Positions 1-64,000 of a stretch of DNA of 64,000 nt are shown here, piece by piece. Source of the DNA: Candidatus Hinthialibacter antarcticus. GTDB taxonomy: Bacteria; Hinthialibacterota; Hinthialibacteria; Hinthialibacterales; Hinthialibacteraceae. The number at the start of each line of letters is the position of its first letter. Positions within the stretch are counted from its first letter, which is position 1. Position numbers and translations under genes: made by a program. Below the pieces are notes generated by a model, which saw nothing but the letters and a program-made list of their open reading frames with translations, did no database searches and was not told the origin of the DNA. The stretch covers positions 1 through 64,000 of the forward strand of contig JAVCCE010000064.1 of NCBI GenBank assembly GCA_030765645.1. Direction: 5' to 3'.

Positions 1-153
1 GTGGCAAGGGCAAGGCTGAATAAAATGAAGCCAGCCCTTGAAATATTGTTTGAATGTATCGCTTTATTTGTGCTGTTTTGAAATCCCCCCTGGCGCTTTC
101 AGCGCCGTCCCCCCTTAAAAAGGGGGGCTAAAAGTCTTAAGTCAATGACATTG
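1..153. repeat. MITE-like repeat, copy 1 (cut by window edge)
   Basis: This stretch matches 35173-35314 almost base for base, in the same orientation. It contains a GGCGCTTTCAGCGCC palindrome and a C-run/G-run hairpin around 110-127. Its right end, CTTAAGTCAATGACATTG at 136-153, is the exact reverse complement of the left end of the second copy at 35153-35170. The two ends therefore look like terminal inverted repeats of about 18 bp. The left end of this copy lies outside the window. No coding capacity is seen, so it is probably a non-autonomous mobile element. Confidence 0.75.
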
Positions 154-221
154 CCCAAGGGGCGGGGAATTAAACCCGAATTAGACTAAAAAAAACTCGC
201 CATATTTTTGACGAGCCAAAT

Positions 222-305
222 TAGGCGTGGGTGCAACTCTGTGAGCGCCTGTGCAAAAGAGCCTGAAAGCCCGCACCGAAGCGAAGAGAGATGTACCCAC
301 GCCTA
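222..305 (+). repeat. Palindromic dispersed element, copy 1
   Basis: The element begins TAGGCGTGGGTGCAACTCTG and ends with GTACCCACGCCTA, so its ends are inverted repeats. The interior (GCGCCTGTGCA, then GCCTGAAAGCCCGCAC) reappears in reverse complement at 40319-40398 with only scattered changes. It sits in the non-coding region downstream of the symporter gene. Short reading frames crossing it have no ribosome binding site and are not called. Confidence 0.7.
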
Positions 306-516
306 ACACACAAACTCTACAGGTATTTTGTGCATTAAGCGGTTTTGATTGGGACATTCTCGACGTATACAACTTGCTTTGTTACATCTCGATTCCATTT
401 CTCATCGTTGCTCCAACAATTTGGATATGGCATTTACTAAGAAGCAACCAATATCCCTACCAATACAAGATAACTTACTACAACTGTTAATCGCAATTGA
501 AAAGCGAGGCAATAGA
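306..516. other. Intergenic stretch without visible gene
   Basis: Together with the two repeats before it, this completes a gene-free region of about 570 bases. Two short plus-strand frames cross it, but they begin inside repeat sequence, have no Shine-Dalgarno and resemble nothing recognisable. Nothing else is seen. Confidence 0.5.
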
Positions 517-550
517 AAAGCGGCGCTCTCTGAATTGAAAGCGCCGCTTC
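517..550 (-). terminator. Terminator of the symporter gene
   Basis: AAGCGGCGCT (518-527) pairs with AGCGCCGCTT (540-549). On the minus strand the hairpin is followed by a short T-rich run, and it lies about 25 bp beyond the symporter stop codon. Confidence 0.65.
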
Positions 551-572
551 ATGATTTCAATGTGAATCAATC

Positions 573-2180
573 TTAATAGAACATGGTATAGAGAGCAGCC
601 AAAGCGCCCAAAATCGTGATGGCCGCCAAATTAAACACAAATGAAGTCGAGAATGAAACGGGCTCTTCTTCGACATCAATCGGTTTTGGCGTGGTCATCA
701 TTGAAACCACATAACCAACGATCATCAAGATAACAAATGTCAGCCCCATGCGATTTAAGAACGGGTTAATAAACGCCGCCGCCATCGTATCGGGGAACAG
801 CATATCCGGCGCAAACTTGAACGCAACCGACAATGGAATCGTCAGAATCACCATCCACAATGCAGCAGCGGGCGTAGCGCGTTTCCAGAACAGACCATAG
901 AAGAAGATCGCTACAACACCGGGCGAGACGAAACCGGTGTATTCCTGGATGTACTGGAACATCTGGTCGAAACTCTGCATCAACGGCGCCATACAAATCG
1001 CGATCATGATGGCAACCAACGAGGTAACGCGGCCAATGAAGACTAGGCGGCGTTCAGAGGCTTTGTGGTCGAATTTTCGGTAGATATCCATCGTAAAGAT
1101 GGTGGCGGAACTATTGGTCATTGAGTTAAGCGACGAGACGATAGCAGCGATCAATGCCGCGATGACTAGGCCTTTAAGCCCAACCGGGGCGAGTTCGTTT
1201 ATCAATGTCGCATAGGCCATGTCATTGCGCTGAACACCGAATTCATCAACCGGGACCAGGTCTGGCATCAAGACATAAACAATAATGCCTGGCAGCAAGA
1301 CGACAATCGGCACAATTACCTTCAAAAACGCGGCGAAGACCAAACCCAATTGCGCCTCACGGATGTTCTTTCCCGCCAAGGCGCGTTGAGTGATATATTG
1401 GTTGAATCCCCAATAGCTGATGTTCGCCATCCACATCCCGCCGATGAATACGCCGATCCAGGGCAGATCGGGGTGGTTCCACGGCAGAAACGTGTGAAAG
1501 CGGTCGGGCGCTTGCTCAATCAGCATGTTAAATCCAACAATGGCGCCGCCGCCGTCACTGACCGCATTTAGGCCAACATAAGTCAACGCCGTACCGCCTA
1601 AGAACAACACCGCGACTTGGATGATGTCCGTCCACGCCACCGCCGACAAACCACCATAAAGCGTATAAATCAACGAAATCGCAGCGAGGCCGATGATACC
1701 GTACCAAAGTGGGATTTGCGCGACCCGCTCCATGGTTAATGCTCCGAGATAGAGCACTGCGGTCAAGTTCACGAAGACATATACCAATAGCCAAAACACG
1801 CCCAAGCCCATACTGACGCGGGCGTCAAAGCGGTTTTCGAGATACTGCGGCATGCTGTAGATGCGCATCTTCAAGAATGTTGGCAGGAAGAACTTCGCCA
1901 CGATCAGCAGTGTGACCGCCGCCATCCATTCATACGACACCACGGCGATTCCGCTGGCGAATGCTGATCCGGTCATGCCGATCATTTGCTCAGCGGATAT
2001 GTTCGACGCGATCAATGAAGTGCCGATAATCCACCAGGGCAATGAGCGGCCCGCAAGAAAGTAATCTTCGGAGGTTCGCTCTTCCCCTTTCGGCTTGGTT
2101 GACACCCAGATAGCGATTGATATGACAATCGCAAAGTACAGAAAAAAGATAATGTAATCTAACGTCGCAATGTTGCTCAT
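573..2180 (-). CDS. Sodium:solute symporter (SSS family)
   Basis: An inner-membrane protein of 535 residues with about 13-14 hydrophobic segments, the usual size for the SSS (SglT/PutP) family, which couples Na+ entry to uptake of sugars, amino acids or organic acids. The segment EDYFLAGRSLPWW near residue 37 and SNISAEQMIGM near 58 are typical of family helix 1. The start at 2180 is chosen over the upstream ATG at 2231 because GGGAGGAA lies just before it and the first helix follows directly. It is divergent from an oxidoreductase gene across about 127 bp, suggesting uptake and oxidation of a sugar or cyclitol. The substrate cannot be read from the sequence. Confidence 0.93.
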   Translation of the reverse strand: MSNIATLDYIIFFLYFAIVISIAIWVSTKPKGEERTSEDYFLAGRSLPWWIIGTSLIASNISAEQMIGMTGSAFASGIAVVSYEWMAAVTLLIVAKFFLPTFLKMRIYSMPQYLENRFDARVSMGLGVFWLLVYVFVNLTAVLYLGALTMERVAQIPLWYGIIGLAAISLIYTLYGGLSAVAWTDIIQVAVLFLGGTALTYVGLNAVSDGGGAIVGFNMLIEQAPDRFHTFLPWNHPDLPWIGVFIGGMWMANISYWGFNQYITQRALAGKNIREAQLGLVFAAFLKVIVPIVVLLPGIIVYVLMPDLVPVDEFGVQRNDMAYATLINELAPVGLKGLVIAALIAAIVSSLNSMTNSSATIFTMDIYRKFDHKASERRLVFIGRVTSLVAIMIAICMAPLMQSFDQMFQYIQEYTGFVSPGVVAIFFYGLFWKRATPAAALWMVILTIPLSVAFKFAPDMLFPDTMAAAFINPFLNRMGLTFVILMIVGYVVSMMTTPKPIDVEEEPVSFSTSFVFNLAAITILGALAALYTMFY

Positions 2181-2307
2181 GTGTACGATTCCTCCCAGTG
2201 GCCGAGGCTCTCGCCCGGCTTGCAGATTCAAACGCTAAGATCGTACCATAAACAATAGGGAAATTTCATGCCCTACGCTGAGTTTAATATAACAATTGGA
2301 GTAATTC

Positions 2308-3465
2308 ATGCCGAACGCAAAATTACGTATAGGTGTCATCGGTCACGGCTTCATGGGCAAGATGCACGCCCACGCCTACCGCTCGCTGCCGTTTTATTAC
2401 GACCCCGCGCCTGCAAAAACCGAATTGACGGGCGTCGCGACGCAAAGCGAATCTTCCATGAAACGGGCGATTGAAAATGGGGGCTTTGCGTTCGGAACCA
2501 CCGACTACAAAGAACTATGCGCGCATCCAGACATTGACGTGATTCATTGCTGTACGCCCAATTATTTGCATAAAGACATCCTGCTATGCGCTTTGGAAAA
2601 CGGCAAGCATGTATACATGGACAAGCCGCTGTGTATGAATCTTGATGAAGCCCGCATCATGGCGAATTGCGCCAAACAGCATCCCGAGCAATTCACCCAG
2701 ATGACATTTCAATACCGCTTTGTCCCGGCATTATTACGCGCGAAGCAACTGATCGAACAAGGCGCGTTGGGGCGTCTGTTCAGCGCCCGCGTCTGTTACC
2801 TTCATGCGGGGTATGTCGATCCCAAGCGGCCTCACTCCTGGCGGTTGGATGTATCCCAAAGCGGAAAAGGCGGCGCGTTGTTTGATCTCGGCGCTCATGT
2901 CATTGATCTGACGCGGCATTTATTGGGCGAGTTCGAAGAAGTTCTGCATTGCGGCGAGACGTTTGTTAAAGAGCGCCCTCTGCCCGACAATCCAAACAAA
3001 ACCGCCCCGGTCGAAGTCGATGATATTTCTCTTATGATGTTCCGTCTTGAAAATGGAGCAATCGGGACACTAGAGTCATCTCGCCTCGCGACTGGCGTTC
3101 AAGATGAAATTCGCTTTGAGGCGCACGGCGACAAGGGCGCGATACGATTCAATTTGATGCAACCGAATTTCCTGGAATTTTACGACGCAACTTCTCCGGG
3201 AGGCGATTACGGCGGGGAGCGCGGCTTCAAAGCGATCGAGTGCGTGGCGCGTTATCCCAAGCCAGCGTCATTACCCGGCCCCAAAAACACCATCGGCTGG
3301 GAGCGCTTTCACGTTCATTGCCTGTATCATTTCGTCAAATCAATCGTTGACGGCGTCCAACCGCAGCCTAGCATTTTTGACGGCGCCAAAGTACAGGCCG
3401 TGCTTGAAGCGGCGCTTGAATCGGGCGCATCAAAACAATGGACAAAGGTTCCTCAAGTCGATTGA
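2308..3465 (+). CDS. Gfo/Idh/MocA family NAD(P)-dependent oxidoreductase
   Basis: A 385-residue cytoplasmic protein. The N-terminus IGVIGHGFMGKMHAHAY is a Rossmann dinucleotide-binding motif. YMDKPLCMNLDEA near residue 104 carries the family EKP-type lysine, here DKP. A C-terminal alpha/beta domain follows with GGALFDLGAHVIDL near 190. Family members oxidise or reduce sugars, inositols or their derivatives. No signal peptide is present, unlike the oxidoreductases at 14020 and 40490. GGAG precedes the start. The divergent Na+ symporter suggests that the imported compound is its substrate, which is inference. Confidence 0.92.
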   Translation: MPNAKLRIGVIGHGFMGKMHAHAYRSLPFYYDPAPAKTELTGVATQSESSMKRAIENGGFAFGTTDYKELCAHPDIDVIHCCTPNYLHKDILLCALENGKHVYMDKPLCMNLDEARIMANCAKQHPEQFTQMTFQYRFVPALLRAKQLIEQGALGRLFSARVCYLHAGYVDPKRPHSWRLDVSQSGKGGALFDLGAHVIDLTRHLLGEFEEVLHCGETFVKERPLPDNPNKTAPVEVDDISLMMFRLENGAIGTLESSRLATGVQDEIRFEAHGDKGAIRFNLMQPNFLEFYDATSPGGDYGGERGFKAIECVARYPKPASLPGPKNTIGWERFHVHCLYHFVKSIVDGVQPQPSIFDGAKVQAVLEAALESGASKQWTKVPQVD

Positions 3466-3487
3466 TTGAAAATAAAAATCGGTCATC

Positions 3488-4948
3488 ATGGCGGTTATGA
3501 ACACAACAACAAAAACGGTACGGATCAAAACAAAACATCTTCATTTAGACAACGGAGACGTCGCACCCGCCTGCGTCCATTGTACGCCCGGCGAACCGTT
3601 GTTTATTGAGTTTGATGGAAACGCCGCCTGCGACGTCGAGTTGCCCGACGCATGCCATATCTCGCTTGCGCGAGTGGATCCTCATGTGCATTTTCGCGAG
3701 TGCCTGGTTCCTACAAAAGACGAGTTTGAAGACGACCCGCTGAAACCAACCGATATTTCTTATGAAGATTTGGTTGCAAAAATCCAGTCGGCCAATGCGC
3801 TCTATGACGTTCGCCAGGGGTCGCTCGCCGCGCTCAAAGGCGGAATCTGGCTGGCGGGCGCAATGGGAAACACACTTTGGGCGCCGTTGGGCGAGAAGCG
3901 TTGGAAGCAGTCTGACCAGTTATATCAAGATCGCGCGCTGGTCTTCACTCATTTGTGGCCGCGCATCGAACCCGGCGTCGCGCCCATTGCAGGACAGGAA
4001 GAAAAAGACTTCGGCTCCACTTTCGGCGGGTCAGGCTTGCCGCCTGAAGTACGAAAACAGATGTATCTCGACCGCAGCGGCGGGATGATCTCCTACCACA
4101 ACGACAAAGCCCGCGACGACGAAACAATCGAAGCATTTCGCGAACGCGTGAATCCGCCTGACTACATGCTTCATCACCTCTATTACGACGGCGATACCGT
4201 GCTCGCCGCGCAAAAAGAGACCTTTGCCCTGGCGCAGGAAGCCAGATTAAAACGCTTGCTAACTCGGCATATCCCAACCGGCCCTGCGCTCGACATGATT
4301 TTAACTTCACGCTCAGATGTACCATTTGAGGCGCCAGCTGAAGTCGGGTTGGATTATCTGTATTTCAACCGCGACATGCTCGAAAGCCGGGCAACGCGGG
4401 AGATTAATTTTCGCCGTCCCGCCCTGCCTTCACAGCAAGACCAGGCGGCTTTAATCGAACTGACGCGGCAATGCGCGCAACAACGCGACCCGCTTACATT
4501 TATTGGCTCCGACCACGCGCCTCATGCGCTCTCGGCGAAACGATTGCGCGAAAATGGCCTGCCCGGCGCACCGGGAACCCGTATCCTGGAGCACTCATTG
4601 CAGGTCTATATGAACTTGGTTCACGCACATGGTTATACGTTTGCCGACATCGACTGGTTAACGTCTATCGCACCCGCCAAGTACATGGCGCAGTATAAAT
4701 CGTTCCCCTACCCTGTCGGTGAAATGCAGAACGGCGCGATGGCGAACCTGGCGATCTTTAATCCAGAAACGCCATACCAAGTTGACGAAAATGAATTACG
4801 GCTACAATTGCAGGATGGCGAATATCATTCCGCCTATCGCGACGAAACGCTGCGGGGCGAGATGCTATTCACCGTCGTAAACGGAATTGCGTATGATGTG
4901 CAGAAAGAAATCCGCCCCATCAATTTTAAAATGAATAAACCGTTGTAA
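3488..4948 (+). CDS. Dihydroorotase-like cyclic amidohydrolase
   Basis: A 486-residue amidohydrolase-superfamily protein. VDPHVHFRE at residues 64-71 gives the metal-binding HxH motif and the following R-E of dihydroorotases. TRHIPTG near 258 and GSDHAPH near 338 supply the later metal-ligand His and catalytic Asp. Dihydroorotase closes carbamoyl-aspartate in pyrimidine synthesis, and relatives hydrolyse hydantoins or allantoin. The middle region is longer than in short PyrC enzymes. The start at 3488 could also be the ATG at 3497. It is followed at once by sufE. Confidence 0.82.
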   Translation: MAVMNTTTKTVRIKTKHLHLDNGDVAPACVHCTPGEPLFIEFDGNAACDVELPDACHISLARVDPHVHFRECLVPTKDEFEDDPLKPTDISYEDLVAKIQSANALYDVRQGSLAALKGGIWLAGAMGNTLWAPLGEKRWKQSDQLYQDRALVFTHLWPRIEPGVAPIAGQEEKDFGSTFGGSGLPPEVRKQMYLDRSGGMISYHNDKARDDETIEAFRERVNPPDYMLHHLYYDGDTVLAAQKETFALAQEARLKRLLTRHIPTGPALDMILTSRSDVPFEAPAEVGLDYLYFNRDMLESRATREINFRRPALPSQQDQAALIELTRQCAQQRDPLTFIGSDHAPHALSAKRLRENGLPGAPGTRILEHSLQVYMNLVHAHGYTFADIDWLTSIAPAKYMAQYKSFPYPVGEMQNGAMANLAIFNPETPYQVDENELRLQLQDGEYHSAYRDETLRGEMLFTVVNGIAYDVQKEIRPINFKMNKPL

Positions 4949-4960
4949 GTGAGGATTATC

Positions 4961-5380
4961 ATGAGCGCCAACATGGATTTAGACCATTTATACGAAACAT
5001 TTGAATTTCTAGATGACTGGGAAGAACGCTACCGCGTCATCATTGATTTAGGCCGCAAATTGCCCGAAATGCCGGAAGAACAGAAGACGGAAGAAACCAA
5101 AGTACGCGGTTGTATGAGCCAGGTGTGGATGATTACCAAAAAAATTGATGACGCTCCACCGCGTTACGAATTTATTGCTGATAGCGATTCTCATATCGTG
5201 AAGGGACTCATCGGCGTTTTGCAATTGGCGTATTCAGGCAAAACTCTCGACGAAATCCGCGAAGTCAAAATTGAGGATATATTTGCGCGTCTGGGGCTAG
5301 ATAGCCACCTTAGCCCCAACCGGAGGAACGGTTTTTTCTCTATGGTGGAAAGAATCAATCTACTCGCATCAGCCAATTAG
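4961..5380 (+). CDS. sufE: SufE family Fe-S cluster assembly protein
   Basis: A 139-residue cytoplasmic protein. KVRGCMSQVW near residue 48 holds the conserved Cys that accepts sulfane sulfur from a SufS-type cysteine desulfurase, and the surrounding YRVIIDLGRKLP is typical of the family. A GTG directly after the preceding stop (4949) could extend it by four residues, but GAGG at 4951-4954 fits the ATG at 4961. No other suf gene is in the window, so the partner desulfurase must lie elsewhere. It may be co-transcribed with the amidohydrolase gene. Confidence 0.9.
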   Translation: MSANMDLDHLYETFEFLDDWEERYRVIIDLGRKLPEMPEEQKTEETKVRGCMSQVWMITKKIDDAPPRYEFIADSDSHIVKGLIGVLQLAYSGKTLDEIREVKIEDIFARLGLDSHLSPNRRNGFFSMVERINLLASAN

Positions 5381-5559
5381 TTCCGGTTTCTGAAATAGAA
5401 GATTAATGTTTTACTTGTATTATAATTGTTAATAAAATTTACCATCTTGATAAAAGCATTCCATTGTTGGTTTTTTTGGTTTAAGATTTGTTAGAAATTT
5501 ATGTGCAACAATTGTAGCGCGACATCATTGATCAATTTTTTCCAGGTTGGGAGACTGCG

Positions 5560-6195
5560 ATGTGTGCAGACTTGAAGCATAGTATTCCAGAGCGTAGTTT
5601 TGGACATTGCCAGTGGTGCGACAGCGACAGCGTTTCATTAACCTACCTCATGTGCCCTAGTTGCTACCGGATTTCAAATATGATTCCATCCAAAGCGATG
5701 GTTTTGATGAACAACCCGAAGATCAAACGCGAACTGGCTGCGGTTGGAACCTCAATCCGCAGCATTGCGCCCTACGTTCGGGAATTTGTTTTTGATCCAG
5801 CCAATAAATTCCCTACGGAAGATTCCGACAAAGTGCATTGGAAAGATATGCTTGCCAATGCTTCATTTCATGCGAACCAGGATGATGTCCGCCTTTATGT
5901 TGAGCAATTGATGGACCGCGGCATCGACAAACTCCCCACCAAAGACCAGGCGCAAGAAACCGCAGGCATTGAAGTGCTGTTGCGCTTTATGATGTTGGTC
6001 GGGATTGTGCGGGGCGTGTTACGTATGAAAGCAAGCGACGAAGACCAGGAAACGTTTGACCGGATATGTCAGGAAGCGCTGGCCTCCGCCGCGCAAAACC
6101 GCTCAGAGGGCGCACCGCAGCCCGGCTCCAGCGACCCCGTAGCCGAACCATCAAAGCGTTCTGGTATGCACAGCGCCCGCCGCAGTGGGCGTTAG
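5560..6195 (+). CDS. Hypothetical zinc-ribbon protein
   Basis: A 211-residue protein of unknown function. Cys17-x2-Cys20 and Cys32-x2-Cys35 probably bind one zinc. The middle is mostly helical and without membrane segments, and the last 40 residues are polar, rich in Ser, Pro and Arg, and probably disordered. GGTTGGGAGA lies about 10 bp upstream of the start. It ends 12 bp before the dCTP deaminase gene, so the two are probably one transcript, but no functional link is known to me. Confidence 0.72.
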   Translation: MCADLKHSIPERSFGHCQWCDSDSVSLTYLMCPSCYRISNMIPSKAMVLMNNPKIKRELAAVGTSIRSIAPYVREFVFDPANKFPTEDSDKVHWKDMLANASFHANQDDVRLYVEQLMDRGIDKLPTKDQAQETAGIEVLLRFMMLVGIVRGVLRMKASDEDQETFDRICQEALASAAQNRSEGAPQPGSSDPVAEPSKRSGMHSARRSGR

Positions 6196-6207
6196 GCCAG
6201 TTCATTT

Positions 6208-6735
6208 ATGATTCTATCCGGGCGTGAAATTCATAGCCAACTCGGCAAGACGATCTTCATTGATCCTTTTGACGAGAACCGCCTGAATCCGAATAGTTAT
6301 AATTTACGCCTTCATCATCAATTGCTGGTTTACCAAAACCAGGCGCTTGATATGAAGACGCCCAACCCGACCGAATACATTACCATCCCTGAAGAGGGTT
6401 TGCTGCTCGAAACTGGAAAACTGTACTTAGGCCGCACGGTTGAATTCACCGAAACCAAAGCGTATGTCCCCATGTTGGAAGGACGGTCTTCGATTGGGCG
6501 CCTGGGGTTGTTTGTTCACGTAACCGCCGGATTCGGCGACGTCGGGTTTGCTGGCTTCTGGACGTTAGAAATGTTCTGCGTCCAACCGGTTCGCATTTAT
6601 CCCAATGTTGAAATCTGCCAAATCTATTACCACCGCATCGACGGTGAATACGATTTGTATCACAGCGATAAATACCAGAACAACAAAGGCATTCAACCCA
6701 GCCTGTTGTATAAAGACTTTGAACCGAAAGCCTAA
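6208..6735 (+). CDS. dcd: dCTP deaminase
   Basis: A 175-residue enzyme that deaminates dCTP to dUTP, feeding dTMP synthesis. RSSIGRLG near residue 93 and TAGFGDVGFAGFWTLE near 106-121 are the nucleotide-binding and catalytic motifs, with the last Glu as the expected general acid/base. YQNNKGIQPS near the C-terminus is also diagnostic. The length is close to that of other bacterial Dcd proteins. Whether it is bifunctional and also hydrolyses dUTP cannot be decided here. It is the second gene of a pair with the zinc-ribbon gene. Confidence 0.93.
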   Translation: MILSGREIHSQLGKTIFIDPFDENRLNPNSYNLRLHHQLLVYQNQALDMKTPNPTEYITIPEEGLLLETGKLYLGRTVEFTETKAYVPMLEGRSSIGRLGLFVHVTAGFGDVGFAGFWTLEMFCVQPVRIYPNVEICQIYYHRIDGEYDLYHSDKYQNNKGIQPSLLYKDFEPKA

Positions 6736-6784
6736 ATACGGTTGAAACCGATTCTCTGCTATTTCCATCGGATCAGTTAAAAAC

Positions 6785-6816
6785 AAAAACGCCCAACAAA
6801 TAAATTGGGCGTTTTT
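6785..6816. terminator. Bidirectional terminator after dcd
   Basis: AAAAACGCCCAA (6785-6796) and TTGGGCGTTTTT (6805-6816) form a perfect 12-bp inverted repeat with T-runs on both strands. It lies between dcd and the convergent rhamnogalacturonan lyase gene and can serve both. Confidence 0.9.
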
Positions 6817-6840
6817 AATTTTGACATTTTGTTGCGAATC

Positions 6841-8523
6841 TTATTCAATCCCTAATTGAGCGGGGTAGTAATACCCCGTGGTTTGTGCGGCGACGCCAAC
6901 GCGGTATTGGCGGTTTTGCAATAAACAAGGCTTCACTTCATTCGTTGAGATCGTTGTCGTATAAATACGCAATTCGCCTTTCAGCGCGGTGATGACTTCT
7001 TCGCGATGGTCGCCCAGGCAATCCATCACGGCAATCAAACGCCCTTCGATATCCTGTAAACTATCGTCGCTGCCCCAGTCTTGGATCGAACGCTTTTTGA
7101 TTACCTCTTTTTGTGGATCGTCGTCCCACCAAAGCGGACGCGGCGACAAGGTACCTCCCTGCTCCACATCAATTAACTCACCCGACGCGCTATAGAACCA
7201 GCGGTCGTCTGAATCACGCTCGCCGCTGAAAGTTTCGATGCCGGGATGCTCCGCCAACACGTCGCCGATCATGCCCTGATTATGGATATGCTTCGTCGGT
7301 TTTTTGTGCGCCCAAAGTTTCTTGCCGCTTTTCGCATCGACGAGACAAACGCCGTCGGTATCCTGTCGCGTCTCGAAGCCGTAATAGATTTCAAGCCCGG
7401 GGTTTTTAGGATCAATATCCGCGACATAACACACGTCGGGATGCCCCATGCCCAGCGTCCAGAGTTCTTTTCCGTTATCGTCAATGGCAGAGGAACCAAT
7501 CACCAGTTCGTCTTTGCCGTCGTTATCAATGTCTGCGCTGATGAGGCCGTGCGAGCCGCTGCCGCGATACTTGGGCATATCTTCCGTCGCTTGCCAAAGC
7601 CACTCTTGTTTCAGGTTTTTATCGAGCGCTTGAGTGCGGATCAATTTGTATGTTCCGCGTTGCATAATGAGCGATGGCTTTACGCCGTCGAGATAGGCGA
7701 TCGTCAAAAAGTTGCGGCATGAGCGGTTGTAATCGACGTACCCGTCGCGCGTCAGCCAATCAATTTTCTTGACGACCTTGCCGGTTTCGCCGTCGAGTTT
7801 CACCAAATATTCCGGGCCGTCTTTGACCAAACCTTTTTCGTCTCGCGGGTCGCCTTCGCCCGCTTTGCAATAGACTTCCGCTTTGCCGTCGCCATCGAGG
7901 TCATACACTACAAAGGGCGAATACCACATCCCCGCTTCAATCGACCAGCCCATGTCATAGCGCCATAACATCTCGCCGTTGAGGTTATAGGCTTCGATCT
8001 TATAGGTCGTCGGGCTGGGCTTCCAATAGCCCGGTTGTTGATAGGGGTCTGTATTGAAATTAGGTTGTTTGATGACAAATTCCAGCGAGCCGTCGCCGTT
8101 TAAGTCGCCCACGCCGACTTTTTGAAAATCATAATCACCTTGCAATGGAATGCTGATGTAAGGCTTTGGGTTCTTGCTTACCTTGATCCCTGCTGAGCCA
8201 ATGACTTTCGACGGCGCGTCCGCCTTAAAGAGCAGATAGTGAGGTTCATCGCCAGTCTTGACATCAGTATCGACAACACAAGTTGTTTTACCATCATTCT
8301 TCAGTGGCATCCGAGGCCCGCCACTCATAAAAGACGATTTCAACTTCATTACTTTAAATGCTTGGTCTTCACCATCACTTTCAAGCGAGCGCCAACTGAC
8401 AAACACGGAACCGTCAGCACGCTGTACCGCAACCATGCCGCGATCTAAACTTTCCTGTGCGAACGACAGATTCAAAAATACACACAACGTTAATAAGCCA
8501 ATGAGATTGATGAAACGATTCAT
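6841..8523 (-). CDS. Rhamnogalacturonan lyase, polysaccharide lyase family 11
   Basis: A 560-residue secreted enzyme with a Sec signal peptide (residues 1-22, ending SFA). The N-terminal beta-domain motif DRGMVAVQRADGSVFVSWR is highly typical of PL11 lyases such as Bacillus YesW/YesX, which cleave the rhamnose-galacturonate backbone of pectin by beta-elimination. The remainder is a beta-propeller with repeated calcium-loop motifs: GDLNGDGSLE, YDLDGDGKAE and ADIDNDGKDE. GGGAGGAG precedes the ATG. It stands alone between terminators. The pectate lyase at 49257 is a likely functional partner. Confidence 0.93.
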   Translation of the reverse strand: MNRFINLIGLLTLCVFLNLSFAQESLDRGMVAVQRADGSVFVSWRSLESDGEDQAFKVMKLKSSFMSGGPRMPLKNDGKTTCVVDTDVKTGDEPHYLLFKADAPSKVIGSAGIKVSKNPKPYISIPLQGDYDFQKVGVGDLNGDGSLEFVIKQPNFNTDPYQQPGYWKPSPTTYKIEAYNLNGEMLWRYDMGWSIEAGMWYSPFVVYDLDGDGKAEVYCKAGEGDPRDEKGLVKDGPEYLVKLDGETGKVVKKIDWLTRDGYVDYNRSCRNFLTIAYLDGVKPSLIMQRGTYKLIRTQALDKNLKQEWLWQATEDMPKYRGSGSHGLISADIDNDGKDELVIGSSAIDDNGKELWTLGMGHPDVCYVADIDPKNPGLEIYYGFETRQDTDGVCLVDAKSGKKLWAHKKPTKHIHNQGMIGDVLAEHPGIETFSGERDSDDRWFYSASGELIDVEQGGTLSPRPLWWDDDPQKEVIKKRSIQDWGSDDSLQDIEGRLIAVMDCLGDHREEVITALKGELRIYTTTISTNEVKPCLLQNRQYRVGVAAQTTGYYYPAQLGIE

Positions 8524-8587
8524 GCTGCTCCTCCCAAAAAATCGAGCGTTGTTTCAATACACTAATAAGAAATCATATTGTAGCGCA

Positions 8588-8615
8588 TAAAAAAAGGCCG
8601 AAGATTCCGGCCTTT
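8588..8615 (-). terminator. Terminator after the methyltransferase gene
   Basis: AAAGGCCG (8593-8600) pairs with CGGCCTTT (8608-8615), followed on the minus strand by a run of seven T. It lies 27 bp beyond the stop of the gene at 8642. Confidence 0.85.
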
Positions 8616-8641
8616 CACGTACAACGATGATGAAACTCTGA

Positions 8642-9889
8642 TTAATACTGATTGTTAAATTCAACCAATTCGCCTTTATGTTCGATTAAGATTGAATTCA
8701 CCTGAATGCTCTCACGCTTCATCTCAGCCACAATGTCTCTTGCGCGCCACTGCGGCGGGATGATGAGGACGTCAACCGGGCGTCCTTTCAGATAATCGCG
8801 ATAACGAATCTCCTGCCCTGCGCCGGGAACATACGTACCCGCTTTGTCTGGGTCGGAATCAACGACAATCGGAAAGCGCTCCGCATCCAATTCGTAACGA
8901 TTAATAAATGCTGCGGATTTCCCTGTCCCGCCCCATATCGCCACGCGGCGCCCGGCGTCGGTCAGTTCCTGCAATTGCCGTTTGATCGTCCGCTCGCTTG
9001 CGTAGGCGGATTCCATAAAACTTGTCGCCATGTGCGCATGTTCAATCTGGCGCTTGCAGTCTCCCATGCGCACGAAGCCGTAGATCACTTCTCCTCCGTA
9101 GCCCAGGCCGATGTCTTCCGGTACAGCGCCGCATCGGGACAACATGCGCGAGAATGACTTGCTGGTGAATTGCGAATTGTGTTCGTAATAAAAATCTACC
9201 GTGCGCTGTGTTTGAATTGCCCGGTCAATACAAGGCGCTTCAAAATAGGCGAGCAGATCAAGGTCAATGCTGCTGGCATGAAATTGCAGCGATTGTAAAA
9301 ACGCCAGAGGATTCATTAAGTGTTCTAACACATGGCGGCTGATAACGATATCGGGCATGATCTCCGCCAGGTGAATGTCCGGCTGAAATAACGCCTGGAC
9401 TAACTCTACATTTTCTGATCCCTTGGCAGCGCCGTTTGGATCAAATCCGATGAATTTCCCCTCGGGACGCAATCTCGAAAGTGCAGAAAGAAACGCGCCG
9501 TTGCCGTGACCAATCTCAACAACGCGCGGCGCAGATGGGAGTGGGTCAATAATTCGCCGTTGCATCCGTTGAATAAATTCCGACCAGTTTTTGCCCTCGT
9601 TAAACATCAGGTTGGGTTTCTCTGAATATGGCACTTCGTCATACTGAAATTCGGTATTAAAGACATGGCTGCAATCAACGCAACAAACATAGTTCAGCGG
9701 CAGTTGCTTCATACGCTGCGCTTCCCCCTGGCTTTTAGGCCAAGCCAAAGTCGCCAGCGGCTTGTCGCCCGCGGGAAAAAACGGCGCAGCAATATGATGA
9801 CCGCAAGCAGGGCATGTCGCGATCAATGGCTTGGGCCGCGCTTTATGCGGACGGGATGCAACCTGTTTGCGTTTGACGGATGCAGTCAT
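8642..9889 (-). CDS. Class I SAM-dependent C-methyltransferase with zinc-binding N-terminus
   Basis: A 415-residue protein with the three-part layout of sugar C-methyltransferases (TylC3/NovU-like). Its zinc-binding N-terminus has Cys26-x2-Cys29 and a CCVDC motif near 69-73. A SAM fold follows with VVEIGHGNGAF near 145. A C-terminal Rossmann-like domain carries IWGGTGKSAAF near 312. Family enzymes methylate NDP-hexoses or other small acceptors. Its start overlaps the upstream glycosyltransferase gene by 47 nt, which suggests translational coupling and a joint role in glycan synthesis. Confidence 0.85.
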   Translation of the reverse strand: MTASVKRKQVASRPHKARPKPLIATCPACGHHIAAPFFPAGDKPLATLAWPKSQGEAQRMKQLPLNYVCCVDCSHVFNTEFQYDEVPYSEKPNLMFNEGKNWSEFIQRMQRRIIDPLPSAPRVVEIGHGNGAFLSALSRLRPEGKFIGFDPNGAAKGSENVELVQALFQPDIHLAEIMPDIVISRHVLEHLMNPLAFLQSLQFHASSIDLDLLAYFEAPCIDRAIQTQRTVDFYYEHNSQFTSKSFSRMLSRCGAVPEDIGLGYGGEVIYGFVRMGDCKRQIEHAHMATSFMESAYASERTIKRQLQELTDAGRRVAIWGGTGKSAAFINRYELDAERFPIVVDSDPDKAGTYVPGAGQEIRYRDYLKGRPVDVLIIPPQWRARDIVAEMKRESIQVNSILIEHKGELVEFNNQY

Positions 9890-11852
9890 GCCAAAGTCTC
9901 CTGTAAAGGGTTTCTAAATCGTTCGTAAATGTTTCCGCATCACAAAGAGGAGACTGACAAAGTTGCGTTCGAAGCGATGCGCGTAATTGTTCAAGTGATG
10001 GAATCTGGTTCGCGAGATGGATTGCGATTTTACTATATTCCTCGATGCTCGAAGCGATCCACTCAGGGCGCCCGATCGCCTGCAGAATGCTCTCACCGAC
10101 ATGAGAGACAAACCGGTCGCCGCGTAACGTAATAACAGGGACGCCCATCCACAACGCTTCCGCTGTGGTGGTGCCGCCGTTAAACGGAAACGGGTCCAGC
10201 GCAATATCTACTTGATTGTATGTATTCAACAATTCAATGCGCGGCGAATTCCCTTCAATGATGATACGCTCCTCATCAATGCCGTTGCGTTTGAATGCGT
10301 CAATCATTTTCTGGCGAAGAGAGGGATCGTCAAAACCATTTGTTTTTAACAACAAACGGCTCTGTTCGATTTTCTGTAAAATGTTCGCCCACAACTCAAG
10401 TACGTTGTCATTGAATTTTGAGATTGCGTTGAAACAGCCAAACGTAACAAAACCGTTTTTCTTGCAAGGAAGTTCGCCGACAGAAACATTCATACAAGGC
10501 GGCGTGAAACAAAGATAACTATTTGGAAGACGCTCGACTCGTTCAATGTAATATTGTTCTTCTTCGGGAGGAATGACGAATGAGTCGCCAATAATCACAT
10601 CCATTTCGGGCAATCCCGTAGAGGAAAAATACCCCAACCAAGTCGCTTGAACCGGCGCAGGCTTTGCAGCGAACACCTCTAACCGGTTATTAGCCGTATG
10701 CCCTGACAAATCGATCAGAATATCAATGCCATCCTGTTGAATACGCTGAACGACCGCCTTGTCATTCAGCAAATGGATATCACGCCACTGTTGAACATAG
10801 CGTTTTAAACGCAGACTTAAATCATCTTCGACTTTTGCATTGGAATAACAATAGACTTCATATTGTTCCCGGTTATGTGCTCGAAAAACATGCTCGATAA
10901 AATACCCGACGGGATGGTTTCGCAAATCGCCGGACACATAGCCAATACGCAAGGGCCGGTCTTCACGCCAATCCCGCTGAAGACATGGAGCCTTCGGCGT
11001 GATGTTTGATAGTTGGCGCCCCCAGTGAACGGCCGCTTGACAGAGTTGCTCAGAAGTCGCTGTACCTGAATATTGAAGCGTTAAGAGATAGTTGTTCCAA
11101 TAAGGATCGCGGGGTTGCTCAAGGAGAAGCCAGTTCTGATAGTGTTGCACAGCGTCATCAACCGCGCCCTGTTCTTTCAACACTTTCGCCAAAAGAAGCT
11201 TTGCATTTCGCAGATCAGGGTTGAGAGTAATTGCATGCCGCAGTTCTTTCTCTGCATCGAAAAAGCGCCGTTGGTTCAGATATAATTTGCCGAGATTGGC
11301 ATGTACAGTCGCTTGATTGGGGCCGAGCGTAAGCGCCCGCATTAAACAATCTTCCGCGAGCGCGTGTTCACTCATTTCCATATACAGTGCGCCCAGGTTT
11401 GAGTGAGATTCACTTTTTTGAGGATCAATTTTAATTGCCCGCTTAAAGCAAGCCGCCGCTTCATGATATTGCTCATTCTGTCCATAGGCGTATCCGAGTT
11501 TTTGATAGGCTTCAATGTTTTCAGAATCCATTACGCAAGCCTGTTTTAGTGCATGAATCGCCTCCGGGTAGCGGCTTGAATTCGTGCAATATACACCTTT
11601 CAAAATAAAGAAAGCGACTTGCTCCGGCTCAATTTGAATGGCTTTGTCGATTGCTTGAATTGCCCGTTCCGGTTGATCGCTCTCATGATAGAGAAGGCTT
11701 ATCATCTTAAAGGCATTGGCGTCATTCGGATTATTCTGAATATACTGAAGATATCCCAAACGGGCTTCTTGAAACCTGCGGTTTTGATGCAGATGAATAG
11801 CATATTGAAGATTGAGTGCAGATATTTCTGAAGTTGTTGAAGGTAAAGGCAT
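9843..11852 (-). CDS. TPR protein with GT41 (OGT/SPINDLY-like) glycosyltransferase domain
   Basis: A 669-residue protein. Residues 20-250 are tandem tetratricopeptide repeats (for example AHANLGKLYLNQ-type helices). Residues 290-650 match the bacterial O-GlcNAc-transferase-like catalytic region: GYVSGDLRNHPVGYF, IDILIDLSGHTANNRL, QATWLGYFSSTG, FGCFNAISKF and DPFPFNGGTTTAEALWMGVPV. No signal peptide is seen. Relatives attach sugars to Ser/Thr of proteins in the cytoplasm. The start used is the ATG at 11852; a GTG directly before it is an alternative. It is the first gene of an operon with the C-methyltransferase. Target proteins are unknown. Confidence 0.9.
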   Translation of the reverse strand: MPLPSTTSEISALNLQYAIHLHQNRRFQEARLGYLQYIQNNPNDANAFKMISLLYHESDQPERAIQAIDKAIQIEPEQVAFFILKGVYCTNSSRYPEAIHALKQACVMDSENIEAYQKLGYAYGQNEQYHEAAACFKRAIKIDPQKSESHSNLGALYMEMSEHALAEDCLMRALTLGPNQATVHANLGKLYLNQRRFFDAEKELRHAITLNPDLRNAKLLLAKVLKEQGAVDDAVQHYQNWLLLEQPRDPYWNNYLLTLQYSGTATSEQLCQAAVHWGRQLSNITPKAPCLQRDWREDRPLRIGYVSGDLRNHPVGYFIEHVFRAHNREQYEVYCYSNAKVEDDLSLRLKRYVQQWRDIHLLNDKAVVQRIQQDGIDILIDLSGHTANNRLEVFAAKPAPVQATWLGYFSSTGLPEMDVIIGDSFVIPPEEEQYYIERVERLPNSYLCFTPPCMNVSVGELPCKKNGFVTFGCFNAISKFNDNVLELWANILQKIEQSRLLLKTNGFDDPSLRQKMIDAFKRNGIDEERIIIEGNSPRIELLNTYNQVDIALDPFPFNGGTTTAEALWMGVPVITLRGDRFVSHVGESILQAIGRPEWIASSIEEYSKIAIHLANQIPSLEQLRASLRTQLCQSPLCDAETFTNDLETLYRRLWHDCIRQTQTGCIPSA

Positions 11853-11953
11853 CACAAAACTCTGAAAACAGTATCGTTCTACTCGTTTCAGTTATCGGCT
11901 ATTTTGTAGAGGGATTAATAGCCAAGCGTGTTTGACTCTAAAAAACCTATTTA

Positions 11954-12023
11954 TGGTTCTTCCGTATATTGGATACTTTCTTTATAAATTGAATTGAGAT
12001 TTCGCTGCATGTGGCATGGGTAC
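11954..12023 (-). repeat. 70-bp dispersed repeat, copy 1 (upstream of the GT41 gene)
   Basis: The reverse complement of this stretch matches 63275-63345 with only a few changes, running from GTACCCATGCCACATGCAGC to ACGGAAGAACCA. It lies about 100 bp upstream of the GT41 gene in the same orientation that the other copy has to the mtaB gene. Its GCATGTGGCATGGGT end is also found at 40307-40330 at the edge of a palindromic element. The inner TTCAATTTATAAAG is AT-rich and might carry promoter sequence, which is unproven. Confidence 0.75.
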
Positions 12024-12134
12024 AGAAGCGCTGACCGCACAGTATTTTGTCAAACGCTTTAACTCGCCCAATTTACGCAACTTACATATTCCGGTAGAAT
12101 ACGCCGATTCATTTGGGATTGGAAACGATTTGTA

Positions 12135-13091
12135 ATGAAACAATTGAAAACAATTCTCACGGTTTACACCAACCTGTTTGCCGTCTGGGTTGTCCTTTTT
12201 GGAATCATCGCTTTTTACGTCCCCGGTCCGTTCGTTGCAATCAAACCCGGCATGAACTGGTTCTTTGCGCTGACCATGTTCGGCATCGGCGTTGTGTTGC
12301 AAGCCGAAGATTTCGTCCGCATCATACGCCACCCGCTCGTCATATTGATTGGCGTGGTTTCTCAATACACCATCATGCCGCTGGGCGCTTATTTGATCTG
12401 CCAATGGATGGGATTTTCAGACGCCATCACCGTCGGCTTGGTGCTGACAGGCTCCGCACCGGGCGCGATGTCAAGCAATGTACTCAGTTACATCGCCAAG
12501 GCCGACGTCGCTTACTCGGTGTCACTCACAACGGCCTCGACTATGCTTTGTCCGATCCTCACGCCAGGACTCACCCTCCTGCTGGCAGGCGCAAAGATGG
12601 ACGTGCCGTTCACCAAAATGATGATCGACATCGTTTGGATGGTGCTGGTTCCATTACTGGCGGGGTTTGCGCTTCGGCATTTTTTCCGTAAAACGATAGA
12701 TCGAATTCTGTTTGTCTTTCCGGCAATTTCCACCACCTTCATCGTCATGGTATGCAGCCTGGTCATCGCAGCCAACCGCGACCGTCTGCCAAATATTACG
12801 GGCGGAATTTTTGTTGCCGCGCTATTTCTTAATGCGTATGGAACCATCATGGGCTACAGCGTCGGTTCCATTTTTCGCATGGAAAAACGCCGCCGCCGAA
12901 CGCTTGCTATCGAAATTGGAATGCAGAACGCAGGTCTTGGCGTCGTATTAGCGTTGCAGCATTTTGGCGAAGAAACCGCCGCGCCCGCCGCAATATTCGT
13001 TTTCGTTTGCATTATCACAGCCAGCGTGTTAGCGTCGATTTGGCGCAATTCACCAGAAGCAGATGAAGTTTTAGCAGGAGGAGAATCATGA
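12135..13091 (+). CDS. Bile acid:sodium symporter (BASS) family transporter
   Basis: A 318-residue inner-membrane protein with about nine or ten hydrophobic helices. ALTMFGIGVVLQAEDF near residue 48, LTGSAPGAMSSNVLSYIAK near 113 and IEIGMQNAGLGVVLA near 258 match the conserved family segments, including the helix-breaking substrate-binding region. Members carry organic anions such as pantoate, pyruvate or bile acids with Na+. No strong Shine-Dalgarno is seen. Its stop overlaps the next start (ATGA), so it is co-translated with a YdjC-like deacetylase, perhaps to import what that enzyme releases. Confidence 0.9.
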   Translation: MKQLKTILTVYTNLFAVWVVLFGIIAFYVPGPFVAIKPGMNWFFALTMFGIGVVLQAEDFVRIIRHPLVILIGVVSQYTIMPLGAYLICQWMGFSDAITVGLVLTGSAPGAMSSNVLSYIAKADVAYSVSLTTASTMLCPILTPGLTLLLAGAKMDVPFTKMMIDIVWMVLVPLLAGFALRHFFRKTIDRILFVFPAISTTFIVMVCSLVIAANRDRLPNITGGIFVAALFLNAYGTIMGYSVGSIFRMEKRRRRTLAIEIGMQNAGLGVVLALQHFGEETAAPAAIFVFVCIITASVLASIWRNSPEADEVLAGGES

Positions 13092-13951
13092 GGAATATTC
13101 AATACTTGATTATATTTTTCATCTTATGCTCAGTATTTCATTCTTACGCAGCAGATGACAATGAAATTCGTCTTATCGTCAGAGCGGATGATATAGGCTG
13201 CGCCCATGCGGTGAATCTTGCCTGTATTGAAGCCTATACAAACGGCGTCGCCCGCACCGTTGAAGTGATGGTTCCCGGCCCGTGGTTTCTGGAAGCGGTC
13301 GAGATGCTCAACCAACATCCCAACCTCGACGTCGGCGTCCACCTCACTCTGACTAGCGAATGGAAAAACGTCAAATGGCGACCGCTAACGCACGCAACTT
13401 CATTCGTTGACGCATTCGGTTATTTTTTCCCAATGACGGGAAAGAACCCAAACTTTCCTGCTGGCTCCAGTTTTCTTGAAGCGAAACCAGACTTGCAAGA
13501 AGTCGAACGCGAGTTGCGCGCTCAAATTGAAACTGCCAAGAAATATATTCACAATGTCAGCCATCTTTCCTCGCACATGGGAACGCCAACCTGTACGCCA
13601 GAGTTACGAAAACTTACGCAAAGCCTAGCGGACGAATACGGCCTCCCGATTGGGCTTCCTGATTTTGTGAAAAGCACACCGCGATGGAGCGGCAACGATA
13701 AGTCGCCCGCAGAAAAAGAAGCCGCGTTAATTGAAATGATCAAAAACCTTAAGCCTGGAACCTGGTTGACCGTTGAGCATCCCGGTCACGACGTGCAGGA
13801 AATGCAAGCCATCGGGCACAAGGGTTATGAAAACGTCGCCATTGACCGCGAAGGCGTGACGCGGGCGTTTTGCAGCGAAAAAGTCAAAGCCGTCATCAAA
13901 CAGCGAGGAATCAAATTGCTTTCTTATTCTGATATACTAAGCGAAAACTAA
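13088..13951 (+). CDS. Secreted YdjC/ChbG-like carbohydrate deacetylase
   Basis: A 287-residue protein with an N-terminal signal peptide (about 1-21, ending SYA). RADDIGCAHAVN near residue 31 gives the metal-binding Asp pair, and DVGVHLTLTSEW near 79 the metal-binding His. SHLSSHMGT near 157 is the third part of the YdjC/ChbG site. ChbG deacetylates chitooligosaccharides; the secreted versions common in polysaccharide-degrading bacteria have unknown substrates. AGGAGGAG precedes the start, which overlaps the transporter stop by 4 bp. Confidence 0.87.
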   Translation: MRNIQYLIIFFILCSVFHSYAADDNEIRLIVRADDIGCAHAVNLACIEAYTNGVARTVEVMVPGPWFLEAVEMLNQHPNLDVGVHLTLTSEWKNVKWRPLTHATSFVDAFGYFFPMTGKNPNFPAGSSFLEAKPDLQEVERELRAQIETAKKYIHNVSHLSSHMGTPTCTPELRKLTQSLADEYGLPIGLPDFVKSTPRWSGNDKSPAEKEAALIEMIKNLKPGTWLTVEHPGHDVQEMQAIGHKGYENVAIDREGVTRAFCSEKVKAVIKQRGIKLLSYSDILSEN

Positions 13952-14019
13952 TTCGTAAGCGCCAATATCTATTTTTGCTTTGATTCAGTAATATCAAAAA
14001 AAATGCGGAGAGGTTTATC

Positions 14020-15333
14020 ATGTCTTCTAATATCAATCGCCGATCATTTCTTGCTTCATCACTCACTGCTGCGACCGCGCCAATGTTTATTTCATCAAGC
14101 GTGTTTGCTGACTCGCCCAACAACAAAATCACCGTTGCATTCATTGGGACGGGCAATAACGGCACCAATTGGCTCAGCCCGTTTCTACGCGACGACCGCG
14201 TTAAAGTGGTTGCGGTTTGCGACGTCAATAAAGAAGGCCCCGGCTACTGGGACAATTCGATCAGAGGCCGTGAACCGGCGCTGCGCATGGTCAACCAATT
14301 TTACGACCAGACACTATGCGACGGGTATGAAGACTACCGCGAAGTTATTGCGCGAAAAGACATTGACGCCGTATACATCGGTACGCCCGATCACTGGCAC
14401 GCCATCATGGCGATCCAGGCGGCGAAAGCCAAAAAAGATATCTATTGCCAAAAGCCGTTGTCGTTAACCATTGGCGAAGGCCGCATGATGTCAGACGCAG
14501 TCAACAAAGCAGGCGTTGTTTTCCAAACCGGCAGCCAGCAGCGCTCCGACTCAAATTTCCGCCGCGCATGTGAACTCGTACTCAACGGTCGCATTGGCAA
14601 ATTACATACCGTGCGTTGCGGATTGCCAGGAGGCATCCCCGATTTTGGCAAGACGGCGCATCGCACGGACCCCGAGCCAATCCCGGAAGGCTTCAATTAT
14701 AGTTACTGGCTAGGGCCAACTCCGGTTGAGTATTACTGCCCTGCCCGCGTCGGCGTTAATTTCCGTTGGAACCTGAATTATTCGGGCGGACAGATCACTG
14801 ATTGGGGCGGACACCATCCCGACATCGCGCAATGGGGCATGGGGACGCAATACACCGGCCCGGTCGCGGTGAAAAACGCCAGCGGAAAATTCGCCGAGCA
14901 CCCGCTTTACAACACTGCGGTCGAATATTACTTTGAATGCCATTACGCCAACGGCGTGAAGTTAATTATCTCCAGCAAAGAGAAGCGCGGCGGCGTCACC
15001 TTTGAAGGCAAAAACGGCAGCGTATGGGCAAACCGCGGCAGCCATGACGCCGACCCGAAATCTATTCTCAATGAAAAGATCGGCGAAAATGAAATTCATC
15101 TGTATAAGAGTGACGACCATGTTACGAATTTTATTGATTGCATGATTTCCCGTGAAGAATGCGTCGCGCCCGTCGAAGCCGCGCACCGTTCAATCACACT
15201 CGCGCACTTGGGCAACATTGCCCTGCAAACAGGCCGCGACCTGAAATGGGACCCGGACAAAGAAGAAATCATCAATGATGCAGGCGCGAATGCCATGCTC
15301 AACCGCCCCCATCGCCGCCCGTGGGCGCTGTAA
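14020..15333 (+). CDS. Tat-exported Gfo/Idh/MocA family oxidoreductase
   Basis: A 437-residue protein. NRRSFLASSLTAATA at residues 5-19 is a Tat signal, implying folding with its cofactor before export. VAFIGTGNNGTNWL is the Rossmann motif, with GTPDHWHAIMA near 121 and CQKPLSLTIGEGR near 143. GGQITDWGGHHPDIAQWG near 254 belongs to the exported subgroup common in Planctomycetes and relatives. Such proteins probably act on sugars in the periplasm with tightly held NAD(P). GGAGAGG precedes the start. It is similar in design to the gene at 40490. Confidence 0.92.
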   Translation: MSSNINRRSFLASSLTAATAPMFISSSVFADSPNNKITVAFIGTGNNGTNWLSPFLRDDRVKVVAVCDVNKEGPGYWDNSIRGREPALRMVNQFYDQTLCDGYEDYREVIARKDIDAVYIGTPDHWHAIMAIQAAKAKKDIYCQKPLSLTIGEGRMMSDAVNKAGVVFQTGSQQRSDSNFRRACELVLNGRIGKLHTVRCGLPGGIPDFGKTAHRTDPEPIPEGFNYSYWLGPTPVEYYCPARVGVNFRWNLNYSGGQITDWGGHHPDIAQWGMGTQYTGPVAVKNASGKFAEHPLYNTAVEYYFECHYANGVKLIISSKEKRGGVTFEGKNGSVWANRGSHDADPKSILNEKIGENEIHLYKSDDHVTNFIDCMISREECVAPVEAAHRSITLAHLGNIALQTGRDLKWDPDKEEIINDAGANAMLNRPHRRPWAL

Positions 15334-15365
15334 CAATTTTATAATCGCATTAACAGAGTCATTAC

Positions 15366-15400
15366 AAGGGCTGATGAAATATTAAATCATCAGCCCTTTT
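15366..15400 (+). terminator. Terminator after the exported oxidoreductase
   Basis: AAGGGCTGATGA (15366-15377) and TCATCAGCCCTT (15387-15398) pair perfectly over 12 bp, followed by further T residues. Confidence 0.9.
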
Positions 15401-15530
15401 CTAATTGATTGATTATCGAACAAGTTTTTATTGATTTTTCAAATTTTAGAATCCGCAAAAAAACATTCCCGCTTTCCCACAATTATGTCAAACTAATGAT
15501 TTAAATGGTGTCCGATCGGGGAGAGAGATC

Positions 15531-15938
15531 ATGACGTTGGGATCATTGGTTGCGAAGTTTGCCGTAATCGGCGCTGTGGGCTATATGGCAACGGCGTCTG
15601 CAGAAGATTTCATCGGAGGATTAACGCAATCGACAGGAGTTGTCGTCGCCCGCGCTGATATGAAATCGTTTCACCAAAAGTTTTCTGAGTTTTACACAAC
15701 AAACGGCCGCTACCCGACCCCGCCGCAAGAACTGCATTTTTTTATCAAGGAAGAATATGACACGCCGCCCGAAGAAACGATCAAAGATCCATGGGGAGCG
15801 GAATACTTATTTTTAGGCCCCGAAGTTGAGATACGATGCCTGGGCGCAGATCAGAAACTCTTTTCAAACGACGACCTGACCACGCCTTATCCACCGAATC
15901 GCAATCCACCAGTCTTGATTCAACCAAGACGGAGATAG
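15531..15938 (+). CDS. GspG-like pseudopilin C-domain protein lacking a prepilin leader
   Basis: A 135-residue protein. From about residue 45 it resembles the soluble part of GspG major pseudopilins: FYTTNGRYPTPPQEL, DPWGAEYLF near 86, and a C-terminal GADQKLFSNDDL calcium-site-like segment. The N-terminus, however, is a short hydrophobic stretch without the FTLxE prepilin motif, so it would not be processed as a pilin. GGGGAGAG precedes the ATG. It lies 4 bp before the large cNMP-domain protein and is clearly co-transcribed with it. Its role is unknown. Confidence 0.7.
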   Translation: MTLGSLVAKFAVIGAVGYMATASAEDFIGGLTQSTGVVVARADMKSFHQKFSEFYTTNGRYPTPPQELHFFIKEEYDTPPEETIKDPWGAEYLFLGPEVEIRCLGADQKLFSNDDLTTPYPPNRNPPVLIQPRRR

Positions 15939-15942
15939 AATT

Positions 15943-18756
15943 GTGACTATTCATTCCCGAAAAATTGCGCTGAAACCATACGCGATCCAATCGCCGTCCG
16001 ACCAACCGAACAATCATATATTGACCGACGCTTCAAGCGGGCGATCAATCTTTTTAACTGCACAAGAAAAAACACTCATTCAACGCTTAAACGGCTCGAC
16101 AATCGAATCGTTAGTTCAGTCAATCTTTCATCTCAAACAAAAACCGCTAACCACGCTTGGAAAATTGCTGCACGATCTGGACCATTTTGGTTTTCTGGTA
16201 AACGCGCCGTGCGAAGATGAAACCAGCGCGCATGGCAGCAATGTCACGCCCGCTCCGCTCGAACCGCGCATCAACCCGGCGCTCAAACTTATCGGCGCCG
16301 CCGTTGCATCGAAATTTTTATTTATAGTATTATGCCTTCTCATCCTCGCTACATTCACGGCCTTTTTCATTTCCTCACCACTATTGCGTTTTTTGCAAAT
16401 TGAAGGATCGACCGCATGGGGCGCCTGTATTGCATCATTTAGCGCGTTTGTTTTTCTATGGCTCGTCGCCTGGATACAGTCCGTTTCACTTTCTGCATGT
16501 GTGAATAGGCCTATTCCATTGGGGTGCGTTTTTCCAATTGGGTTGCCGGTTCCTTCATTTGATGCTTCCGCGAGTTTTATTTTACCTCGCCGCCAACGTA
16601 CGCGCATCATTCTGTTTCCGGTTCTTCGCTTATTAAGCGCGGTTGGATTGTTTTTATGGATCACAACGCTCCCGTTAACAGTGTTCTGGAAAGACGTTGC
16701 AACTCAACTAGCACTCGGGGCTTGGCTTGGATTGTTGATGTATTCTTCGCCTTGGTTTGAGTCTCCCTATTCCAGCCTCGCTCGGCCCGGCTTTCGTAAA
16801 AGAAGCCTTACCGCATTACTCTATGATTCACTGCGGTCACTGTTTGGTTATCTATTCGTCGGAGCAAACAACAAAGGCGAGAGCACTCACTTTGTTATTT
16901 GGGGAGTCTGGACGCTATTGTGGCCGCTGTTGGTCGTTCGCACATTTGCCGCTTTATTTAAAAATGACATTCCCCGATTGCTGGGGCGGCTCACGCAAGA
17001 GAGCGGCAGCCCGGGTTGGTGGGCCGCGCTCTTTGTCGCCGCGTTCATCAGCGTTGGCGCGGTCTTCGCCGTTGCTTCGACATTGATCTTCTTCATTCGC
17101 GGCGCCATTAAAAACCTGACCATGAGATGGCGACCGCAACAAACCCATATTCTGTTATTCATGTTGTTTGCGCTGATCGCCGCCGTGACTTGCCGCATCT
17201 CATTTTTACCACCGATAATTCTTCCGGCGGCGCAATCTATCACCCAAGCCGTTTTGGGATTGGCAATCATTTTTTTCTCGCTCAAATTTACTTCCTCCCA
17301 ATGGATCCAACAGAACGCCTGGCCCTGGTTGGGCGTCGGGCTGCTCGGCGCCGCCCACATCGCTGCGGCGTTGAACTCACCGTTCAATTATACGCTTTAC
17401 GCTTGGTGCGCGGTCGCGTTGGGCATTGTGATTTCAGCGCAGCGTCAGGGCCGGTTCGCACAAGCGCTGTTAATCAGCGCTCTTGTGATCTCCGTTATTT
17501 ATTTTTCTTTTCTCGACCAAATCTCATTTCAATATCTCAGGCTTCCCCTGTTTATCATCATTCTTCTACAATTTTGCTTATCCATTACCAGCCGTGAACG
17601 TCTGATCTGGGGATGGTTGAGCGTCGCCTTTTTACTTGATTCTTATAGCAGCCTGTTACCATTTGAAAATGAATTAAGTCCGTGGGTGGGCTATCTCAGT
17701 CAATCTGCGCTCTGTATCGCGATACTGGCGAAATCATCCATTTACGATTTGCGGCTTGATGACTGGCGCCCTTATGCGATATCTCGGCCATTAGACCGCT
17801 TAAATTATTGCGTTCATCAGGCGACGGGCGCCAGAATCAATTTGCCAAGCGCCGATGATGAAATGAAATCCATTCTTGCAATCAAAAAACAGATTGGCCC
17901 TCATGCCTGGCGTTGCGTTTTCAAACACTGGCTGCCAACGCTGACGTGGAAAGAAATCCAGACAGAACCCACTTTAATGCAAGAAATCCGATTGATATCC
18001 GGTGATGTACAGTTGAATGAGAAAACGATACTGGAGGCATTCTTACATGTGCCATGCCTGCGCGGATTCGATCTTGACCGCAAACACCTGAATGCAATTG
18101 TCCGCGTCTGGGTCGCCGATGAGGGAGATATATTGATACGCCAGGACTCTGATGATGATGCATTAGCGGTCATCTTGTCAGGTAGAGTTCGCATTGAAAA
18201 CAATCATAGTTTCGTTTCCTCACACACAGTCGCCTATTTAAGCGAGGGCGCTTTTTTTGGCGAAGTGTCATTTTTAACCACTGAACCACGTACCGCGACA
18301 GTCCGCGCTTCCCAACCATTTTTAGCGGTCGCTTTGCGCCGCAGAGATGTTAAAAACGAATGTCCCCTATTAGAGAAACATTTGAAACAAACATCCGAAG
18401 AACGCCAGTGGAGCCAGTTATTAGCCTCTCTCCCCCTGTTTAATGAAATGTCGCCGTCGCTGTTTTTACGGGCGGTTCTTCAAACTCACTTGCATGAATT
18501 AAATCCGGGCGAATCGTTAAACTGGGAAGGAGGCGTTGAAGGCTCTCTCGGCGTCGTCGTAAAAGGAGAAGCGAAAATCGGTGAGGAGATATATAGGTCG
18601 TGTGAATGGATCGGATTTGAGACGCTATATTCCGGCAATACAGATTCGTATACGATTCAAGCGGTAAGCGATGCGCAAATCGCTATCACTTCACGTGAAT
18701 TAATTCAAGAAGCGGTCGAAGAAATACTGCTACAGGAACAATTGACTTCTTTGTAA
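15943..18756 (+). CDS. Membrane protein resembling a degenerate M50 protease, with two C-terminal cyclic-nucleotide-binding-like domains
   Basis: A 937-residue protein starting at GTG with GGAG upstream. The N-terminal 90 residues look like the helix-rich PqqD-like lead of peptide zinc metalloproteases. About 14 hydrophobic segments span residues 115-590. LPVPSFDASASFILPRRQR at about 201-219 resembles the conserved loop after the active site in M50 site-2 proteases. Where HExxH is expected (about 178-186) the sequence is IQSVSLSAC, so catalysis is unlikely. Residues 715-800 form a CRP-type cNMP fold (GDILIRQDSDDD, LSGRVRIE, GAFFGEVSFLTTEPRTATV). Residues 825-930 are a second, weaker copy. Function is unknown; a signal-responsive membrane scaffold is one possibility. 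Confidence 0.75.
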   Translation: MTIHSRKIALKPYAIQSPSDQPNNHILTDASSGRSIFLTAQEKTLIQRLNGSTIESLVQSIFHLKQKPLTTLGKLLHDLDHFGFLVNAPCEDETSAHGSNVTPAPLEPRINPALKLIGAAVASKFLFIVLCLLILATFTAFFISSPLLRFLQIEGSTAWGACIASFSAFVFLWLVAWIQSVSLSACVNRPIPLGCVFPIGLPVPSFDASASFILPRRQRTRIILFPVLRLLSAVGLFLWITTLPLTVFWKDVATQLALGAWLGLLMYSSPWFESPYSSLARPGFRKRSLTALLYDSLRSLFGYLFVGANNKGESTHFVIWGVWTLLWPLLVVRTFAALFKNDIPRLLGRLTQESGSPGWWAALFVAAFISVGAVFAVASTLIFFIRGAIKNLTMRWRPQQTHILLFMLFALIAAVTCRISFLPPIILPAAQSITQAVLGLAIIFFSLKFTSSQWIQQNAWPWLGVGLLGAAHIAAALNSPFNYTLYAWCAVALGIVISAQRQGRFAQALLISALVISVIYFSFLDQISFQYLRLPLFIIILLQFCLSITSRERLIWGWLSVAFLLDSYSSLLPFENELSPWVGYLSQSALCIAILAKSSIYDLRLDDWRPYAISRPLDRLNYCVHQATGARINLPSADDEMKSILAIKKQIGPHAWRCVFKHWLPTLTWKEIQTEPTLMQEIRLISGDVQLNEKTILEAFLHVPCLRGFDLDRKHLNAIVRVWVADEGDILIRQDSDDDALAVILSGRVRIENNHSFVSSHTVAYLSEGAFFGEVSFLTTEPRTATVRASQPFLAVALRRRDVKNECPLLEKHLKQTSEERQWSQLLASLPLFNEMSPSLFLRAVLQTHLHELNPGESLNWEGGVEGSLGVVVKGEAKIGEEIYRSCEWIGFETLYSGNTDSYTIQAVSDAQIAITSRELIQEAVEEILLQEQLTSL

Positions 18757-18775
18757 TTTCATTAAGAATATAAAC

Positions 18776-19054
18776 ATGAACGATAAACCGACGCTCAAAC
18801 AACACGATGAATGCAGCATGTGGCGCTGCCCGCAACTGGGCGGTTCCGTGACGTTTGAGTATTGCCGCCGGATGAACAAAACGCTTCCCTGCTTCAACCT
18901 GTTTCGCTGCTGGGGCAACGAACTTGACCTGCAAACCTGGTTGACTGAAAATTTCTCACAAGAAGAAATTCAGCAAGCAATGACCAAACCCGCCAATATA
19001 CGCATTGATAGCATCTTTGACGTTCTACAATCAATGAAAAAATCAGCCGACTAA
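18776..19054 (+). CDS. Small Cys-rich hypothetical protein
   Basis: A 92-residue protein, not recognised by name. Six Cys lie in the first half (ECSMWRCPQLGGSVTFEYC, then LPCFNLFRC), a spacing that suggests metal binding or a small disulfide or zinc fold. The C-terminal half is helical and polar. It follows the cNMP-domain gene by 19 bp and is probably the last gene of that operon. Its final 4 bp overlap the end of the convergent caspase-like gene. Confidence 0.65.
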   Translation: MNDKPTLKQHDECSMWRCPQLGGSVTFEYCRRMNKTLPCFNLFRCWGNELDLQTWLTENFSQEEIQQAMTKPANIRIDSIFDVLQSMKKSAD

Positions 19055-19746
19055 CGACATGCCGCCTCACTCATACAATGACCAATACGAACGCCGTCAG
19101 GGCAAACGCTTTCCCATGCCTGGCTCAACGACGTTGTAAAAGGGACAGACTGATTCTCGCCGACAAGACGCCAAAATTCGGTACTCACGCCGCGACAGGA
19201 GCGTTGCTGAGCATTGACCGGCTTATCGCTAAGCAGCAGAAACGGCCCTGGCATCGCTTGGTTTAATTCTTCCACCCATCCCGGCGCAAAACAAACATCA
19301 ATATAAATTGCGATTGGGCCTGATCCGAGCCGCGATGCAATGTCATTTGCGACAAGCGGGCCATCTTTAAAATGAATGGACGAAGAAGGCTTTTCAGAGC
19401 CGTTAAACAACAATAAACCATGCCCTGTTAAATAAATTAAAGCAAGCGGCTGTTGATTGTCTTGTACTTGCTCTAATGTTTGGATTACTTTCTTACGAGT
19501 AGGCTTTCCGTGTTCGTCGCTTGAGATAATGATCGGCTCAATGCCAAATTGAGTGCAAGCATTTTTCGCAGCAAGGATGTTATCGACGTGCCGTTGCGAG
19601 TCGTCATTATTAATCAAAATTGCAACGGGCTTAACCGTCATCGGCTTTGTTGGCGCCTCTTGCATACTGAGAAGCGTAATTCCAACTTGAGCGGAAATAA
19701 CAACAACCATTGCAACCAATATGCGAAATAGCATAAGCCGCCCCAT
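19051..19746 (-). CDS. Membrane-anchored caspase-like (clan CD) putative peptidase
   Basis: A 231-residue protein with one N-terminal membrane segment (about 5-27). PVAILINNDD near 40 is a likely first beta strand. LALIYLTGHG with His109 and AIYIDVCFAPGW with Cys152 are placed exactly as the catalytic His-Gly and Cys of clan CD peptidases (caspase, clostripain and legumain types). No p10-like or effector domain is seen. It starts 4 bp after the TadG-like gene and is the last gene of the Tad pilus operon. It might process a pilus or surface protein outside the membrane, which is inference; activity is untested. Confidence 0.72.
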   Translation of the reverse strand: MGRLMLFRILVAMVVVISAQVGITLLSMQEAPTKPMTVKPVAILINNDDSQRHVDNILAAKNACTQFGIEPIIISSDEHGKPTRKKVIQTLEQVQDNQQPLALIYLTGHGLLLFNGSEKPSSSIHFKDGPLVANDIASRLGSGPIAIYIDVCFAPGWVEELNQAMPGPFLLLSDKPVNAQQRSCRGVSTEFWRLVGENQSVPFTTSLSQAWESVCPDGVRIGHCMSEAACR

Positions 19747-19750
19747 CTGC

Positions 19751-20983
19751 TTAGCGCGTCAGCGACAGCGTATAGATCAGTTCCGAATGAGGCGCATCTG
19801 GATTGACGACGGCGGAATCACTGGTGATTTGCGTCGGTTGAACAACGAAACGGATATAATTACTGTTGCTCGACCAAGTGGAATCTACCACCGTGACTGC
19901 TTTAAATTCCGTCGCTTTATAATATTGCTGAATCGCGCAGCAGGTCTCAACACTTGGAAGGTCGCTCATCGGTTCATCAAATTGGCTGGGATCGGCGTAC
20001 GCAGTCGGATTATTTGAACTGATGGCGGTATACAGCGCCATGATGCGTGGTTCGCCGCGAATGTTGCGTAAGGAATAATGCCAACTACTCGACATCCAAT
20101 TCTCGCCAGGCAGCCATTGCGATAACCCGCCGCCGCCGTTGTCAACGAGTAAGAGTTCATCAATCGTCGCCAGGTCGCCTGCGGTCATGCCATCATAAAT
20201 TTGGTTGTTCACATACGACGTGCCGACCACCATTGAGATAAAGATCGTCCCGACGTTGCCTCGCGTTCCAGGAACGCCAATGTTGTAACGATAAGGGTAC
20301 AGCGTTAATTCAGGAATGCCGTCGCTGCCCGATTGCACCTGCCCATTCACCACGCGATAATTGTCCGGCCCGCTAACCAACGCATCTTCCCAAGCGCCAG
20401 CGTACGCAGCAAACGGCAACATCGGCAGCGTCTCATTCGGCCCTAACGTAAATCCGGCAATGCGGTCTTCCAGCGTGGCGGTGGCCTGAGCGCGCATGGC
20501 AATCTGCGACTTACCGGAAAATGCCCCCAGCAACATCGACAACGGCCCATTCAGCGTATTCGTTAAATCCGCCTGAACTTGAACGGAATTATAATTTGTT
20601 ACGCCGCTGGTTTGAATCGCGTCATTGATATCGAGTGGATTATCAATATAGCCCACAACGACGCCGCCGGACGCATCATTGGCGTCGTTGCGATCAACCG
20701 CCAACGTGCGCTTGGCCGCAACATTGTACGAAGCGAATTGTTCCGCATACGCGCGCGCTTCAATAATGTCGTCCGTCAGATTGGCTGAACCGGTCAGGAC
20801 GTCTTCGTCCACCAATTGCGACGCAGCAGCCAGCGAAGCCGAGTCCGCCGCATTTTGTAATTCATTGTGCGTTGACACCATAATGCCCAAATCAAGAACA
20901 ATCGCCATCATGGTAAAGATCATCACCAATGAAATCGAAAGTAACACTAAAACCGATCCATTATTATTTCTTGTCTGCTTCAT
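19751..20983 (-). CDS. tadG: TadG-like Flp pilus assembly protein
   Basis: A 410-residue protein. The N-terminal NGSVLVLLSISLVMIFTMMA membrane segment, followed by DLGIMVSTHNELQNAADSAS and LAAASQL, is the classical TadE/G start, where a Glu/Asp-flanked helix anchors a pseudopilin-like protein. The large extracytoplasmic remainder has no recognisable von Willebrand domain, and the Ser/Asn/Gly-rich middle is probably beta-structured. It follows the AAA ATPase gene by 35 bp in the Tad operon. A clear AAGGAG lies upstream. Confidence 0.82.
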   Translation of the reverse strand: MKQTRNNNGSVLVLLSISLVMIFTMMAIVLDLGIMVSTHNELQNAADSASLAAASQLVDEDVLTGSANLTDDIIEARAYAEQFASYNVAAKRTLAVDRNDANDASGGVVVGYIDNPLDINDAIQTSGVTNYNSVQVQADLTNTLNGPLSMLLGAFSGKSQIAMRAQATATLEDRIAGFTLGPNETLPMLPFAAYAGAWEDALVSGPDNYRVVNGQVQSGSDGIPELTLYPYRYNIGVPGTRGNVGTIFISMVVGTSYVNNQIYDGMTAGDLATIDELLLVDNGGGGLSQWLPGENWMSSSWHYSLRNIRGEPRIMALYTAISSNNPTAYADPSQFDEPMSDLPSVETCCAIQQYYKATEFKAVTVVDSTWSSNSNYIRFVVQPTQITSDSAVVNPDAPHSELIYTLSLTR

Positions 20984-21018
20984 CGTCTTTCTCCTTACGG
21001 AGTGAATGGAATTTTAAT

Positions 21019-22398
21019 TCATGTTCTCAAATCAGAAAAATACGACTGAGCGACTTGATATAAACGCTCTGCAGTAATGTCCGTATTTTGCTGATTGAAT
21101 CGACACTCATCTGAAATCAAATCCGTCAAATCGCGTGGATCACAAGCGCGCAACAACCGGTTGGTTTTCTTATAGAATTCATCAATAAACGCCTTTAGAT
21201 TCAAGCCATCCATATTCATTTCTTTTTTATGGCATTCTTGTCGAAAGATCGATTCATACGCCGCTTGTGACGGCGCCCCTACATAAATTTTGTAGCGAAT
21301 GCGACGCAAAAATGCCGGGTCCGCCAAATCAGCCGGGTCTAAGTTCGTTGCAAAAACCACAAATTGTTCAAACGGAATCGAAAATTTTTTGCCTGTATGA
21401 AGCGTCAAATAATCCATGCGTTCTTCAAGAGGGATAATCCAACGGTTGAGTAAATCTTTGGGCTGCACCATCTGGCGTCCAAAGTCGTCAATGGTGAAGA
21501 CGCCGCCGTTGGCTTTCATTTGCAGCGGCGCTTCATAAAACCGCGTGGTCGAATTGTATCGAAGATCAAGCATATCCAGCGTAAGTTCGCCGCCGACCAC
21601 AACAGCGGGACGCCTACACATTACCCAACGCCGATCATTGGAGACGGTACCATCCAGCCAAACAGCGTCTGGGTCAGATTTTTCATTTTCAATTGGAACA
21701 TGATGGACGGGATCGTAGACGCGAATCACGCTGCCGCCGACCAACACCGCATGTGGAATCGCAACCTGCCCGCCGCTACGGTCAAGAAATCGCGCAACCG
21801 CTTTCGCTAACGTGCTTTTGCCCGTACCGGGAGGCCCATAGAGAAAACACGATTTACCGGAACGAATCGCCGGCCCAATTTGTTTGAACATCGAATCATC
21901 AACAATGAAGCCGTCCCACGTTTCGCGCAATTGCTTTTCCGTCACGGAAACATTCGAAAGGCTATGCGCGCGAACGTAGGTTTCATATTGCGTTAGCGGG
22001 ACTGGCGCCGGGCCGGTATAGGTGTCCGCCTCGAGTAATTGTTTAACGAAATTACGTCCTCGCTCGGTCAACGCAAATACATCAGCGGCGTTGCCCAGGC
22101 CGCGACCGCCGCGCTTTTCCGCTTTTGCGCTTTGCACCATATCGTCAAGCAAATCGTCAATTAACAAAAACGGCAAACAGACTTTTTGTGAAATCTCGCT
22201 GCCGCTCAATACGCCGTAGCGATAAAGATGCTTCGCAATCAAATCGCTGATATACGATGACGATAACCCGACATCCTCTAACGTCGCCGGAGCAGAAATC
22301 GCATTTGACGCAGATGCATCATGCGCAAATGGAGAGCAGCCGTTTGCTCGTCCACTTCCATTTATTATTTTCTCAGCGAGTACATTTTGCATCATCAT
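21019..22398 (-). CDS. MoxR-like AAA ATPase in the Tad operon
   Basis: A 459-residue cytoplasmic protein. Residues 40-120 form a winged-helix-like region, and Walker A GPPGTGKST is at 188-196. GGVFTIDDFGRQM near 305 is the Walker B region, with an arginine-rich FLRRIRYKI near 370 as sensor. Relatives with this layout are often encoded beside tad or type II secretion-like genes and may remodel the machinery, but their exact role is not known to me. Three ATG codons in a row open the gene, 5 bp after the OmpA-like gene. Confidence 0.82.
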   Translation of the reverse strand: MMMQNVLAEKIINGSGRANGCSPFAHDASASNAISAPATLEDVGLSSSYISDLIAKHLYRYGVLSGSEISQKVCLPFLLIDDLLDDMVQSAKAEKRGGRGLGNAADVFALTERGRNFVKQLLEADTYTGPAPVPLTQYETYVRAHSLSNVSVTEKQLRETWDGFIVDDSMFKQIGPAIRSGKSCFLYGPPGTGKSTLAKAVARFLDRSGGQVAIPHAVLVGGSVIRVYDPVHHVPIENEKSDPDAVWLDGTVSNDRRWVMCRRPAVVVGGELTLDMLDLRYNSTTRFYEAPLQMKANGGVFTIDDFGRQMVQPKDLLNRWIIPLEERMDYLTLHTGKKFSIPFEQFVVFATNLDPADLADPAFLRRIRYKIYVGAPSQAAYESIFRQECHKKEMNMDGLNLKAFIDEFYKKTNRLLRACDPRDLTDLISDECRFNQQNTDITAERLYQVAQSYFSDLRT

Positions 22399-22403
22399 GT
22401 CTC

Positions 22404-23012
22404 TCAGGAACCCGACTCGGATGACAATAACGACTCCATCATTGATGGGCTAGATTGTTCTTCTTCAGGAATTGCGCGCATCAATTTATATGCCCGCTCG
22501 GCTTCATCTCCCGCCATCCCCTCGCCTTGCGCATAGGTTTTTACGATCACGATCCGGTTTGCCATTTGGCCGTCTTCACTCCAATTGCTGGCAGACGGTC
22601 GGCCCTCGCCGAAACTCCGCACCACCAAACGCTCTTCCCATACGCCTGCGCTTCGCAGATAGTGCGCCGCCGTGATGGCGCGTTGATATCCAAGGCGCGT
22701 GTTGTACTCATCGCTATTGTTATGGTCGGCGTGTCCTTCAATCACGACCGCGCCTGCGCGGCGTTTGAGCTGTAACGCGATGCGATCCAATTCATGTTTC
22801 GCCTCTGCATTGAGGTTTGCTTTGTCGTAGGCAAAGTGGATGCGCCCAACTTCACGATCAATCGGGTTTGCATTTTCCGCCATCTTTTCAAACGGCGCTT
22901 CAACCACTCGTTGTAATGACGTGGACTGATAGGCCGTCCATTGATTGGTATCAATCGACTCACATCCCACCGCAAGAAAAACCAACGGGCCGAGTAGCAA
23001 TAAACGTTTCAT
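22404..23012 (-). CDS. OmpA-family outer-membrane lipoprotein
   Basis: A 202-residue protein. LVFLAVGC ends at Cys17, a lipobox for signal peptidase II. Residues 70-180 are an OmpA C-terminal domain: IHFAYDKANLNAEAKHELD, VVIEGHADHNNSDEYN, and LGYQRAITAAHYL with RSFGEGRP. It should sit in the outer membrane and grip peptidoglycan. Its place between tadC and the AAA ATPase gene suggests that it anchors the Tad secretin, like the TadD/Pal-type helpers of other loci. GGAGG precedes the start. Confidence 0.88.
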   Translation of the reverse strand: MKRLLLLGPLVFLAVGCESIDTNQWTAYQSTSLQRVVEAPFEKMAENANPIDREVGRIHFAYDKANLNAEAKHELDRIALQLKRRAGAVVIEGHADHNNSDEYNTRLGYQRAITAAHYLRSAGVWEERLVVRSFGEGRPSASNWSEDGQMANRIVIVKTYAQGEGMAGDEAERAYKLMRAIPEEEQSSPSMMESLLSSESGS

Positions 23013-23050
23013 CTTACGCCTCCAAGTTGACCAGCGCCCTAATTCGCTGG

Positions 23051-23977
23051 TTACTGATTCATACTCATAAATGTGTCTAAAATTTTAATCACCGCAGGCC
23101 CGCCCAAGACGACGAAGATCGCGGGGAAAATAAATAGCACTAATGGAAAAATCAATTTGACCGTCGTCTTTGCTGCTTTTTCTTCCGCCCGCTGTTTGCG
23201 CCGCGTCCGCATATCTTCCGAGTGAACGCGAAGCGCCGTTGCGAGGCTTGAACCAAATTTATCGGCTTGAATCAACACACAGGTCAACGACTTTAGATCA
23301 GCGACGCCGGTGCGGTCTCCCAATTCACGCAAGGCCATTTCTCGTTCTTGCCCCAAGCGAATCGCCGCGCAAGTAATCTGAAATTCGCGGCTCAAGGTCG
23401 GGTTGCTCATGTGAAATTCCTGGCTGATTTTTTGCATCGCCGCGTCAAGCCCTAGCCCCGCTTCTATGCAAACAACCAAGAGGTCTAACGCATCCGGCAA
23501 TCCGCAAAAAATATGCTCTTGCCTTTGCCGTTTGACGAAGAACAGAAATATATCAGGAAGAAACATGCCCAACCCGCAAGCAAACGCCATCGGCATCAAT
23601 CCATCCAGAAGCGCTTTGCCCATGAGGATATAAATCAGTGTGATTGCGATGGCGGGCGTAATCATTAAAATCAAGCGCGCACCCCAATAAACAAAGTAAG
23701 CGACGTCGCTGTAGTAACCCGCGAGCGCTAAGCGTCTCTTGGAGTCGTTACGCTGCTTGGCTTCTTTGGGCGCCAGTTTACGACCGAGCGCCGCAACCAT
23801 GTTCATTTCATTTTTTTCATGCCCCGCTTGAAGCGCGCGGCTCCCATTTTGTGCGCCGTGCAAACGCGCGATCCGTTCATCCATTGGATGCCGCGCAATG
23901 CCTGACAACGCGGCGAACGAGACCACTCCAAAAAATACGGCGGAAAACACCAACGCAACTATCGCAGTTTCTATCAT
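23051..23977 (-). CDS. tadC: Tad pilus inner-membrane platform protein TadC
   Basis: A 308-residue GspF-type protein. It has an N-terminal membrane helix, two helices near 105-150, the cytoplasmic F-domain with LPDALDLLVVCIEAGLGLD near 163 and a second half with LSREFQ, and a final pair of helices (LIFPLVLFIFPAIFVV near 275). It pairs with TadB to form the assembly platform turned by the TadA ATPase. Its ATG overlaps the tadB stop (TAATG), which indicates coupled translation. Confidence 0.92.
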   Translation of the reverse strand: MIETAIVALVFSAVFFGVVSFAALSGIARHPMDERIARLHGAQNGSRALQAGHEKNEMNMVAALGRKLAPKEAKQRNDSKRRLALAGYYSDVAYFVYWGARLILMITPAIAITLIYILMGKALLDGLMPMAFACGLGMFLPDIFLFFVKRQRQEHIFCGLPDALDLLVVCIEAGLGLDAAMQKISQEFHMSNPTLSREFQITCAAIRLGQEREMALRELGDRTGVADLKSLTCVLIQADKFGSSLATALRVHSEDMRTRRKQRAEEKAAKTTVKLIFPLVLFIFPAIFVVLGGPAVIKILDTFMSMNQ

Positions 23978-24945
23978 TAGACTTTTATGTTCACAATCTT
24001 TCGAATGAGAAGCATCCCGATGATCTGTAAACCAATCGCGGCATACATCATTTTGTTGCCCAATTCGGTTGTAATCAGCACCAAGACATAATCGCGGTTC
24101 ATAATAAAAATGATGCCAAACACAAACACAGGAAGCAAACTCAACACCCAGCCCGACAAGCGGCCTTCCGCCGTCAACGCTCTCACCTGTCCTTGAATTT
24201 TGAAACGGTCGCGAATCACGCCGGAGAGATTGTCTAAGACCTCAGCCAAGTCGCCGCCGGTTTCCTGGTGAATCATTACAGTCAGAATAAAAAACCGCAC
24301 ATCTAAAATGGGGACGCGGACCGCCATACAAGCGAGCGCATCTTCCATCGGTAACCCCATTTGATTTTGTTGAAACACAATGCCAAATTCCGTTCCAACC
24401 GGGTCTGGCATCTCCGTCGAAACCATGTAGAGTCCCATCGAAAATGGGTGCCCAGCGCGTAAAGAACGACCAATGATCTCTAGCGATTGCGCGAAGAGTC
24501 CTTCAAATTTCTTTAAGCGAGACTGACGCTGGCGCAGTATCATCAGATAGCGTAGTCCAAAGAAACCCACGCCCGCAAGCAACGCATAAAGTACACTCTG
24601 CGTTCCAAACCATGTCCCGATCAAAGTAACGATGCTCAAGATTCCCGACATCCATAACCATGTCACCACATCACTATTTTTACCCGCCTGTTCAAAAAGG
24701 AGTGGAAGGTTCATCAAAGGAGGAAACGTCGAAAAGATGGGGTATTTATCTGAATCTTTGCGTTGTTTCAGCATGTCTAAAATTTGCTTTTGGCTCGGCC
24801 CGCCGCCTTGGCTCATCATACGGTCTAAGCGTTTTTCAACGGCGCGGGTCTCTGCAAACATCAGCCAATACAGGCCAAACGCGCCAGCCATGACCAGCGC
24901 AGTCGTCCCCAAAAAAACAATCATCACCAACGCGGCTTGATTCAT
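23977..24945 (-). CDS. tadB: Tad pilus inner-membrane platform protein TadB
   Basis: A 322-residue GspF-type protein with N-terminal helix, paired helices near 92-135, an F-domain with [18 protein letters not shown] near 150 and [18 protein letters not shown] near 224, and two C-terminal helices. It forms the inner-membrane platform with TadC. It overlaps the tadA gene by 4 bp and the tadC gene by 1 bp. Confidence 0.92.
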
Positions 24946-26291
24946 TCGTTTCCCACCACCAACTTATCGCCTGGTTCAAACACCGAGGGCGATAATCTCA
25001 CGCCTGCCGCTTCCAGACGTTTAATACAACGCGGGCGCACGCCCGTCGCTTGAAAAGCGCCATGCACGCGGCCTTCGCTATCCACCGTTTTTTGGTCGAA
25101 AACGAAAATATCCTGCATGGTAATAACTTCGCCTTCCATGCCGACCAATTCAGAAATGCGCGTAATGCGGCGGGTGCCGTCAATCATTCTCGACGCCTGA
25201 ATAATCAAATTAACGGCGGAAGAAATTTGTTGCCGAACGACCCGCACGGGAATATCCAACCCGCCCATCGCCACCATCATTTCGATGCGGCTGAGTCCAT
25301 CGCGGGGCGTGTTTGCGTGAATGGTCGTCAGCGAGCCTTCGTGACCGGTGTTCATCGCTTGCAGCATGTCTAACGCTTCGGAGCCGCGCACTTCGCCGAC
25401 GATGATCCGGTCAGGGCGCATCCGTAGCGTGTTAAATAACAAGTCGCGCTGCGTAATCGCGCCGAAGTTTTCAATATTCGGAGGCCGCGTTTCCAATCGC
25501 ACAACATGCGGTTGTTGAAGAATCAATTCCGCCGAATCTTCGATGGTAATAATGCGCTCATCCGGCGGAATAAACGACGTCATAATGTTGAGAAGCGTTG
25601 TTTTCCCTGACCCGGTCCCGCCAGAAATAATCATGTTCAATTTGGCGCGCACCGCGCCTTCAATGAATTCGATCATCTCCGGCGTCATTGATTTATTTTC
25701 AATCAAGTTATCAATAGTTAATGGATTGACGCCGAACCGTCGAATTGACATCGCCGGTCCGTTCAACGCAAGCGGGGGGATAATCGCATTGACGCGAGAG
25801 CCGTCCGGCAGTCGCGCGTCTACCATCGGCGAGGTTTCATCGACCCGGCGGCCTATCCGCGAAACAATCCGGTCAATGATCTGCAACAAATGGCGGTCGT
25901 CTCGAAACGATGCTTCCGCTTTTTGTAATTTGCCTTTTTTCTCAATGAATATTTCATCAAAACGATTAACGAGAATATCGGAAATCTCCGTATCTTTCAG
26001 CAAGGGTTCCAGCGGCCCAAATCCAAACACTTCATCAAGAACTTCATCCGTCATGCGACGCCGTTCGGCGCCATTTAATGGAGCCGGATTTGAAGTAATC
26101 AACTCAGTTAAAACAGGCCGCACCTGCCGCTTGACCGCTTCCTTGTTATCTTCACGAACACGCTCAAGATCGAGCCGTTCAATCAACTGGCGGTGAACGG
26201 ATTGTTTCAATTCCTGATACACGCTGCGGCGTTCCGCATTGCGCATCGAACCATTTGTGTCTTGTGTTTTTGCTGTTGACTGGTTCATCAT
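24942..26291 (-). CDS. tadA: Tad pilus assembly ATPase TadA/CpaF
   Basis: A 449-residue hexameric secretion ATPase. Walker [15 protein letters not shown] is near residue 237, the Asp box [10 protein letters not shown] near 262, Walker [16 protein letters not shown] near 305 and the His box [13 protein letters not shown] near 333. The N-terminal region with [16 protein letters not shown] is typical of CpaF. It powers Flp pilus extension and, in some systems, retraction. Two ATG codons are possible (26291 or 26288). The gene starts 3 bp after cpaE ends. Confidence 0.95.
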
Positions 26292-26294
26292 GGA

Positions 26295-27509
26295 TTACCC
26301 GATTGATTCCGCCAAAATAGATTTTTCTACGGCCTTTTCAGGCGCATAATCGTTTAATGGTTCAAGACTTGGCTGAGACTCGCCGGAATGAAGGCGCTTG
26401 GCGATTCTCTCAATATCTTTCGCTGCCTTTCCCCAACGCGACATGCGCCGTAACGGCTGCCCCTGATTAATCGCCGCGTGAACGCGCTTCTCGTCCGAAC
26501 GAACATAATCAATCTTTTTCGTTTTTAACGCTTTCGCGATTCGTCCTTTTGATAATGAATTTTTTGCGTCATATCCATTCACCACGACGGTCAGTTGGTT
26601 CACGTCATAACCGATTTCGCCCAGCCAGTTAATTTTGCGGTTCGCCAAAAACAGAGACGGCAGATCGGGCTTGACCGTAAGGATCAACTGGTGCAAATAC
26701 GGTGCGGCTAACGTCACGTTTTCCTCGTCATGCCCCAGATCAAGCACCACAAACGGGTACATGTGTTGTAGTTCATAAATCAGGCTGCACATCTCGTCGT
26801 TGCTTAGTTGGGGCGGGTGTTGATCGTAAGGCTGCAACATCAAATGCAAACCGCATTCATGTTTCGCGGTTACGCTCTCGATCAACGTCCGGTCTAAACG
26901 GTCGGCGGTTTCGCTGATGTCCATCAACGACAACGTGGGCTGCATATCAAAATAGACGCTGAGATCGCCTTGCGCGAAATGGAAATCAACCAACATCGTA
27001 GGCCCTGCGTTCAACAGCGAATACGCCGTGTTACAAGCAACCGTCGTCGCGCCGCATCCGCCGCGCGCGCCCCAAACGCCGATCACTTTTCCTTGACCGG
27101 AACCGGATTGCATCGCCGCTTGTTTCTGGCGAACGCGATCAAACGTCGGGATCAGTTCTTCCGCCTTCAGCGGCAAGGTCAGAAACTCGTCCGCCCCGGC
27201 GCGGAAACATTGCAAAATTAATTCAGAATTCGATTCCGTCCCTAAAACAACAACGCAACATTCTTTGTGGGCTTGCTTCGCGCCTTGAATAAAATTTTCA
27301 GTAGTTACATTTTGTTCTGGAGCAGTGATAAAAACCAAATCGGGTTGATTGCGTTCGATCAACGACGATCCCAAAAAACGCGAAGTCGTTTCACCGACCA
27401 CTTCAACCAATTGGCTTGACTCCAACATCTTCACAATCTTCGCCAGATCGTGATGATGCGGATCGACCACCACCGCTTGAAACAGTGTGGATTTTCCGGT
27501 CTTGCCCAT
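26295..27509 (-). CDS. cpaE: Pilus localisation ATPase CpaE/TadZ
   Basis: A 404-residue protein with an atypical receiver-like N-terminal domain (1-130, with VVVDPHHHDLAKIV and FLTLPLKAEEL) and a MinD/ParA-like ATPase domain. GARGGCGATT near residue 148 is the CpaE-type deviant Walker motif, with Ala in place of the usual Lys, as is common in this family. Homologues mark the cell pole where the Tad machine is built. AAGGAG precedes the ATG. Confidence 0.9.
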   Translation of the reverse strand: MGKTGKSTLFQAVVVDPHHHDLAKIVKMLESSQLVEVVGETTSRFLGSSLIERNQPDLVFITAPEQNVTTENFIQGAKQAHKECCVVVLGTESNSELILQCFRAGADEFLTLPLKAEELIPTFDRVRQKQAAMQSGSGQGKVIGVWGARGGCGATTVACNTAYSLLNAGPTMLVDFHFAQGDLSVYFDMQPTLSLMDISETADRLDRTLIESVTAKHECGLHLMLQPYDQHPPQLSNDEMCSLIYELQHMYPFVVLDLGHDEENVTLAAPYLHQLILTVKPDLPSLFLANRKINWLGEIGYDVNQLTVVVNGYDAKNSLSKGRIAKALKTKKIDYVRSDEKRVHAAINQGQPLRRMSRWGKAAKDIERIAKRLHSGESQPSLEPLNDYAPEKAVEKSILAESIG

Positions 27510-27573
27510 GGTTGCCGCTCCTTAAGTTCTCTATCGCATCCAAGCCGAATCAATTCGTCATTTCATTTTCTTA

Positions 27574-29193
27574 CTAGCGAATGCGTTTACCCTTAGAATT
27601 TTTTCGCTGGTAGCGCTGTCGCTTTTCACTTTCACCAACACCACCTTGCAAGGCTTCTTCTCTTTGGGAAACGGCTTTTTTATCGTTCTTGCGCAAGGCG
27701 ATGGGCGAAGGATTATCTAGTGGATCAAATTGTTTCGGCAGTTCAGTAGATTGAATTGTTGAAGAATGTAATGCGGCGCCGTTCATTGAAAGCGCGGCGG
27801 AATCATCCGGCTCGGTAAGGGTTTCATTTTTCGCTTCAGGCAATTCAAACGTCTTAATCGCCGGATCATCCAACACGCCTTTAAGGCCTGTTTCTAATCG
27901 TTGCAGGTCAGAGGGCGACATGCTTTCGTAATCAATTTCGGATGGCCCGGGGTAGTCATCTGCATCGTTTAACGGCGCCACCAATTGCGGCGTAATCATT
28001 ACCAGCAATTCGGTTTCGGTTTCTTCCAATTGTTTTGATTTGAACAAATTTCCAAACAATGGAATATCGCCGACGCCTGGAACTTTTTGACTGGTAATCT
28101 GCTTGCCTTTGCTGATAAGCCCTGCAATGGCGAACGTTTGACCGTCTCTCAATTTCACAACGGTGTTGGTTCGTCGTGTAATCACGGTCGGAATCACATA
28201 CCCGCCCAGTTCGAGACCTTGTGAAAAATCGAGATCGCTGACCTCCGATAACACTTCCATTTGAATCTGCTGGTCTTCGGTTACCGTCGGGCTGAAATCG
28301 ACTTTCACGCCAAATTCTTTATACTCAATCGTGATCGAATTATTAGAGCCTGATTGCACAACTGGAATCGGAAACTCACCGCCTGCAAGAAAACTCGCCT
28401 TCTCGCCGCTACGCGCAACCAAGTTTGGTTCAGCAAGAATTTCAAGCAAACCTTTTTCTTTCAACGCTTTTACATAGCCTTCAATGTTGCTACCTGGAAT
28501 TCCAAAAAATGTGGTAACGGCGTCAGCAACGGTTAATTGTCCGCCCAGATCGCCCGACGCTAAATTGCCTAATAGTGATCCGCCCTGAAAGTCGCTGCCC
28601 AAGTACCGAAAATTAATGCCAATTTCATCACGGAATGACCGCGCGACTTCAGCGATTTTCACTTTTAACATGACTTGATGAACGCCAGGCACTTCCATCA
28701 AATTTAGCACTTCTGATGAATAAGCCGACGCAATGTTCATCGCGCGCTCGACGCCGTAGATGCTGCCAACCGAACCGCTCAGCGCAACGCCGTGGTCAGT
28801 CGAAAGCACTTCAATCGAGTCGTCCGGCATGATGTGTTTTAACTGGCGTTCAATTTGTTGCGTGTTCCAATCGACGCAAACGTCGAACATGCGCGTTTTG
28901 TCGTCTTCCGTCCAGACGATGACCGTCGTCTCGCCCACTTGGCGCGCCGTAATTAATATTTGTTTGGGGTCCAGAATTTGAACATCCGCGATCTCAGGCG
29001 CAACCACCGAAACCCGCGTCGCGGGAACATTCAGCGCAAGCAGCTGCGACTTATTGATCGTGAGTGTGAGGTTTTCTTCGTTTGGAATTAACTCTTCGAT
29101 GGTTGGCAGGTTCCCCGCAAAACTATTGCAACAGAACACCGTTATACCAATCCACACAATCGCCCGTGAAAACAAACAATAGTAGCCGCCCAT
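27574..29193 (-). CDS. cpaC: Tad pilus outer-membrane secretin CpaC/RcpA
   Basis: A 539-residue exported protein with a signal peptide (about 1-27, ending SFA). Residues 40-115 are the pilus/BON-type N-terminal domain (RVSVVAPEIADVQILD, TTVIVWTED). The secretin core lies at about 200-400, with LAEPNLVARSGEKASFLAGGE, TVVKLRDGQTFAIAGL and VPGVGDIPLFGNLFKS. The C-terminal 130 residues after the core are polar and probably disordered. It forms the outer-membrane channel for the Flp fibre. Confidence 0.93.
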   Translation of the reverse strand: MGGYYCLFSRAIVWIGITVFCCNSFAGNLPTIEELIPNEENLTLTINKSQLLALNVPATRVSVVAPEIADVQILDPKQILITARQVGETTVIVWTEDDKTRMFDVCVDWNTQQIERQLKHIMPDDSIEVLSTDHGVALSGSVGSIYGVERAMNIASAYSSEVLNLMEVPGVHQVMLKVKIAEVARSFRDEIGINFRYLGSDFQGGSLLGNLASGDLGGQLTVADAVTTFFGIPGSNIEGYVKALKEKGLLEILAEPNLVARSGEKASFLAGGEFPIPVVQSGSNNSITIEYKEFGVKVDFSPTVTEDQQIQMEVLSEVSDLDFSQGLELGGYVIPTVITRRTNTVVKLRDGQTFAIAGLISKGKQITSQKVPGVGDIPLFGNLFKSKQLEETETELLVMITPQLVAPLNDADDYPGPSEIDYESMSPSDLQRLETGLKGVLDDPAIKTFELPEAKNETLTEPDDSAALSMNGAALHSSTIQSTELPKQFDPLDNPSPIALRKNDKKAVSQREEALQGGVGESEKRQRYQRKNSKGKRIR

Positions 29194-29277
29194 TTTGAAC
29201 CTCTTTTCGTTTAGAAATTCACTGTAACTCTATCCATCTTCAGTGGATTTCTCTCTCAACCTGCAATGCAATAAAAA

Positions 29278-30114
29278 TTAAAAATTCACTTCAGATTTAT
29301 CGATGCCGCGAAAGACTTCCACAACTTTCATCGGGACCTGCGGCGCAGGTTCAACTTCAACCTGGACGGGTTCCGGTAACGGCACTTCCGGCTTCTCTCT
29401 TGAAATCATGCTCGTTAGAAAAGTGCCTTCTGTTAATTCTTGAAATTGGTCTGTAGTATTTCTCAACACCAAACGAATGACGCCAGCGTTTGAAGCCAAC
29501 GTCAGCTGCTCTGCTTGCGCCAATGAAACCAGGACGGTAACCGTTGGAACGAGTTTTGCCCGTTTCACGGCGTCGTCAACATCGTCAAGTTCCTGTCCAG
29601 TCGCGATCACTTCAAGGTTTTGCAAAATAGTTTTTGTTACGGTGTCGCGATTGCCTTCATCAACATCAAATGTGCTTAATACATCGACCCTGTGCCCGGG
29701 ACGAACAAAACCCGCCACGCTGATGGTGTCGTCAACGCGAAGCGTAATCGCCCGCATCCCTTCAGGAATCAACGCCGGCAATCCGCCAAATGAATTCGCA
29801 TCCGCCAGCCGGTCTGCAACGATCATTTCTCCAGGGTAAATCGTCGTACGCGCATAACGTCCCGCGATCTCCTCAATGCTGCCAAAAACGCCAAGTGGAA
29901 CGCTTTCGTTCAACATTGCGGACATCTTTAATTTCTCAGCGCGAATCAATGAACCTGCAGAAATTTTTTCAACCGCAACGACAACCTGAGCAGCTTCTGG
30001 CTCTGCGTTCACGACGGTCTGTTGTTGCTTGATATATCGCAATACGGTCGCGCTTGCGAATAAGCCCGAAAACACCGCAACAACCAATATGAGTAACGCC
30101 CCTAATTTCGACAT
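29278..30114 (-). CDS. cpaB: Flp pilus assembly protein CpaB
   Basis: A 278-residue protein. One N-terminal membrane helix (SKLGALLILVVAVFSGLFAS) is followed by an SAF domain: VVVAVEKISAGSLIRAEKL, YPGEMIVADRLA and IPEGMRAITLRVDD. VAGFVRPGHRVDVLSTFD near 128 is the signature of CpaB/RcpC. The start at 30114 is preferred over an upstream extension to 30261, because the membrane helix follows directly and the extension overlaps tadE. It probably steadies the secretin in the periplasm. Confidence 0.9.
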   Translation of the reverse strand: MSKLGALLILVVAVFSGLFASATVLRYIKQQQTVVNAEPEAAQVVVAVEKISAGSLIRAEKLKMSAMLNESVPLGVFGSIEEIAGRYARTTIYPGEMIVADRLADANSFGGLPALIPEGMRAITLRVDDTISVAGFVRPGHRVDVLSTFDVDEGNRDTVTKTILQNLEVIATGQELDDVDDAVKRAKLVPTVTVLVSLAQAEQLTLASNAGVIRLVLRNTTDQFQELTEGTFLTSMISREKPEVPLPEPVQVEVEPAPQVPMKVVEVFRGIDKSEVNF

Positions 30115-30179
30115 GGTTTTAGCCCTTTCGCAGGTTGATGGTTCAACCCCGTTGGCTGATATTCCGTTGGCGAATGAAC

Positions 30180-30605
30180 TTAGATGAAGCCTTCTTTGCG
30201 CATGACAACCACGCCTTGCAATTGCGTTCCGCCAAACCCCGGAACGATGCCGCCGACCCAAGCCACCGATTCATAGTTCACTTGGACGCGCACCGTGACT
30301 GGATCATTGCGGCTTGCCGACGACACGTCCGCCGGGGTCAATTGCAACCCGTCGTATGAAACGCCTGCGCCGGACAATACTTCGTTCACTTTTGCAATCA
30401 CGGTTGCATTGTCCGCTCCCGGCAGCGCAGCCATTCGCGCTCCCTCGCGCACAGCGGTGTTTAATAGGTGTTGTACGCTCAGTACGCGCCCAAATTCGAT
30501 AATGCCAAACAACATCAGCATCAGAATGGGCAGCACCAATGCAAATTCCACCGTCGCGGAACCTCGTTCGCCCTGGTTCCAAGCCTTCTTTGGCTTGCTG
30601 TTCAT
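30180..30605 (-). CDS. tadE: TadE-like pseudopilin
   Basis: A 141-residue protein. GERGSATVEFALVLPILMLM at residues 12-31 is the TadE motif, with the prepilin-like Glu in position and a membrane helix. HLLNTAVREGARMAALPG follows. It is a minor pilin-like component processed by the TadV peptidase. Its start overlaps the peptidase gene by 4 bp (ATGA). A second, larger TadE/G-type gene lies at 19751. Confidence 0.9.
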   Translation of the reverse strand: MNSKPKKAWNQGERGSATVEFALVLPILMLMLFGIIEFGRVLSVQHLLNTAVREGARMAALPGADNATVIAKVNEVLSGAGVSYDGLQLTPADVSSASRNDPVTVRVQVNYESVAWVGGIVPGFGGTQLQGVVVMRKEGFI

Positions 30606-31120
30606 GCCACCATCCCTCCGATGAGGAAGTAGGCGTAAAACCCAAATGCGATGGGAACGCCGTAAGGCAACAATATTTTTGCTGGCGCTTGTTCAGAGCC
30701 ATTATTTAATGTTTTAAGTGAAGCCAGGTTTTTGCTGGCAACGCCGACTGTAGCCAAACGCTGCTGCCATTGGCCGCTGCGGTACATGGAATAGGCTCCC
30801 ATCATCCCGCCAATCACGGCGATCCAGACAAAGGCTTGAATCGTCGCAGTCGCGCCGACCCAGGCGCCAACCGCCGCCATCAGTTTTACGTCGCCCGCTC
30901 CCATGCCGCCCAAGGCGTACATGACAATTAATGTCGCCAAGCCAACCGACGCGCCCAAAAGCGCATAGCCCAAGCCGGGGTAGCCTGTCATAGCCGCATG
31001 GTAAACCAAAGCAAATCCGAGACCGCCAAAGGTCAACCAATTGGGGACCCGATGTTCTTTCCAGTCGATATAAGCGGCGATGGTCAACACAACCGTAGCC
31101 GCGAGAATTTCAACGCTCAT
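30602..31120 (-). CDS. tadV: Prepilin peptidase TadV/CpaA (A24 family)
   Basis: A 172-residue integral membrane aspartic protease with about six hydrophobic helices. AAYIDWKEHRVPNWLT near residue 16 has the first catalytic Asp, and GGMGAGDVKLMAAVGAW near 72 has the GxGD motif with the second. It removes the leader of Flp and TadE-type prepilins. It is the shorter CpaA form, without the cytoplasmic methylase domain of PilD, so it is not expected to N-methylate. It follows flp by about 150 bp. Confidence 0.93.
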   Translation of the reverse strand: MSVEILAATVVLTIAAYIDWKEHRVPNWLTFGGLGFALVYHAAMTGYPGLGYALLGASVGLATLIVMYALGGMGAGDVKLMAAVGAWVGATATIQAFVWIAVIGGMMGAYSMYRSGQWQQRLATVGVASKNLASLKTLNNGSEQAPAKILLPYGVPIAFGFYAYFLIGGMVA

Positions 31121-31273
31121 TACATATCACCTCGATTTAAAGAGTGGCGGGAATTGGGTGGGAAGAAAGGACGCTACAGGCTCACACCCTCACGTCTGTT
31201 CCTGCGCTTAAGCGCCCTTTCTTCCACCAATCGACAATTAATACATTCCCGAAAAGCAATTCATGTCCAACAA

Positions 31274-31462
31274 TTAGCTGGTGGGCAAACCGGTGATTGT
31301 GGCCGATGTGCCGTTGAACCAACCTTGTAGCGCGCCGCTGAACGCAGTAATCGCGCCAATGCAACCGATGATAATCAACGCAACAACGACTGCGTACTCG
31401 ACTGCGGTCGGGCCATCTTCACTCGTAATGAAATGATGCAGTTTGGATGTGATACTGTTCAT
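31274..31462 (-). CDS. flp: Flp family type IVb pilin (main copy)
   Basis: A 62-residue prepilin. EDGPTAVEYAVVVALIIIG holds the Flp cleavage context and hydrophobic core with the Glu-Tyr pair. The start at 31462 with GGAG upstream is favoured over a frame opening at 31486. It is the first gene of the Tad cluster and the major fibre subunit. The C-terminus ITGLPTS is shared with the orphan paralogue at 39581. Confidence 0.93.
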   Translation of the reverse strand: MNSITSKLHHFITSEDGPTAVEYAVVVALIIIGCIGAITAFSGALQGWFNGTSATITGLPTS

Positions 31463-31486
31463 GATATTTTCTCCTATCGCTACCAC

Positions 31487-31924
31487 CCGTTATTTTTACC
31501 TTACTTAAACAAGCAAGGATTTAAAGCAAATAAAAAAGGCTGCACCTCTGCCGATAAAGAGCTAATAATTCTAGCCTTATCCACAAAACATTTGAAACAT
31601 AACAACCCTGAAAAGAAATATTACTGGGAAACTCAACACGCCTCAATTAAAACCATATCAAACATTACAATAGTTAGTAAAGCATGAACGATACACAACG
31701 TCAACTTATTTTTTAGTTTTTTGCTCTCTTTTTGATTCTTTTTTTGACTCTTTGTGTAATGTAATTTTGCTAAGAAAATAGGTTTTGGGTAGGGCTTTTG
31801 AAACCGAAGTTGATACGCGAAAGCAGATTATATACAATCGGGAATTGTAAATGTGGCGGGGTCGACCAAAATGACTGAAACGACAATCAGACGACAAAAC
31901 AGACTGAAATTCAGAGAAAACAAA
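31487..31924. other. AT-rich leader and intergenic region of the Tad operon
   Basis: No gene is supported here. The region between flp and the LamG gene has A/T tracts (for example a T-rich run near 31708-31755) and must hold the flp promoter, but no clear promoter match could be assigned by eye. A low-complexity lysine/serine-rich frame across 31706-31966 is not a credible gene. Confidence 0.5.
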
Positions 31925-31955
31925 AAAAATGCGCCTGAAAAACAGGCGCATTACA
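31925..31955 (-). terminator. Terminator after the LamG-domain gene
   Basis: ATGCGCCTG (31929-31937) and CAGGCGCAT (31943-31951) form a stem with a run of T residues on the minus strand, about 35 bp beyond the stop codon at 31985. Confidence 0.88.
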
Positions 31956-31984
31956 TGAAAGCACACGAATTGTAAGAATGAAGT

Positions 31985-32770
31985 TTATTTCAATTGAAGT
32001 GATTCATCGCCAGCGTATGATTTCACGCCGCCTTCACTGACAAAGACTTCGATTACCTGGTCGCGGCTCAATGCGGCGTCATATACACGCGCATCATCCA
32101 TATATCCGTTCCAGTTTTCGCCCGCATCACCGCTATTGTTTCCACCTAAGAACAGCGGCATGGCATCAAGTAATGGTTGAGTGATTACGCTTGTTGACGC
32201 TCTGGCGCCGTTACGGTAATAGGTCAAATTTGCGCCACTTTTAACGACAACATGATGGTTCCATACGCCATTTTCAAGGTCATCATATTCCATGTTATCG
32301 TTGCCGTTACCTTCAGTGTGCCACTCAAATTTCGTCGGAGTTAATTTTACAAATTGGCGCGGAACAAAGTCTACCGCATCCAGGTTATAGCGATTGCCCA
32401 TGATGATATGGTTGCTCTCGTTTCCTTCTCCCTGCTTTGCCCAAAACATCCAGGTGAAGTTCTGTTCTAGCGACAACACGGGTAATAAATTCGCAGTCTG
32501 GATATAAGCGCCCTCTGCCGTACCGCCGAAACTGATGACGGAACCGCGTTCAGAATCAGTAACCCAAACAGACCCGCCGTCTCCTAAGCCATTGTTCACA
32601 TTGGATATTGTTCCTACATTGTTGCTGCCGCTAGAATCCCCTGCGACTTCTCCCGAACCTTCTTCAAACGTCCAGTGTCCAATCAAACCTTGCGAAAAAG
32701 CTTGCGTACTGCACACGCATAATGCCAATGCGCAGACTCCCATCATCAATTTACTCGCATGTTTCATCAT
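31985..32770 (-). CDS. Secreted LamG/concanavalin-like lectin domain protein
   Basis: A 261-residue protein with a Sec signal peptide ending TQAFS. GLIGHWTFEEGSGEVAGDSSGSNN directly after it is the standard opening of LamG domains (shown here as LIGHWTFEEGSG). FTWMFWAKQGEG, WNHHVVVKSGANLTYYRNG and GYMDDARVYDAALSRDQV complete the jelly roll. It binds carbohydrate or acts as a spacer; no catalytic domain is present. GGGAGGAAGA lies before two adjacent ATG codons (32770 and 32767). It lies upstream of the Tad locus on the same strand but is separated from it by a terminator. Confidence 0.85.
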   Translation of the reverse strand: MMKHASKLMMGVCALALCVCSTQAFSQGLIGHWTFEEGSGEVAGDSSGSNNVGTISNVNNGLGDGGSVWVTDSERGSVISFGGTAEGAYIQTANLLPVLSLEQNFTWMFWAKQGEGNESNHIIMGNRYNLDAVDFVPRQFVKLTPTKFEWHTEGNGNDNMEYDDLENGVWNHHVVVKSGANLTYYRNGARASTSVITQPLLDAMPLFLGGNNSGDAGENWNGYMDDARVYDAALSRDQVIEVFVSEGGVKSYAGDESLQLK

Positions 32771-33008
32771 TCTTCCTCCCAATAATTAGATTCACCAAAC
32801 TTTGCGTAGGGTGATATCGGTTCTTCAAAATTAAATTTCATACGGAAATGGACTATGCACAAAAACATGCAACAAATCAAAACGATTCATAACCGGCCAT
32901 TCAATCTCACGGCAACTCGCCAAAACTAGCCAAAACCATTCAAGCGAAAGTCGTTACAAATCAAGATATTACATGCGCTAACTCTTGTCAAGAATTATTT
33001 AAAAAAAA
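32771..33008. other. Intergenic region without visible gene
   Basis: An AT-rich stretch of about 240 bp between the emfourin-like gene's terminator and the LamG gene start. It presumably includes the LamG promoter. No feature can be supported. Confidence 0.45.
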
Positions 33009-33030
33009 TGGGCGCTGATAGCAGCGCCCA
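33000..33030 (-). terminator. Terminator after the repeat/emfourin-like gene
   Basis: TGGGCGCTG (33009-33017) and CAGCGCCCA (33022-33030) form a 9-bp stem with a four-base loop, followed on the minus strand by eight T. Confidence 0.9.
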
Positions 33031-33085
33031 AGCCCTAGAAATAGAGACGAATAAATCGTCTGGTAGGTCGTGATACTTCTTTTTT

Positions 33086-34948
33086 CTAATACATGCTCCA
33101 ATTCGAGACCGAAGATTCACTGTCCAATCGGCGATCTAGATCAATGCGACCGTCGAGTATTCTCTCTAACACTGAAACCAGGTCGGCTACTTCCGGCGGC
33201 GCCATCGCGCCTTGTTCAACAAGAAGCGCTTGATCGCGATTCACCGTAATTTCATAAACATAACCGTCTGCAATCGGGACTTCTTTCGGATAATACGAAT
33301 CGAGAACACTGAAATCAATTGTCTCCATGATCTCGCTTAAGCGGTCAAAACTCTCTTGTGGAACGAGGCCTGAGCGGTTGTTTGCTTCGATGACAGAGTC
33401 ACTGGTAATCAATGCGCTGCGGTCCATATCAACAGTCAAATTTTGAACCCACCCGGTAAAGCCGCCGCTGCGTTGAAAGGTAATCCATTCCGAATTCGGC
33501 GGTGATTCATCCCCGCCAACGGTCAACGTCGCGCGATACATCATGATATTGTTCACAATGGCGTGAACTGGATATTTGCCTTCATCCAACGTCTGCGTTC
33601 CGATCCATTCACGAAACGGTTCTTCCACTTCAGGCTGTCCGCCGACAGGCGCCTCAATCTGCAATGCTGCGATCAAAGTCTCCGGTTCCGATTCTCCAAC
33701 CGAGAGGTCTTTCCGGGTAAATACATAACCCGGCGTTGGAAAGATTCCAACAGCGTAGACATCGAACGCTTCGCCCGGTCGGGGATTCGGCGGGAGCATT
33801 TCTATACCAAATTTGTATATAGGGAATTCCGGTTTTTCATCTTCACCGACAATCAATCGCGCTTCATAGAACAAGACATCATTCATAAACCCACGCAGAG
33901 GATGCGCCCCCGTCGGCAATGCGACCGTTCCGACTTCTTCTTTGAAGGGCATGGGGTCATGCGGCGCGATGCCTTCCAATGGCAACACCGTGAGGTTCAC
34001 AACCACATGCGCCGGAATCGAGCGCGTCATGTACATTGATTTTTCCGCAATGAAATACCCCGGCGACGGAAACACGCCTTCAACGAATACGGTGAATTCT
34101 TCTCCTGCTTCAGGATATTCTGGTTCAATCACGATTTTCACATCGGGAACCATTGGCTCAGGACGCGGTTGGACTTTTCCGCCGACATCAAAGGCGCCTT
34201 CAAAAAACACCACATCGTTGACCGTTCCAATCAACGGATGAACTCCTTCGCTCAGGACTGCTTTGCCCGCAATGACGCGAAATGGCGTGATGACTTGCGC
34301 ATCCGGCCCAGTCGGTTCGTCAACATAAATCCGCGCTGCAATTTGTTCCGGCAATGACTCCATAATATCGAGGCGCTGGTCAACAACCGTGTACCCCGCG
34401 CTGGGAAACGCGCCAATAATATAGAACGTGACTTCATCGCCCGGCGCAGGCATGACGGGGTCCATAGCGATCTGCAAATTGAATTGCGAGTAATCAATTG
34501 GCTCAGGCGTTCCTTCAGGGGCGACGCGGAATTTCTTTTGATCGCTTACGACACCGTTGATCGTCGCAATAGCCTCATACTGGCCTTCAGGCAGACCCGT
34601 TACTGTAATTTTCTCTTCAACGTCAATTAAAACTTGAATACCAACTTCGGAGGCTTTAATGACTTTGAATGGCAAAAAAACTCGCGTCACATCATTTTCA
34701 TCGTCGAAAACGATCTGCGCTTCATTCGGCGCGATGAACGCATAACTTCCGTCATCTAAATATCCCCGAACGGTGAATGTCACATCACCGCCTTCGACCG
34801 GAAACGCAGGCGTAACCTCAAGCGCGGGCCGATAAAAGGGGATGGTAGGTTCTGTCTCTTGGCTTTGGGCGAATGCCGCGCCCAGGCACACAACAAACAT
34901 CAACATTAAAAGTGCGATGACATTCAAATAATCAAAACGGTATTTCAT
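33086..34948 (-). CDS. Exported four-repeat protein with C-terminal emfourin-like domain
   Basis: A 620-residue protein with a signal peptide (about 1-28, ending AFAQ). Four repeats of about 100 residues lie near 40-143, 156-258, 270-370 and 378-479. Each opens with a P-x-P-GxxxTF pattern and a GxFPSxGY turn, and ends near NDVxFxxxxxVGG; they look Ig-like. Residues 488-600 contain ITFQRSGGFTGW, a polar loop and YVYEITVN, close to emfourin, the inhibitor of protealysin-type M4 peptidases. No M4 peptidase gene is nearby. Function is inferred only: a surface or periplasmic protein that may restrain a protease. Confidence 0.7.
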   Translation of the reverse strand: MKYRFDYLNVIALLMLMFVVCLGAAFAQSQETEPTIPFYRPALEVTPAFPVEGGDVTFTVRGYLDDGSYAFIAPNEAQIVFDDENDVTRVFLPFKVIKASEVGIQVLIDVEEKITVTGLPEGQYEAIATINGVVSDQKKFRVAPEGTPEPIDYSQFNLQIAMDPVMPAPGDEVTFYIIGAFPSAGYTVVDQRLDIMESLPEQIAARIYVDEPTGPDAQVITPFRVIAGKAVLSEGVHPLIGTVNDVVFFEGAFDVGGKVQPRPEPMVPDVKIVIEPEYPEAGEEFTVFVEGVFPSPGYFIAEKSMYMTRSIPAHVVVNLTVLPLEGIAPHDPMPFKEEVGTVALPTGAHPLRGFMNDVLFYEARLIVGEDEKPEFPIYKFGIEMLPPNPRPGEAFDVYAVGIFPTPGYVFTRKDLSVGESEPETLIAALQIEAPVGGQPEVEEPFREWIGTQTLDEGKYPVHAIVNNIMMYRATLTVGGDESPPNSEWITFQRSGGFTGWVQNLTVDMDRSALITSDSVIEANNRSGLVPQESFDRLSEIMETIDFSVLDSYYPKEVPIADGYVYEITVNRDQALLVEQGAMAPPEVADLVSVLERILDGRIDLDRRLDSESSVSNWSMY

Positions 34949-35152
34949 CTACAGCGCCTCCAGTAAAAAAAATGCCTTCTACTTAGTTGTATCGCAGCCA
35001 GACGTATATCTTTCATTTTTTTTCTATCATTTGTAATTCATATTTCACATACGCTTTTTCGTCTCTATGATATTGTCACGCCAAACTGCAGAACAACATT
35101 GAATTGTGAGAGCGAGTGTCAAAATATGTGCGTAAAGTACGACCGCAAGGCT
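34949..35152. other. Upstream region of the repeat/emfourin-like gene
   Basis: Part of a 580-bp gene-free region that also includes the MITE-like copy and the sigma-gene leader (35315-35527). No gene, RNA or clear promoter is recognised. Confidence 0.45.
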
Positions 35153-35314
35153 CAATGTCATTGACTTAAGGGGTGGCAAGGGCAAGGCTGAATCAAATGA
35201 AGCCAGCCCTTGAAATATTGTTTGAATGCATCGTTTTGTTTATGCTGTTTTGAGATCCCCCCTGGCGCTTTCAGCGCCGTCCCCCCTTAAAAAAGGGGGC
35301 TGGTAATGACATTG
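35153..35314. repeat. MITE-like repeat, copy 2
   Basis: CAATGTCATTGACTTAAG at 35153-35170 is the left terminal repeat. The body matches 1-135 closely, including the GGCGCTTTCAGCGCC palindrome and the C-run/G-run hairpin near 35268-35299. The right end AATGACATTG (35305-35314) is a shortened form of the 18-bp right end seen in copy 1. It sits between two divergent genes. It has no open reading frame, so mobility would depend on an outside transposase. Confidence 0.78.
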
Positions 35315-35527
35315 CCGCAGGGGCATAGCGATAGATATAGTTACAGGAACTCAATCCGCACATAATTCTGGCAACCACTATAAAATAAATGAAACAGACT
35401 CTAGCGAAGCAGATAGTTAATAGATAAGCACACTTAGCGGGGGAGCCAGCGACGCGATCATGCGCGAACGCCCCTCATCAGTTTGCTTGACTCGCGACCT
35501 GCGCTTCCGGGGCTCGTATTCAACTGG

Positions 35528-36133
35528 ATGGAATTGGTGGACGGAATCGGAAGCGACCGGGAACGGGAAATCTCACAAGGATTTCAACGCGGCGAGGCTT
35601 GGGCCTTTGAAGCCGCCGCGAGAACCTATTTCAAAACCATGGTCCATTTTGTCACGCATCTTAACCATAACCGCGACCGCGCCGTTGACTTGGTGCAGGA
35701 GGCCTTCTTTTTGGCCTGCCGCGCCCATCATCAAGTCGATCCAACCAGACCGCTGGGGCCGTGGTTATTTCAAATTGCCAGGAATATGGCCTACAAAGAA
35801 CACAATCGGTTGAAACGCCAGCCAGTCGTCTCAATGGATGAACCCAACGAAGCGGGCAATCCGTACGATCCGCCCGCCGATACGCCCGATCCACGCAACG
35901 CCACCGAAGAGCGCGAAGTTCTCAGCGTGATTAAGAAACTGGTTGATCGCATCAAACCAAAATACCGGGATGTGTTGATCCTTCGCATTATGGAAGGACT
36001 GCCCAGCGATCAGGTTTCACGCTTGTTAAAAATTCCGGTTCCAACAGTCAACACTCGAACCCATCGTGCATTGCAACATCTTCGCAAACTCGCGCGTATT
36101 GAAGGCGTGCGTGAGGAAGAGTGGTTTTCATGA
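35528..36133 (+). CDS. ECF-type sigma-70 factor
   Basis: A protein of about 201 residues. Region 2 runs over about 25-100, with DLVQEAFFLACRAHH and GPWLFQIARNMAYKEHNR. Region 4 is at about 135-190, with KPKYRDVLILRIMEGLPSDQ and a helix-turn-helix ending NTRTHRALQHLRK. A longer frame opens at a TTG at 35483; the ATG at 35528 is preferred, though no good ribosome binding site is seen. Its stop overlaps the anti-sigma start (ATGA). It should direct a small regulon when released by the FecR-like protein. Confidence 0.88.
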   Translation: MELVDGIGSDREREISQGFQRGEAWAFEAAARTYFKTMVHFVTHLNHNRDRAVDLVQEAFFLACRAHHQVDPTRPLGPWLFQIARNMAYKEHNRLKRQPVVSMDEPNEAGNPYDPPADTPDPRNATEEREVLSVIKKLVDRIKPKYRDVLILRIMEGLPSDQVSRLLKIPVPTVNTRTHRALQHLRKLARIEGVREEEWFS

Positions 36134-37074
36134 TTGATAAACGCTTGATGAATGAAATGGTTGAGTGGAAATTAGACCACCCCGGCGCCGAATTGCCGCC
36201 GCATTATCAAAATGCCTTGAATGAATCAGAAGAACTTTTCGAAGAGTGGAAACGCACCCAAGGCTGGCTGCAGGCGCTGCATCAACCCGAAACCTGGGAG
36301 CCGGAAGACAATTTCTTCCAATCACTCACTCAAAACGCTGTCCGTGAGAAGCGCCGCGCCGCATTGTCTGACTCAACCCGGCGCGAACTGGCTCTCGACA
36401 AGGTCGCCGGCGAATGGTTTAACGCCGTGTTTAGCTGGCGCAAGGTTGTTACGGTTGCAATCGTCGCTGCGCTTTTGTTCCCTACCCTCTACGTTTCGAT
36501 CAACACGTACAATAACATTGGCGCCGTACAATACACCGCCGGGGCCGTAATGCTCGAGTCCAGCGGCGCCCCGACCATACAACGCCAAACCACCGTCAAA
36601 CGCGGCCAGACCATTCAAACCACGACCGAATCTCAAACGATTGTCGAATTAGACAACGGCGTCATCGCTTATGTAGACGCCCGCAGCCGACTGACCTTGC
36701 TGAGTCCTAAAAAAGTCGCTTTACACGTTGGCCGCGTCTATTTTGACGTACCCAAAGGCGGAAAAGGCTTTGAAGTCGCTCTGCCGCATGGCGAGGTGAG
36801 AGTTTTAGGGACGGCGTTCTCCATTGAAATTAGTCCAGAATCCAGCGAAGTGATGGTTGCCCGCGGCGTGGTTGAGGTCGCAAATCAACAAGAGAAAGTC
36901 ATGGTTCGGCAGGGATATCAAAGTTCACTCGCCAAAAGCGGCTTGCTTCCAATCCAAAGATATCGAGACAACAAGCAGTTTCAATGGGCGAACGATTTAC
37001 ATCAGGACTGGGACAAAGAAGAAATGAAGCGCTACTTCCCCTCCCTGGCGGCGCCAGAGAAAGACAAGCGATGA
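36130..37074 (+). CDS. FecR-domain anti-sigma-like membrane protein
   Basis: A 314-residue protein. An N-terminal cytoplasmic helical region of about 100 residues is followed by one membrane helix (VVTVAIVAALLFPTLYVS, about 104-121). A periplasmic FecR domain follows, with TTTESQTIVELDNGVIAYV, SRLTLLSPKKVALHVGRVYFDV and VRVLGTAFSIEI. It resembles the FecR/PupR sensors that hold an ECF sigma factor. The start at 36130 overlaps the sigma stop by 4 bp, and its own stop overlaps the next start, so the three genes are coupled. No TonB receptor is adjacent. Confidence 0.88.
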   Translation: MIDKRLMNEMVEWKLDHPGAELPPHYQNALNESEELFEEWKRTQGWLQALHQPETWEPEDNFFQSLTQNAVREKRRAALSDSTRRELALDKVAGEWFNAVFSWRKVVTVAIVAALLFPTLYVSINTYNNIGAVQYTAGAVMLESSGAPTIQRQTTVKRGQTIQTTTESQTIVELDNGVIAYVDARSRLTLLSPKKVALHVGRVYFDVPKGGKGFEVALPHGEVRVLGTAFSIEISPESSEVMVARGVVEVANQQEKVMVRQGYQSSLAKSGLLPIQRYRDNKQFQWANDLHQDWDKEEMKRYFPSLAAPEKDKR

Positions 37075-37715
37075 AACACCGTCAAGCATTCACCCTTGTC
37101 GAGCTGCTTGTTGTCGTTGCAATCATCGGCATCTTATCATCAATTGCGCTGCCAAATTATCGCAATGCAACCATCAAGAGCCATGTGGTTAAGGCGAAAA
37201 TGGATTTGCGCACTCTAAGCGTTGGGTTGGAAAGTTATCGCCTTGACAATAGTCGCTTTCCAAGAAAAAACAGTGATGTCCTTTTTTTCACATACTATTT
37301 AATGCCCGACCTGACGACTCCGGTTGCATACGTAAATAATCCAAGCGTAATCGACCCATTCGGACCGGTTGAAGAGTATGAGGAAGTACGATTGGCGCCA
37401 CCCGGTCTTGAAGATGAAGGATTTTCCGCTAAAAACCAACCACTCATCAAAAACTCCTATACTTACACACCTTACGTGAGTTTGTCTCGATTGCATGGAA
37501 GGCCGGAATTGCGCCGTGAGGGCTTCGCTTTGGTCAGTGTGGGGCCAGATCGGCAAGATTCGTATATGGTTGATTTTCCGTTCCCGCAGTATTATCGCTT
37601 TCCGGGCGAGACGGTTAGAGATTCTATCTATAATCCCAGCAACGGATTAGAGAGTTTTGGCGATATTGGTTATTTTGGCGGCGACATCCGCGCCTCAGGC
37701 CTCATTGGCGGTTAA
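37071..37715 (+). CDS. Type II/IVa-type pseudopilin with long C-terminal domain
   Basis: A 214-residue prepilin. The leader MKHRQA is followed by FTLVELLVVVAIIGILSS, the type IVa/type II signature. The residue before F is Ala rather than the usual Gly, which PilD-type peptidases may cleave more poorly. VSVGPDRQDSY near residue 160 and the final YFGGDIRASG resemble GspG-like endings. It is the third gene of the sigma/anti-sigma operon (ATGA overlap). The TadV peptidase of this window is not the expected processing enzyme; a PilD homologue must lie elsewhere. Confidence 0.85.
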   Translation: MKHRQAFTLVELLVVVAIIGILSSIALPNYRNATIKSHVVKAKMDLRTLSVGLESYRLDNSRFPRKNSDVLFFTYYLMPDLTTPVAYVNNPSVIDPFGPVEEYEEVRLAPPGLEDEGFSAKNQPLIKNSYTYTPYVSLSRLHGRPELRREGFALVSVGPDRQDSYMVDFPFPQYYRFPGETVRDSIYNPSNGLESFGDIGYFGGDIRASGLIGG

Positions 37716-37740
37716 GTGAAAAGAGATAGAACCTTGATCC

Positions 37741-39519
37741 TCAATTAACTTTTCTAACGATAACTGCCTTCAAATCCATCACTTGCTCGCCTGTCTTTGA
37801 TAAGGCTTTTACCGAAAGTTTTGTTCGCCCTGGCTTTAGTTGAACCGCGCCAACCCGAAGCGGCTGCCATTCTTTTTCATAGACCTCTTTTCGAGGAACC
37901 AGATCAGGGCTAGGGATATGCGGCGGATTATGCGCTTTGGTGATTTTCCCTTTGATGATTTTCCCGCCAATTTCAACCTGAAACTCACTACCAATATTTG
38001 ACTTATCACATATATACTCAAGTGAGATTTCATAGTTACCTTGAGAGACAACTTCAACATCCCAATAGGGATAAGCCGTAACATCCGTCCAATTGGTAAT
38101 ATAATCATTCGCCCAGCCGTTGCTGCCCAGATAGCTGATTCCCTCTTTTGATGGAGGAGAAAGCAACGCCTCATGGCCTGGCATAACAACCTCATTCATT
38201 TCAGGATAACCGATTGAGATTGCGTCCGGTTCCAGGTTTCGGGCGGTGACATCCTGATACCATTTTTGATAAGCACTCTGGTATTGCTTTAATTTATCGG
38301 GATATTGTTCCGCAACATTTTGTTTCTGTTGAGGATCCGCCTTCATATCATATAAACGCCAGGAACCATTTCTCTCACAAGTTGCAAGCCAACGATCATG
38401 CCGAACCGAACCTCGACCGCCCCACGTGTGGAAGAGCATACGGTCAAGCGGTTGGTTGGAATTTTCCGTAATCCAACCAGATAGATCACTACCGTCTATA
38501 GACTTAGAGAGATTCGCCTCAACGCCGCAGAGAGCCGCCAAAGTCGGTAGCATATCAATATGGGCGGATTGGTGAGGGATGCGCGTCCCAGCCTTGATCT
38601 TGCCCGGCCATCGGATAAAACACGGCACACGGACGCCGCCCTCATCAACGCTCCCCTTGCGGCCCCGCATTCCACCATTGTAGCGGTCGCTGTTAGGCCC
38701 ATTGTCCGTCATAAAAATAACGATGGTATCCTCGCTCAGGTTTTGGTCGTCCAAGCAATCGAGCAGCCGCTTAATGTTATCATCGAGATTCTCACACATG
38801 GCATAAGCGCATGCTGTAGTGTCGTCAAGTCTTTTTGCTTTATACTTATTAAAATACTGAGCTGGAACCTGCCAGGGAGAATGAGGAGCGTTGTAGGGAA
38901 CATAGCAGAAAAATGGCTTATCTTTGTTTGAGACAATGAACCTCTGCGCCTCATCTGTCAGCACGTCGCTGATGAACCCTTTGGTCTTCTCATATTTTCC
39001 ATTGCGCTCAAGCGTCGTATCAAAGTAGTTGTTCCAATGCCCGGCGCAGAACCCGAAAAATTCATCGAATCCCTGTCCGTTGGGGTGCTGGGGATAATGG
39101 GCGCCGTTATGCCACTTGCCAAAACATCCAGTGGTATAGCCTGCCTTCTGGAAAACTTCCGCGAGGGTCGTTTCATCAGCATCCATGGTTTCGAGGTTGC
39201 GCGTAACGCCGGTGACGCCCGTACGAATGTGATATCGGCCCGTCAGCAGGCTAGCACGGGTTGGCGCACATACTGGACTGACATAGAAGCGCTCAAACCG
39301 CGCCCCATCCGCAGCGAGACTGTCCATTGTGGGAGTATCAATCTGGGGGTTGCCATGTGAACGCACGTCGCCCCAGCCCTGGTCATCGGTGATAATCAGC
39401 AGCACATTCGGCTTCCGAGAATGACTAGCAGCAAGCGCACTCCAAGGCGACGTACATACAGCCGCACCCAGAGCCGTCGAAGCGATAAATTGGCGGCGTG
39501 AGACAGGTAGATTGTTCAT
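37741..39519 (-). CDS. Tat-exported formylglycine sulfatase
   Basis: A 592-residue arylsulfatase-family protein. SRRQFIASTALGAA at residues 7-20 is a Tat signal. IITDDQGWGD gives the calcium-binding Asp pair, CAPTR at 84-88 contains the Cys converted to formylglycine, and GKWHNG near 132 gives catalytic Lys-His. The C-terminal 100 residues after the sulfatase fold are a beta-rich add-on. Its substrate is likely a sulfated polysaccharide. Its start lies inside a hairpin (39520-39558) that buries the ribosome binding site. No formylglycine-generating enzyme is in the window. Confidence 0.94.
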   Translation of the reverse strand: MNNLPVSRRQFIASTALGAAVCTSPWSALAASHSRKPNVLLIITDDQGWGDVRSHGNPQIDTPTMDSLAADGARFERFYVSPVCAPTRASLLTGRYHIRTGVTGVTRNLETMDADETTLAEVFQKAGYTTGCFGKWHNGAHYPQHPNGQGFDEFFGFCAGHWNNYFDTTLERNGKYEKTKGFISDVLTDEAQRFIVSNKDKPFFCYVPYNAPHSPWQVPAQYFNKYKAKRLDDTTACAYAMCENLDDNIKRLLDCLDDQNLSEDTIVIFMTDNGPNSDRYNGGMRGRKGSVDEGGVRVPCFIRWPGKIKAGTRIPHQSAHIDMLPTLAALCGVEANLSKSIDGSDLSGWITENSNQPLDRMLFHTWGGRGSVRHDRWLATCERNGSWRLYDMKADPQQKQNVAEQYPDKLKQYQSAYQKWYQDVTARNLEPDAISIGYPEMNEVVMPGHEALLSPPSKEGISYLGSNGWANDYITNWTDVTAYPYWDVEVVSQGNYEISLEYICDKSNIGSEFQVEIGGKIIKGKITKAHNPPHIPSPDLVPRKEVYEKEWQPLRVGAVQLKPGRTKLSVKALSKTGEQVMDLKAVIVRKVN

Positions 39520-39558
39520 GGCGTTCCCTCCAAAAGCCTATTTTCTCAAGGGAACGCC
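39520..39558 (-). promoter_or_regulatory. Hairpin covering the ribosome binding site of the sulfatase
   Basis: On the minus strand GGCGTTCCCT (39558-39549) pairs perfectly with AGGGAACGCC (39529-39520), which ends at the ATG of the sulfatase at 39519. The AGGGA Shine-Dalgarno lies inside the 3' arm, so the folded form should block initiation. It also lies downstream of the orphan flp gene without a T-run, so it is a poor intrinsic terminator. A role in translation control is inference. Confidence 0.6.
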
Positions 39559-39580
39559 GATTCGACAAGCCGTGCAGCGT

Positions 39581-39769
39581 TTAGCTGGTCGGCAAGCCTG
39601 TAATGGTTGGGGCCGCGCCGTTAAACCACCCCGCGACGGCGCCGCCGAAGGCGGTGACTGCGCCGATGCACGAGATGATAATCAACGCTACGACAACCGC
39701 GTATTCGACCGCAGTCGGGCCGTCGTCATCATTCAAAAAAACTTGTGCGGATTGAAGAAATGCGTTCAT
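39581..39769 (-). CDS. Orphan Flp family pilin paralogue
   Basis: A 62-residue prepilin of the same length as the pilin at 31274. It shares the DGPTAVEYAVVVALII core, the WFNG stretch and the ITGLPTS ending. It lies outside the Tad operon, 61 bp upstream of a sulfatase gene on the same strand. GGAGAGGG upstream fits the ATG at 39769. The sulfatase may be carried on its transcript. It could be a minor pilin or an alternative fibre subunit. Confidence 0.88.
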   Translation of the reverse strand: MNAFLQSAQVFLNDDDGPTAVEYAVVVALIIISCIGAVTAFGGAVAGWFNGAAPTITGLPTS

Positions 39770-39977
39770 TTTGCCCTCTCCACTTCTTAATAGACTTATC
39801 AAGGAATTATTATTCATGATTTATTACCCCTTATATTAAAGGATAATGTTAATAATATCACATTTACCTTCTTCAGTAAACAATATTTAGGGATTATGCG
39901 AAAAAATGTCAGAAAACGATGCAATAGTTCATTGCATCCGAATGAATGGTTCACTTCGCAAGCAGGAAAGTTCGACT

Positions 39978-40223
39978 TCAGTCTTCGTTTTTGTTGTAGC
40001 GAATCTTCTCTGCGAACAGGTCGAGGTGCCCGCATTGCGGGCAGCGCATGGCTTTGATTGGTATTGTTTTATCAGAACTCACTTTGATTGTGTACAACCA
40101 CCCTGGTTCAGGTTTTCCTGGATGCCAAGAGTTAGCAAAAGTGTCGCCCATACTCATATCGACAACGAATCCTTGTTCTTTTTCCACATCGCAAAAAGGG
40201 CATTTGATCGACTTCGTATCCAT
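39978..40223 (-). CDS. Small zinc-ribbon protein (DUF6487-like)
   Basis: An 81-residue protein with Cys8-x2-Cys11 near the start and Cys61-x2-Cys64 near the end, forming one zinc ribbon around a WYTIKV-type beta core. Similar small proteins occur widely and have no known function. AGGAGG lies before the ATG, directly after a terminator-like hairpin (40241-40275). It is probably transcribed from a promoter close to this hairpin or by readthrough. Confidence 0.75.
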   Translation of the reverse strand: MDTKSIKCPFCDVEKEQGFVVDMSMGDTFANSWHPGKPEPGWLYTIKVSSDKTIPIKAMRCPQCGHLDLFAEKIRYNKNED

Positions 40224-40240
40224 TTTATCCTCCTGAGATG

Positions 40241-40275
40241 AAAAAAGGCGTAAGCCTATTGCAATCGCTTACGCC
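40241..40275 (-). terminator. Terminator-like hairpin directly before the zinc-ribbon gene
   Basis: On the minus strand GGCGTAAGC and GCTTACGCC (40275-40267 and 40255-40247) form a 9-bp stem followed by six T, then AGGAGG and the start of the gene at 40223. It would end transcription from the oxidoreductase gene at 40490, or act as an attenuator. Confidence 0.7.
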
Positions 40276-40306
40276 TAATAGAAGCCACCTCAAAAATACT
40301 TGATTG

Positions 40307-40398
40307 TTCGCTGCGTGTGGCATGGGTGCAACTCTGCTTGCTTCAGTGCGGGCTTTCAGGCCCTTATGCACAGGCGCTCCCAGAGTTGCACCCATGCC
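40307..40398 (-). repeat. Palindromic dispersed element, copy 2
   Basis: Bases 40319-40398 have inverted ends (GGCATGGGTGCAACTCTG and CAGAGTTGCACCCATGCC). In reverse complement they match 222-305 through the interior (GCGCCTGTGCATAAGGGCCT, then GAAAGCCCGCAC). The flanking TTCGCTGCGTGTGGCATGGG (40307-40326) is shared with the 70-bp repeats at 11954 and 63275, linking the two families. Confidence 0.75.
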
Positions 40399-40489
40399 AA
40401 AATTGGTTTGCAATTTTTGATATGCTGAAAGCCTTTTTCGTAATCATTGATTGTGAGATGGCTTCTAATACGAAATATTCAGCCCAACC

Positions 40490-41767
40490 TTACAGCGTCC
40501 AGGGCGGGCGTTTTTCCCGATCCAAAAAGCGGTTGCATTCGGGATGATTGATAATGGTTTCGGTTTCGCCGTCAAAGGTGAGTTTTTCGTTACTCCATTG
40601 CGCAATGTTCGCCAGATGCGGCCCCAGCGTCGAGCGGTGACCGATTTCGACGTCCGCATTGCATAACTTTCGGCTGCGCAGGCAATCCAAGAAGTTGCGA
40701 ACGTGTATATAGGTGTCATCGCTGCCGGATTCCTTCATGACCGGCTCGGACTCGCCGATAGGCGTAATCTCGAACCCGCTGCGGTTCATAAACAAGGTCG
40801 CGTCCGTCCCATAACACATCATGCCGTAGCCTTGTCCCAGGTGTTTGATTTCGCTGCACATGCGGAACATATACGAAACCGTTACGCCGCCGTCATATTC
40901 CCAGACAGCGTTCATGGTGTCGGGTGTTTCGCTATTGTCGGGCAAGGCGAACTTACCGCCGGTCGCGCTAGCGCTGATGGGGTATTCGGCGCCGACCGCC
41001 CAACGGGCGATGTCCATGTGGTGCGTCCCCCAGTCGGTCATTTGTCCGCCGGAGTAATCCCAGAACCAACGCCATTGGCGGCAGCGGTTTCTGTTATAAG
41101 GCCGCATCGGCGCTTGCCCTAACCACATGTCATAATCGAGGCCTGCAGGCGGGTCGCTGTCTGGCGGAGCGCCCATGTTTCGCTCTATGCGGTTATCGAC
41201 GTTCCAGCATTCAACATGGGTCATTTTTCCAATCTTGCCCGAGTGAAGCAACTCGACGGCTTGCTTAAAATGAGGAATTGTACGCTGTTGAGTTCCGATC
41301 TGTGTGACGCGCTTGTGTTTGCGGGCGGCGGTAACCATTTTACGGCCTTCGCCGATGGTGAGCGCCAGCGGTTTTTCACAATAGACGTCCTTCCCTGCCT
41401 CACAGGCGCGAACGAACGGTATCGCGTGCCAATGGTCTGGCGTACCGATAATGACTGCGTCAATCTCATTGATTTCGAGCAGGTCGCGAAAATCCTTAAA
41501 GGCTTTCACAGAAGAATCGCCCTTGAGTTTGTCTTTGCGGGTTTGGTCGATGCGTTCCTGGTCAACGTCGCAGATCGCAAGTGCGCGTACATTCTCATCG
41601 CGCAAAAACAAACTGAGGTCGTATTGCCCCCGCCCGCCGCAACCAATCACGCCTATGTTGATGCGCTCATTGGCGCCAATCACATTAATGGCAGGCGCAA
41701 CGCCCAGAGCCAGACTCGCGCCAAGCGTTTTATGAAAATCTCTTCTGGTATGTTGTTGATTACTCAT
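40490..41767 (-). CDS. Tat-exported Gfo/Idh/MocA family oxidoreductase
   Basis: A 425-residue protein. TRRDFHKTLGASLALG near residue 7 is a Tat signal. INIGVIGCGGRGQYDLSLF is the Rossmann site, with GTPDHWHAIPF near 114, CEKPLALTIGEGRK near 136 and SGGQMTDWGTHHMDIARWAVG near 244. It is the same subgroup as the gene at 14020, and both end with R-PW-L. The start at 41767 with GGAAGGAA upstream is preferred to a frame beginning at 41809. It probably acts on a sugar product in the periplasm. Confidence 0.93.
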   Translation of the reverse strand: MSNQQHTRRDFHKTLGASLALGVAPAINVIGANERINIGVIGCGGRGQYDLSLFLRDENVRALAICDVDQERIDQTRKDKLKGDSSVKAFKDFRDLLEINEIDAVIIGTPDHWHAIPFVRACEAGKDVYCEKPLALTIGEGRKMVTAARKHKRVTQIGTQQRTIPHFKQAVELLHSGKIGKMTHVECWNVDNRIERNMGAPPDSDPPAGLDYDMWLGQAPMRPYNRNRCRQWRWFWDYSGGQMTDWGTHHMDIARWAVGAEYPISASATGGKFALPDNSETPDTMNAVWEYDGGVTVSYMFRMCSEIKHLGQGYGMMCYGTDATLFMNRSGFEITPIGESEPVMKESGSDDTYIHVRNFLDCLRSRKLCNADVEIGHRSTLGPHLANIAQWSNEKLTFDGETETIINHPECNRFLDREKRPPWTL

Positions 41768-41810
41768 TGCAATTCCTTCCCAAAATAAACGATTACTATT
41801 TTTTATCATA

Positions 41811-41842
41811 AAAAAAACGTCGGCGCTAACTCGGCGCCGACG
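41811..41842 (-). terminator. Terminator of the korAB operon
   Basis: CGTCGGCGC (41818-41826) pairs with GCGCCGACG (41834-41842); on the minus strand a run of T follows. It lies 30 bp past the korB stop and before the oxidoreductase gene. Confidence 0.9.
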
Positions 41843-41871
41843 CGTTTGTTTAATAAGTGCATTTTTTTATT

Positions 41872-42753
41872 TTACGGCATGAATTGCGAAAAAATGGTCT
41901 CCATCGAATTGTCGCCGCGATGATGGGCTTCTTCTTCGATATGTTCGACGTTGTCGAGCATCGTGGGGCGAATGTGTTTGTGAAATAAGCCTAACGAAAT
42001 TTTTCCGTCGCCGCGAATCGCCATTTTATAGGCTTCGCCTTTATCCATCGTGTCATGATCGTCGCCGAGAATTTCGACTTGGCTTTTCACCTGCTTAAAT
42101 ACATCCATGCCGCGATAAGTCGGGCATGGCGAGATCACGTGAATGAACGCAAAACCCGGATGGCGAATGCCCTCGGTAATAGTGTTGACCAAATGAGCGC
42201 CTTCACCAACAAAACACCGCGCAACAAACGAAACGTTGTACGCCAACGCCAACGACACCGCGTCCAAGGGCGACTCGGTCGTCCCGTATGGCGTCGACTT
42301 GGTGAGGTCGCCCAGCGGCGTTGAGGGTGACGCCTGCCCTTTGGTTAAACCATAAATAGAATTGTCCATCATGATATAGGTCATGTCGACGTTGCGGCGC
42401 CCCGCGTGGGGAAAATGCCCGCCGCCAATGGCAAGCCCGTCGCCGTCGCCGCCCGCAACGATCACGGTCATTTCGGGTTTGCAAATCTTCACGCCGGAAG
42501 CGATTGGCAATGCGCGCCCGTGAATCGAATTGAACCCATACGTCGCGCAATAACCGGGAATGCGGCTGCTGCATCCAATACCGGAAATCACAGCGACGAG
42601 ATGCGGTGGAACCCCGACTTCAGCAAGCGCTTTGTGAACCGGGCTTAATACGGCGAAGTTGCCGCAGCCTTTACACCAAATTGGTTTTAGTTCGCTGCGA
42701 AAATCCTTCGGAATATAATCCGGGTGAACCGGCTGACTGGATAATGTAACCAT
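41872..42753 (-). CDS. korB: 2-oxoacid:ferredoxin oxidoreductase, beta subunit
   Basis: A 293-residue thiamine-diphosphate-binding subunit. WCKGCGNFAVL near residue 26 has the Cys pair, SGIGCSSRIPGY near 57 and GGDGDGLAIGGGHF near 100 the TPP/Mg2+ site, and DNSIYGLTKGQASPSTPLG near 129 the usual family stretch. It pairs with korA, 18 bp upstream, to convert a 2-oxoacid to acyl-CoA with reduction of ferredoxin. 2-oxoglutarate is likely but pyruvate or branched-chain acids are not excluded. No separate ferredoxin-like delta subunit is present here. Confidence 0.93.
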   Translation of the reverse strand: MVTLSSQPVHPDYIPKDFRSELKPIWCKGCGNFAVLSPVHKALAEVGVPPHLVAVISGIGCSSRIPGYCATYGFNSIHGRALPIASGVKICKPEMTVIVAGGDGDGLAIGGGHFPHAGRRNVDMTYIMMDNSIYGLTKGQASPSTPLGDLTKSTPYGTTESPLDAVSLALAYNVSFVARCFVGEGAHLVNTITEGIRHPGFAFIHVISPCPTYRGMDVFKQVKSQVEILGDDHDTMDKGEAYKMAIRGDGKISLGLFHKHIRPTMLDNVEHIEEEAHHRGDNSMETIFSQFMP

Positions 42754-42771
42754 GATACGATTCCAACTCCC

Positions 42772-44541
42772 TTAGTTCGCAATCGCTGTATTTTGGGCCA
42801 TTTTTTGCAATTGGCACACGATCTCTTCGCTGCCCAACACTTTGGCGCCGCTACGAGCAAAGCAATGTAATTTATTTGGATCATCAACCAAACTTTTCAA
42901 ATAACGATAAAACTGGCCTTGGAAGGAAAGTTCGACTGTCAATACAAGGCGCTTGGTTTGGATAAATGCGTTTAGGTCTTCCAGAGGCAGCGGGTGAATC
43001 ATTTCAGGGACGAAACCTTCAACTGCGAGGCCCAGTATATCAGCGCTTTCGATTGCTTCTTCGATTGCGCCCCGGCTGGAACCCCAGCCAATCAAGCCGA
43101 TCTCCGACTTTGAATCGCCGCAATGATGAATCAATGAAAAATCTTTTAAAACGCCTTCTAACTTTTTAAAGCGTTTTTCATTCATCTGTTCATGAATAGT
43201 AAACGATGATGTAGGTTTGCCCGCTTCATCGTGTTCAATTCCGCTGACGAGGTGTTCGCCGCCGGGCGTCGCGAGTTTCACCGTCGGCGAGACGCCGTCA
43301 TCCGTCAATTGATAGCGCTTCATCGTCGCCAACGCTTCGCCGCTCAACTGTTTTCGGTCAGGAACAGGAGGCAAAGTCGCATCTAGCGGATCGATCGCTT
43401 CCATGCGCTGTCCGATAAACTGGTCAGACAAAATGATGACAGGCAATTGGTAAGCTTCGGCAATCGCGAAGGCTTTGCGGGTAACGTCAAAACAATCGCT
43501 GACGCAGGTTGGCGCCACAACAACTTTTGCCGCGTCGCCGTGAGAGCCATAGATGGTCGCCATCAAATCAGATTGCTCCGATTTGGTGGGGATGCCCGTG
43601 CTGGGGCCGACCCGCTGGACGTTGGCAATCACGCAGGGAACTTCAGCCATCGACGCCAAGCCAATCGCCTCTTGCTTCAACGAAAGACCCGGCCCGGAAG
43701 TAGCCGTCATGGCTTTTTCACCCGAGTAGCCCGCGCCAATCACCATGTTCATCGCGGAAATCTCGTCTTCAGTCTGCACCACCGAGCCGTCTACTTTAGG
43801 CAACTCGCGGCTCAACCATTCCATCACTTCGCTGGACGGCGTGATCGGATAGCCCGCAAAAAAACGGCAGCCAGCAGAAATCGCCCCGCAAGCAATGGCT
43901 TCATTGCCCGCCATGACCATCTTCGTTTGACTTGGCGTATACTTTAAACGTGGAATAGGGAAATCATTTTGGAACGCTTGTGCATAATGACGCCCCGCCT
44001 CGACCGCATTCATGTTCGATGCGACGACATCATCGCCCTTTTTCTTGAAACGCCGCTGAATCAACGTACATAAATCATCATAGGGCAAATTAAATAAATC
44101 AAACAAAACGCCCAACATGACCATATTTTTTGAAAGCGTCGTTCCCGCGCTTTGTTCAGCCAATTCACTAAACGGCGCATGAATATACTGCGCATCAAAA
44201 TTCGCGCCGAGCGGGTTGGTATTTGCGAAGTCCGGTTCCATCGTTTCGTCATGAATGACGATGGCGCCTGTTTTGAGCGACATCTCGTCTTGAAATTTCT
44301 TGAATTCATTCCAAGAGAAAACCACTAAGACATCTAAGCGGTCGCCTTGTGAAGGGATCGGCTTTGTGCTGAGGCGTATGTGTGCGGAAGACTCTCCCCC
44401 GCGAATCTGGGGGCCGTATGACTTGAGAAACAATGCGTGTAATCCAACTCTTGCAGAAGCGCGGGTGATTAACTCTCCACAGGTTACGCTGCCGTCACCA
44501 CCGCTTCCCACTATTCCAATGGTAAGCTCTTTAACATCCAT
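42772..44541 (-). CDS. korA: 2-oxoacid:ferredoxin oxidoreductase, fused gamma-alpha subunit
   Basis: A 589-residue protein. The first 190 residues are the gamma domain (GIVGSGGDGSVTCGELI, SYGPQIRGGESSAHIRL). The remainder is the pyrimidine-binding alpha domain: GNEAIACGAISAGCRFFAGYPITPSSE, TEDEISAMNMVIGAGYSG, and TATSGPGLSLKQEAIGLA (shown in parts). This fused order is typical of the two-subunit KorAB type. It is the first gene of the operon, with AGGGATA upstream. It works in the cytoplasm in central carbon metabolism. Confidence 0.93.
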   Translation of the reverse strand: MDVKELTIGIVGSGGDGSVTCGELITRASARVGLHALFLKSYGPQIRGGESSAHIRLSTKPIPSQGDRLDVLVVFSWNEFKKFQDEMSLKTGAIVIHDETMEPDFANTNPLGANFDAQYIHAPFSELAEQSAGTTLSKNMVMLGVLFDLFNLPYDDLCTLIQRRFKKKGDDVVASNMNAVEAGRHYAQAFQNDFPIPRLKYTPSQTKMVMAGNEAIACGAISAGCRFFAGYPITPSSEVMEWLSRELPKVDGSVVQTEDEISAMNMVIGAGYSGEKAMTATSGPGLSLKQEAIGLASMAEVPCVIANVQRVGPSTGIPTKSEQSDLMATIYGSHGDAAKVVVAPTCVSDCFDVTRKAFAIAEAYQLPVIILSDQFIGQRMEAIDPLDATLPPVPDRKQLSGEALATMKRYQLTDDGVSPTVKLATPGGEHLVSGIEHDEAGKPTSSFTIHEQMNEKRFKKLEGVLKDFSLIHHCGDSKSEIGLIGWGSSRGAIEEAIESADILGLAVEGFVPEMIHPLPLEDLNAFIQTKRLVLTVELSFQGQFYRYLKSLVDDPNKLHCFARSGAKVLGSEEIVCQLQKMAQNTAIAN

Positions 44542-44912
44542 TCTGTCGTATCCCTAGATGACTAGATTGAAATTGATTGAAACAATCAAATTTAATTTAC
44601 CTCAAAATATTAACGTCCATCCAAACTTTACTATATTAGCATTTTTATTTTTATAAACCCGCATTATGACAAAATACATCTGGGTATTTTCCACTCAAAG
44701 TTTACTAAATCAGTAATATAATCCCATTCATCTTTATTAGCTATTTAACTAAATAGTATTTAATGATCGCTTAAATAGCAAGAAGAAAAAGACAAATTTT
44801 CAAATACTTTTGTCTCTCTCTTGATTTACATACGAAACACTCACATAGACAAGAAAGTCAATTTTATATATACAACATGGAATAGGATATAAAAACCGGA
44901 GAAAACCTGATT
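44542..44912. other. AT-rich divergent intergenic region
   Basis: 371 bp between the korA start (minus) and a sulfatase start (plus). It is strikingly AT-rich and must contain promoters for both. No gene, hairpin or known regulatory motif could be assigned. CGGAGAAA near 44898-44905 is the sulfatase ribosome binding site. Confidence 0.5.
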
Positions 44913-46583
44913 ATGCACAACGCAAACTTAAACCGTCGAACATTTATTGGCGCAGGGGCAGCGGCGCTGGCGCTTCCCTATCAGGCTGTTGCAGCCAACC
45001 AAGAGCGACCGAACGTCATTTTGGTAATGACGGACGACCAGGGATACGGCGACTTGGGCGTCCATGGCAATGATAAAATCCGCACGCCTCACTTGGACGC
45101 TTTCGCCAAACAAAGCGTACACATCCCCCATTTTTATGTATGCCCGGTTTGCGCGCCCACGCGCGCCTGTTTGATGACGGGGCGTTATAACTATCGCACC
45201 GGCGTCGTCGATACTTACATAGGACGCGCCATGATGCACAGCGAAGAAACAACTCTTGCGGAGATGCTCAGCGGCGCTGGATACAAAACGGGCATTTTCG
45301 GCAAATGGCACTTGGGCGATAACGCGCCGCTTCGCGCCAGCGAACAAGGCTTCCAAGAATCGCTGGTGCACATGGGCGGCGGCATCGGTCAGCCCTCCGA
45401 CCCGCCGGGCAACCGCTACTTTGATCCAAAACTATCTCACAACGGCGAGACGAAGACCTACAACGGTTATTGCACGGACATCTTCGCTGACGCCTGCATT
45501 GATTTTATTCAGCAAAATAAAGAGCAACCATTTTTCGCTTATCTTGCGACCAACGCGCCGCATACGCCATTGCAAATCCACGCGGATTACGTGAAGCCCT
45601 ATTTGGATATGGGACTTGATGAAACCACCGCCAAAGTCTACGGCATGGTAGAAAACATCGACGATAACATGGGCAAGTTGATGAGTGCGCTGGAGCGCCT
45701 TGATTTGGTCGATAACACCATCGTGATTTTTATGACCGACAACGGCCCCCAACAAAAACGCTACACCGCGAATTTACGCGGGCGCAAAGGCTCCGTCTAT
45801 GAAGGCGGGGTGCGCGTTCCGTTTTATATCCGCTGGCCAAAACGCTTACAAGCAGGCGCTTCGGTAGACCGCATCGCCGGGCATATTGATATTACGCCGA
45901 CGATTCTTGAAGCCTGCGGCGTCAACAAACCGCAAGAGATTGCGTTTGACGGCAAAAATCTTATGCCACTACTTGAGAAAAAACCAACCGCCTGGCCTGA
46001 CCGCAATCTCTATTTTCAATGGCATCGCGGCGACGTTCCGCAGCGCTTTGAAGCCTGCGCCGTACGAGGACAGCGCTATAAATTGGTCAATGGAAAAGAA
46101 CTGTATGACATCGAAAACGATCCTGGCGAAACGACCAACATCGCCAGTCAACATCCAAACATCGTAGCGAAAATGCGCCAGGAGTACCTCGACTGGTACC
46201 GCGACGTTTCCGGTGAACGCGGCTACTCCCCGCCGCTGATTCATATTGGTTCACCCGACGAGAATCCCACCATTCTGACTCCACAAGATTGGCGCGGGCC
46301 TGACGCTGGCTGGAACAAAAACTCGGTCGGGTATTGGGAAGTGAATGTGTTGGAAGACAAGAGATATGATGTGCGGCTCCGTTTTAAACGCGCACCCCAA
46401 AAGGGCGTTGCCTATTTTAAATTACGTAGCGTATTGCTTGCGCAAGAACTCAAGGCCGGTTCAGATTCATTGACCTTCGCCTCGGTCAAACTGCCGAAAG
46501 GCCCCGCTCGTTTAGAGGCATGGATCGACTTTGGAGATCAAGCAGTTGGAATGCAATACGTAGACGTCTTTCAAACAGACTAA
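44913..46583 (+). CDS. Tat-exported formylglycine sulfatase
   Basis: A 556-residue protein. NRRTFIGAGAAALALP at 7-22 is a Tat signal. MTDDQGYGD gives the calcium ligands, CAPTR at 80-84 carries the Cys to be made into formylglycine, and GKWHLGDNAP near 129 and TDNGPQQKR near 277 complete the active site. A beta-rich C-terminal extension of about 110 residues follows the core, as in the sulfatase at 37741. Its stop overlaps the next sulfatase start (TAATG), so two different sulfatases are made together, perhaps for successive desulfation steps. Confidence 0.95.
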   Translation: MHNANLNRRTFIGAGAAALALPYQAVAANQERPNVILVMTDDQGYGDLGVHGNDKIRTPHLDAFAKQSVHIPHFYVCPVCAPTRACLMTGRYNYRTGVVDTYIGRAMMHSEETTLAEMLSGAGYKTGIFGKWHLGDNAPLRASEQGFQESLVHMGGGIGQPSDPPGNRYFDPKLSHNGETKTYNGYCTDIFADACIDFIQQNKEQPFFAYLATNAPHTPLQIHADYVKPYLDMGLDETTAKVYGMVENIDDNMGKLMSALERLDLVDNTIVIFMTDNGPQQKRYTANLRGRKGSVYEGGVRVPFYIRWPKRLQAGASVDRIAGHIDITPTILEACGVNKPQEIAFDGKNLMPLLEKKPTAWPDRNLYFQWHRGDVPQRFEACAVRGQRYKLVNGKELYDIENDPGETTNIASQHPNIVAKMRQEYLDWYRDVSGERGYSPPLIHIGSPDENPTILTPQDWRGPDAGWNKNSVGYWEVNVLEDKRYDVRLRFKRAPQKGVAYFKLRSVLLAQELKAGSDSLTFASVKLPKGPARLEAWIDFGDQAVGMQYVDVFQTD

Positions 46584-47908
46584 TGGACACGATTTCACGA
46601 CGTTCTTTCATTCAAAGCGCGGTGGCGGCGATGACGGCGCCCAATGCGTTTAGTTCAGCCTGTAAGCCGAACATCATCGTCATTCTGGCGGATGATTTGG
46701 GTTATGGCGATTTGGGTTGCTACGGCAATACCGAAATACAAACGCCTCATTTAGACTCACTCGCCAAGGGCGGCTTGCGCTTCACTGATTTTCATTCCAG
46801 TTGTCCGGTATGCAGCCCGACCCGCGCAGGCTTACTCACAGGGCGATACCAACAACGCTGCCGCGTCCCCGGCGTCGTAACCGTCGCCAAACATCGTGAT
46901 AGAGGGCTGCCGCCCAGTGAGATCACTTTTGCCGAACGCCTGCGTGACACCGGCTATGCGACCGGGGTATTCGGCAAATGGCACTTGGGCTATCAGAATC
47001 AATTCAACCCGACCCGGCAAGGCTTTGACCGCTTTCGCGGTTATGTCAGCGGCAACGTCGATTACATCTCGCATATCGACCAGGGCGGCGTCGCCGACTG
47101 GTGGGAGAACGGACGCCTCGCCCCGGAAGAAGGGTATTCGACTCATCTCATCACGCAACATTCCGTACAATTTATTGAAGACAACCACGCTCAACCGTTT
47201 TGTCTGTATGTCGCGCACGAGTCGCCCCACTACCCCTATCAAGCACCTAGTGACACAGCAGACCGAACTGTCGGCGGCACGTTTAACTCGCATGGTTCGC
47301 GCCAAGACAAAAAAAGCGCTTACAAAACAATGATCGAAGAGATGGACAAGGGCGTAGGAGAAATTTTAGCCGCGCTAAAAAAATACCATCTCGAAGAAGA
47401 CACATTCGTCTTCTTCTTCTCTGACAATGGCGCAACCAAGGTCGGCTCAAACGGCGATTTAAGAGCATGGAAAGGTACGCTGTGGGAAGGCGGCCATCGC
47501 GTACCCGCCATGGCGTACTGGCCGGGACGCATTCAACCCGGCGTGATCGACGACACAACCATCAGCCTCGATATCTTCCCAACGCTGCTCACGCTTGGCG
47601 GCGCAGAAGCCCCAATCGACCGCCCCATTGATGGACGAGACTTATCGCCAATTCTATTCGATGGAGAATCTGTCCCCACCCGCAAACTGTTTTGGTCGTA
47701 CAACAAACAACGCGCGGTTCGAGACGGCGATTGGAAACTGGTTATTACAAAAAAACTGAACAAAGACGAAATCGAATTATTTAATTTAAAAAACGACCCA
47801 AGTGAAGCGAACAACTTGGCATCGAAACGCCCTCAACAAGTCCAGTCTCTACTGAGCGATCTCGCCGCCTGGGAAAAAGACGTCATGCCAGACGATCTTG
47901 TCTGGTAA
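46583..47908 (+). CDS. Tat-exported formylglycine sulfatase, shorter form
   Basis: A 441-residue protein. SRRSFIQSAVAAMTAP at 5-20 is a Tat signal. LADDLGYGDLGCYGN, CSPTR at 77-81 with the modifiable Cys, GKWHLGYQNQF near 132 and SDNGATKVGSNGDLRAWKG near 288 mark the sulfatase site. It lacks the long C-terminal extension of its neighbour. A frame open from 46520 is not used, since the Tat signal begins at 46583, where ATG overlaps the preceding stop by 1 nt. Confidence 0.95.
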   Translation: MDTISRRSFIQSAVAAMTAPNAFSSACKPNIIVILADDLGYGDLGCYGNTEIQTPHLDSLAKGGLRFTDFHSSCPVCSPTRAGLLTGRYQQRCRVPGVVTVAKHRDRGLPPSEITFAERLRDTGYATGVFGKWHLGYQNQFNPTRQGFDRFRGYVSGNVDYISHIDQGGVADWWENGRLAPEEGYSTHLITQHSVQFIEDNHAQPFCLYVAHESPHYPYQAPSDTADRTVGGTFNSHGSRQDKKSAYKTMIEEMDKGVGEILAALKKYHLEEDTFVFFFSDNGATKVGSNGDLRAWKGTLWEGGHRVPAMAYWPGRIQPGVIDDTTISLDIFPTLLTLGGAEAPIDRPIDGRDLSPILFDGESVPTRKLFWSYNKQRAVRDGDWKLVITKKLNKDEIELFNLKNDPSEANNLASKRPQQVQSLLSDLAAWEKDVMPDDLVW

Positions 47909-47919
47909 GAGCACGGCGT

Positions 47920-49161
47920 TTAAAAATCACACGGGATGACGTAAACCACTTCGCCGTTCTTTTCGATTTTCCGTCCGCCTGCGTTCCAGATGGCTTGCTC
48001 GGCGACGGCGGCAATGCGTTCGACAATTTCGCTAATGGGCGTCACGATTGCAATTTCATCGCGCGTGTAATTGATATAGCGGTCATTGAACGGTTTATCC
48101 CACATCCCTTTGCCGACGAAGTCTTTGGTCAGCGCATCGGGGATCGTCTTGGCGCCGTTTAACACGCCCATGAGTCCCGCGCAAGTCGCCGCCTGGTTGT
48201 CACAATCGTATCCGGCTGAAACCGCAATTCCGGTTGTTTTCATAAAATCGCCTTCGCCGTAAAGTACCGCCATGATGCCGCACAATCCGTTTTGTAAGGA
48301 AGACACGACCGAAACCGGCGCTTCGAAATCGCCTTTTTTGTAGCGGTAATATTTATCGTGAATTAACTTACGCGTGTCGCGCCAATTTTTGTTCTGCTTA
48401 TGCCATTTGATTACGTCGAGCATGCCTTCATAAAACGGGCCTTCCTGTGGAATTGCCTTAAGCGCCAACTGAACGAGTTTCTCGGTGTCTTTCTCAAAGA
48501 ACGCCGCGCTGTACATCACCGCGTATGCAATTGTCGGATGCGTCCCCCAGTCGTCGTTGGTAATGCGCGCGCCCCAGTCAGCGCGTTCAGCAGCCTGTTG
48601 GGTCAAGCCAGGATAAAACGCGCTCCAAATTTCGTTGACCAGTTGCGGGTCAATCTGAAACCAGTTTTCGTTATTCTCTTTCTTGCCCGTGTCGGGCGCA
48701 ACCATACCCTGCTCCATCAGGTTTCGCGCGGTTCGGTTGGCAACCCAGATTTTTCGATTGATGTGTTTTTTCCACATCGCGGTGATTTCTTCGTAATTGA
48801 GGTCAAGGCCGTATTTCTCGACTGCATGCAGGGTGACGAGTTCGATGTCGGTGTCATCGTCTGAAAACGCGCCTTCCACAGCAGCAGCGAAGATCGGAAT
48901 ATAGCCGCGATGGTCGTTACGATTCACACGAACGCCCGAATCGTCTTTAAAGGTATAATAATGGTCAACGAGAACGGGAATCGACTCATCCACGTAATTA
49001 TTCTCAAAGGGAAACCCCATATAATTACCAACTAACTGCCCCACCCAAAAGCCGGACAGTTTATCCATCAGTTCTTCGCGGGTGATGGTGCGTTCTTCAG
49101 CAATTGCGGCACCGCTAACTAGTAATATTAAAAACGTGGACAGATAAACACTGTTCTTCAT
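47920..49161 (-). CDS. Secreted ADP-ribosylglycohydrolase-family protein
   Basis: A 413-residue protein with a signal peptide (about 1-21, ending AIA). FWVGQLVGNYMGFPFE near 38, FSDDDTDIEL near 97 and VSAGYDCDNQAATCAGLMGVLNGA near 318 (shown in parts: SAGYDCDNQAATCAG) are the di-metal sites of the ADP-ribosylglycohydrolase fold. The usual enzymes act on cytosolic ADP-ribosyl proteins, but this one is exported and sits between a sulfatase and a pectate lyase, so a glycan substrate is possible. GGGGAA fits the ATG at 49161 better than the frame opening at 49179. Confidence 0.85.
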   Translation of the reverse strand: MKNSVYLSTFLILLVSGAAIAEERTITREELMDKLSGFWVGQLVGNYMGFPFENNYVDESIPVLVDHYYTFKDDSGVRVNRNDHRGYIPIFAAAVEGAFSDDDTDIELVTLHAVEKYGLDLNYEEITAMWKKHINRKIWVANRTARNLMEQGMVAPDTGKKENNENWFQIDPQLVNEIWSAFYPGLTQQAAERADWGARITNDDWGTHPTIAYAVMYSAAFFEKDTEKLVQLALKAIPQEGPFYEGMLDVIKWHKQNKNWRDTRKLIHDKYYRYKKGDFEAPVSVVSSLQNGLCGIMAVLYGEGDFMKTTGIAVSAGYDCDNQAATCAGLMGVLNGAKTIPDALTKDFVGKGMWDKPFNDRYINYTRDEIAIVTPISEIVERIAAVAEQAIWNAGGRKIEKNGEVVYVIPCDF

Positions 49162-49256
49162 TCTTTTCCCCTTTGGCAAATCAGGTGGCGAAATTCAGAT
49201 TGATTTATGATTCAATAGATTAGAGTAAAAAGCAATGCATGGGAGAACAAAGTCCA

Positions 49257-50615
49257 ATGATCCAAATTGTCCGAGTTTCCATTATCGTTTTGATTGCCTG
49301 TTTATTCTGCCGCACGCCAATCGGCGCAGATGATGAACAGGCGTTCCAAAAAGAGGCTGAAACCGCTTTACGCAGCGCCTTGAATTTCATCGCAGGCTTA
49401 CAACGCGGCGGCGGATGGGCAATGGCATGGACGGAAGACCTGAAATATTTCTACGGAGAGCATCGTATTCGGGAACACAATATCATTACCGTACAGCCGC
49501 CCGCCACGCCGGGACTCGGTCAAACATTTCTCAAAGCGAGCCAAATTCTCAAGGATGAAAAATATCGCCAAGTTGCGTTAGCCGCCGCCCAAGCCTTAAT
49601 CGAGGGACAGTTAGAAAACGGCGGCTGGCCCCACGAGTATTATCCCGGCGATAAGAAAGGAACTGGTACGTTCGACGATGACGTTACCCAAGGCGCGACC
49701 CGTTTTCTTCTCTCCATGTATCGCGAGACGCAGGATGCAACAATCGAGGCTGCCGTCAAACGCGCCGCCCAATTCATGCTTGATTCACAATATGAAAACG
49801 GCGGTTGGCCTCAACGTTACCCCGGCGGCAACGGCTATGGAAAAAACATCACTCTCAATGACCAAGCGATGATGGATGTCATGCGAACACTGCTCGTGTG
49901 TTATCACGAATTTGGCGACGAACGCTACCGCAACGCCGCTCTACGCGGCGCCGATTGTTTGGTCGCGCTGCGCGGCGCGCCGCCGCAGGCAGGTTGGGCG
50001 CAGCAGTTCACGCCGGACGGAAAACCCGATTCCGCCCGCGCGTTTGAGCCGGTTGGTCTCAGCAGCGCCGAGTCCATGGACGCAGTGCGCGTTCTAAAAG
50101 AGATATACATCGAGACGGGAGACAAGAAATATTTGGAAGCGTGCCTCCCCGTCTTCGATTGGCTCAAACGCTCAAAACTCGAAAACGGAAAATGGGCGCG
50201 TCTTTATGAATACGGCAGCAACCGCGCCATTTATTCAACCGCCGACGGCAAAGTTATCTATGACGTCAACCAAGCCCGGCCGGGCTATGGCTGGCAAGGT
50301 TCTTATTTCAGCGAAAGTCTCCAAGCAGAAATTCAGCGGCTCATCGCAGCGCCGACCGATCAACGCCATGAGGAAAAAAACCAACAGAAACCTCGTTCAT
50401 TGCGGTCTGCAAGAGAGCGCGCGCAAGAGGCCATCAAAACACTAGACGGCAAAGGCCGCTGGCTGTCATCGCTAGGCGGATCCATGCGCAATTTTTATCT
50501 CGAAAGTGAAGAAAACCCCGATCCTCAAATGAAGTGTATCCATTCAGTAATCTATGAACGAAACATCGGTGTATTGTTAGACTATCTGGAGGCCGCGCAC
50601 TCTCGTATCGAGTAA
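49257..50615 (+). CDS. Secreted pectate lyase-like protein, polysaccharide lyase family 10
   Basis: A 452-residue protein with a signal peptide (ending IGA). Two ENGGWP stretches, including SQYENGGWPQRYPGGNGYG, and ITLNDQAMMDVM near 202 are typical of PelA/Pel-15E family pectate lyases with an (alpha/alpha) toroid fold. It should cut polygalacturonate by beta-elimination outside the cytoplasm. A late part near 380-452 is longer than in some members. The frame opens at 49239, but GGGAGAAC fits the ATG at 49257. It is divergent from the ADP-ribosylglycohydrolase-like gene. Confidence 0.87.
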   Translation: MIQIVRVSIIVLIACLFCRTPIGADDEQAFQKEAETALRSALNFIAGLQRGGGWAMAWTEDLKYFYGEHRIREHNIITVQPPATPGLGQTFLKASQILKDEKYRQVALAAAQALIEGQLENGGWPHEYYPGDKKGTGTFDDDVTQGATRFLLSMYRETQDATIEAAVKRAAQFMLDSQYENGGWPQRYPGGNGYGKNITLNDQAMMDVMRTLLVCYHEFGDERYRNAALRGADCLVALRGAPPQAGWAQQFTPDGKPDSARAFEPVGLSSAESMDAVRVLKEIYIETGDKKYLEACLPVFDWLKRSKLENGKWARLYEYGSNRAIYSTADGKVIYDVNQARPGYGWQGSYFSESLQAEIQRLIAAPTDQRHEEKNQQKPRSLRSARERAQEAIKTLDGKGRWLSSLGGSMRNFYLESEENPDPQMKCIHSVIYERNIGVLLDYLEAAHSRIE

Positions 50616-50726
50616 CAAATCAAAAACAAATCACATAATTCACTCTCTGCAAAGCAAAATTGTAATATACTCACTTTTAAAGTGTTAGTACCTAACGATT
50701 GAAATGCCTGCTAAGGAGCAGTGATT

Positions 50727-52223
50727 ATGTTGAACACCCTCGACCTGGATGTATCTCTTGCCAAAGAGGCATACAAAGAGGCTCTGGCTCCCCTCAAAGA
50801 GCGCTTGGTCGAATTACAGCGGGCCGTTGTAGACGCAGAGCGCCCCGTCTTGATTGTCTTCGAGGGGATAGAAGCCTGCGGCAAAGGCGACAGCATTCGC
50901 CAAGTGGTGTCTCCGCTCGACCCGCGCGGTTTTAAAGTCCACCTGATGAACAGCATCCTGACCGAAGATGAGCAATACTGGCCGAAACTGCGCCGCCATT
51001 GGCTGCGGATTCCGAAGCGGGGCGAGATCGCCATCTATGACAAATCCTGGTATATGGAAACGGTCCGCGCGCGCGTGGAAGGCGAACTGTCCAACTCAGA
51101 CTGGAGCACTTGGATTGATGAAGTGAAACAGTTTGAACGCCAACTCATTGATGATGGAACCGTGTTAATCAAATTTTGGCTGCATATCAGCAAAAAAGAA
51201 CAACGCGACCGCTTTAAAGTCAGAGAGAAAAGCGCTTATGAAGGCTGGCGGGTCGACAAAGATTCTTGGAAAAACCATAAAAAATTCAACGACTATATAG
51301 AAGCCACAGACGACATCATCGTCGAAACCGATACGCCCTACGCGCCCTGGACGCTGGTTCCATCAACCGACCGACGCTACCGCCGCGTCATCGTATTGCG
51401 CACAATCGTCGAGACGCTCTCGCGTTCGTTAGAACAGCCGCCCACAACCGTATCCGTCGTAAACCATGTTCCAACGCCGTATGAAATTCGCGGCAGCGAA
51501 GAAGGAACCCTGCTGGACCGGGTCGACCCAACCATCGAAATCTCACGCGAAAAATACCGCGAAGATTTAGACCAATATCAAATGCGCTTGCGCCAGCTGG
51601 AGTTTGCCTGCTATGCGAAACGCCTCCCTGTGATTTTGGTGTATGAAGGTTGGGACGCGGGCGGCAAGGGCGGCAACATTAAACGTATGACCCAAAAACT
51701 TGATCCGCGCGGATACAATGTGATTCCCATCTCAGCGCCGCAGGGCGAAGAAGCCACCAAGCATTATCTTTGGCGTTTTTGGCGACACGCCCCAAAAGCC
51801 GGACACTTCGCGATCTTTGACCGTTCCTGGTATGGGCGCGTCATGGTGGAACGCGTTGAAGGGTTCTGCCGCGAAGATGAATGGAAACGCGCCTATTATG
51901 AGATCAACGAGTTCGAGCGCCACCTGGCGGATTTCGGAACGGTGATTTTAAAATTCTGGCTGCATATCAGCAACGAAGAACAACTACGCCGCTTTGAAGA
52001 ACGCGAGCAAACGCCCCGCAAACGATACAAACTCACAGAAGAAGATTGGCGCAACCGGGAGAAGTGGAACGAATACAACGTTGCCGTCAGTGAAATGATC
52101 GAACGCACCAACACCAACTATGCGCCCTGGGTAATCGTTGAAGGAGATTGCAAACTCCATGCGCGTATCAAGACCTTAAAAACGCTCGTGAATTTGCTGG
52201 AACAAAAACTAAAATCGAAATAG
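50727..52223 (+). CDS. pap: Tandem polyphosphate kinase 2 (polyphosphate:AMP phosphotransferase type)
   Basis: A 498-residue protein made of two PPK2 domains. The first (about 20-245) has EGIEACGKGDS as its Walker A region and IAIYDKSWY as its Walker B-like region. The second (about 270-498) has EGWDAGGKGGN and FAIFDRSWYGRV. The first site differs at two usual positions (E for D, and D for the last G), so the second is the probable catalytic site, as known for class II PPK2. It would make ADP from AMP and polyphosphate. AAGGAG fits the ATG at 50727. Confidence 0.9.
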   Translation: MLNTLDLDVSLAKEAYKEALAPLKERLVELQRAVVDAERPVLIVFEGIEACGKGDSIRQVVSPLDPRGFKVHLMNSILTEDEQYWPKLRRHWLRIPKRGEIAIYDKSWYMETVRARVEGELSNSDWSTWIDEVKQFERQLIDDGTVLIKFWLHISKKEQRDRFKVREKSAYEGWRVDKDSWKNHKKFNDYIEATDDIIVETDTPYAPWTLVPSTDRRYRRVIVLRTIVETLSRSLEQPPTTVSVVNHVPTPYEIRGSEEGTLLDRVDPTIEISREKYREDLDQYQMRLRQLEFACYAKRLPVILVYEGWDAGGKGGNIKRMTQKLDPRGYNVIPISAPQGEEATKHYLWRFWRHAPKAGHFAIFDRSWYGRVMVERVEGFCREDEWKRAYYEINEFERHLADFGTVILKFWLHISNEEQLRRFEEREQTPRKRYKLTEEDWRNREKWNEYNVAVSEMIERTNTNYAPWVIVEGDCKLHARIKTLKTLVNLLEQKLKSK

Positions 52224-52260
52224 AGACTCTTCGAACACTTCAATCAAATCAGCCGTACAT

Positions 52261-54306
52261 TTATTCACTATCCGAGTTCGTTTCTTTTGATTTAATGTGT
52301 ATTTTCTCGTCTTTTTCGTCATAGGTCACGACGCATGTATGTTGGGGCGTACGGAATTTGTATCGGGCGTCGTGCATCCGCACAAAGACATCGGGATAAA
52401 TAATCCCAGCAATCACTGACGGATTTTTGGTGCAATGGAGTTTTTTCGCCAGAGCCTGATAGGCCTCTCGTTGCGTTTTGATTTTCTGCTCCAACAAGTT
52501 GCATTTTTCTTGAGCGCGGTCTAACAGTCTTTCATCTAAATCTTGATAGGAGCGTATGGCTTCATTGAGTTGTTTGAGCAACTCCGTGTTGTTTTTCATT
52601 TTTTGCGACATGGTCGCCATTACTTCCATCACGGCAAAATCAATTCCGACCTCAATTTCCGTACGGGTGCCGTATTCCGCGCCCACGATGCGTGAGACAA
52701 TTGTGTGTCCCGCAACGCAGCGCCCGCCGACCACCGCACCCTTGCCTGAGCGCAATTCAATATTTCTCGCCGCCATGACTTGGCTGTTTAATATTTGCGT
52801 CCCCACGGCAACGTCGCGGCCTGCGCGAATATCCGCATTCTGTAAAAAACCGGCGATCACGTCGCGCTGCGCCGAAACGGTCCCCTGTTCTTTGCCAAAA
52901 ATCCCTTTTTTAATTTCGACATCTTTGCCCGCGCTGATTTCCGCCGCTTCAACAGCGCCAACCACGGTGACCGAACCAGAGGCTTTGACTTTAAAATCAT
53001 CCAAGACGCTGCCGCGAATGACAACGTCTCCCCGAAAATCAATATTCCCGACAGAGAAATCAACATCTCCGTCAATTTCTAATACTTCAGAAACACTCAG
53101 CACATCATTTTCAAAGCGATAACGCCCTGCTAGGGTCGAGAACCAATCTTTGCCGTCATTGTCTACGCGGATACCTTCGCCCGGTTCGAGGTTCGCTGCT
53201 TTTCCGGCTTTGCCTTCGAGCAGATGTCCGTGAATATCAAAGCCATTCATCCCCTGGGTTGGAAATTGCACCGAGACCAGATGCTCCCCGGCCGGAACTT
53301 GCGAAAATTTTTGTAAATTATAAAAATTGATGCCCCCGTCTTCTCCAATAGAGAAAAACTTTTTACCGAGCGTGGGTTTACATATCCATTCAATGGACCC
53401 GTTTTTTCCATGCCGGGCGGGTTTGCCCCGCGCAATTTGCCATTGTTGAACTGGCTTTAATTGTTCGTTCGCTTGCTTAATCGCCTCGCGGATTCGTACC
53501 CGGTCAATGCCTCGCACGACTTTTAATTTCGACAAGCGGTTTTCAATATCTTGAAAATAAGCGCCGCGCCCGAGACCCTGCGGCGGTTCAATCGAAAGCA
53601 GGGCGCGCATTCCATTCTCATCAACGGAAATTGTAATGGCAGCGTCTTTGTTATTCGGGCGAACAGACAAAACGCCTTCGTTAACTTTCAGCGTTCCTTC
53701 AAGGGAGGAATAGTATTCGTGCCCATTTTTGGTGTGGATATTCGCGCCAACTTTGGGCGGTTCATTGTCAATCACAGGCGCTTCGAGGGTGTGGCCGTAA
53801 ATGTCAATGCCCGGCTCGCCAGTCCCTGTCGTTTCTAACTTCAGTAATAACTCATTCTTCCGCACGACCACTTCAACCGACTCGTCGATGGGCGCCTCGC
53901 CAGCAATCCAAAATGAGCGGCGAAAATTTTCAATGGGGATAGGGTCGCGGCCCACTGCGATCACGATTTCTAATTCAACATCGGGCTGGTTCTTTAACAG
54001 CTGAAATCCTTTGAGCGCATTACGTTCAATGACGCCTTGGATGACGCCCATTTCATTTAACTGTTTCAGGCAAGCACGCGCATCGTATTTTTTGGGAGGA
54101 CGACCAAGAGACGGATGGAACCGCAACCATGCTTTAGTATGCGAATGGTTCATCACCAAAGAAACGCCCGCTTGAATCATAACGGCTTCAAGCGATTCAA
54201 CTTGATCCGCTTTCAATTCACTTGTCTCAGCAAAAGAATCTTTTGCTGAATGTTCATCGTGAAGCGAAAGGTCAACTTGCCCTAATAGTTTTTCTAAGCG
54301 TTCCAT
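52261..54306 (-). CDS. FapA-family (DUF342) protein
   Basis: A 681-residue protein. It contains three DUF342-like beta-strand blocks: TGEPGIDIYGHTLEAPV near 163, GMNGFDIHGHLLEGK near 350 and IDGDVDFSVGNIDFRGDVVI near 410. A right-handed beta-solenoid runs to about 560, followed by a coiled coil at 575-640 (EAIRSYQDLDERLL, KIKTQREAYQAL). FapA of Vibrio is linked to flagellar assembly, whereas other members have no known role; no flagellar gene is in this window. No signal peptide or membrane segment is seen. Confidence 0.87.
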   Translation of the reverse strand: MERLEKLLGQVDLSLHDEHSAKDSFAETSELKADQVESLEAVMIQAGVSLVMNHSHTKAWLRFHPSLGRPPKKYDARACLKQLNEMGVIQGVIERNALKGFQLLKNQPDVELEIVIAVGRDPIPIENFRRSFWIAGEAPIDESVEVVVRKNELLLKLETTGTGEPGIDIYGHTLEAPVIDNEPPKVGANIHTKNGHEYYSSLEGTLKVNEGVLSVRPNNKDAAITISVDENGMRALLSIEPPQGLGRGAYFQDIENRLSKLKVVRGIDRVRIREAIKQANEQLKPVQQWQIARGKPARHGKNGSIEWICKPTLGKKFFSIGEDGGINFYNLQKFSQVPAGEHLVSVQFPTQGMNGFDIHGHLLEGKAGKAANLEPGEGIRVDNDGKDWFSTLAGRYRFENDVLSVSEVLEIDGDVDFSVGNIDFRGDVVIRGSVLDDFKVKASGSVTVVGAVEAAEISAGKDVEIKKGIFGKEQGTVSAQRDVIAGFLQNADIRAGRDVAVGTQILNSQVMAARNIELRSGKGAVVGGRCVAGHTIVSRIVGAEYGTRTEIEVGIDFAVMEVMATMSQKMKNNTELLKQLNEAIRSYQDLDERLLDRAQEKCNLLEQKIKTQREAYQALAKKLHCTKNPSVIAGIIYPDVFVRMHDARYKFRTPQHTCVVTYDEKDEKIHIKSKETNSDSE

Positions 54307-54555
54307 TGTCTAATATACCCTGCAATGATAAAGATTATATCATAGATAACCTCTCAACAACTTGTTTTTATCTCACCGCGTTTTATCGGCTCATGCTCAA
54401 TAATTATCGTCAATACGACGACTCGGCGCCTCCACCACAATAGATATATTATTCACATTATTTCAGAGAAATAGTTAACTAGCATTTGACCTTTTCAGTA
54501 AAATAATGTAACAATGGAGTTACTGGGGAAAGATTACCATCAAAGGAGCAACACA
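54307..54555. other. Intergenic region without visible gene
   Basis: About 250 bp of AT-rich sequence between the divergently transcribed FapA-like and haem lipoprotein genes. AAGGAG near 54543-54548 serves the lipoprotein. Nothing else is supported. Confidence 0.4.
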
Positions 54556-54834
54556 ATGAAAGCAATTCACTGGGTATTCTTGGGGACAATCGCTGCTGTC
54601 GTTCTAGCAATGGGGTGTGCGACAACAGGGCAATCAACATCAACTGCGGCATCGGGTTCTCATCCAAAATTTGAAGAGATGTGCTCAAAATGCCACACAT
54701 TAGACCGGGTGCATGTTGCTCACAACGCGCTCTCGCAACAACAAATGAGTTCTATCGTTCAACGCATGTCACATAAACCCGGCTCAAACATCGACCCGAA
54801 TAGCATCGAAGACATCGTTTCACAAATTTACTAA
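54556..54834 (+). CDS. Small c-type-haem lipoprotein
   Basis: A 92-residue protein. LAMGC ends at Cys21, a lipobox. CSKCH at 43-47 is a covalent haem-binding motif, with a Met (in SIVQRMSHKPG near 75) as a possible second ligand. The mature protein would be only about 71 residues, a minimal monohaem cytochrome held on a membrane. A similar pattern is known from quinohemoprotein-type small cytochromes. AAGGAG lies upstream of 54556. It stands alone, and its redox partner is not visible. Confidence 0.75.
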   Translation: MKAIHWVFLGTIAAVVLAMGCATTGQSTSTAASGSHPKFEEMCSKCHTLDRVHVAHNALSQQQMSSIVQRMSHKPGSNIDPNSIEDIVSQIY

Positions 54835-54890
54835 TCCAGACTCAATTTGTGATTTGTGAATTCAACTCGAAGCGTGAAATCGTAAATCTG

Positions 54891-54922
54891 ATCGGGAACA
54901 GTTTTCTGTTCCCGATTTTTTT
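54891..54922 (+). terminator. Terminator after the haem lipoprotein
   Basis: ATCGGGAACAG (54891-54901) and CTGTTCCCGAT (54906-54916) pair perfectly and are followed by a run of T. Confidence 0.92.
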
Positions 54923-55027
54923 GATTCAATCATTTTGAAGCAATTCAAGATCAAGCCTCTTTCGTTCAATTCACCGCCGTCGTATTCTATTTAAAGTTGA
55001 ACACTCAAAGTCAAAGGGGAAACCATC

Positions 55028-55906
55028 ATGAAAGATGCTTTACAACGCCGTCAATTTCTTGCAGCGGGCGCAACCGCCGCTTTCGCCGCCAGCGCTGGCT
55101 TGAACCAATCGGCTTTTGCCGCGCCGTCTACCACCGCGAATGAACCCAAAATTGGTCTCATCCTTTACACGCTTCGCGACTTTTTGAAGACGGGCGATGA
55201 TATTGCGCGCACGTTTGAAAAGATCAAAAAAATTGGTTACAACAATGTGGAAATCACCAGCTGCGGCGCGGTGTCAAACTCCGAACTGGCCAAACTGTTG
55301 AAAGCCAATGAACTGAACGCGGTTTCAACCCACTCCTCGTTTGATCAAATGAGAAATGACTTAAACAAAGTCGTCGATGAGCACAAAGAAATCGGCTGCT
55401 CACATATATGCGTCGGCTCCATGCCTGGCGACATGCGCAAAGACAAAGCCAGTTATATAGAATTCGCCAAACAAGCCAGCGAAGTGGGCCAAAATTTGGC
55501 TGAACACAATATGACCTTTGGCTATCACAATCATAACTTTGAATTCCATCATTTCGATGGAATCGCGGGCCAGGAAGTCTTACGGACCGAGAGCGACCCC
55601 AAAGCATTCAACTTTGAAATTGACACCTATTGGATTCAAGCTGGCGGCGCCGACCCCGCGCAATGGATCGAAAAAACGGCGGGCCGCGTCCCCACCGTCC
55701 ACATGAAAGACATGTTGATGTTAGACGGCAAGCAAGTGTTCGCCGAAGTTGGAGCAGGCAACTTGAATTGGCCCGCCATTCTTGACGCGATCAAAAAAGC
55801 GAAACCAAAATACGTCATCGTTGAGCAAGACCAATGCTATCGCGACCACTTTGAAAGCATCACGCTCAGCATCAAGAACATGAAATCCTGGGGCCTCAAA
55901 GCGTAG
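55028..55906 (+). CDS. Tat-exported sugar phosphate isomerase/epimerase-like protein
   Basis: A 292-residue protein. QRRQFLAAGATAAFAA at 6-21 is a Tat signal. The remainder is a xylose-isomerase-like TIM barrel: GLILYTLRDFLKTG, NNVEITSCG near 75, FGYHNHNFEF near 164, FEIDTYWIQAGG near 198 and VHMKDML near 225, which supply metal-binding Glu, His and Asp. Exported members are frequent in bacteria that degrade plant and algal polysaccharides. The substrate is unknown. GTCAAAGGGGA precedes the start. Confidence 0.9.
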   Translation: MKDALQRRQFLAAGATAAFAASAGLNQSAFAAPSTTANEPKIGLILYTLRDFLKTGDDIARTFEKIKKIGYNNVEITSCGAVSNSELAKLLKANELNAVSTHSSFDQMRNDLNKVVDEHKEIGCSHICVGSMPGDMRKDKASYIEFAKQASEVGQNLAEHNMTFGYHNHNFEFHHFDGIAGQEVLRTESDPKAFNFEIDTYWIQAGGADPAQWIEKTAGRVPTVHMKDMLMLDGKQVFAEVGAGNLNWPAILDAIKKAKPKYVIVEQDQCYRDHFESITLSIKNMKSWGLKA

Positions 55907-55930
55907 CGAAATTTGCTAGATATAATACAA

Positions 55931-55963
55931 AACAGCCGGGCGGTTTCGCCCGGCTGTTTTTTT
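55931..55963. terminator. Bidirectional terminator between convergent genes
   Basis: AACAGCCGGGCG (55931-55942) pairs with CGCCCGGCTGTT (55947-55958) around a GTTT loop, with a T-run on the plus strand and a shorter one on the minus strand. Confidence 0.92.
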
Positions 55964-55988
55964 GTCTCAATAAAAATCTGCGAATCAA

Positions 55989-56330
55989 TTATGCAAGCCC
56001 TATGAGCATTGCTGTTAAAATTTTCATGATAAGAAATGACAAGACGCACATCGCCACCATTTCAATCAAAGAGCCCAGTCGAAAACTGACAAATATAAGA
56101 ACCCACATGATCGGCGTTAACAAATACCTGAAAAGTGGAACCCATTGAGAAAGAAAAAGCGCCAGGCTTAATCCAAGCATCACACCAACCGCCCCGAACA
56201 GGTTCCCCATTAAGCCGCGACGCTCATCTTCTTCCCGCGAATCCATAAGAAAGCCCGCAATAAAAAGCGCAACGCCAACACTAATCCCAGGTGCGAATAT
56301 CTCCATGGCTCGCGCAAATAGATATCCCAT
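55989..56330 (-). CDS. Small hypothetical membrane protein
   Basis: A 113-residue protein with three hydrophobic segments (about 12-28, 42-62 and 68-112, the last probably two helices). Its family is not recognised. GGGGAGGAAGAG before the ATG supports expression. It starts 24 bp after the serine hydrolase gene on the same strand and is probably its operon partner. Confidence 0.62.
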   Translation of the reverse strand: MGYLFARAMEIFAPGISVGVALFIAGFLMDSREEDERRGLMGNLFGAVGVMLGLSLALFLSQWVPLFRYLLTPIMWVLIFVSFRLGSLIEMVAMCVLSFLIMKILTAMLIGLA

Positions 56331-56354
56331 CGCTCTTCCTCCCCTCAGGCTGAA

Positions 56355-57635
56355 TTATGGTTCGAGAATGTTCACCTTTTCGCCGACCAGCGCTTTGCTG
56401 ACGTTAATATAAAACGCGCGGAACAGAGACGGTTTGGAAGCCTCTGCACGTTTGGGGTGCACCGCATTGGTCAGCAAAATCGCCGCGCAATTGTGCTCGG
56501 GGTCAACCCAAATCATGGTACCGGTAAAACCCTGGTGACCGAACGCCGACGTTGAGGGCAACCCGCCGCCGCCGTGTAACGTCAACTTGTCGTCCATTCC
56601 CCACCAGCCGATCAGCTGCTCGCGGCTTTGCAGAAATCCGCTGCCTTTTTTTCGAGGCCCTTCCGCAATCTGTCGCTTCAGCATCAGATCAATGGTTTCT
56701 TCTTTGAAGATGCGGACGCTGTTGAATTCGCCCTTGTTTAACAGCATCTGGGCGAAGATCGCCAAGTCGTTCACAGTCGAATAAAGCCCGGCATGGCCGG
56801 AAACGCCGCCCATCGCGCGGGTGTTTTCATCATGGACGATGCCCTTGAGTTCTTTATCGCGCATCAAGTCATATTCGGTCGGCGCCGTGCGCAAGCGGTG
56901 CTGCAAGTCGGGTAAGTACATGGTGTCTTCCATACCCAACGGCTCAAAAATGTTATCGCGAGTAAATACGTCCAGGCGTTCGTCTGAAATCACTTCGACA
57001 ATGCGCCCTAACATGATGAAGCCCAAATCGCTGTAAATACGTTTGTCGCCCGGTTTGTAAGACAACGAGAGCGCCTCATCAATTTGGCGGTAGACATCCT
57101 GTCGATCAATAAACAAAGTATAAAACGGGAACCACGCTGGCAACCCCGAGGTGTGGGTAATCAATTGGCGAACGGTGACCTGGTCTTTCGCGCGCGCGCC
57201 AAAGGTGGGGATATAACTCGCAACGGTTGCGTCTAAATCTAACTGTCCGCGTTCAACCAGAAGCATGATCGAAGTTGTACAAGCCACCGCTTTAGTAACG
57301 GACGCCATATCAAAAATGGTCATTTCCATCATGGGTTGTTGCGCAGGCGTATAGACGATATCGCCGTCAGATCCACGGCTCATCATTTGGGTTTGCATAT
57401 TGCCCACTGCGCGCCGCGCGACGATCTTGCCGTCTTTGATAATCATACCGACGCCGCCCGGCCCGCTTTTGTTTTCCACTTCTCCCGCCAAGTCAGAAAA
57501 CGCCGCGTTGACGTATTCGTAATCTAAGCCAACGTCCCAAGGGTTCGCCCAAGGCAGCGGATTTGGGGTCTCCGCGAAACTGATACCCGCGCAACAAATA
57601 AATAGAAATACATAAGCAATACGGCGACTCAACAT
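56355..57635 (-). CDS. Secreted serine hydrolase of the beta-lactamase/class C PBP family
   Basis: A 426-residue protein with a signal peptide (1-21). ASVTKAV near 111 has the SxxK pair (Ser112, Lys115), YSDLGF near 201 replaces the usual YxN, and GHQGFTGT near 371 the HxG triad end. DMASVTKA is typical of the broad beta-lactamase/esterase/peptidase family. It could cut peptidoglycan side chains, D-amino acid peptides or esters. AAGGAG precedes the ATG. No substrate can be inferred from the neighbours. Confidence 0.9.
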   Translation of the reverse strand: MLSRRIAYVFLFICCAGISFAETPNPLPWANPWDVGLDYEYVNAAFSDLAGEVENKSGPGGVGMIIKDGKIVARRAVGNMQTQMMSRGSDGDIVYTPAQQPMMEMTIFDMASVTKAVACTTSIMLLVERGQLDLDATVASYIPTFGARAKDQVTVRQLITHTSGLPAWFPFYTLFIDRQDVYRQIDEALSLSYKPGDKRIYSDLGFIMLGRIVEVISDERLDVFTRDNIFEPLGMEDTMYLPDLQHRLRTAPTEYDLMRDKELKGIVHDENTRAMGGVSGHAGLYSTVNDLAIFAQMLLNKGEFNSVRIFKEETIDLMLKRQIAEGPRKKGSGFLQSREQLIGWWGMDDKLTLHGGGGLPSTSAFGHQGFTGTMIWVDPEHNCAAILLTNAVHPKRAEASKPSLFRAFYINVSKALVGEKVNILEP

Positions 57636-57723
57636 TATGTCATCTCCTTCGTTCTTAGCCGTTCCAATGATACAGTAACTTGCGCCTCTTTAATAATTGT
57701 AGGGAAACCATCTCCATTCATCA

Positions 57724-59625
57724 ATGAAACAACGATATTGTGATGCTGTCGCGATTGGAGTGCTGCTGGCAATTGCTTGCGCACTTTACTTGCCCTATTT
57801 ATTCGACAAACCCGGATTCAGCGGCGATAGTATTAAATTCCAGGCGATCGGGCCTGTGCTCGGCGCCCCCCACCCCACCGGCTACCCATTATACATGGGA
57901 CTTTTGTGGGCGACGGCAAAAATTCCGATTTCTACGTACGCGTTCAAAGCCAATGTCCTGAGTTTATTTTTCTCGCTAGCGTCTCTTCTTTTGTTATACG
58001 CAAGCATCCGTCGGCTCGGCGCCTCACACTGGACGGCGTTTTCTCTTTCCGCATTTTTCGCTTCGACTCCCGCCGTATGGAGTTACTCCTGCGTGGCGGA
58101 AGTCTATTCGCTGCATTGGTTTCTTATGCTACTGTTTTTGCGGATTGCGTATGAATGGCAACAGGCGCCGACGCCCCGGCGGTTTCTCTTCTTACTTCTT
58201 ATTCTAACGCTCTCGTTTCTCCATCATCTTTTGACCATCACGCTGCTGCCCGCTTTTTTATTGTTCTTGTTTTTGAACCGACCGAAATGGCCCCGCGTCA
58301 AACGCGTCCTTCTGGCAATTGCTATTTCCTTATTTGTTTTCGTCGGCGTACACGCTTTGTTTTATTTGCGCTTACAAATGGAGCCTCCCTATATGGACGG
58401 GGGCGAATTGGACGTACGCGGGTATGTGAGTTACGTCATGGGCGGCGGATATCGCACCCTATTGTTTGCGGATGAGACCATGCTTTCATGGATACAAAAA
58501 TGCGGGGCGCTCTGCCTTCGGCTCGCGCAGGAATGGAGTTGGCCCGCGCTCATCATTGCGCTGGTCGCCGCAGCCGCGAACGTCCGCGCAGCGATTCAAT
58601 ACAGACGCAGCGAGCTATTGTTGCTCGCGAGTTTGCTGACCTGGTTCATTATCTGCGGCCCCTATGACATCGCAGACATCGACCAATATTTTCCCCATGC
58701 GCTTATTCTCGTTTTGCTTTTAATTGCGCATCGCCTGCCGACTTGTTTTAAGAACCATCAAAAATTTTATGTTCCGTTGCTCTCTCTGGTTGTCGTATGT
58801 TTCGTCGGCTTCCGATGGACAGCGCCGCCGCAAGAGTTAGTCAAATACCGCGCTTCGCAGCCGCAGCCCATTCAAGAAATGCTCAGGCAGGTTCCAAACG
58901 ATTCAATACTCGACGCGGGGTTCTATACCTACGAACAGTTATTCAATTACTACCGCATGGAGCAAAACCGTTTTGACGTGAAGCCGTTTATTCTGCCCCA
59001 ATTCGCCGCGCAAACATTTAATTACATCGTGTACGGCGTTCCCCTCTCGGCGCGCGGCGAGACCATCCCTGCGGGACGACGCGCATTCACATTTTCTGAC
59101 ATCGCAGCCTACCAAAGGCTTGGGCTTCAAGTTCAACGTATCTATTCACCCACAAACTCGCCGCTCAATGAAACCTTTTTCGAGCGGTTACAAAAAACAG
59201 CGCAAGGAAAAAGCGTCTTCATTGCTGGTTCGCCCAGTTTGGTTGCGAGCGACCGCTTGAATTGGGCCAATGCATTTCAGCGACTTGGCATTCAAATCAG
59301 CCAAGAGGATATGAACCAGAAATGCGTGATTGCGTACCACCCAAACTTCGGCACGGAGAGCGAAGGCTTCGTCGTCAAGCGCGACTTTGAGTCGATTGAG
59401 GTTGCACCTCCTCGCTCAAGAGCCAAACTTGTGAGCCACAAAACCGAGGGCGGGTATTTGTCATACGTTGAGTTGCAAGACGTTCGTTTTGGAGACTATC
59501 AGGAGGGCTATACATTTGTCATTGCCGATTCATGGGGCGCCGTGCAAGCCTTTACCATCGACCCCATGTATGGAGTTCGCGTGTTTCCGTATGATTTGGT
59601 TGAAGTATTAAAACCCGCTGGTTGA
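57724..59625 (+). CDS. DUF2723-family polytopic membrane protein
   Basis: A 633-residue inner-membrane protein with about 10-12 hydrophobic segments in the first 380 residues and a periplasmic C-terminal domain of about 220 residues. GFSGDSIKFQAIGPVLGAPHPTGYPLY near 31-57 (seen as FSGDS and APHPTGYPLY) and CVAEVYSLHWFLM near 123 are the family's conserved loops. Members are GT-C-like and may mannosylate or otherwise glycosylate proteins or lipids from polyprenyl donors. No strong Shine-Dalgarno is seen. It ends 5 bp from the convergent permease gene. Confidence 0.83.
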   Translation: MKQRYCDAVAIGVLLAIACALYLPYLFDKPGFSGDSIKFQAIGPVLGAPHPTGYPLYMGLLWATAKIPISTYAFKANVLSLFFSLASLLLLYASIRRLGASHWTAFSLSAFFASTPAVWSYSCVAEVYSLHWFLMLLFLRIAYEWQQAPTPRRFLFLLLILTLSFLHHLLTITLLPAFLLFLFLNRPKWPRVKRVLLAIAISLFVFVGVHALFYLRLQMEPPYMDGGELDVRGYVSYVMGGGYRTLLFADETMLSWIQKCGALCLRLAQEWSWPALIIALVAAAANVRAAIQYRRSELLLLASLLTWFIICGPYDIADIDQYFPHALILVLLLIAHRLPTCFKNHQKFYVPLLSLVVVCFVGFRWTAPPQELVKYRASQPQPIQEMLRQVPNDSILDAGFYTYEQLFNYYRMEQNRFDVKPFILPQFAAQTFNYIVYGVPLSARGETIPAGRRAFTFSDIAAYQRLGLQVQRIYSPTNSPLNETFFERLQKTAQGKSVFIAGSPSLVASDRLNWANAFQRLGIQISQEDMNQKCVIAYHPNFGTESEGFVVKRDFESIEVAPPRSRAKLVSHKTEGGYLSYVELQDVRFGDYQEGYTFVIADSWGAVQAFTIDPMYGVRVFPYDLVEVLKPAG

Positions 59626-59630
59626 TTCGA

Positions 59631-61331
59631 CTACCATTCCAATTCATGCAGTTTCTGCAGACCATACCAAACAGGAATCAAAATGGCGCAGGTTTGCCAT
59701 AACAAAAAGAGCGTAACCCACATCATCAGCCCCGGTTCAATAGCAAGCAAGGTCGAGAAATCAACGCCAGGGGTATGATCGAGCGCAAAGCGCCCCAACA
59801 GCGCCGCGCTCACAGCAAAATATAACATGGTTAAAATCATCGTCACCAATGCGCCCGTGTTTGAGCTCACGTCCGCCGCGCTGGTCGCGTCAAATTTATG
59901 AAACACCGCGCCTAGCCCCATCGTCCAACTGGTAAACCCAAACGCAAACAAAAGTAACGAGGTCGAGCTAATCATCCACAGTGTTGCGTCCGCTTGCAGG
60001 ATGGAGTTCAACAGATACAACATGCTCTCGCCAATGACCAGCAAAAAGAAAGCATGGAGGTAATATTTGGTAAAGAAAAAGCGCGGCATCCCCACGCCGG
60101 AACTCATGATTTTCCAAAAGGCGCGACCTTCGAGACTAATCGAGGGAAAAGTAAACCGCAGTGAAAGCGTGGCCTGAATAAACCCGAGCAGCATGATATT
60201 AAAAAACACAAGGAAGTAGGCGCGTTCTTCTGATTCAGTCCCTTCTAGATTCACGTTCTGCATGTGGGCGATGTAAAACAACACCAGGCCAATGATGAGC
60301 ACCATTTGCCCCCACTGAGAAAAATCACGCATGAACAGCCGGATTTCTTTCAGCAAAATCGCGCCCGACGCTTTCGGCAAAAACGGAATGGCGCGCAGCC
60401 CGCGCGGATGGAATTCTTTCGACTCGCGCGACCGGCTAATGCGGATGCGTTCTTGCGACCACAACCAGGCTTCGCGATACCAGCGGTCTCCCAACTCCAT
60501 CGCAAACTGCCAGAGCAGGAAGGCGCCGCTAACCAGCAAGAGCAAGTTGATGCCGACGCCCTTTAAATCATTTTGTACGGAAGCGGTCAACAGGCTTGCC
60601 AACCATTGATTGGGTAAATAGGGCAGCGTTGAAAGTTGCATATTCGCGAGGCGCTCGCCAATCGCCTGCGCGTCAACCTGGGTGAACAAATCACTATTGT
60701 TTGCGACTACATATCCCACCAATGAAAAAACGGTGGTCAACAATAAAGTGCTGGCGAACAACGTCCGATAAGGCCGCCCCAGAATCCAGCGTGCGATAAA
60801 CACCATCGCGATGATTCCCGACAAGCCGATGACGCCCCAAAATCCCAGCATACCGATCAAAGCAATGGGGTAATAAATGAGCGGCGCGTCTAACGCCCAT
60901 CCATAGGCCAATAAGACGGGAATGCAGAGCAAGGCCAATCCCCAACCGCCGCGTATCAACGCCTCGCAGCATTGGATGCGAAATATATTGCTTACATGGT
61001 AGGGAGTTGACATGAGCAACGGCAGTTCATGCCCACGAAACAGTGAACCAAACGCGGTGAGGGCGTGACCAAGAAAAACAATGAGAGACGCAGAGAAAAA
61101 ACCAAGCGAGAGAAAGCGCGTAAGAATGATGGGGCCAATCACGTCAATCGTCGCGAGGTTGTTACACAACCGGCTGACGCCTGCGAAACATAGCGTCCAA
61201 AACAATCCTAGCAGCAACAGAAACGCTGACGCCTGCAAAAAAGCGTCGAGGTTAAACCGACGCCAATAGCGCACCATGCGCAGCCACTTCACGCGAATCA
61301 GGTTCCAGTCGGACCCGGATACGGTCAACAC
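59631..61331 (-). CDS. ABC-2 type exporter permease
   Basis: A 566-residue protein with about 12 hydrophobic helices, opening with a cytoplasmic MVRYWRRFNLDAF stretch. The first half includes SLFRGHELPLLMSTPYHVSN and the second repeats the pattern near FKIMSSGVGMPRFF-like positions. This matches the large putative ABC exporter permeases (about 530-600 residues). It starts at GTG with GGAGAGG upstream; an ATG 18 codons later is an alternative. No ATP-binding subunit gene is adjacent, so the partner must be elsewhere. The substrate is unknown. Confidence 0.75.
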   Translation of the reverse strand: MLTVSGSDWNLIRVKWLRMVRYWRRFNLDAFLQASAFLLLLGLFWTLCFAGVSRLCNNLATIDVIGPIILTRFLSLGFFSASLIVFLGHALTAFGSLFRGHELPLLMSTPYHVSNIFRIQCCEALIRGGWGLALLCIPVLLAYGWALDAPLIYYPIALIGMLGFWGVIGLSGIIAMVFIARWILGRPYRTLFASTLLLTTVFSLVGYVVANNSDLFTQVDAQAIGERLANMQLSTLPYLPNQWLASLLTASVQNDLKGVGINLLLLVSGAFLLWQFAMELGDRWYREAWLWSQERIRISRSRESKEFHPRGLRAIPFLPKASGAILLKEIRLFMRDFSQWGQMVLIIGLVLFYIAHMQNVNLEGTESEERAYFLVFFNIMLLGFIQATLSLRFTFPSISLEGRAFWKIMSSGVGMPRFFFTKYYLHAFFLLVIGESMLYLLNSILQADATLWMISSTSLLLFAFGFTSWTMGLGAVFHKFDATSAADVSSNTGALVTMILTMLYFAVSAALLGRFALDHTPGVDFSTLLAIEPGLMMWVTLFLLWQTCAILIPVWYGLQKLHELEW

Positions 61332-61358
61332 GGCTCCACCTCTCCGCCCGCCGAACCC

Positions 61359-62096
61359 TTACAGGAGGGCTTGGTCGTCGTCGATCAGTTCATCGCTTTC
61401 CCAAACCAGAAAACGATGGCACGCCTCACACTGCACTACGTCCTGACCCCGTTTGACCAACTGTATAATCCGTGGAGTGAGCCGTACGCTGCACCCGCCG
61501 CAATGCCCGTTATTCGCGGGAACCACAGCCAAGCCATTTCGAGAATTGAATACGCGAATGAAGCGTTGATAGAGGCTGGGATTGACTTTATCAACAACTT
61601 CTTGCGAAGCCGATTTGGCTTCTTCAATCGAAGAGTTCATCTCGCTGGCGCGGTCTTCCAGAGCGCCAAGCTCGCCGCTGAATTGCGATTTTTTCAGGTC
61701 AAGTTCAGCGGTTTTTTCTTCAATGGTCTTGTTGGCTTTTTCGACCGATTCCATCAACTCAAGCATCCGGGTTTCGATGCGTTGATTTTTTTTGTCGAGG
61801 GCTTCGATCTCGCCCAGGGTGGCGTCGTATTCTTTTTTATTTTTGATGGAAAGCAGCTGCGCTTCTTTTTTCACCCGCTTATCTTGGTTGGAACTCAAAT
61901 CTAATTCGCGGGTTTTCTGCTCAGTTTCGCATTCTTGAATTTTTGTTTTCGCGGCTTCGACAGCATCTTCCAACGCGCCAAACAGGCCTTCGATTTCCTG
62001 GCGCCGTTTGGGGATGATATCGTACTCAGATTCAATCTCTCGTTGTTCGCTGAGCGTTTCCTGCAATACCAGCAATTGCGACAACCTCGGGTCCAT
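61359..62096 (-). CDS. Coiled-coil protein with C4-type zinc ribbon
   Basis: A 245-residue protein. Residues 1-175 are a long helical hairpin rich in Glu, Lys and Leu heptads. Cys199-x2-Cys202 and Cys223-x2-Cys226 at the C-terminus form the CT398/HP0958-like zinc ribbon. Helicobacter HP0958 and its relatives are reported to act as RNA-binding chaperones connected with flagellar and RpoN regulation, but orthologues in other phyla are untested. AAGGTAGG precedes the ATG. It is followed by the ABC permease gene 27 bp on. Confidence 0.87.
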   Translation of the reverse strand: MDPRLSQLLVLQETLSEQREIESEYDIIPKRRQEIEGLFGALEDAVEAAKTKIQECETEQKTRELDLSSNQDKRVKKEAQLLSIKNKKEYDATLGEIEALDKKNQRIETRMLELMESVEKANKTIEEKTAELDLKKSQFSGELGALEDRASEMNSSIEEAKSASQEVVDKVNPSLYQRFIRVFNSRNGLAVVPANNGHCGGCSVRLTPRIIQLVKRGQDVVQCEACHRFLVWESDELIDDDQALL

Positions 62097-62158
62097 ACAA
62101 ACCTACCTTACGTATGAGAAAGTTAAAATTTTCGGCCAGCGCTTGACCAGCCAGGACG

Positions 62159-62185
62159 AAAAAATCCCCGCAACCTTATTCGGGG
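62159..62185 (-). terminator. Terminator overlapping the end of the 57-residue gene
   Basis: On the minus strand CCCCG (62185-62181) and CGGGG (62170-62166) flank a loop holding the stop codon, followed by ATTTTTT. It is a short-stem intrinsic terminator. Confidence 0.6.
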
Positions 62186-62349
62186 CGGGGAAATTTTTCA
62201 TCCAGTTTGGTTATAATATCGTCCATAAACCGGCTAATCGTGATGGAGTCAGGCGGACGCATATCGTCACCGTTAAATGCACTGATATACGATGAAGTTA
62301 CCATCGCCACAATTTCCATACGCCGTTCATCACTTACTAATTCCGCCAT
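62176..62349 (-). CDS. Small hypothetical acidic protein
   Basis: A 57-residue polar protein beginning MAELVSDERRMEIV. Two helices are likely and no Cys or signal is seen. The frame is open from 62403, but AAAGGAG lies just before the ATG at 62349, which is therefore used. It stands between the zinc-ribbon coiled-coil gene and rsmE, with a short terminator right at its stop. Its family is unknown; it may be a conserved accessory protein. Confidence 0.6.
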   Translation of the reverse strand: MAELVSDERRMEIVAMVTSSYISAFNGDDMRPPDSITISRFMDDIITKLDEKFPRPE

Positions 62350-62464
62350 CGGAGAACTCCTTTTGTCTAATAAGAATTCGACGGGTGTACTACGCTTCCG
62401 CAACCAATTAGCATACGAATAGAATCTAAACTTTGCAAGGGTTCAGACCATCCTTTTTTAACAG

Positions 62465-63217
62465 GTGCGGCAAGTGACCGAAAAAATACGGACCCGTCTT
62501 TTTGTTCCAAGCGCAGGCGCTCCCATGCTCTGCCTCGACGACTCGGATACGTTAAGCGTATCACGAGTTTTACGTCTACGGCGAGGGGAACGGATCGACT
62601 GCTTCAATGGAGACGGAAATTGCTATATTTACGCTGTCGCAGCGTCTCAGAAAAACGCTCTCTCGCTTGACCTTGAAAAGCATCTTCACAACCCAAGCGA
62701 CAACATCCCAGAGACAACCGTAATGATCTCCGCCGTTAAAGGAAAAAATAAAGACCGCATCGTTCGCGATCTCCCCCCGCTTGGCGTAACCCGAATCGTG
62801 TTTTATTATGCGGAGCGTTGCGTGAGCCGCCCCGAAGCCGACCAACAACCGCGTCTACAAAAAATCGCGATTGAGGCCTGCCGCCAATGCGGGCGCTCCA
62901 CGGTTCCAACAATAGAAATCATCGACAAACCATTACAAGAAGCAGCCAAAATCGACCAACAATCCGTCTTGTTTTGGGAAAATGAAACAGAGCGAGCGCT
63001 TCGATTTGAATTCACAACAGCCCCGATGCAATTAATTTTTGGGCCGGAGGGCGGTTTTACCGACAATGAAATTGACTGGGCAAAACAGATGGGAGTTCAA
63101 ACCAGAAGCCTTGGCCCCCGGATTTTGCGCAGCGAGTTGGCTGTTACGGTGGGCGTAGCGCTGGTACAAGACCGCAGGGGAATTTTCAGCGCAGTTTCCC
63201 CTCATCCAGAAAAATAG
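62465..63217 (+). CDS. rsmE: 16S rRNA (uracil-1498-N3)-methyltransferase RsmE
   Basis: A 250-residue SPOUT-class enzyme that methylates 16S rRNA U1498 with SAM. An N-terminal PUA-like domain (SVSRVLRLRRGERIDCFNG near 31) is followed by the trefoil knot with KGKNKDRIVRDLPPLGV, EACRQCGRSTVP, FGPEGGFTDNEI near 196 and LGPRILRSELA near 217. The usual RSET motif reads RSEL here. No ATG is available: the start is GTG at 62465, or GTG at 62474. Confidence 0.93.
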   Translation: MRQVTEKIRTRLFVPSAGAPMLCLDDSDTLSVSRVLRLRRGERIDCFNGDGNCYIYAVAASQKNALSLDLEKHLHNPSDNIPETTVMISAVKGKNKDRIVRDLPPLGVTRIVFYYAERCVSRPEADQQPRLQKIAIEACRQCGRSTVPTIEIIDKPLQEAAKIDQQSVLFWENETERALRFEFTTAPMQLIFGPEGGFTDNEIDWAKQMGVQTRSLGPRILRSELAVTVGVALVQDRRGIFSAVSPHPEK

Positions 63218-63274
63218 GCTGCTATAATCCCGACATTAGAAAATAAGAGGTTCATCCGGTAAGTGAGCCGGGTT

Positions 63275-63345
63275 GTACCCATGCCACATGCAGCGAAATC
63301 TCAATTCAATGTATAAAAAAAGTATCCAATTTTACGGAAGAACCA
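63275..63345 (+). repeat. 70-bp dispersed repeat, copy 2 (upstream of mtaB)
   Basis: The sequence matches the reverse complement of 11954-12023 from GTACCCATGCCACATGCAGC to ACGGAAGAACCA, with three or so differences. It ends 17 bp before the mtaB start. Its first half carries the GCATGGGT element end also found at 40319-40330. It could provide part of the mtaB promoter or leader. Confidence 0.75.
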
Positions 63346-63362
63346 AATAAGAAAACAAAACC

Positions 63363-64000
63363 ATGACCACCAGCACGCGCGCGCCGCGCTTCTCCATTCA
63401 TACCCTAGGGTGCAAAGTCAATCAATATGACTCAGAACGCATCCGCACCCAGCTGATGCAACGCGGCTTTCAGTTGCAAGGCGAGGCCGATGAATCGCTG
63501 GACTTAATCGTGGTGAACACTTGTTCGGTGACCTCTGAAAGCGACCGCAAAGGCCGCCAGATGATCCGTAAGTTGATCCGCCAAAACCCGGATGCGCGCG
63601 TCGCCGTCACCGGATGTTACTCGGAACGCAAACCGCTCGAAATCGGAGCGATTGAAGGCGTTGACGAAATCGTCCCCATTCAAGACCAAGACGCCTGGGC
63701 GGCGCGCATCGCCGACGAACTCGGTTGGGGATGCGAAGACCAAAGCCACCTCTGGAAAGGCGGCGGCATCGAAATCTTTCACGAACACACCCGCGCGTTC
63801 ATTAAAATCCAAGACGGCTGCGATTTAAAATGCACCTTTTGCAGCATCCCCACCAGCCGGGGCGTCGCCCGCAGTCGGCCCATTCCTGAAGTAATGAATG
63901 AAGCGCGCCGGATGATTGATTTGGGTTACCCGGAAGTCGTCTTGTGCGGCATCTGCATCGGACATTACGGCATCGGCGAAGATTTTGGGCTACACAATCT
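63363..64000 (+). CDS. mtaB: tRNA t6A37 methylthiotransferase MtaB (partial, runs off the window)
   Basis: The first 212 residues of a radical SAM methylthiotransferase are present; the frame is open to the window edge. HTLGCKVNQYDSE near 13-25 is the MtaB-type signature of the N-terminal UPF0004 domain, with Cys17 binding one [4Fe-4S] cluster along with VVNTCSV and TGCYSE. CDLKCTFC near 147 is the radical SAM CxxxCxxC. The enzyme makes ms2t6A at tRNA position 37. Start is ATG at 63363; no strong Shine-Dalgarno is visible, and the 70-bp repeat lies just upstream. Confidence 0.93.
   Translation, partial: MTTSTRAPRFSIHTLGCKVNQYDSERIRTQLMQRGFQLQGEADESLDLIVVNTCSVTSESDRKGRQMIRKLIRQNPDARVAVTGCYSERKPLEIGAIEGVDEIVPIQDQDAWAARIADELGWGCEDQSHLWKGGGIEIFHEHTRAFIKIQDGCDLKCTFCSIPTSRGVARSRPIPEVMNEARRMIDLGYPEVVLCGICIGHYGIGEDFGLHN

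Follow-up and report, generated by a model that had tools for sequence, protein, structure and literature searches.

In the 64,000-nucleotide stretch of Candidatus Hinthialibacter antarcticus DNA analyzed here (the window), a 937-residue membrane protein carries the core of an M50/site-2 protease (S2P) in which both zinc motifs are lost, and its sequence is best explained as that of a pseudoprotease. The gene follows directly on one for a GspG-like protein that has no prepilin leader. At somewhat under even odds, we infer binding and signaling between the two: controlled by a cyclic nucleotide, the pseudoprotease would bind its GspG-like neighbor but leave it uncut.

Gene organization

The partner gene (15531–15938, + strand, 135 residues, ATG start) ends 4 bp before the start of the 937-residue gene (15943–18756, + strand, GTG start). 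The original prediction had placed a GspG-like gene lacking a prepilin leader 4 bp upstream, and both open reading frames are indeed present, the upstream one with a T2SSG match. Direct reading of the sequence reveals an inverted repeat with T residues after it, at about 15367–15400, that sets the upstream oxidoreductase gene apart from the pair. This repeat is not listed in the pattern scan, which allows loops of at most 8 and so probably passed over its longer one, and an Rfam search of the window gave no match.

Downstream of the pair, the window encodes a small Cys-rich protein of 92 residues (18776–19054, + strand), conserved in 10 of the 14 genomes of the class, followed by a 231-residue open reading frame (19051–19746, − strand) that contains GHG and DVCFA stretches, which give it a caspase-like look, and that matches no Pfam family. 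A Tad/Flp pilus locus occupies 19751–30261 on the − strand, 1 kb past the pair, and includes genes for TadE/G-like, OmpA-type and TadZ-like proteins, an AAA/MoxR-like ATPase, a TadA-type ATPase, two T2SSF proteins (TadB/C), a secretin and RcpC/CpaB. In two related genomes (G003 and G005) the pair is followed by a gene for a DSP-type phosphatase (L034 5036–5557, − strand; L035 10823–11338, + strand). The Cys-rich gene, the Tad locus and the phosphatase gene were not retained as components or functional links. In other genomes the Cys-rich gene lies on contigs other than that of the pair, the Tad locus has no counterpart next to the pair in the other stretches, and the phosphatase occurs throughout the order and is on another contig in the window's genome.

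Architecture of the 937-residue protein

All features of this protein are given on the + strand. By profile comparison, its N-terminal 90 residues, absent from the original prediction, are a PqqD/RRE-like domain (residues about 8–90, 15964–16212). In hhalign they match the N-termini of active PqqD-M50 proteins with a probability of 96.0 (E = 4.5e-9), and a fold search ranks RREs highest, namely that of the lasso-peptide protein TbiB1 and those within LynD, TruD and SuiB. The best of these fold matches (probability 1.0, E = 0.04) was obtained with a low-confidence model, with a pLDDT of about 70 in that region. The Pfam PqqD model has no match in the window protein and only a weak one in a relative from genome G008.

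The membrane core that follows (residues 120–356, 16300–17010) is, on the profile evidence, a homolog of M50/S2P intramembrane proteases without their catalytic motifs. A profile of the window protein and its full-length relatives from G003 and G005 aligns with six HExxH-bearing PqqD-M50 proteins over 351 columns (probability 98.6, E = 5e-16). The M50 part alone matches the active PqqD-M50 set with a probability of 96.3, an E of 1.6e-9 and a score of 71.2; the controls reach at most 25.5 for 100 block shuffles, 12.8 for the reversed profile and 15–16 for unrelated membrane blocks. The original prediction staked its assignment on M50 similarity in residues 110–240, and this profile comparison finds it. 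The window protein has no M50 match in Pfam or NCBIfam, and in BLASTP against one active relative the M50 part is barely visible (21.6 bits, E = 0.29), the stretch picked out being PSF..D.S.S..LP.R.R. AlphaFold, given two sequences as input, produced a poor model of either protein (pLDDT 46), so that the S2P fold is backed by the sequence profile only. The low-confidence core model does contain a helix, a strand pair (193–204) and a helix in the order seen in S2P. S2P folds are absent among the matches listed for the low-confidence 937-residue model (pLDDT 46), and the fold search with the GspG-like model (pLDDT 46) is meaningless.

Neither zinc motif survives in the window protein or in its G003 and G005 relatives. 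HExxH is missing from the alignment in all three full-length proteins. The original prediction had read its position as IQSVSLSAC; the loss stands, but the profile alignment places the site at VAWIQ (residues 175–179, 16465–16479), three residues before that stretch. In the second motif, NPxxxxDG/LDG, the Pro is kept and the D and G are replaced, again in all three. The segment after the HExxH position is nonetheless recognizable: PVPSFDASASFILPRRQR, singled out in the original prediction as resembling an M50 loop, is found at residues 202–219, and the retained segment (16519–16593) ends in GLPVPSFDASASFILPRR, which aligns to FPSFYVDITDSWLLPKRKR of the active relatives. It is the equivalent of the re-entrant loop, at which S2P substrates are bound through β-sheet augmentation (PMC11486902). 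Identity within the core between the window protein and its relatives is only 21–23%, and the groove may thus have changed.

An extra membrane block, assigned by hydropathy, covers residues 357–605 (17011–17757) and has no detectable homology to the corresponding block of the active relatives. Simple hydropathy counts about 11–13 membrane segments in the whole protein, with number and parity unsettled, and the CNB domains are therefore taken as cytoplasmic from their usual role. The linker between the membrane block and CNB1 (17758–18054) bears a weak likeness to that of the active relatives, scoring 23.7 against at most 19.4 for shuffles.

Two CRP-type domains had been predicted after the membrane segments, and Pfam cNMP_binding does match two stretches (E = 3.1e-20), of which the second is degenerate. 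CNB1 (18055–18408) keeps its phosphate-binding cassette, GAFFGEVSFLTTEPRTATVRA, including E774 and R783. All three full-length proteins preserve the cassette pattern G-E...R-[ST]-A, which reads GE...RTA in each, and G773, E774, R783, T784 and A785 are invariant among them. CNB2 (18409–18753) aligns without the cassette Glu and Arg and, from its sequence, looks unable to bind ligand. The window's genome contains one candidate class III cyclase.

The GspG-like partner

The 135-residue partner matches T2SSG (PF08334) with an E of 2.8e-7, above the Pfam curated cut-off, and PulG (PDB 5wda) with an E of 2e-5. The latter alignment begins at residue 2 of mature PulG, which puts the start of the partner approximately at the prepilin peptidase cleavage site. 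Hydropathy and alignment agree on a single hydrophobic stretch, residues 6–24 (15546–15602, + strand), where a pseudopilin has its N-terminal helix. The partner thus belongs by profile to the GspG/PulG family and keeps its DPW and DD(L/I) loop; it differs from GspG/PulG in its lack of a prepilin leader and of Glu5, in its location next to an M50-like gene and in a Cys103 that is invariant in its clade. The leader, with its peptidase site, and Glu5 are missing in all five clade members. The prepilin motif is present in the ordinary and outgroup GspGs checked, including two outgroup proteins that the regular expression missed and that do carry GFTFIE. The topology is presumably cytoplasm-in, periplasm-out. 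The N-terminus could also be a cleaved signal peptide, in which case there would be no membrane segment to hold.

Distribution and relatives

Among 386 genomes searched, the partner clade comprises five members with at least 189 bits, the next match scoring 45 bits. It is present in 5 of the 14 genomes of the class and in none of about 370 others. In all five (the window, G003, G005, G008 and G012), the partner lies directly upstream of an M50-type gene on the same strand. The original prediction had proposed a search for homologs, with and without HExxH, that keep the same neighbor; the leaderless partner is conserved in this position in other genera. G003 and G005 represent two other genera of the window's family, and their full-length proteins (1005 and 1028 residues, respectively) are 23–25% identical to that of the window. 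They share 43% identity with each other; their open reading frames are intact and second codon positions change least, which indicates a maintained gene.

The remaining two members differ in domain content. G012 encodes only a 339-residue M50-like core, without RRE-like or CNB domains (score 41.5 against at most 26.5 for 60 shuffles), and the start of the core gene overlaps the partner stop (ATGA). The pairing therefore appears to follow the core and not the sensory domains, G012 being the best hint of this. The G008 relative is split over two contig ends (L076 3–560 and L104 1–1062), which we took as one gene. One piece encodes the N-terminal 186 residues, with the PqqD-like part and the first membrane segment, and the other the CNB-bearing C-terminal part, in which both CNB domains look canonical. 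Its M50 core falls in the assembly gap, so the partner may also accompany an active member.

A single-sequence search of genome contigs gave no match, and a search with the alignment of the three full-length proteins recovered SURF_12 only. This metagenome-assembled genome is G003 (QZKN01000016.1), deposited as Candidatus Omnitrophota; according to a later study, the OLB16/SURF_12 lineage had been misclassified as Omnitrophica (PMC10066038).

Proteins with a PqqD domain, an M50 core with HExxH and LDG, a membrane block and two CNB domains (984–1125 residues) were found in four genomes, G143, G101, G056 and G073, all outside the window's class. Those of G143, G101 and G056 have clear cassettes in both CNB domains, and the stretches examined around the active relatives contain no GspG-like gene. 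Compared over the whole length, their profile matches that of the window protein, G003 and G005 with an E of 1.3e-33, a value probably dominated by the CNB domains. Given this match and the common architecture, the window protein is best read as a probable dead descendant of the PqqD-M50-2xCNB type. The active set matches the daptide intramembrane metalloprotease model NF041824 (E about 1e-40 or better) and the YydH/LiaK model NF058609, in both cases below the curated cut-off, and its profile matches mjS2P (3b4r) with an E of 7.6e-7. Genome G001, of the window's family, encodes an active PqqD-M50-HlyD protein (L105 5649–7790, − strand) and no dead pair.

Comparison with known systems

The daptide MpaP/DapP and YydH/LiaK peptidases have in common with the window protein an RRE-like N-terminus followed by an S2P-type core. 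Unlike these peptidases, the window protein has neither HExxH nor LDG; it possesses an extra membrane block, CNB domains and a GspG-like partner, and no RiPP cluster was seen beside it. The PqqD-M50-2xCNB proteins resemble it in domain order and length, but only they keep HExxH and LDG. SpoIVFB and mjS2P are active proteases with CBS in place of CNB domains, and we know of no RRE-like domain in either. Both combine an S2P core, of the type present in the window protein, with a C-terminal CBS domain and a re-entrant substrate loop (PMC11486902). A protease fold without catalysis is what the window protein shares with EGY3 and the iRhoms. EGY3 and the iRhoms are both eukaryotic and, to our knowledge, without CNB domains, an RRE-like domain or a pseudopilin-like partner. 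Plant EGY3 is an S2P pseudoprotease and the iRhoms are rhomboid pseudoproteases, all of them non-catalytic intramembrane protease folds (PMC9355673, PMC3149277).

Proposed mechanism and alternatives

In the mechanism that we favor, the ancestor would have been an RRE-dependent M50 intramembrane peptidase with tandem CNB domains. The window protein retains an RRE-like domain and an S2P-type core, substrate-loop segment included, as well as a single CNB domain whose cassette is intact. The dead core may grip the membrane segment of the partner, whose proposed cytoplasm-in, periplasm-out topology would be typical for S2P substrates, and would do so with no cutting. Cyclic nucleotide on CNB1 might then alter this hold; alternatively, the pair might signal inward what state the GspG-like domain in the periplasm is in. 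We infer the physical complex, the topology, the ligand and the direction of signaling from these features, and the "sensor pair" of the original prediction would likewise be an interpretation of them. That the protein is a cyclic-nucleotide-gated, non-cleaving S2P pseudoprotease receptor for a leaderless pseudopilin-like protein is possible, though on balance doubtful. The same holds for its evolutionary side, in which a RiPP-type peptidase and a subunit of type II secretion may have been combined into a signaling or release module confined to one deep-branching lineage; we put this forward quite tentatively.

Other roles for the pair can be envisaged. It might serve a type II secretion or type IV/Tad pilus machine as an accessory module: the dead M50 protein would anchor the GspG-like protein in the membrane, and the latter would cap, regulate or plug pseudopilus assembly. 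The partner is a real GspG homolog with the DPW and DD(L/I) loop kept, ordinary leader-bearing GspGs also occur in genomes of the class, and in the window's genome a Tad locus begins 1 kb past the pair. That locus sits on the opposite strand, however, Tad or T2SS genes are not beside the pair in the G003 and G005 stretches read, and genomes with ordinary GspGs often have no pair. Moreover, a partner without leader and Glu5 cannot undergo pseudopilin-like processing or packing, and we judge such a role unlikely. Handling of a RiPP-like peptide, with the RRE-like domain binding a leader, the dead core acting as escort or exporter and the GspG-like protein accepting the peptide in the periplasm, seems less probable still. 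It would make sense of the RRE-like domain and of the resemblance of the active relatives to daptide and YydH/LiaK RiPP proteases, and it has a precedent in MpaP, an RRE-dependent intramembrane peptidase (PMC10036551). Yet RiPP enzymes were not recognized beside the pair in three genomes, where short open reading frames were not searched systematically, and G012 has the partner but no RRE-like domain.

Adjacency by itself, even when conserved, is no proof of contact, and the large extra membrane block has no detectable relative. The core might accordingly have been recruited for an unrelated role, such as that of a CNB1-gated transporter or channel, with the GspG-like protein acting separately and merely sharing the operon; the fact that adjacency is kept across families, including G012 without CNB and RRE-like domains, makes this a poor prospect. 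A decaying pseudogene, or an M50 resemblance owing to chance hydrophobic similarity, would agree with the low identity (23–25%) and the lost motifs, but we regard either as very improbable. The open reading frames are intact at 937–1028 residues in three genera, the partner is conserved, and the pattern at second codon positions and shuffle scores far below the observed one contradict both.

Rhomboid and plant S2P pseudoproteases are already established; in the literature searched, we found no description of a bacterial M50 pseudoprotease that is fused to cyclic-nucleotide domains and has a partner dedicated to it. If the non-cleaving complex proposed here forms, it would provide a natural S2P-substrate assembly for structural work and a test of the role of S2P-fused nucleotide-sensing domains, and it would be an example of the re-use of a pseudopilin subunit outside the pilus.

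Follow-up and report, generated by a model that had tools for sequence, protein, structure and literature searches.

The window, that is, the whole 64-kb stretch of DNA analysed here, carries on its reverse strand a gene for a 620-aa protein, referred to below as the window protein. This protein is composed of a signal peptide, four all-beta repeats of about 100 residues, one emfourin-like domain and a short aromatic tail, and the motifs ITFQRSGGFTGW and YVYEITVN are both present in its translation. The features of the gene are located as follows:

33086..34948, (-) strand: ORF of the 620-aa window protein, ATG start, stop codon included
34868..34948, (-) strand: signal peptide, residues 1-27 (sequence, model helix 2-29 and hydropathy rule)
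34520..34834, (-) strand: Ig-like repeat 1, residues 39-143, the most divergent (repeat HMM i-E 7.5e-7; model strands)
34181..34483, (-) strand: Ig-like repeat 2, residues 156-256 (repeat HMM i-E 1.2e-42, seed member; model)
33845..34147, (-) strand: Ig-like repeat 3, residues 268-368 (repeat HMM i-E 1.1e-41, seed member; model)
33515..33817, (-) strand: Ig-like repeat 4, residues 378-478 (repeat HMM i-E 1.7e-41, seed member; model)
33140..33493, (-) strand: emfourin-like domain, about residues 486-603 (Pfam E 3.1e-4; hhalign 99.2%; AlphaFold2)
33452..33472, (-) strand: RSGGFTG loop, residues 493-499, emfourin signature (conservation of GG and G)
33254..33268, (-) strand: DGYVY, residues 561-565, with Asp561 as a candidate zinc-facing residue (conservation)
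33089..33115, (-) strand: tail SSVSNWSMY, residues 612-620, candidate sorting tail (W-x-x-[YF] statistics)

Export of the window protein, which an earlier note on this DNA had claimed, is supported by the signal peptide identified at the N-terminus. It satisfies a crude hydropathy rule and is probably cleaved after AFA (site judged by eye). In the AlphaFold2 model of the whole protein (mean pLDDT 73.2, pTM 0.28), residues 2-29 form a helix, the four repeats are all-beta, and an alpha/beta domain spans residues 489-598; given the pTM of 0.28, the model describes the individual domains and not their mutual arrangement. A syntenic homologue of the gene is found in the genome G005 (locus L028), with synteny common to both flanks, and the gene sits between a secretin/CpaB cluster and a cluster of ECF-sigma, anti-sigma and sulfatase genes (labels assigned by eye). 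No published account of this architecture was found in a literature search that leaves out most subscription journals. The viral contigs searched contain no relative, and a scan of named-genome contigs with the full-length protein gave no match.

The profile used for the repeats was seeded with nine repeats from three homologous proteins, three of the nine being repeats 2, 3 and 4 of the window protein. With this profile the window protein shows four copies. Of the seven other multidomain relatives, six have two to five copies each, and L033 has four full copies plus two fragments. Together with the all-beta model, the four copies agree with the four repeats of about 100 residues noticed earlier. 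Pfam gives no match within the first 478 residues, the weak Pfam matches of the repeats do not favour any one Ig family, and solved structures contain no sequence match for them. For the last domain, a full-length fold search returned Magoh; all its other matches were Ig-like, macroglobulin or complement folds, with E values of at least 1.1e-3 and a very large rmsd. This model-based search loosely backs the term Ig-like, which we consider a fair label for the four repeats. A relationship to the protease-complex protein PrcB was rejected as unproven. The PrcB_C profile (PF14343) matches two of 12 repeats at E up to 1 (best E 0.0013, under the cut-off), does not match window residues 156-256, and gives 25 bits summed over the whole repeat region of the relative L054 against a cut-off of 24, with no single stretch passing.

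The emfourin-like domain

Emfourin, as so far described, is a small protein that inhibits the protease encoded in the same operon. The earlier note had recognised emfourin in the last domain of the window protein, and the Pfam profile PF20242 does match the isolated domain (135 residues, residues 486-620) at 21.5 bits and E 3.1e-4, a score that does not reach the curated cut-off of 27 bits; the whole protein gives 16.1 bits and E 0.015. Ten of 13 homologous domains, the window domain included, are matched at E up to 1 (best 7e-7). When profiles were compared by hhalign, 17 domains of the window family aligned at 99.2% with 15 emfourins of another phylum, Chloroflexi (E 6.4e-20, 95 columns), and at 99.2% with eight exported emfourin-like proteins (E 6.9e-20), while the control with the Ig-like repeats gave 0.09-0.32%. 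These sequence comparisons firmly indicate a distant emfourin homologue. The homology seen by the earlier note therefore stands and membership at the curated threshold does not, which is why we write emfourin-like rather than emfourin. A six-frame PF20242 search of the organism's own genome gave no match at E<=0.001 and, at E<=10, a single weak match on contig C11 and none for the window domain, which this profile detects on a protein scan and not on a six-frame genome search.

Three loci were recovered from named genomes with a three-row profile. One of them, the Chloroflexi-titled L055, encodes at 9992-10294 a true emfourin of 101 residues (83.3 bits in Pfam), directly 3' of an M4 peptidase gene whose product weakly matches the protealysin propeptide. 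The string ITFQRSGGFTG is common to this emfourin and the window protein, and BLASTP of the window domain against it gives E 3e-9, a single-pair value. Among plasmids, one annotated emfourin was found with L055 as the query, and the window domain obtained a chance-level match only (E 7). The 15 canonical emfourins group together (support 0.93) in a FastTree phylogeny of 43 domains and 97 columns; most of the window family also groups together (14 domains, 0.83), with the Chloroflexi lipoprotein L105 among them.

It might be argued that the RSGGF motif is fortuitous and that the window domain is unrelated to emfourin. Such a reading could appeal to the single-sequence Pfam score under the cut-off, to NCBIfam, which has no match for the window domain but likewise none for the true emfourin L055, and to solved structures (PDB), where the window domain has no sequence match. 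Searches of the same structures with L055 gave no match either, and a 13-row domain profile gave nothing beyond chance. The chance reading is contradicted by the profile-profile value of 99.2% against controls of at most 0.32%, and the same residues are kept in nearly all 17 domains, so that we regard a chance resemblance as highly improbable.

The signature residues of the window domain are R493, G495, G496, F497, G499, D561 and Y565. Their conservation was assessed in an alignment of 15 emfourins, eight exported homologues and 17 window-family domains. GG and G of the first loop are kept in 15/15, 8/8 and 16-17/17 of these, respectively, the equivalent of Asp561 in 14/15, 8/8 and 15/17, and that of Tyr565 in 15/15, 8/8 and 14/17. 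Asn replaces the Asp561 equivalent in two of the 17 family domains, the GGF loop is missing from the homologue L031, and several exported homologues have C-x-D-C or CCD at the Asp561 position. An NMR structure study of emfourin reportedly proposed that an Asp binds the zinc, with hydrophobic contacts made by another loop.

The window domain thus shares with emfourin (M4in) the R-x-GG-F-x-G loop, the D-x-[FY]-x-Y loop, distant sequence homology, a helix after the first sheet, and a C-terminal P...L helix. In contrast to emfourin, it is exported, fused to Ig-like repeats, and scores under the cut-off, with no M4 gene found in its genome; it carries an inserted beta-hairpin of about 20 residues and belongs to a 620-aa multidomain protein instead of a small stand-alone one adjoining an M4 gene.

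A second Pfam family, DUF6438 (PF20033, curated cut-off 30 bits), matches 11 of the 13 family domains at E up to 1 (best 6.9e-6) and the window domain at 18.8 bits (E 0.002), under that cut-off. The Emfourin and DUF6438 families appear to be related at the sequence level, because the true emfourin L055 matches DUF6438 at 8.6e-6. We know of no function for DUF6438, and a literature search found no paper naming it.

For residues 486-620, AlphaFold2 gives a model with pLDDT 81.9, pTM 0.75 and the order EEEE-H-EE-H. The structure prediction suggested by the earlier note has yielded an alpha/beta fold whose closest match is Mago nashi; a solved emfourin structure is absent from the match lists. Mago nashi (PF02792), a core component of the eukaryotic exon junction complex, is the best fold match at Foldseek E 6.4e-5 (VIA Z 10.8, rmsd 5.8 A over 123 residues), and the next different fold has Z 6.0. 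Magoh chains superpose on the predicted model with Z 9.7-10.8, rmsd 4.0-5.9 A and identity of 9-12%. A sequence relationship to Mago is not supported: hhalign with a two-sequence Mago profile gives the family 0.3% and all domains together 1.6%, and a PF02792 search of 14 genomes at E up to 10 gave no match at emfourin-like loci. In a statistically insignificant profile alignment, Mago GKFG lies opposite GGFTG and the Mago DG beta-hairpin opposite the window hairpin. On the strength of the model it may be speculated that the exported, hairpin-bearing emfourin-like domains have the Mago fold and that Mago descends from this bacterial inhibitor superfamily, which we see as a long shot; if borne out by structure, the likeness would bear on the origin of a eukaryotic RNA-processing protein. 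The Streptomyces subtilisin inhibitor family (sermetstatin, SSTI), which comprises secreted bacterial peptidase inhibitors, has a partly similar arrangement, at the level of unrelated rows (VIA Z 4.3, 85 residues) and with no sequence relation seen. The viral fold library contains one match at E<=0.001, the uncharacterised Terrestrivirus protein A0A3G4ZN22 (E 2.7e-5).

Exported relatives in two phyla

The phylum of the window organism is represented in the collection by 14 genomes. Eight of them have the emfourin-like domain, including all six of the organism's family. Export and fusion, which the earlier note set against the usual stand-alone emfourin, are not peculiar to this protein; they turn out to be family-wide, and there are exported Chloroflexi lipoproteins (see below) as well. 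In relatives of the same order, the domain is present once to four times per protein or alone behind a signal peptide. The window protein, L027, L029 and L031 (the copy without the GGF loop) have one copy each, L030 has two, L028 three, and L032 four; L034 and L035 are short secreted proteins with one domain each, and L033 consists of repeats only, with no emfourin-like domain. The modules are arranged as Ig-Ig-Emf-Ig in L029, and as Ig-Emf-Emf-Ig-Ig followed by a dockerin-like end in a protein of G009 with two domains (repeats and dockerin label assigned by eye; Pfam there gives EF-hand alone, E 0.038). Contigs of relatives include L053 ('bacterium isolate RI_285') and L054 ('Candidatus Omnitrophota bacterium isolate SURF_12'). 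The surroundings of the ten family loci show no conserved partner gene.

A PF20242 survey of 251 genomes of the phylum of L055 gave matches in 27 genomes at E<=1e-4, at 30 places in all. We examined 29 of these (L108, the second half of a split gene, was left out) and L081. Eighteen loci match from profile position 1-2, and an M4 zinc motif lies within 1.5 kb in 17 of these 18 canonical loci, in keeping with the earlier statement that emfourin is usually a small, stand-alone protein coded beside its protease. The other 12 loci match from profile position 6 or later; eight of them have a lipobox-like signal (by eye), and the four without a visible signal also lack M4. An M4 motif adjoins four of the eight lipoprotein loci (L097, L099, L106 and L109). 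In these four the next gene is the M4 gene, which begins with a signal-peptide-like stretch of its own (in some cases the locus ends within the frame). In two of these enzymes Pfam confirmed Peptidase_M4, M4_C and FTP, and three of the lipoproteins scored 41-52 bits for Emfourin, above the cut-off. Pairs of a lipoprotein and a secreted M4 peptidase are located as follows; open frames at the first three loci range from 774 to 1,826 codons:

L115, 5565-11414: lipoprotein and secreted M4 pair
L116, 3772-6786: lipoprotein and secreted M4 pair
L117, 5839-11693: lipoprotein and secreted M4 pair
L106: lipoprotein and secreted M4 pair

It is a new observation that Chloroflexi-titled genomes encode exported emfourin-like lipoproteins immediately next to secreted M4 peptidases. 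These lipoproteins share with the window domain export, the same beta-hairpin insertion, and the retained Asp loop; they differ from it in being short and single-domain, in standing in tandem with a secreted M4 gene, and in passing the cut-off (three tested). Export is compatible with M4 inhibition, by analogy, because exported hairpin-bearing emfourin-like proteins adjoin secreted M4 genes. These pairs give the best reason to think that M4 can be inhibited by an emfourin-like domain that is exported and bears the hairpin.

A third emfourin-like type, with no visible signal peptide and no M4 nearby, is represented by L102, L104 and L107 and has SGG[LM]RFT[ST]R in place of GGFAG.

M4 peptidases and the proposed function

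The organism's own genome, which is 96.5% complete, has no match to PF01447, PF02868 or the FTP family PF07504. The earlier remark that no M4 gene is near the window gene holds and extends to the whole genome, in which the genome search proposed at that time finds no Peptidase_M4 family match; this absence is not final, because MAGs are incomplete. An HExxH scan of the window and nine relative loci found no M4-like gene near family genes. Three of the 14 phylum genomes have M4_C and eight have the domain, with both present in G001 and G002 only, where the M4 enzymes are of the secreted type, have FTP propeptides, and lie on contigs other than those of the domain genes. G006 has M4 and lacks the domain. 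M4 and the emfourin-like domain do not travel together in this phylum, and M4 was rejected as a constant partner of the domain, both being present in just two of 14 genomes. The GG-[FIL]-x-G and D-x-[FY]-x-Y loops are still conserved after the M4 linkage has been lost.

Giant secreted-type M4 peptidases with FTP, HYDIN/ASH-type Ig and PPC-like domains are encoded in G001 and G002, two genomes of the window organism's family (L111 5967-11336 and L112 6283-12129; open frames of 1,790 and 1,949 codons).

The likeliest reading, to which we give about even chances, is that the window protein is exported to inhibit foreign M4-type peptidases, its domain being carried on Ig-like spacers. After export, the four repeats would hold out the emfourin-like domain, which would block thermolysin-type (M4) or similar zinc peptidases by plugging their active-site cleft. 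The RSGGF loop would lie against the substrate sites and the conserved Asp561 of the DGY loop may face the zinc, together forming the plug. The targets are presumed to be peptidases of other organisms, because the own genome seems to be without an M4 enzyme, and the protein may shield cell-surface or secreted proteins. Where relatives have two to four domains in tandem, these would represent multi-headed forms.

Besides the emfourin homology, the kept loops, and the exported forms beside M4 genes, this proposal is supported by two published precedents. Emfourin is reported to form a 1:1 complex with protealysin at its active-site region and to inhibit thermolysin as well (PMC9505478). In fetuin-B, D153 of the CPDCP segment binds the zinc of astacin (PMC6789097), a precedent for an Asp on a metallopeptidase zinc, and several exported homologues have C-x-D-C or CCD at the equivalent place. 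Counting against M4 inhibition are the Pfam score under the cut-off, the lack of co-occurrence with M4 in the phylum and of a conserved partner gene, the loop loss in L031, and Asn in two of 17 domains.

The main rival is an adhesive or structural role, in which the emfourin fold has been reused as a surface module that binds polysaccharide, matrix or protein and inhibition has been lost. The shuffled modules of L029 and G009, the two to four tandem copies in relatives, and the lack of a protease among the neighbouring genes all fit this role, as do the own genome without an M4 match and the separate distribution of the domain and M4 in the phylum. However, both signature loops are nearly as strictly conserved as in true emfourins, and stand-alone secreted versions (L034 and L035) would be odd for a mere structural spacer. 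We therefore hold adhesion to be possible, if somewhat doubtful.

The domain might instead inhibit an endogenous exported zinc peptidase of another family, produced by the same cell. All six family genomes have the domain and just two of them have M4; a constant partner, if there is one, is therefore not M4. On the other hand, neither the 64-kb window nor the surroundings of the family loci contain an HExxH gene with M4-like glutamate spacing, and the own genome has no FTP-propeptide peptidase. We regard an endogenous target as unlikely.

Returning to inhibition of foreign M4-type peptidases, the emfourin fold is here exported, fused and multiplied in a lineage where the protease is mostly lacking. 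If the exported forms inhibit, M4 inhibition would be an extracellular activity in bacteria too, and possibly a shield against the peptidases of competitors or predators.

The C-terminal tail

The aromatic tail of the window protein ends in a W-x-x-Y motif. Signal-peptide calls in the following counts are based on a crude hydropathy test. Within 455 kb of the own genome, a W-x-x-[YF] end is found in eight of 148 signal-peptide-like ORFs against none of 186 others (p 0.0013), or in 7/147 when the window protein is set aside, the tail having first been noticed in the window family. The carriers are the window protein, six exported ORFs on contig C11, and C64 67057-68391. Outside the family, 400 kb of G009 gave 0/62 signal-peptide ORFs and 0/265 others. 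The tail is present in 3/70 signal-peptide ORFs against 0/196 others in G001 (374 kb), where two of the three belong to the protein family, and in 2/5 against 0/8 in G005 (19 kb), where one of the two does. Judging from these counts, the motif looks like a candidate family-level sorting tail, which probably directs the sorting of the window protein and of other exported proteins of the family. The fuller pattern is roughly [ST]-x-[VI]-x(2,3)-W-x-x-[YF], and this short tail offers a testable candidate sorting signal in an uncultured lineage.
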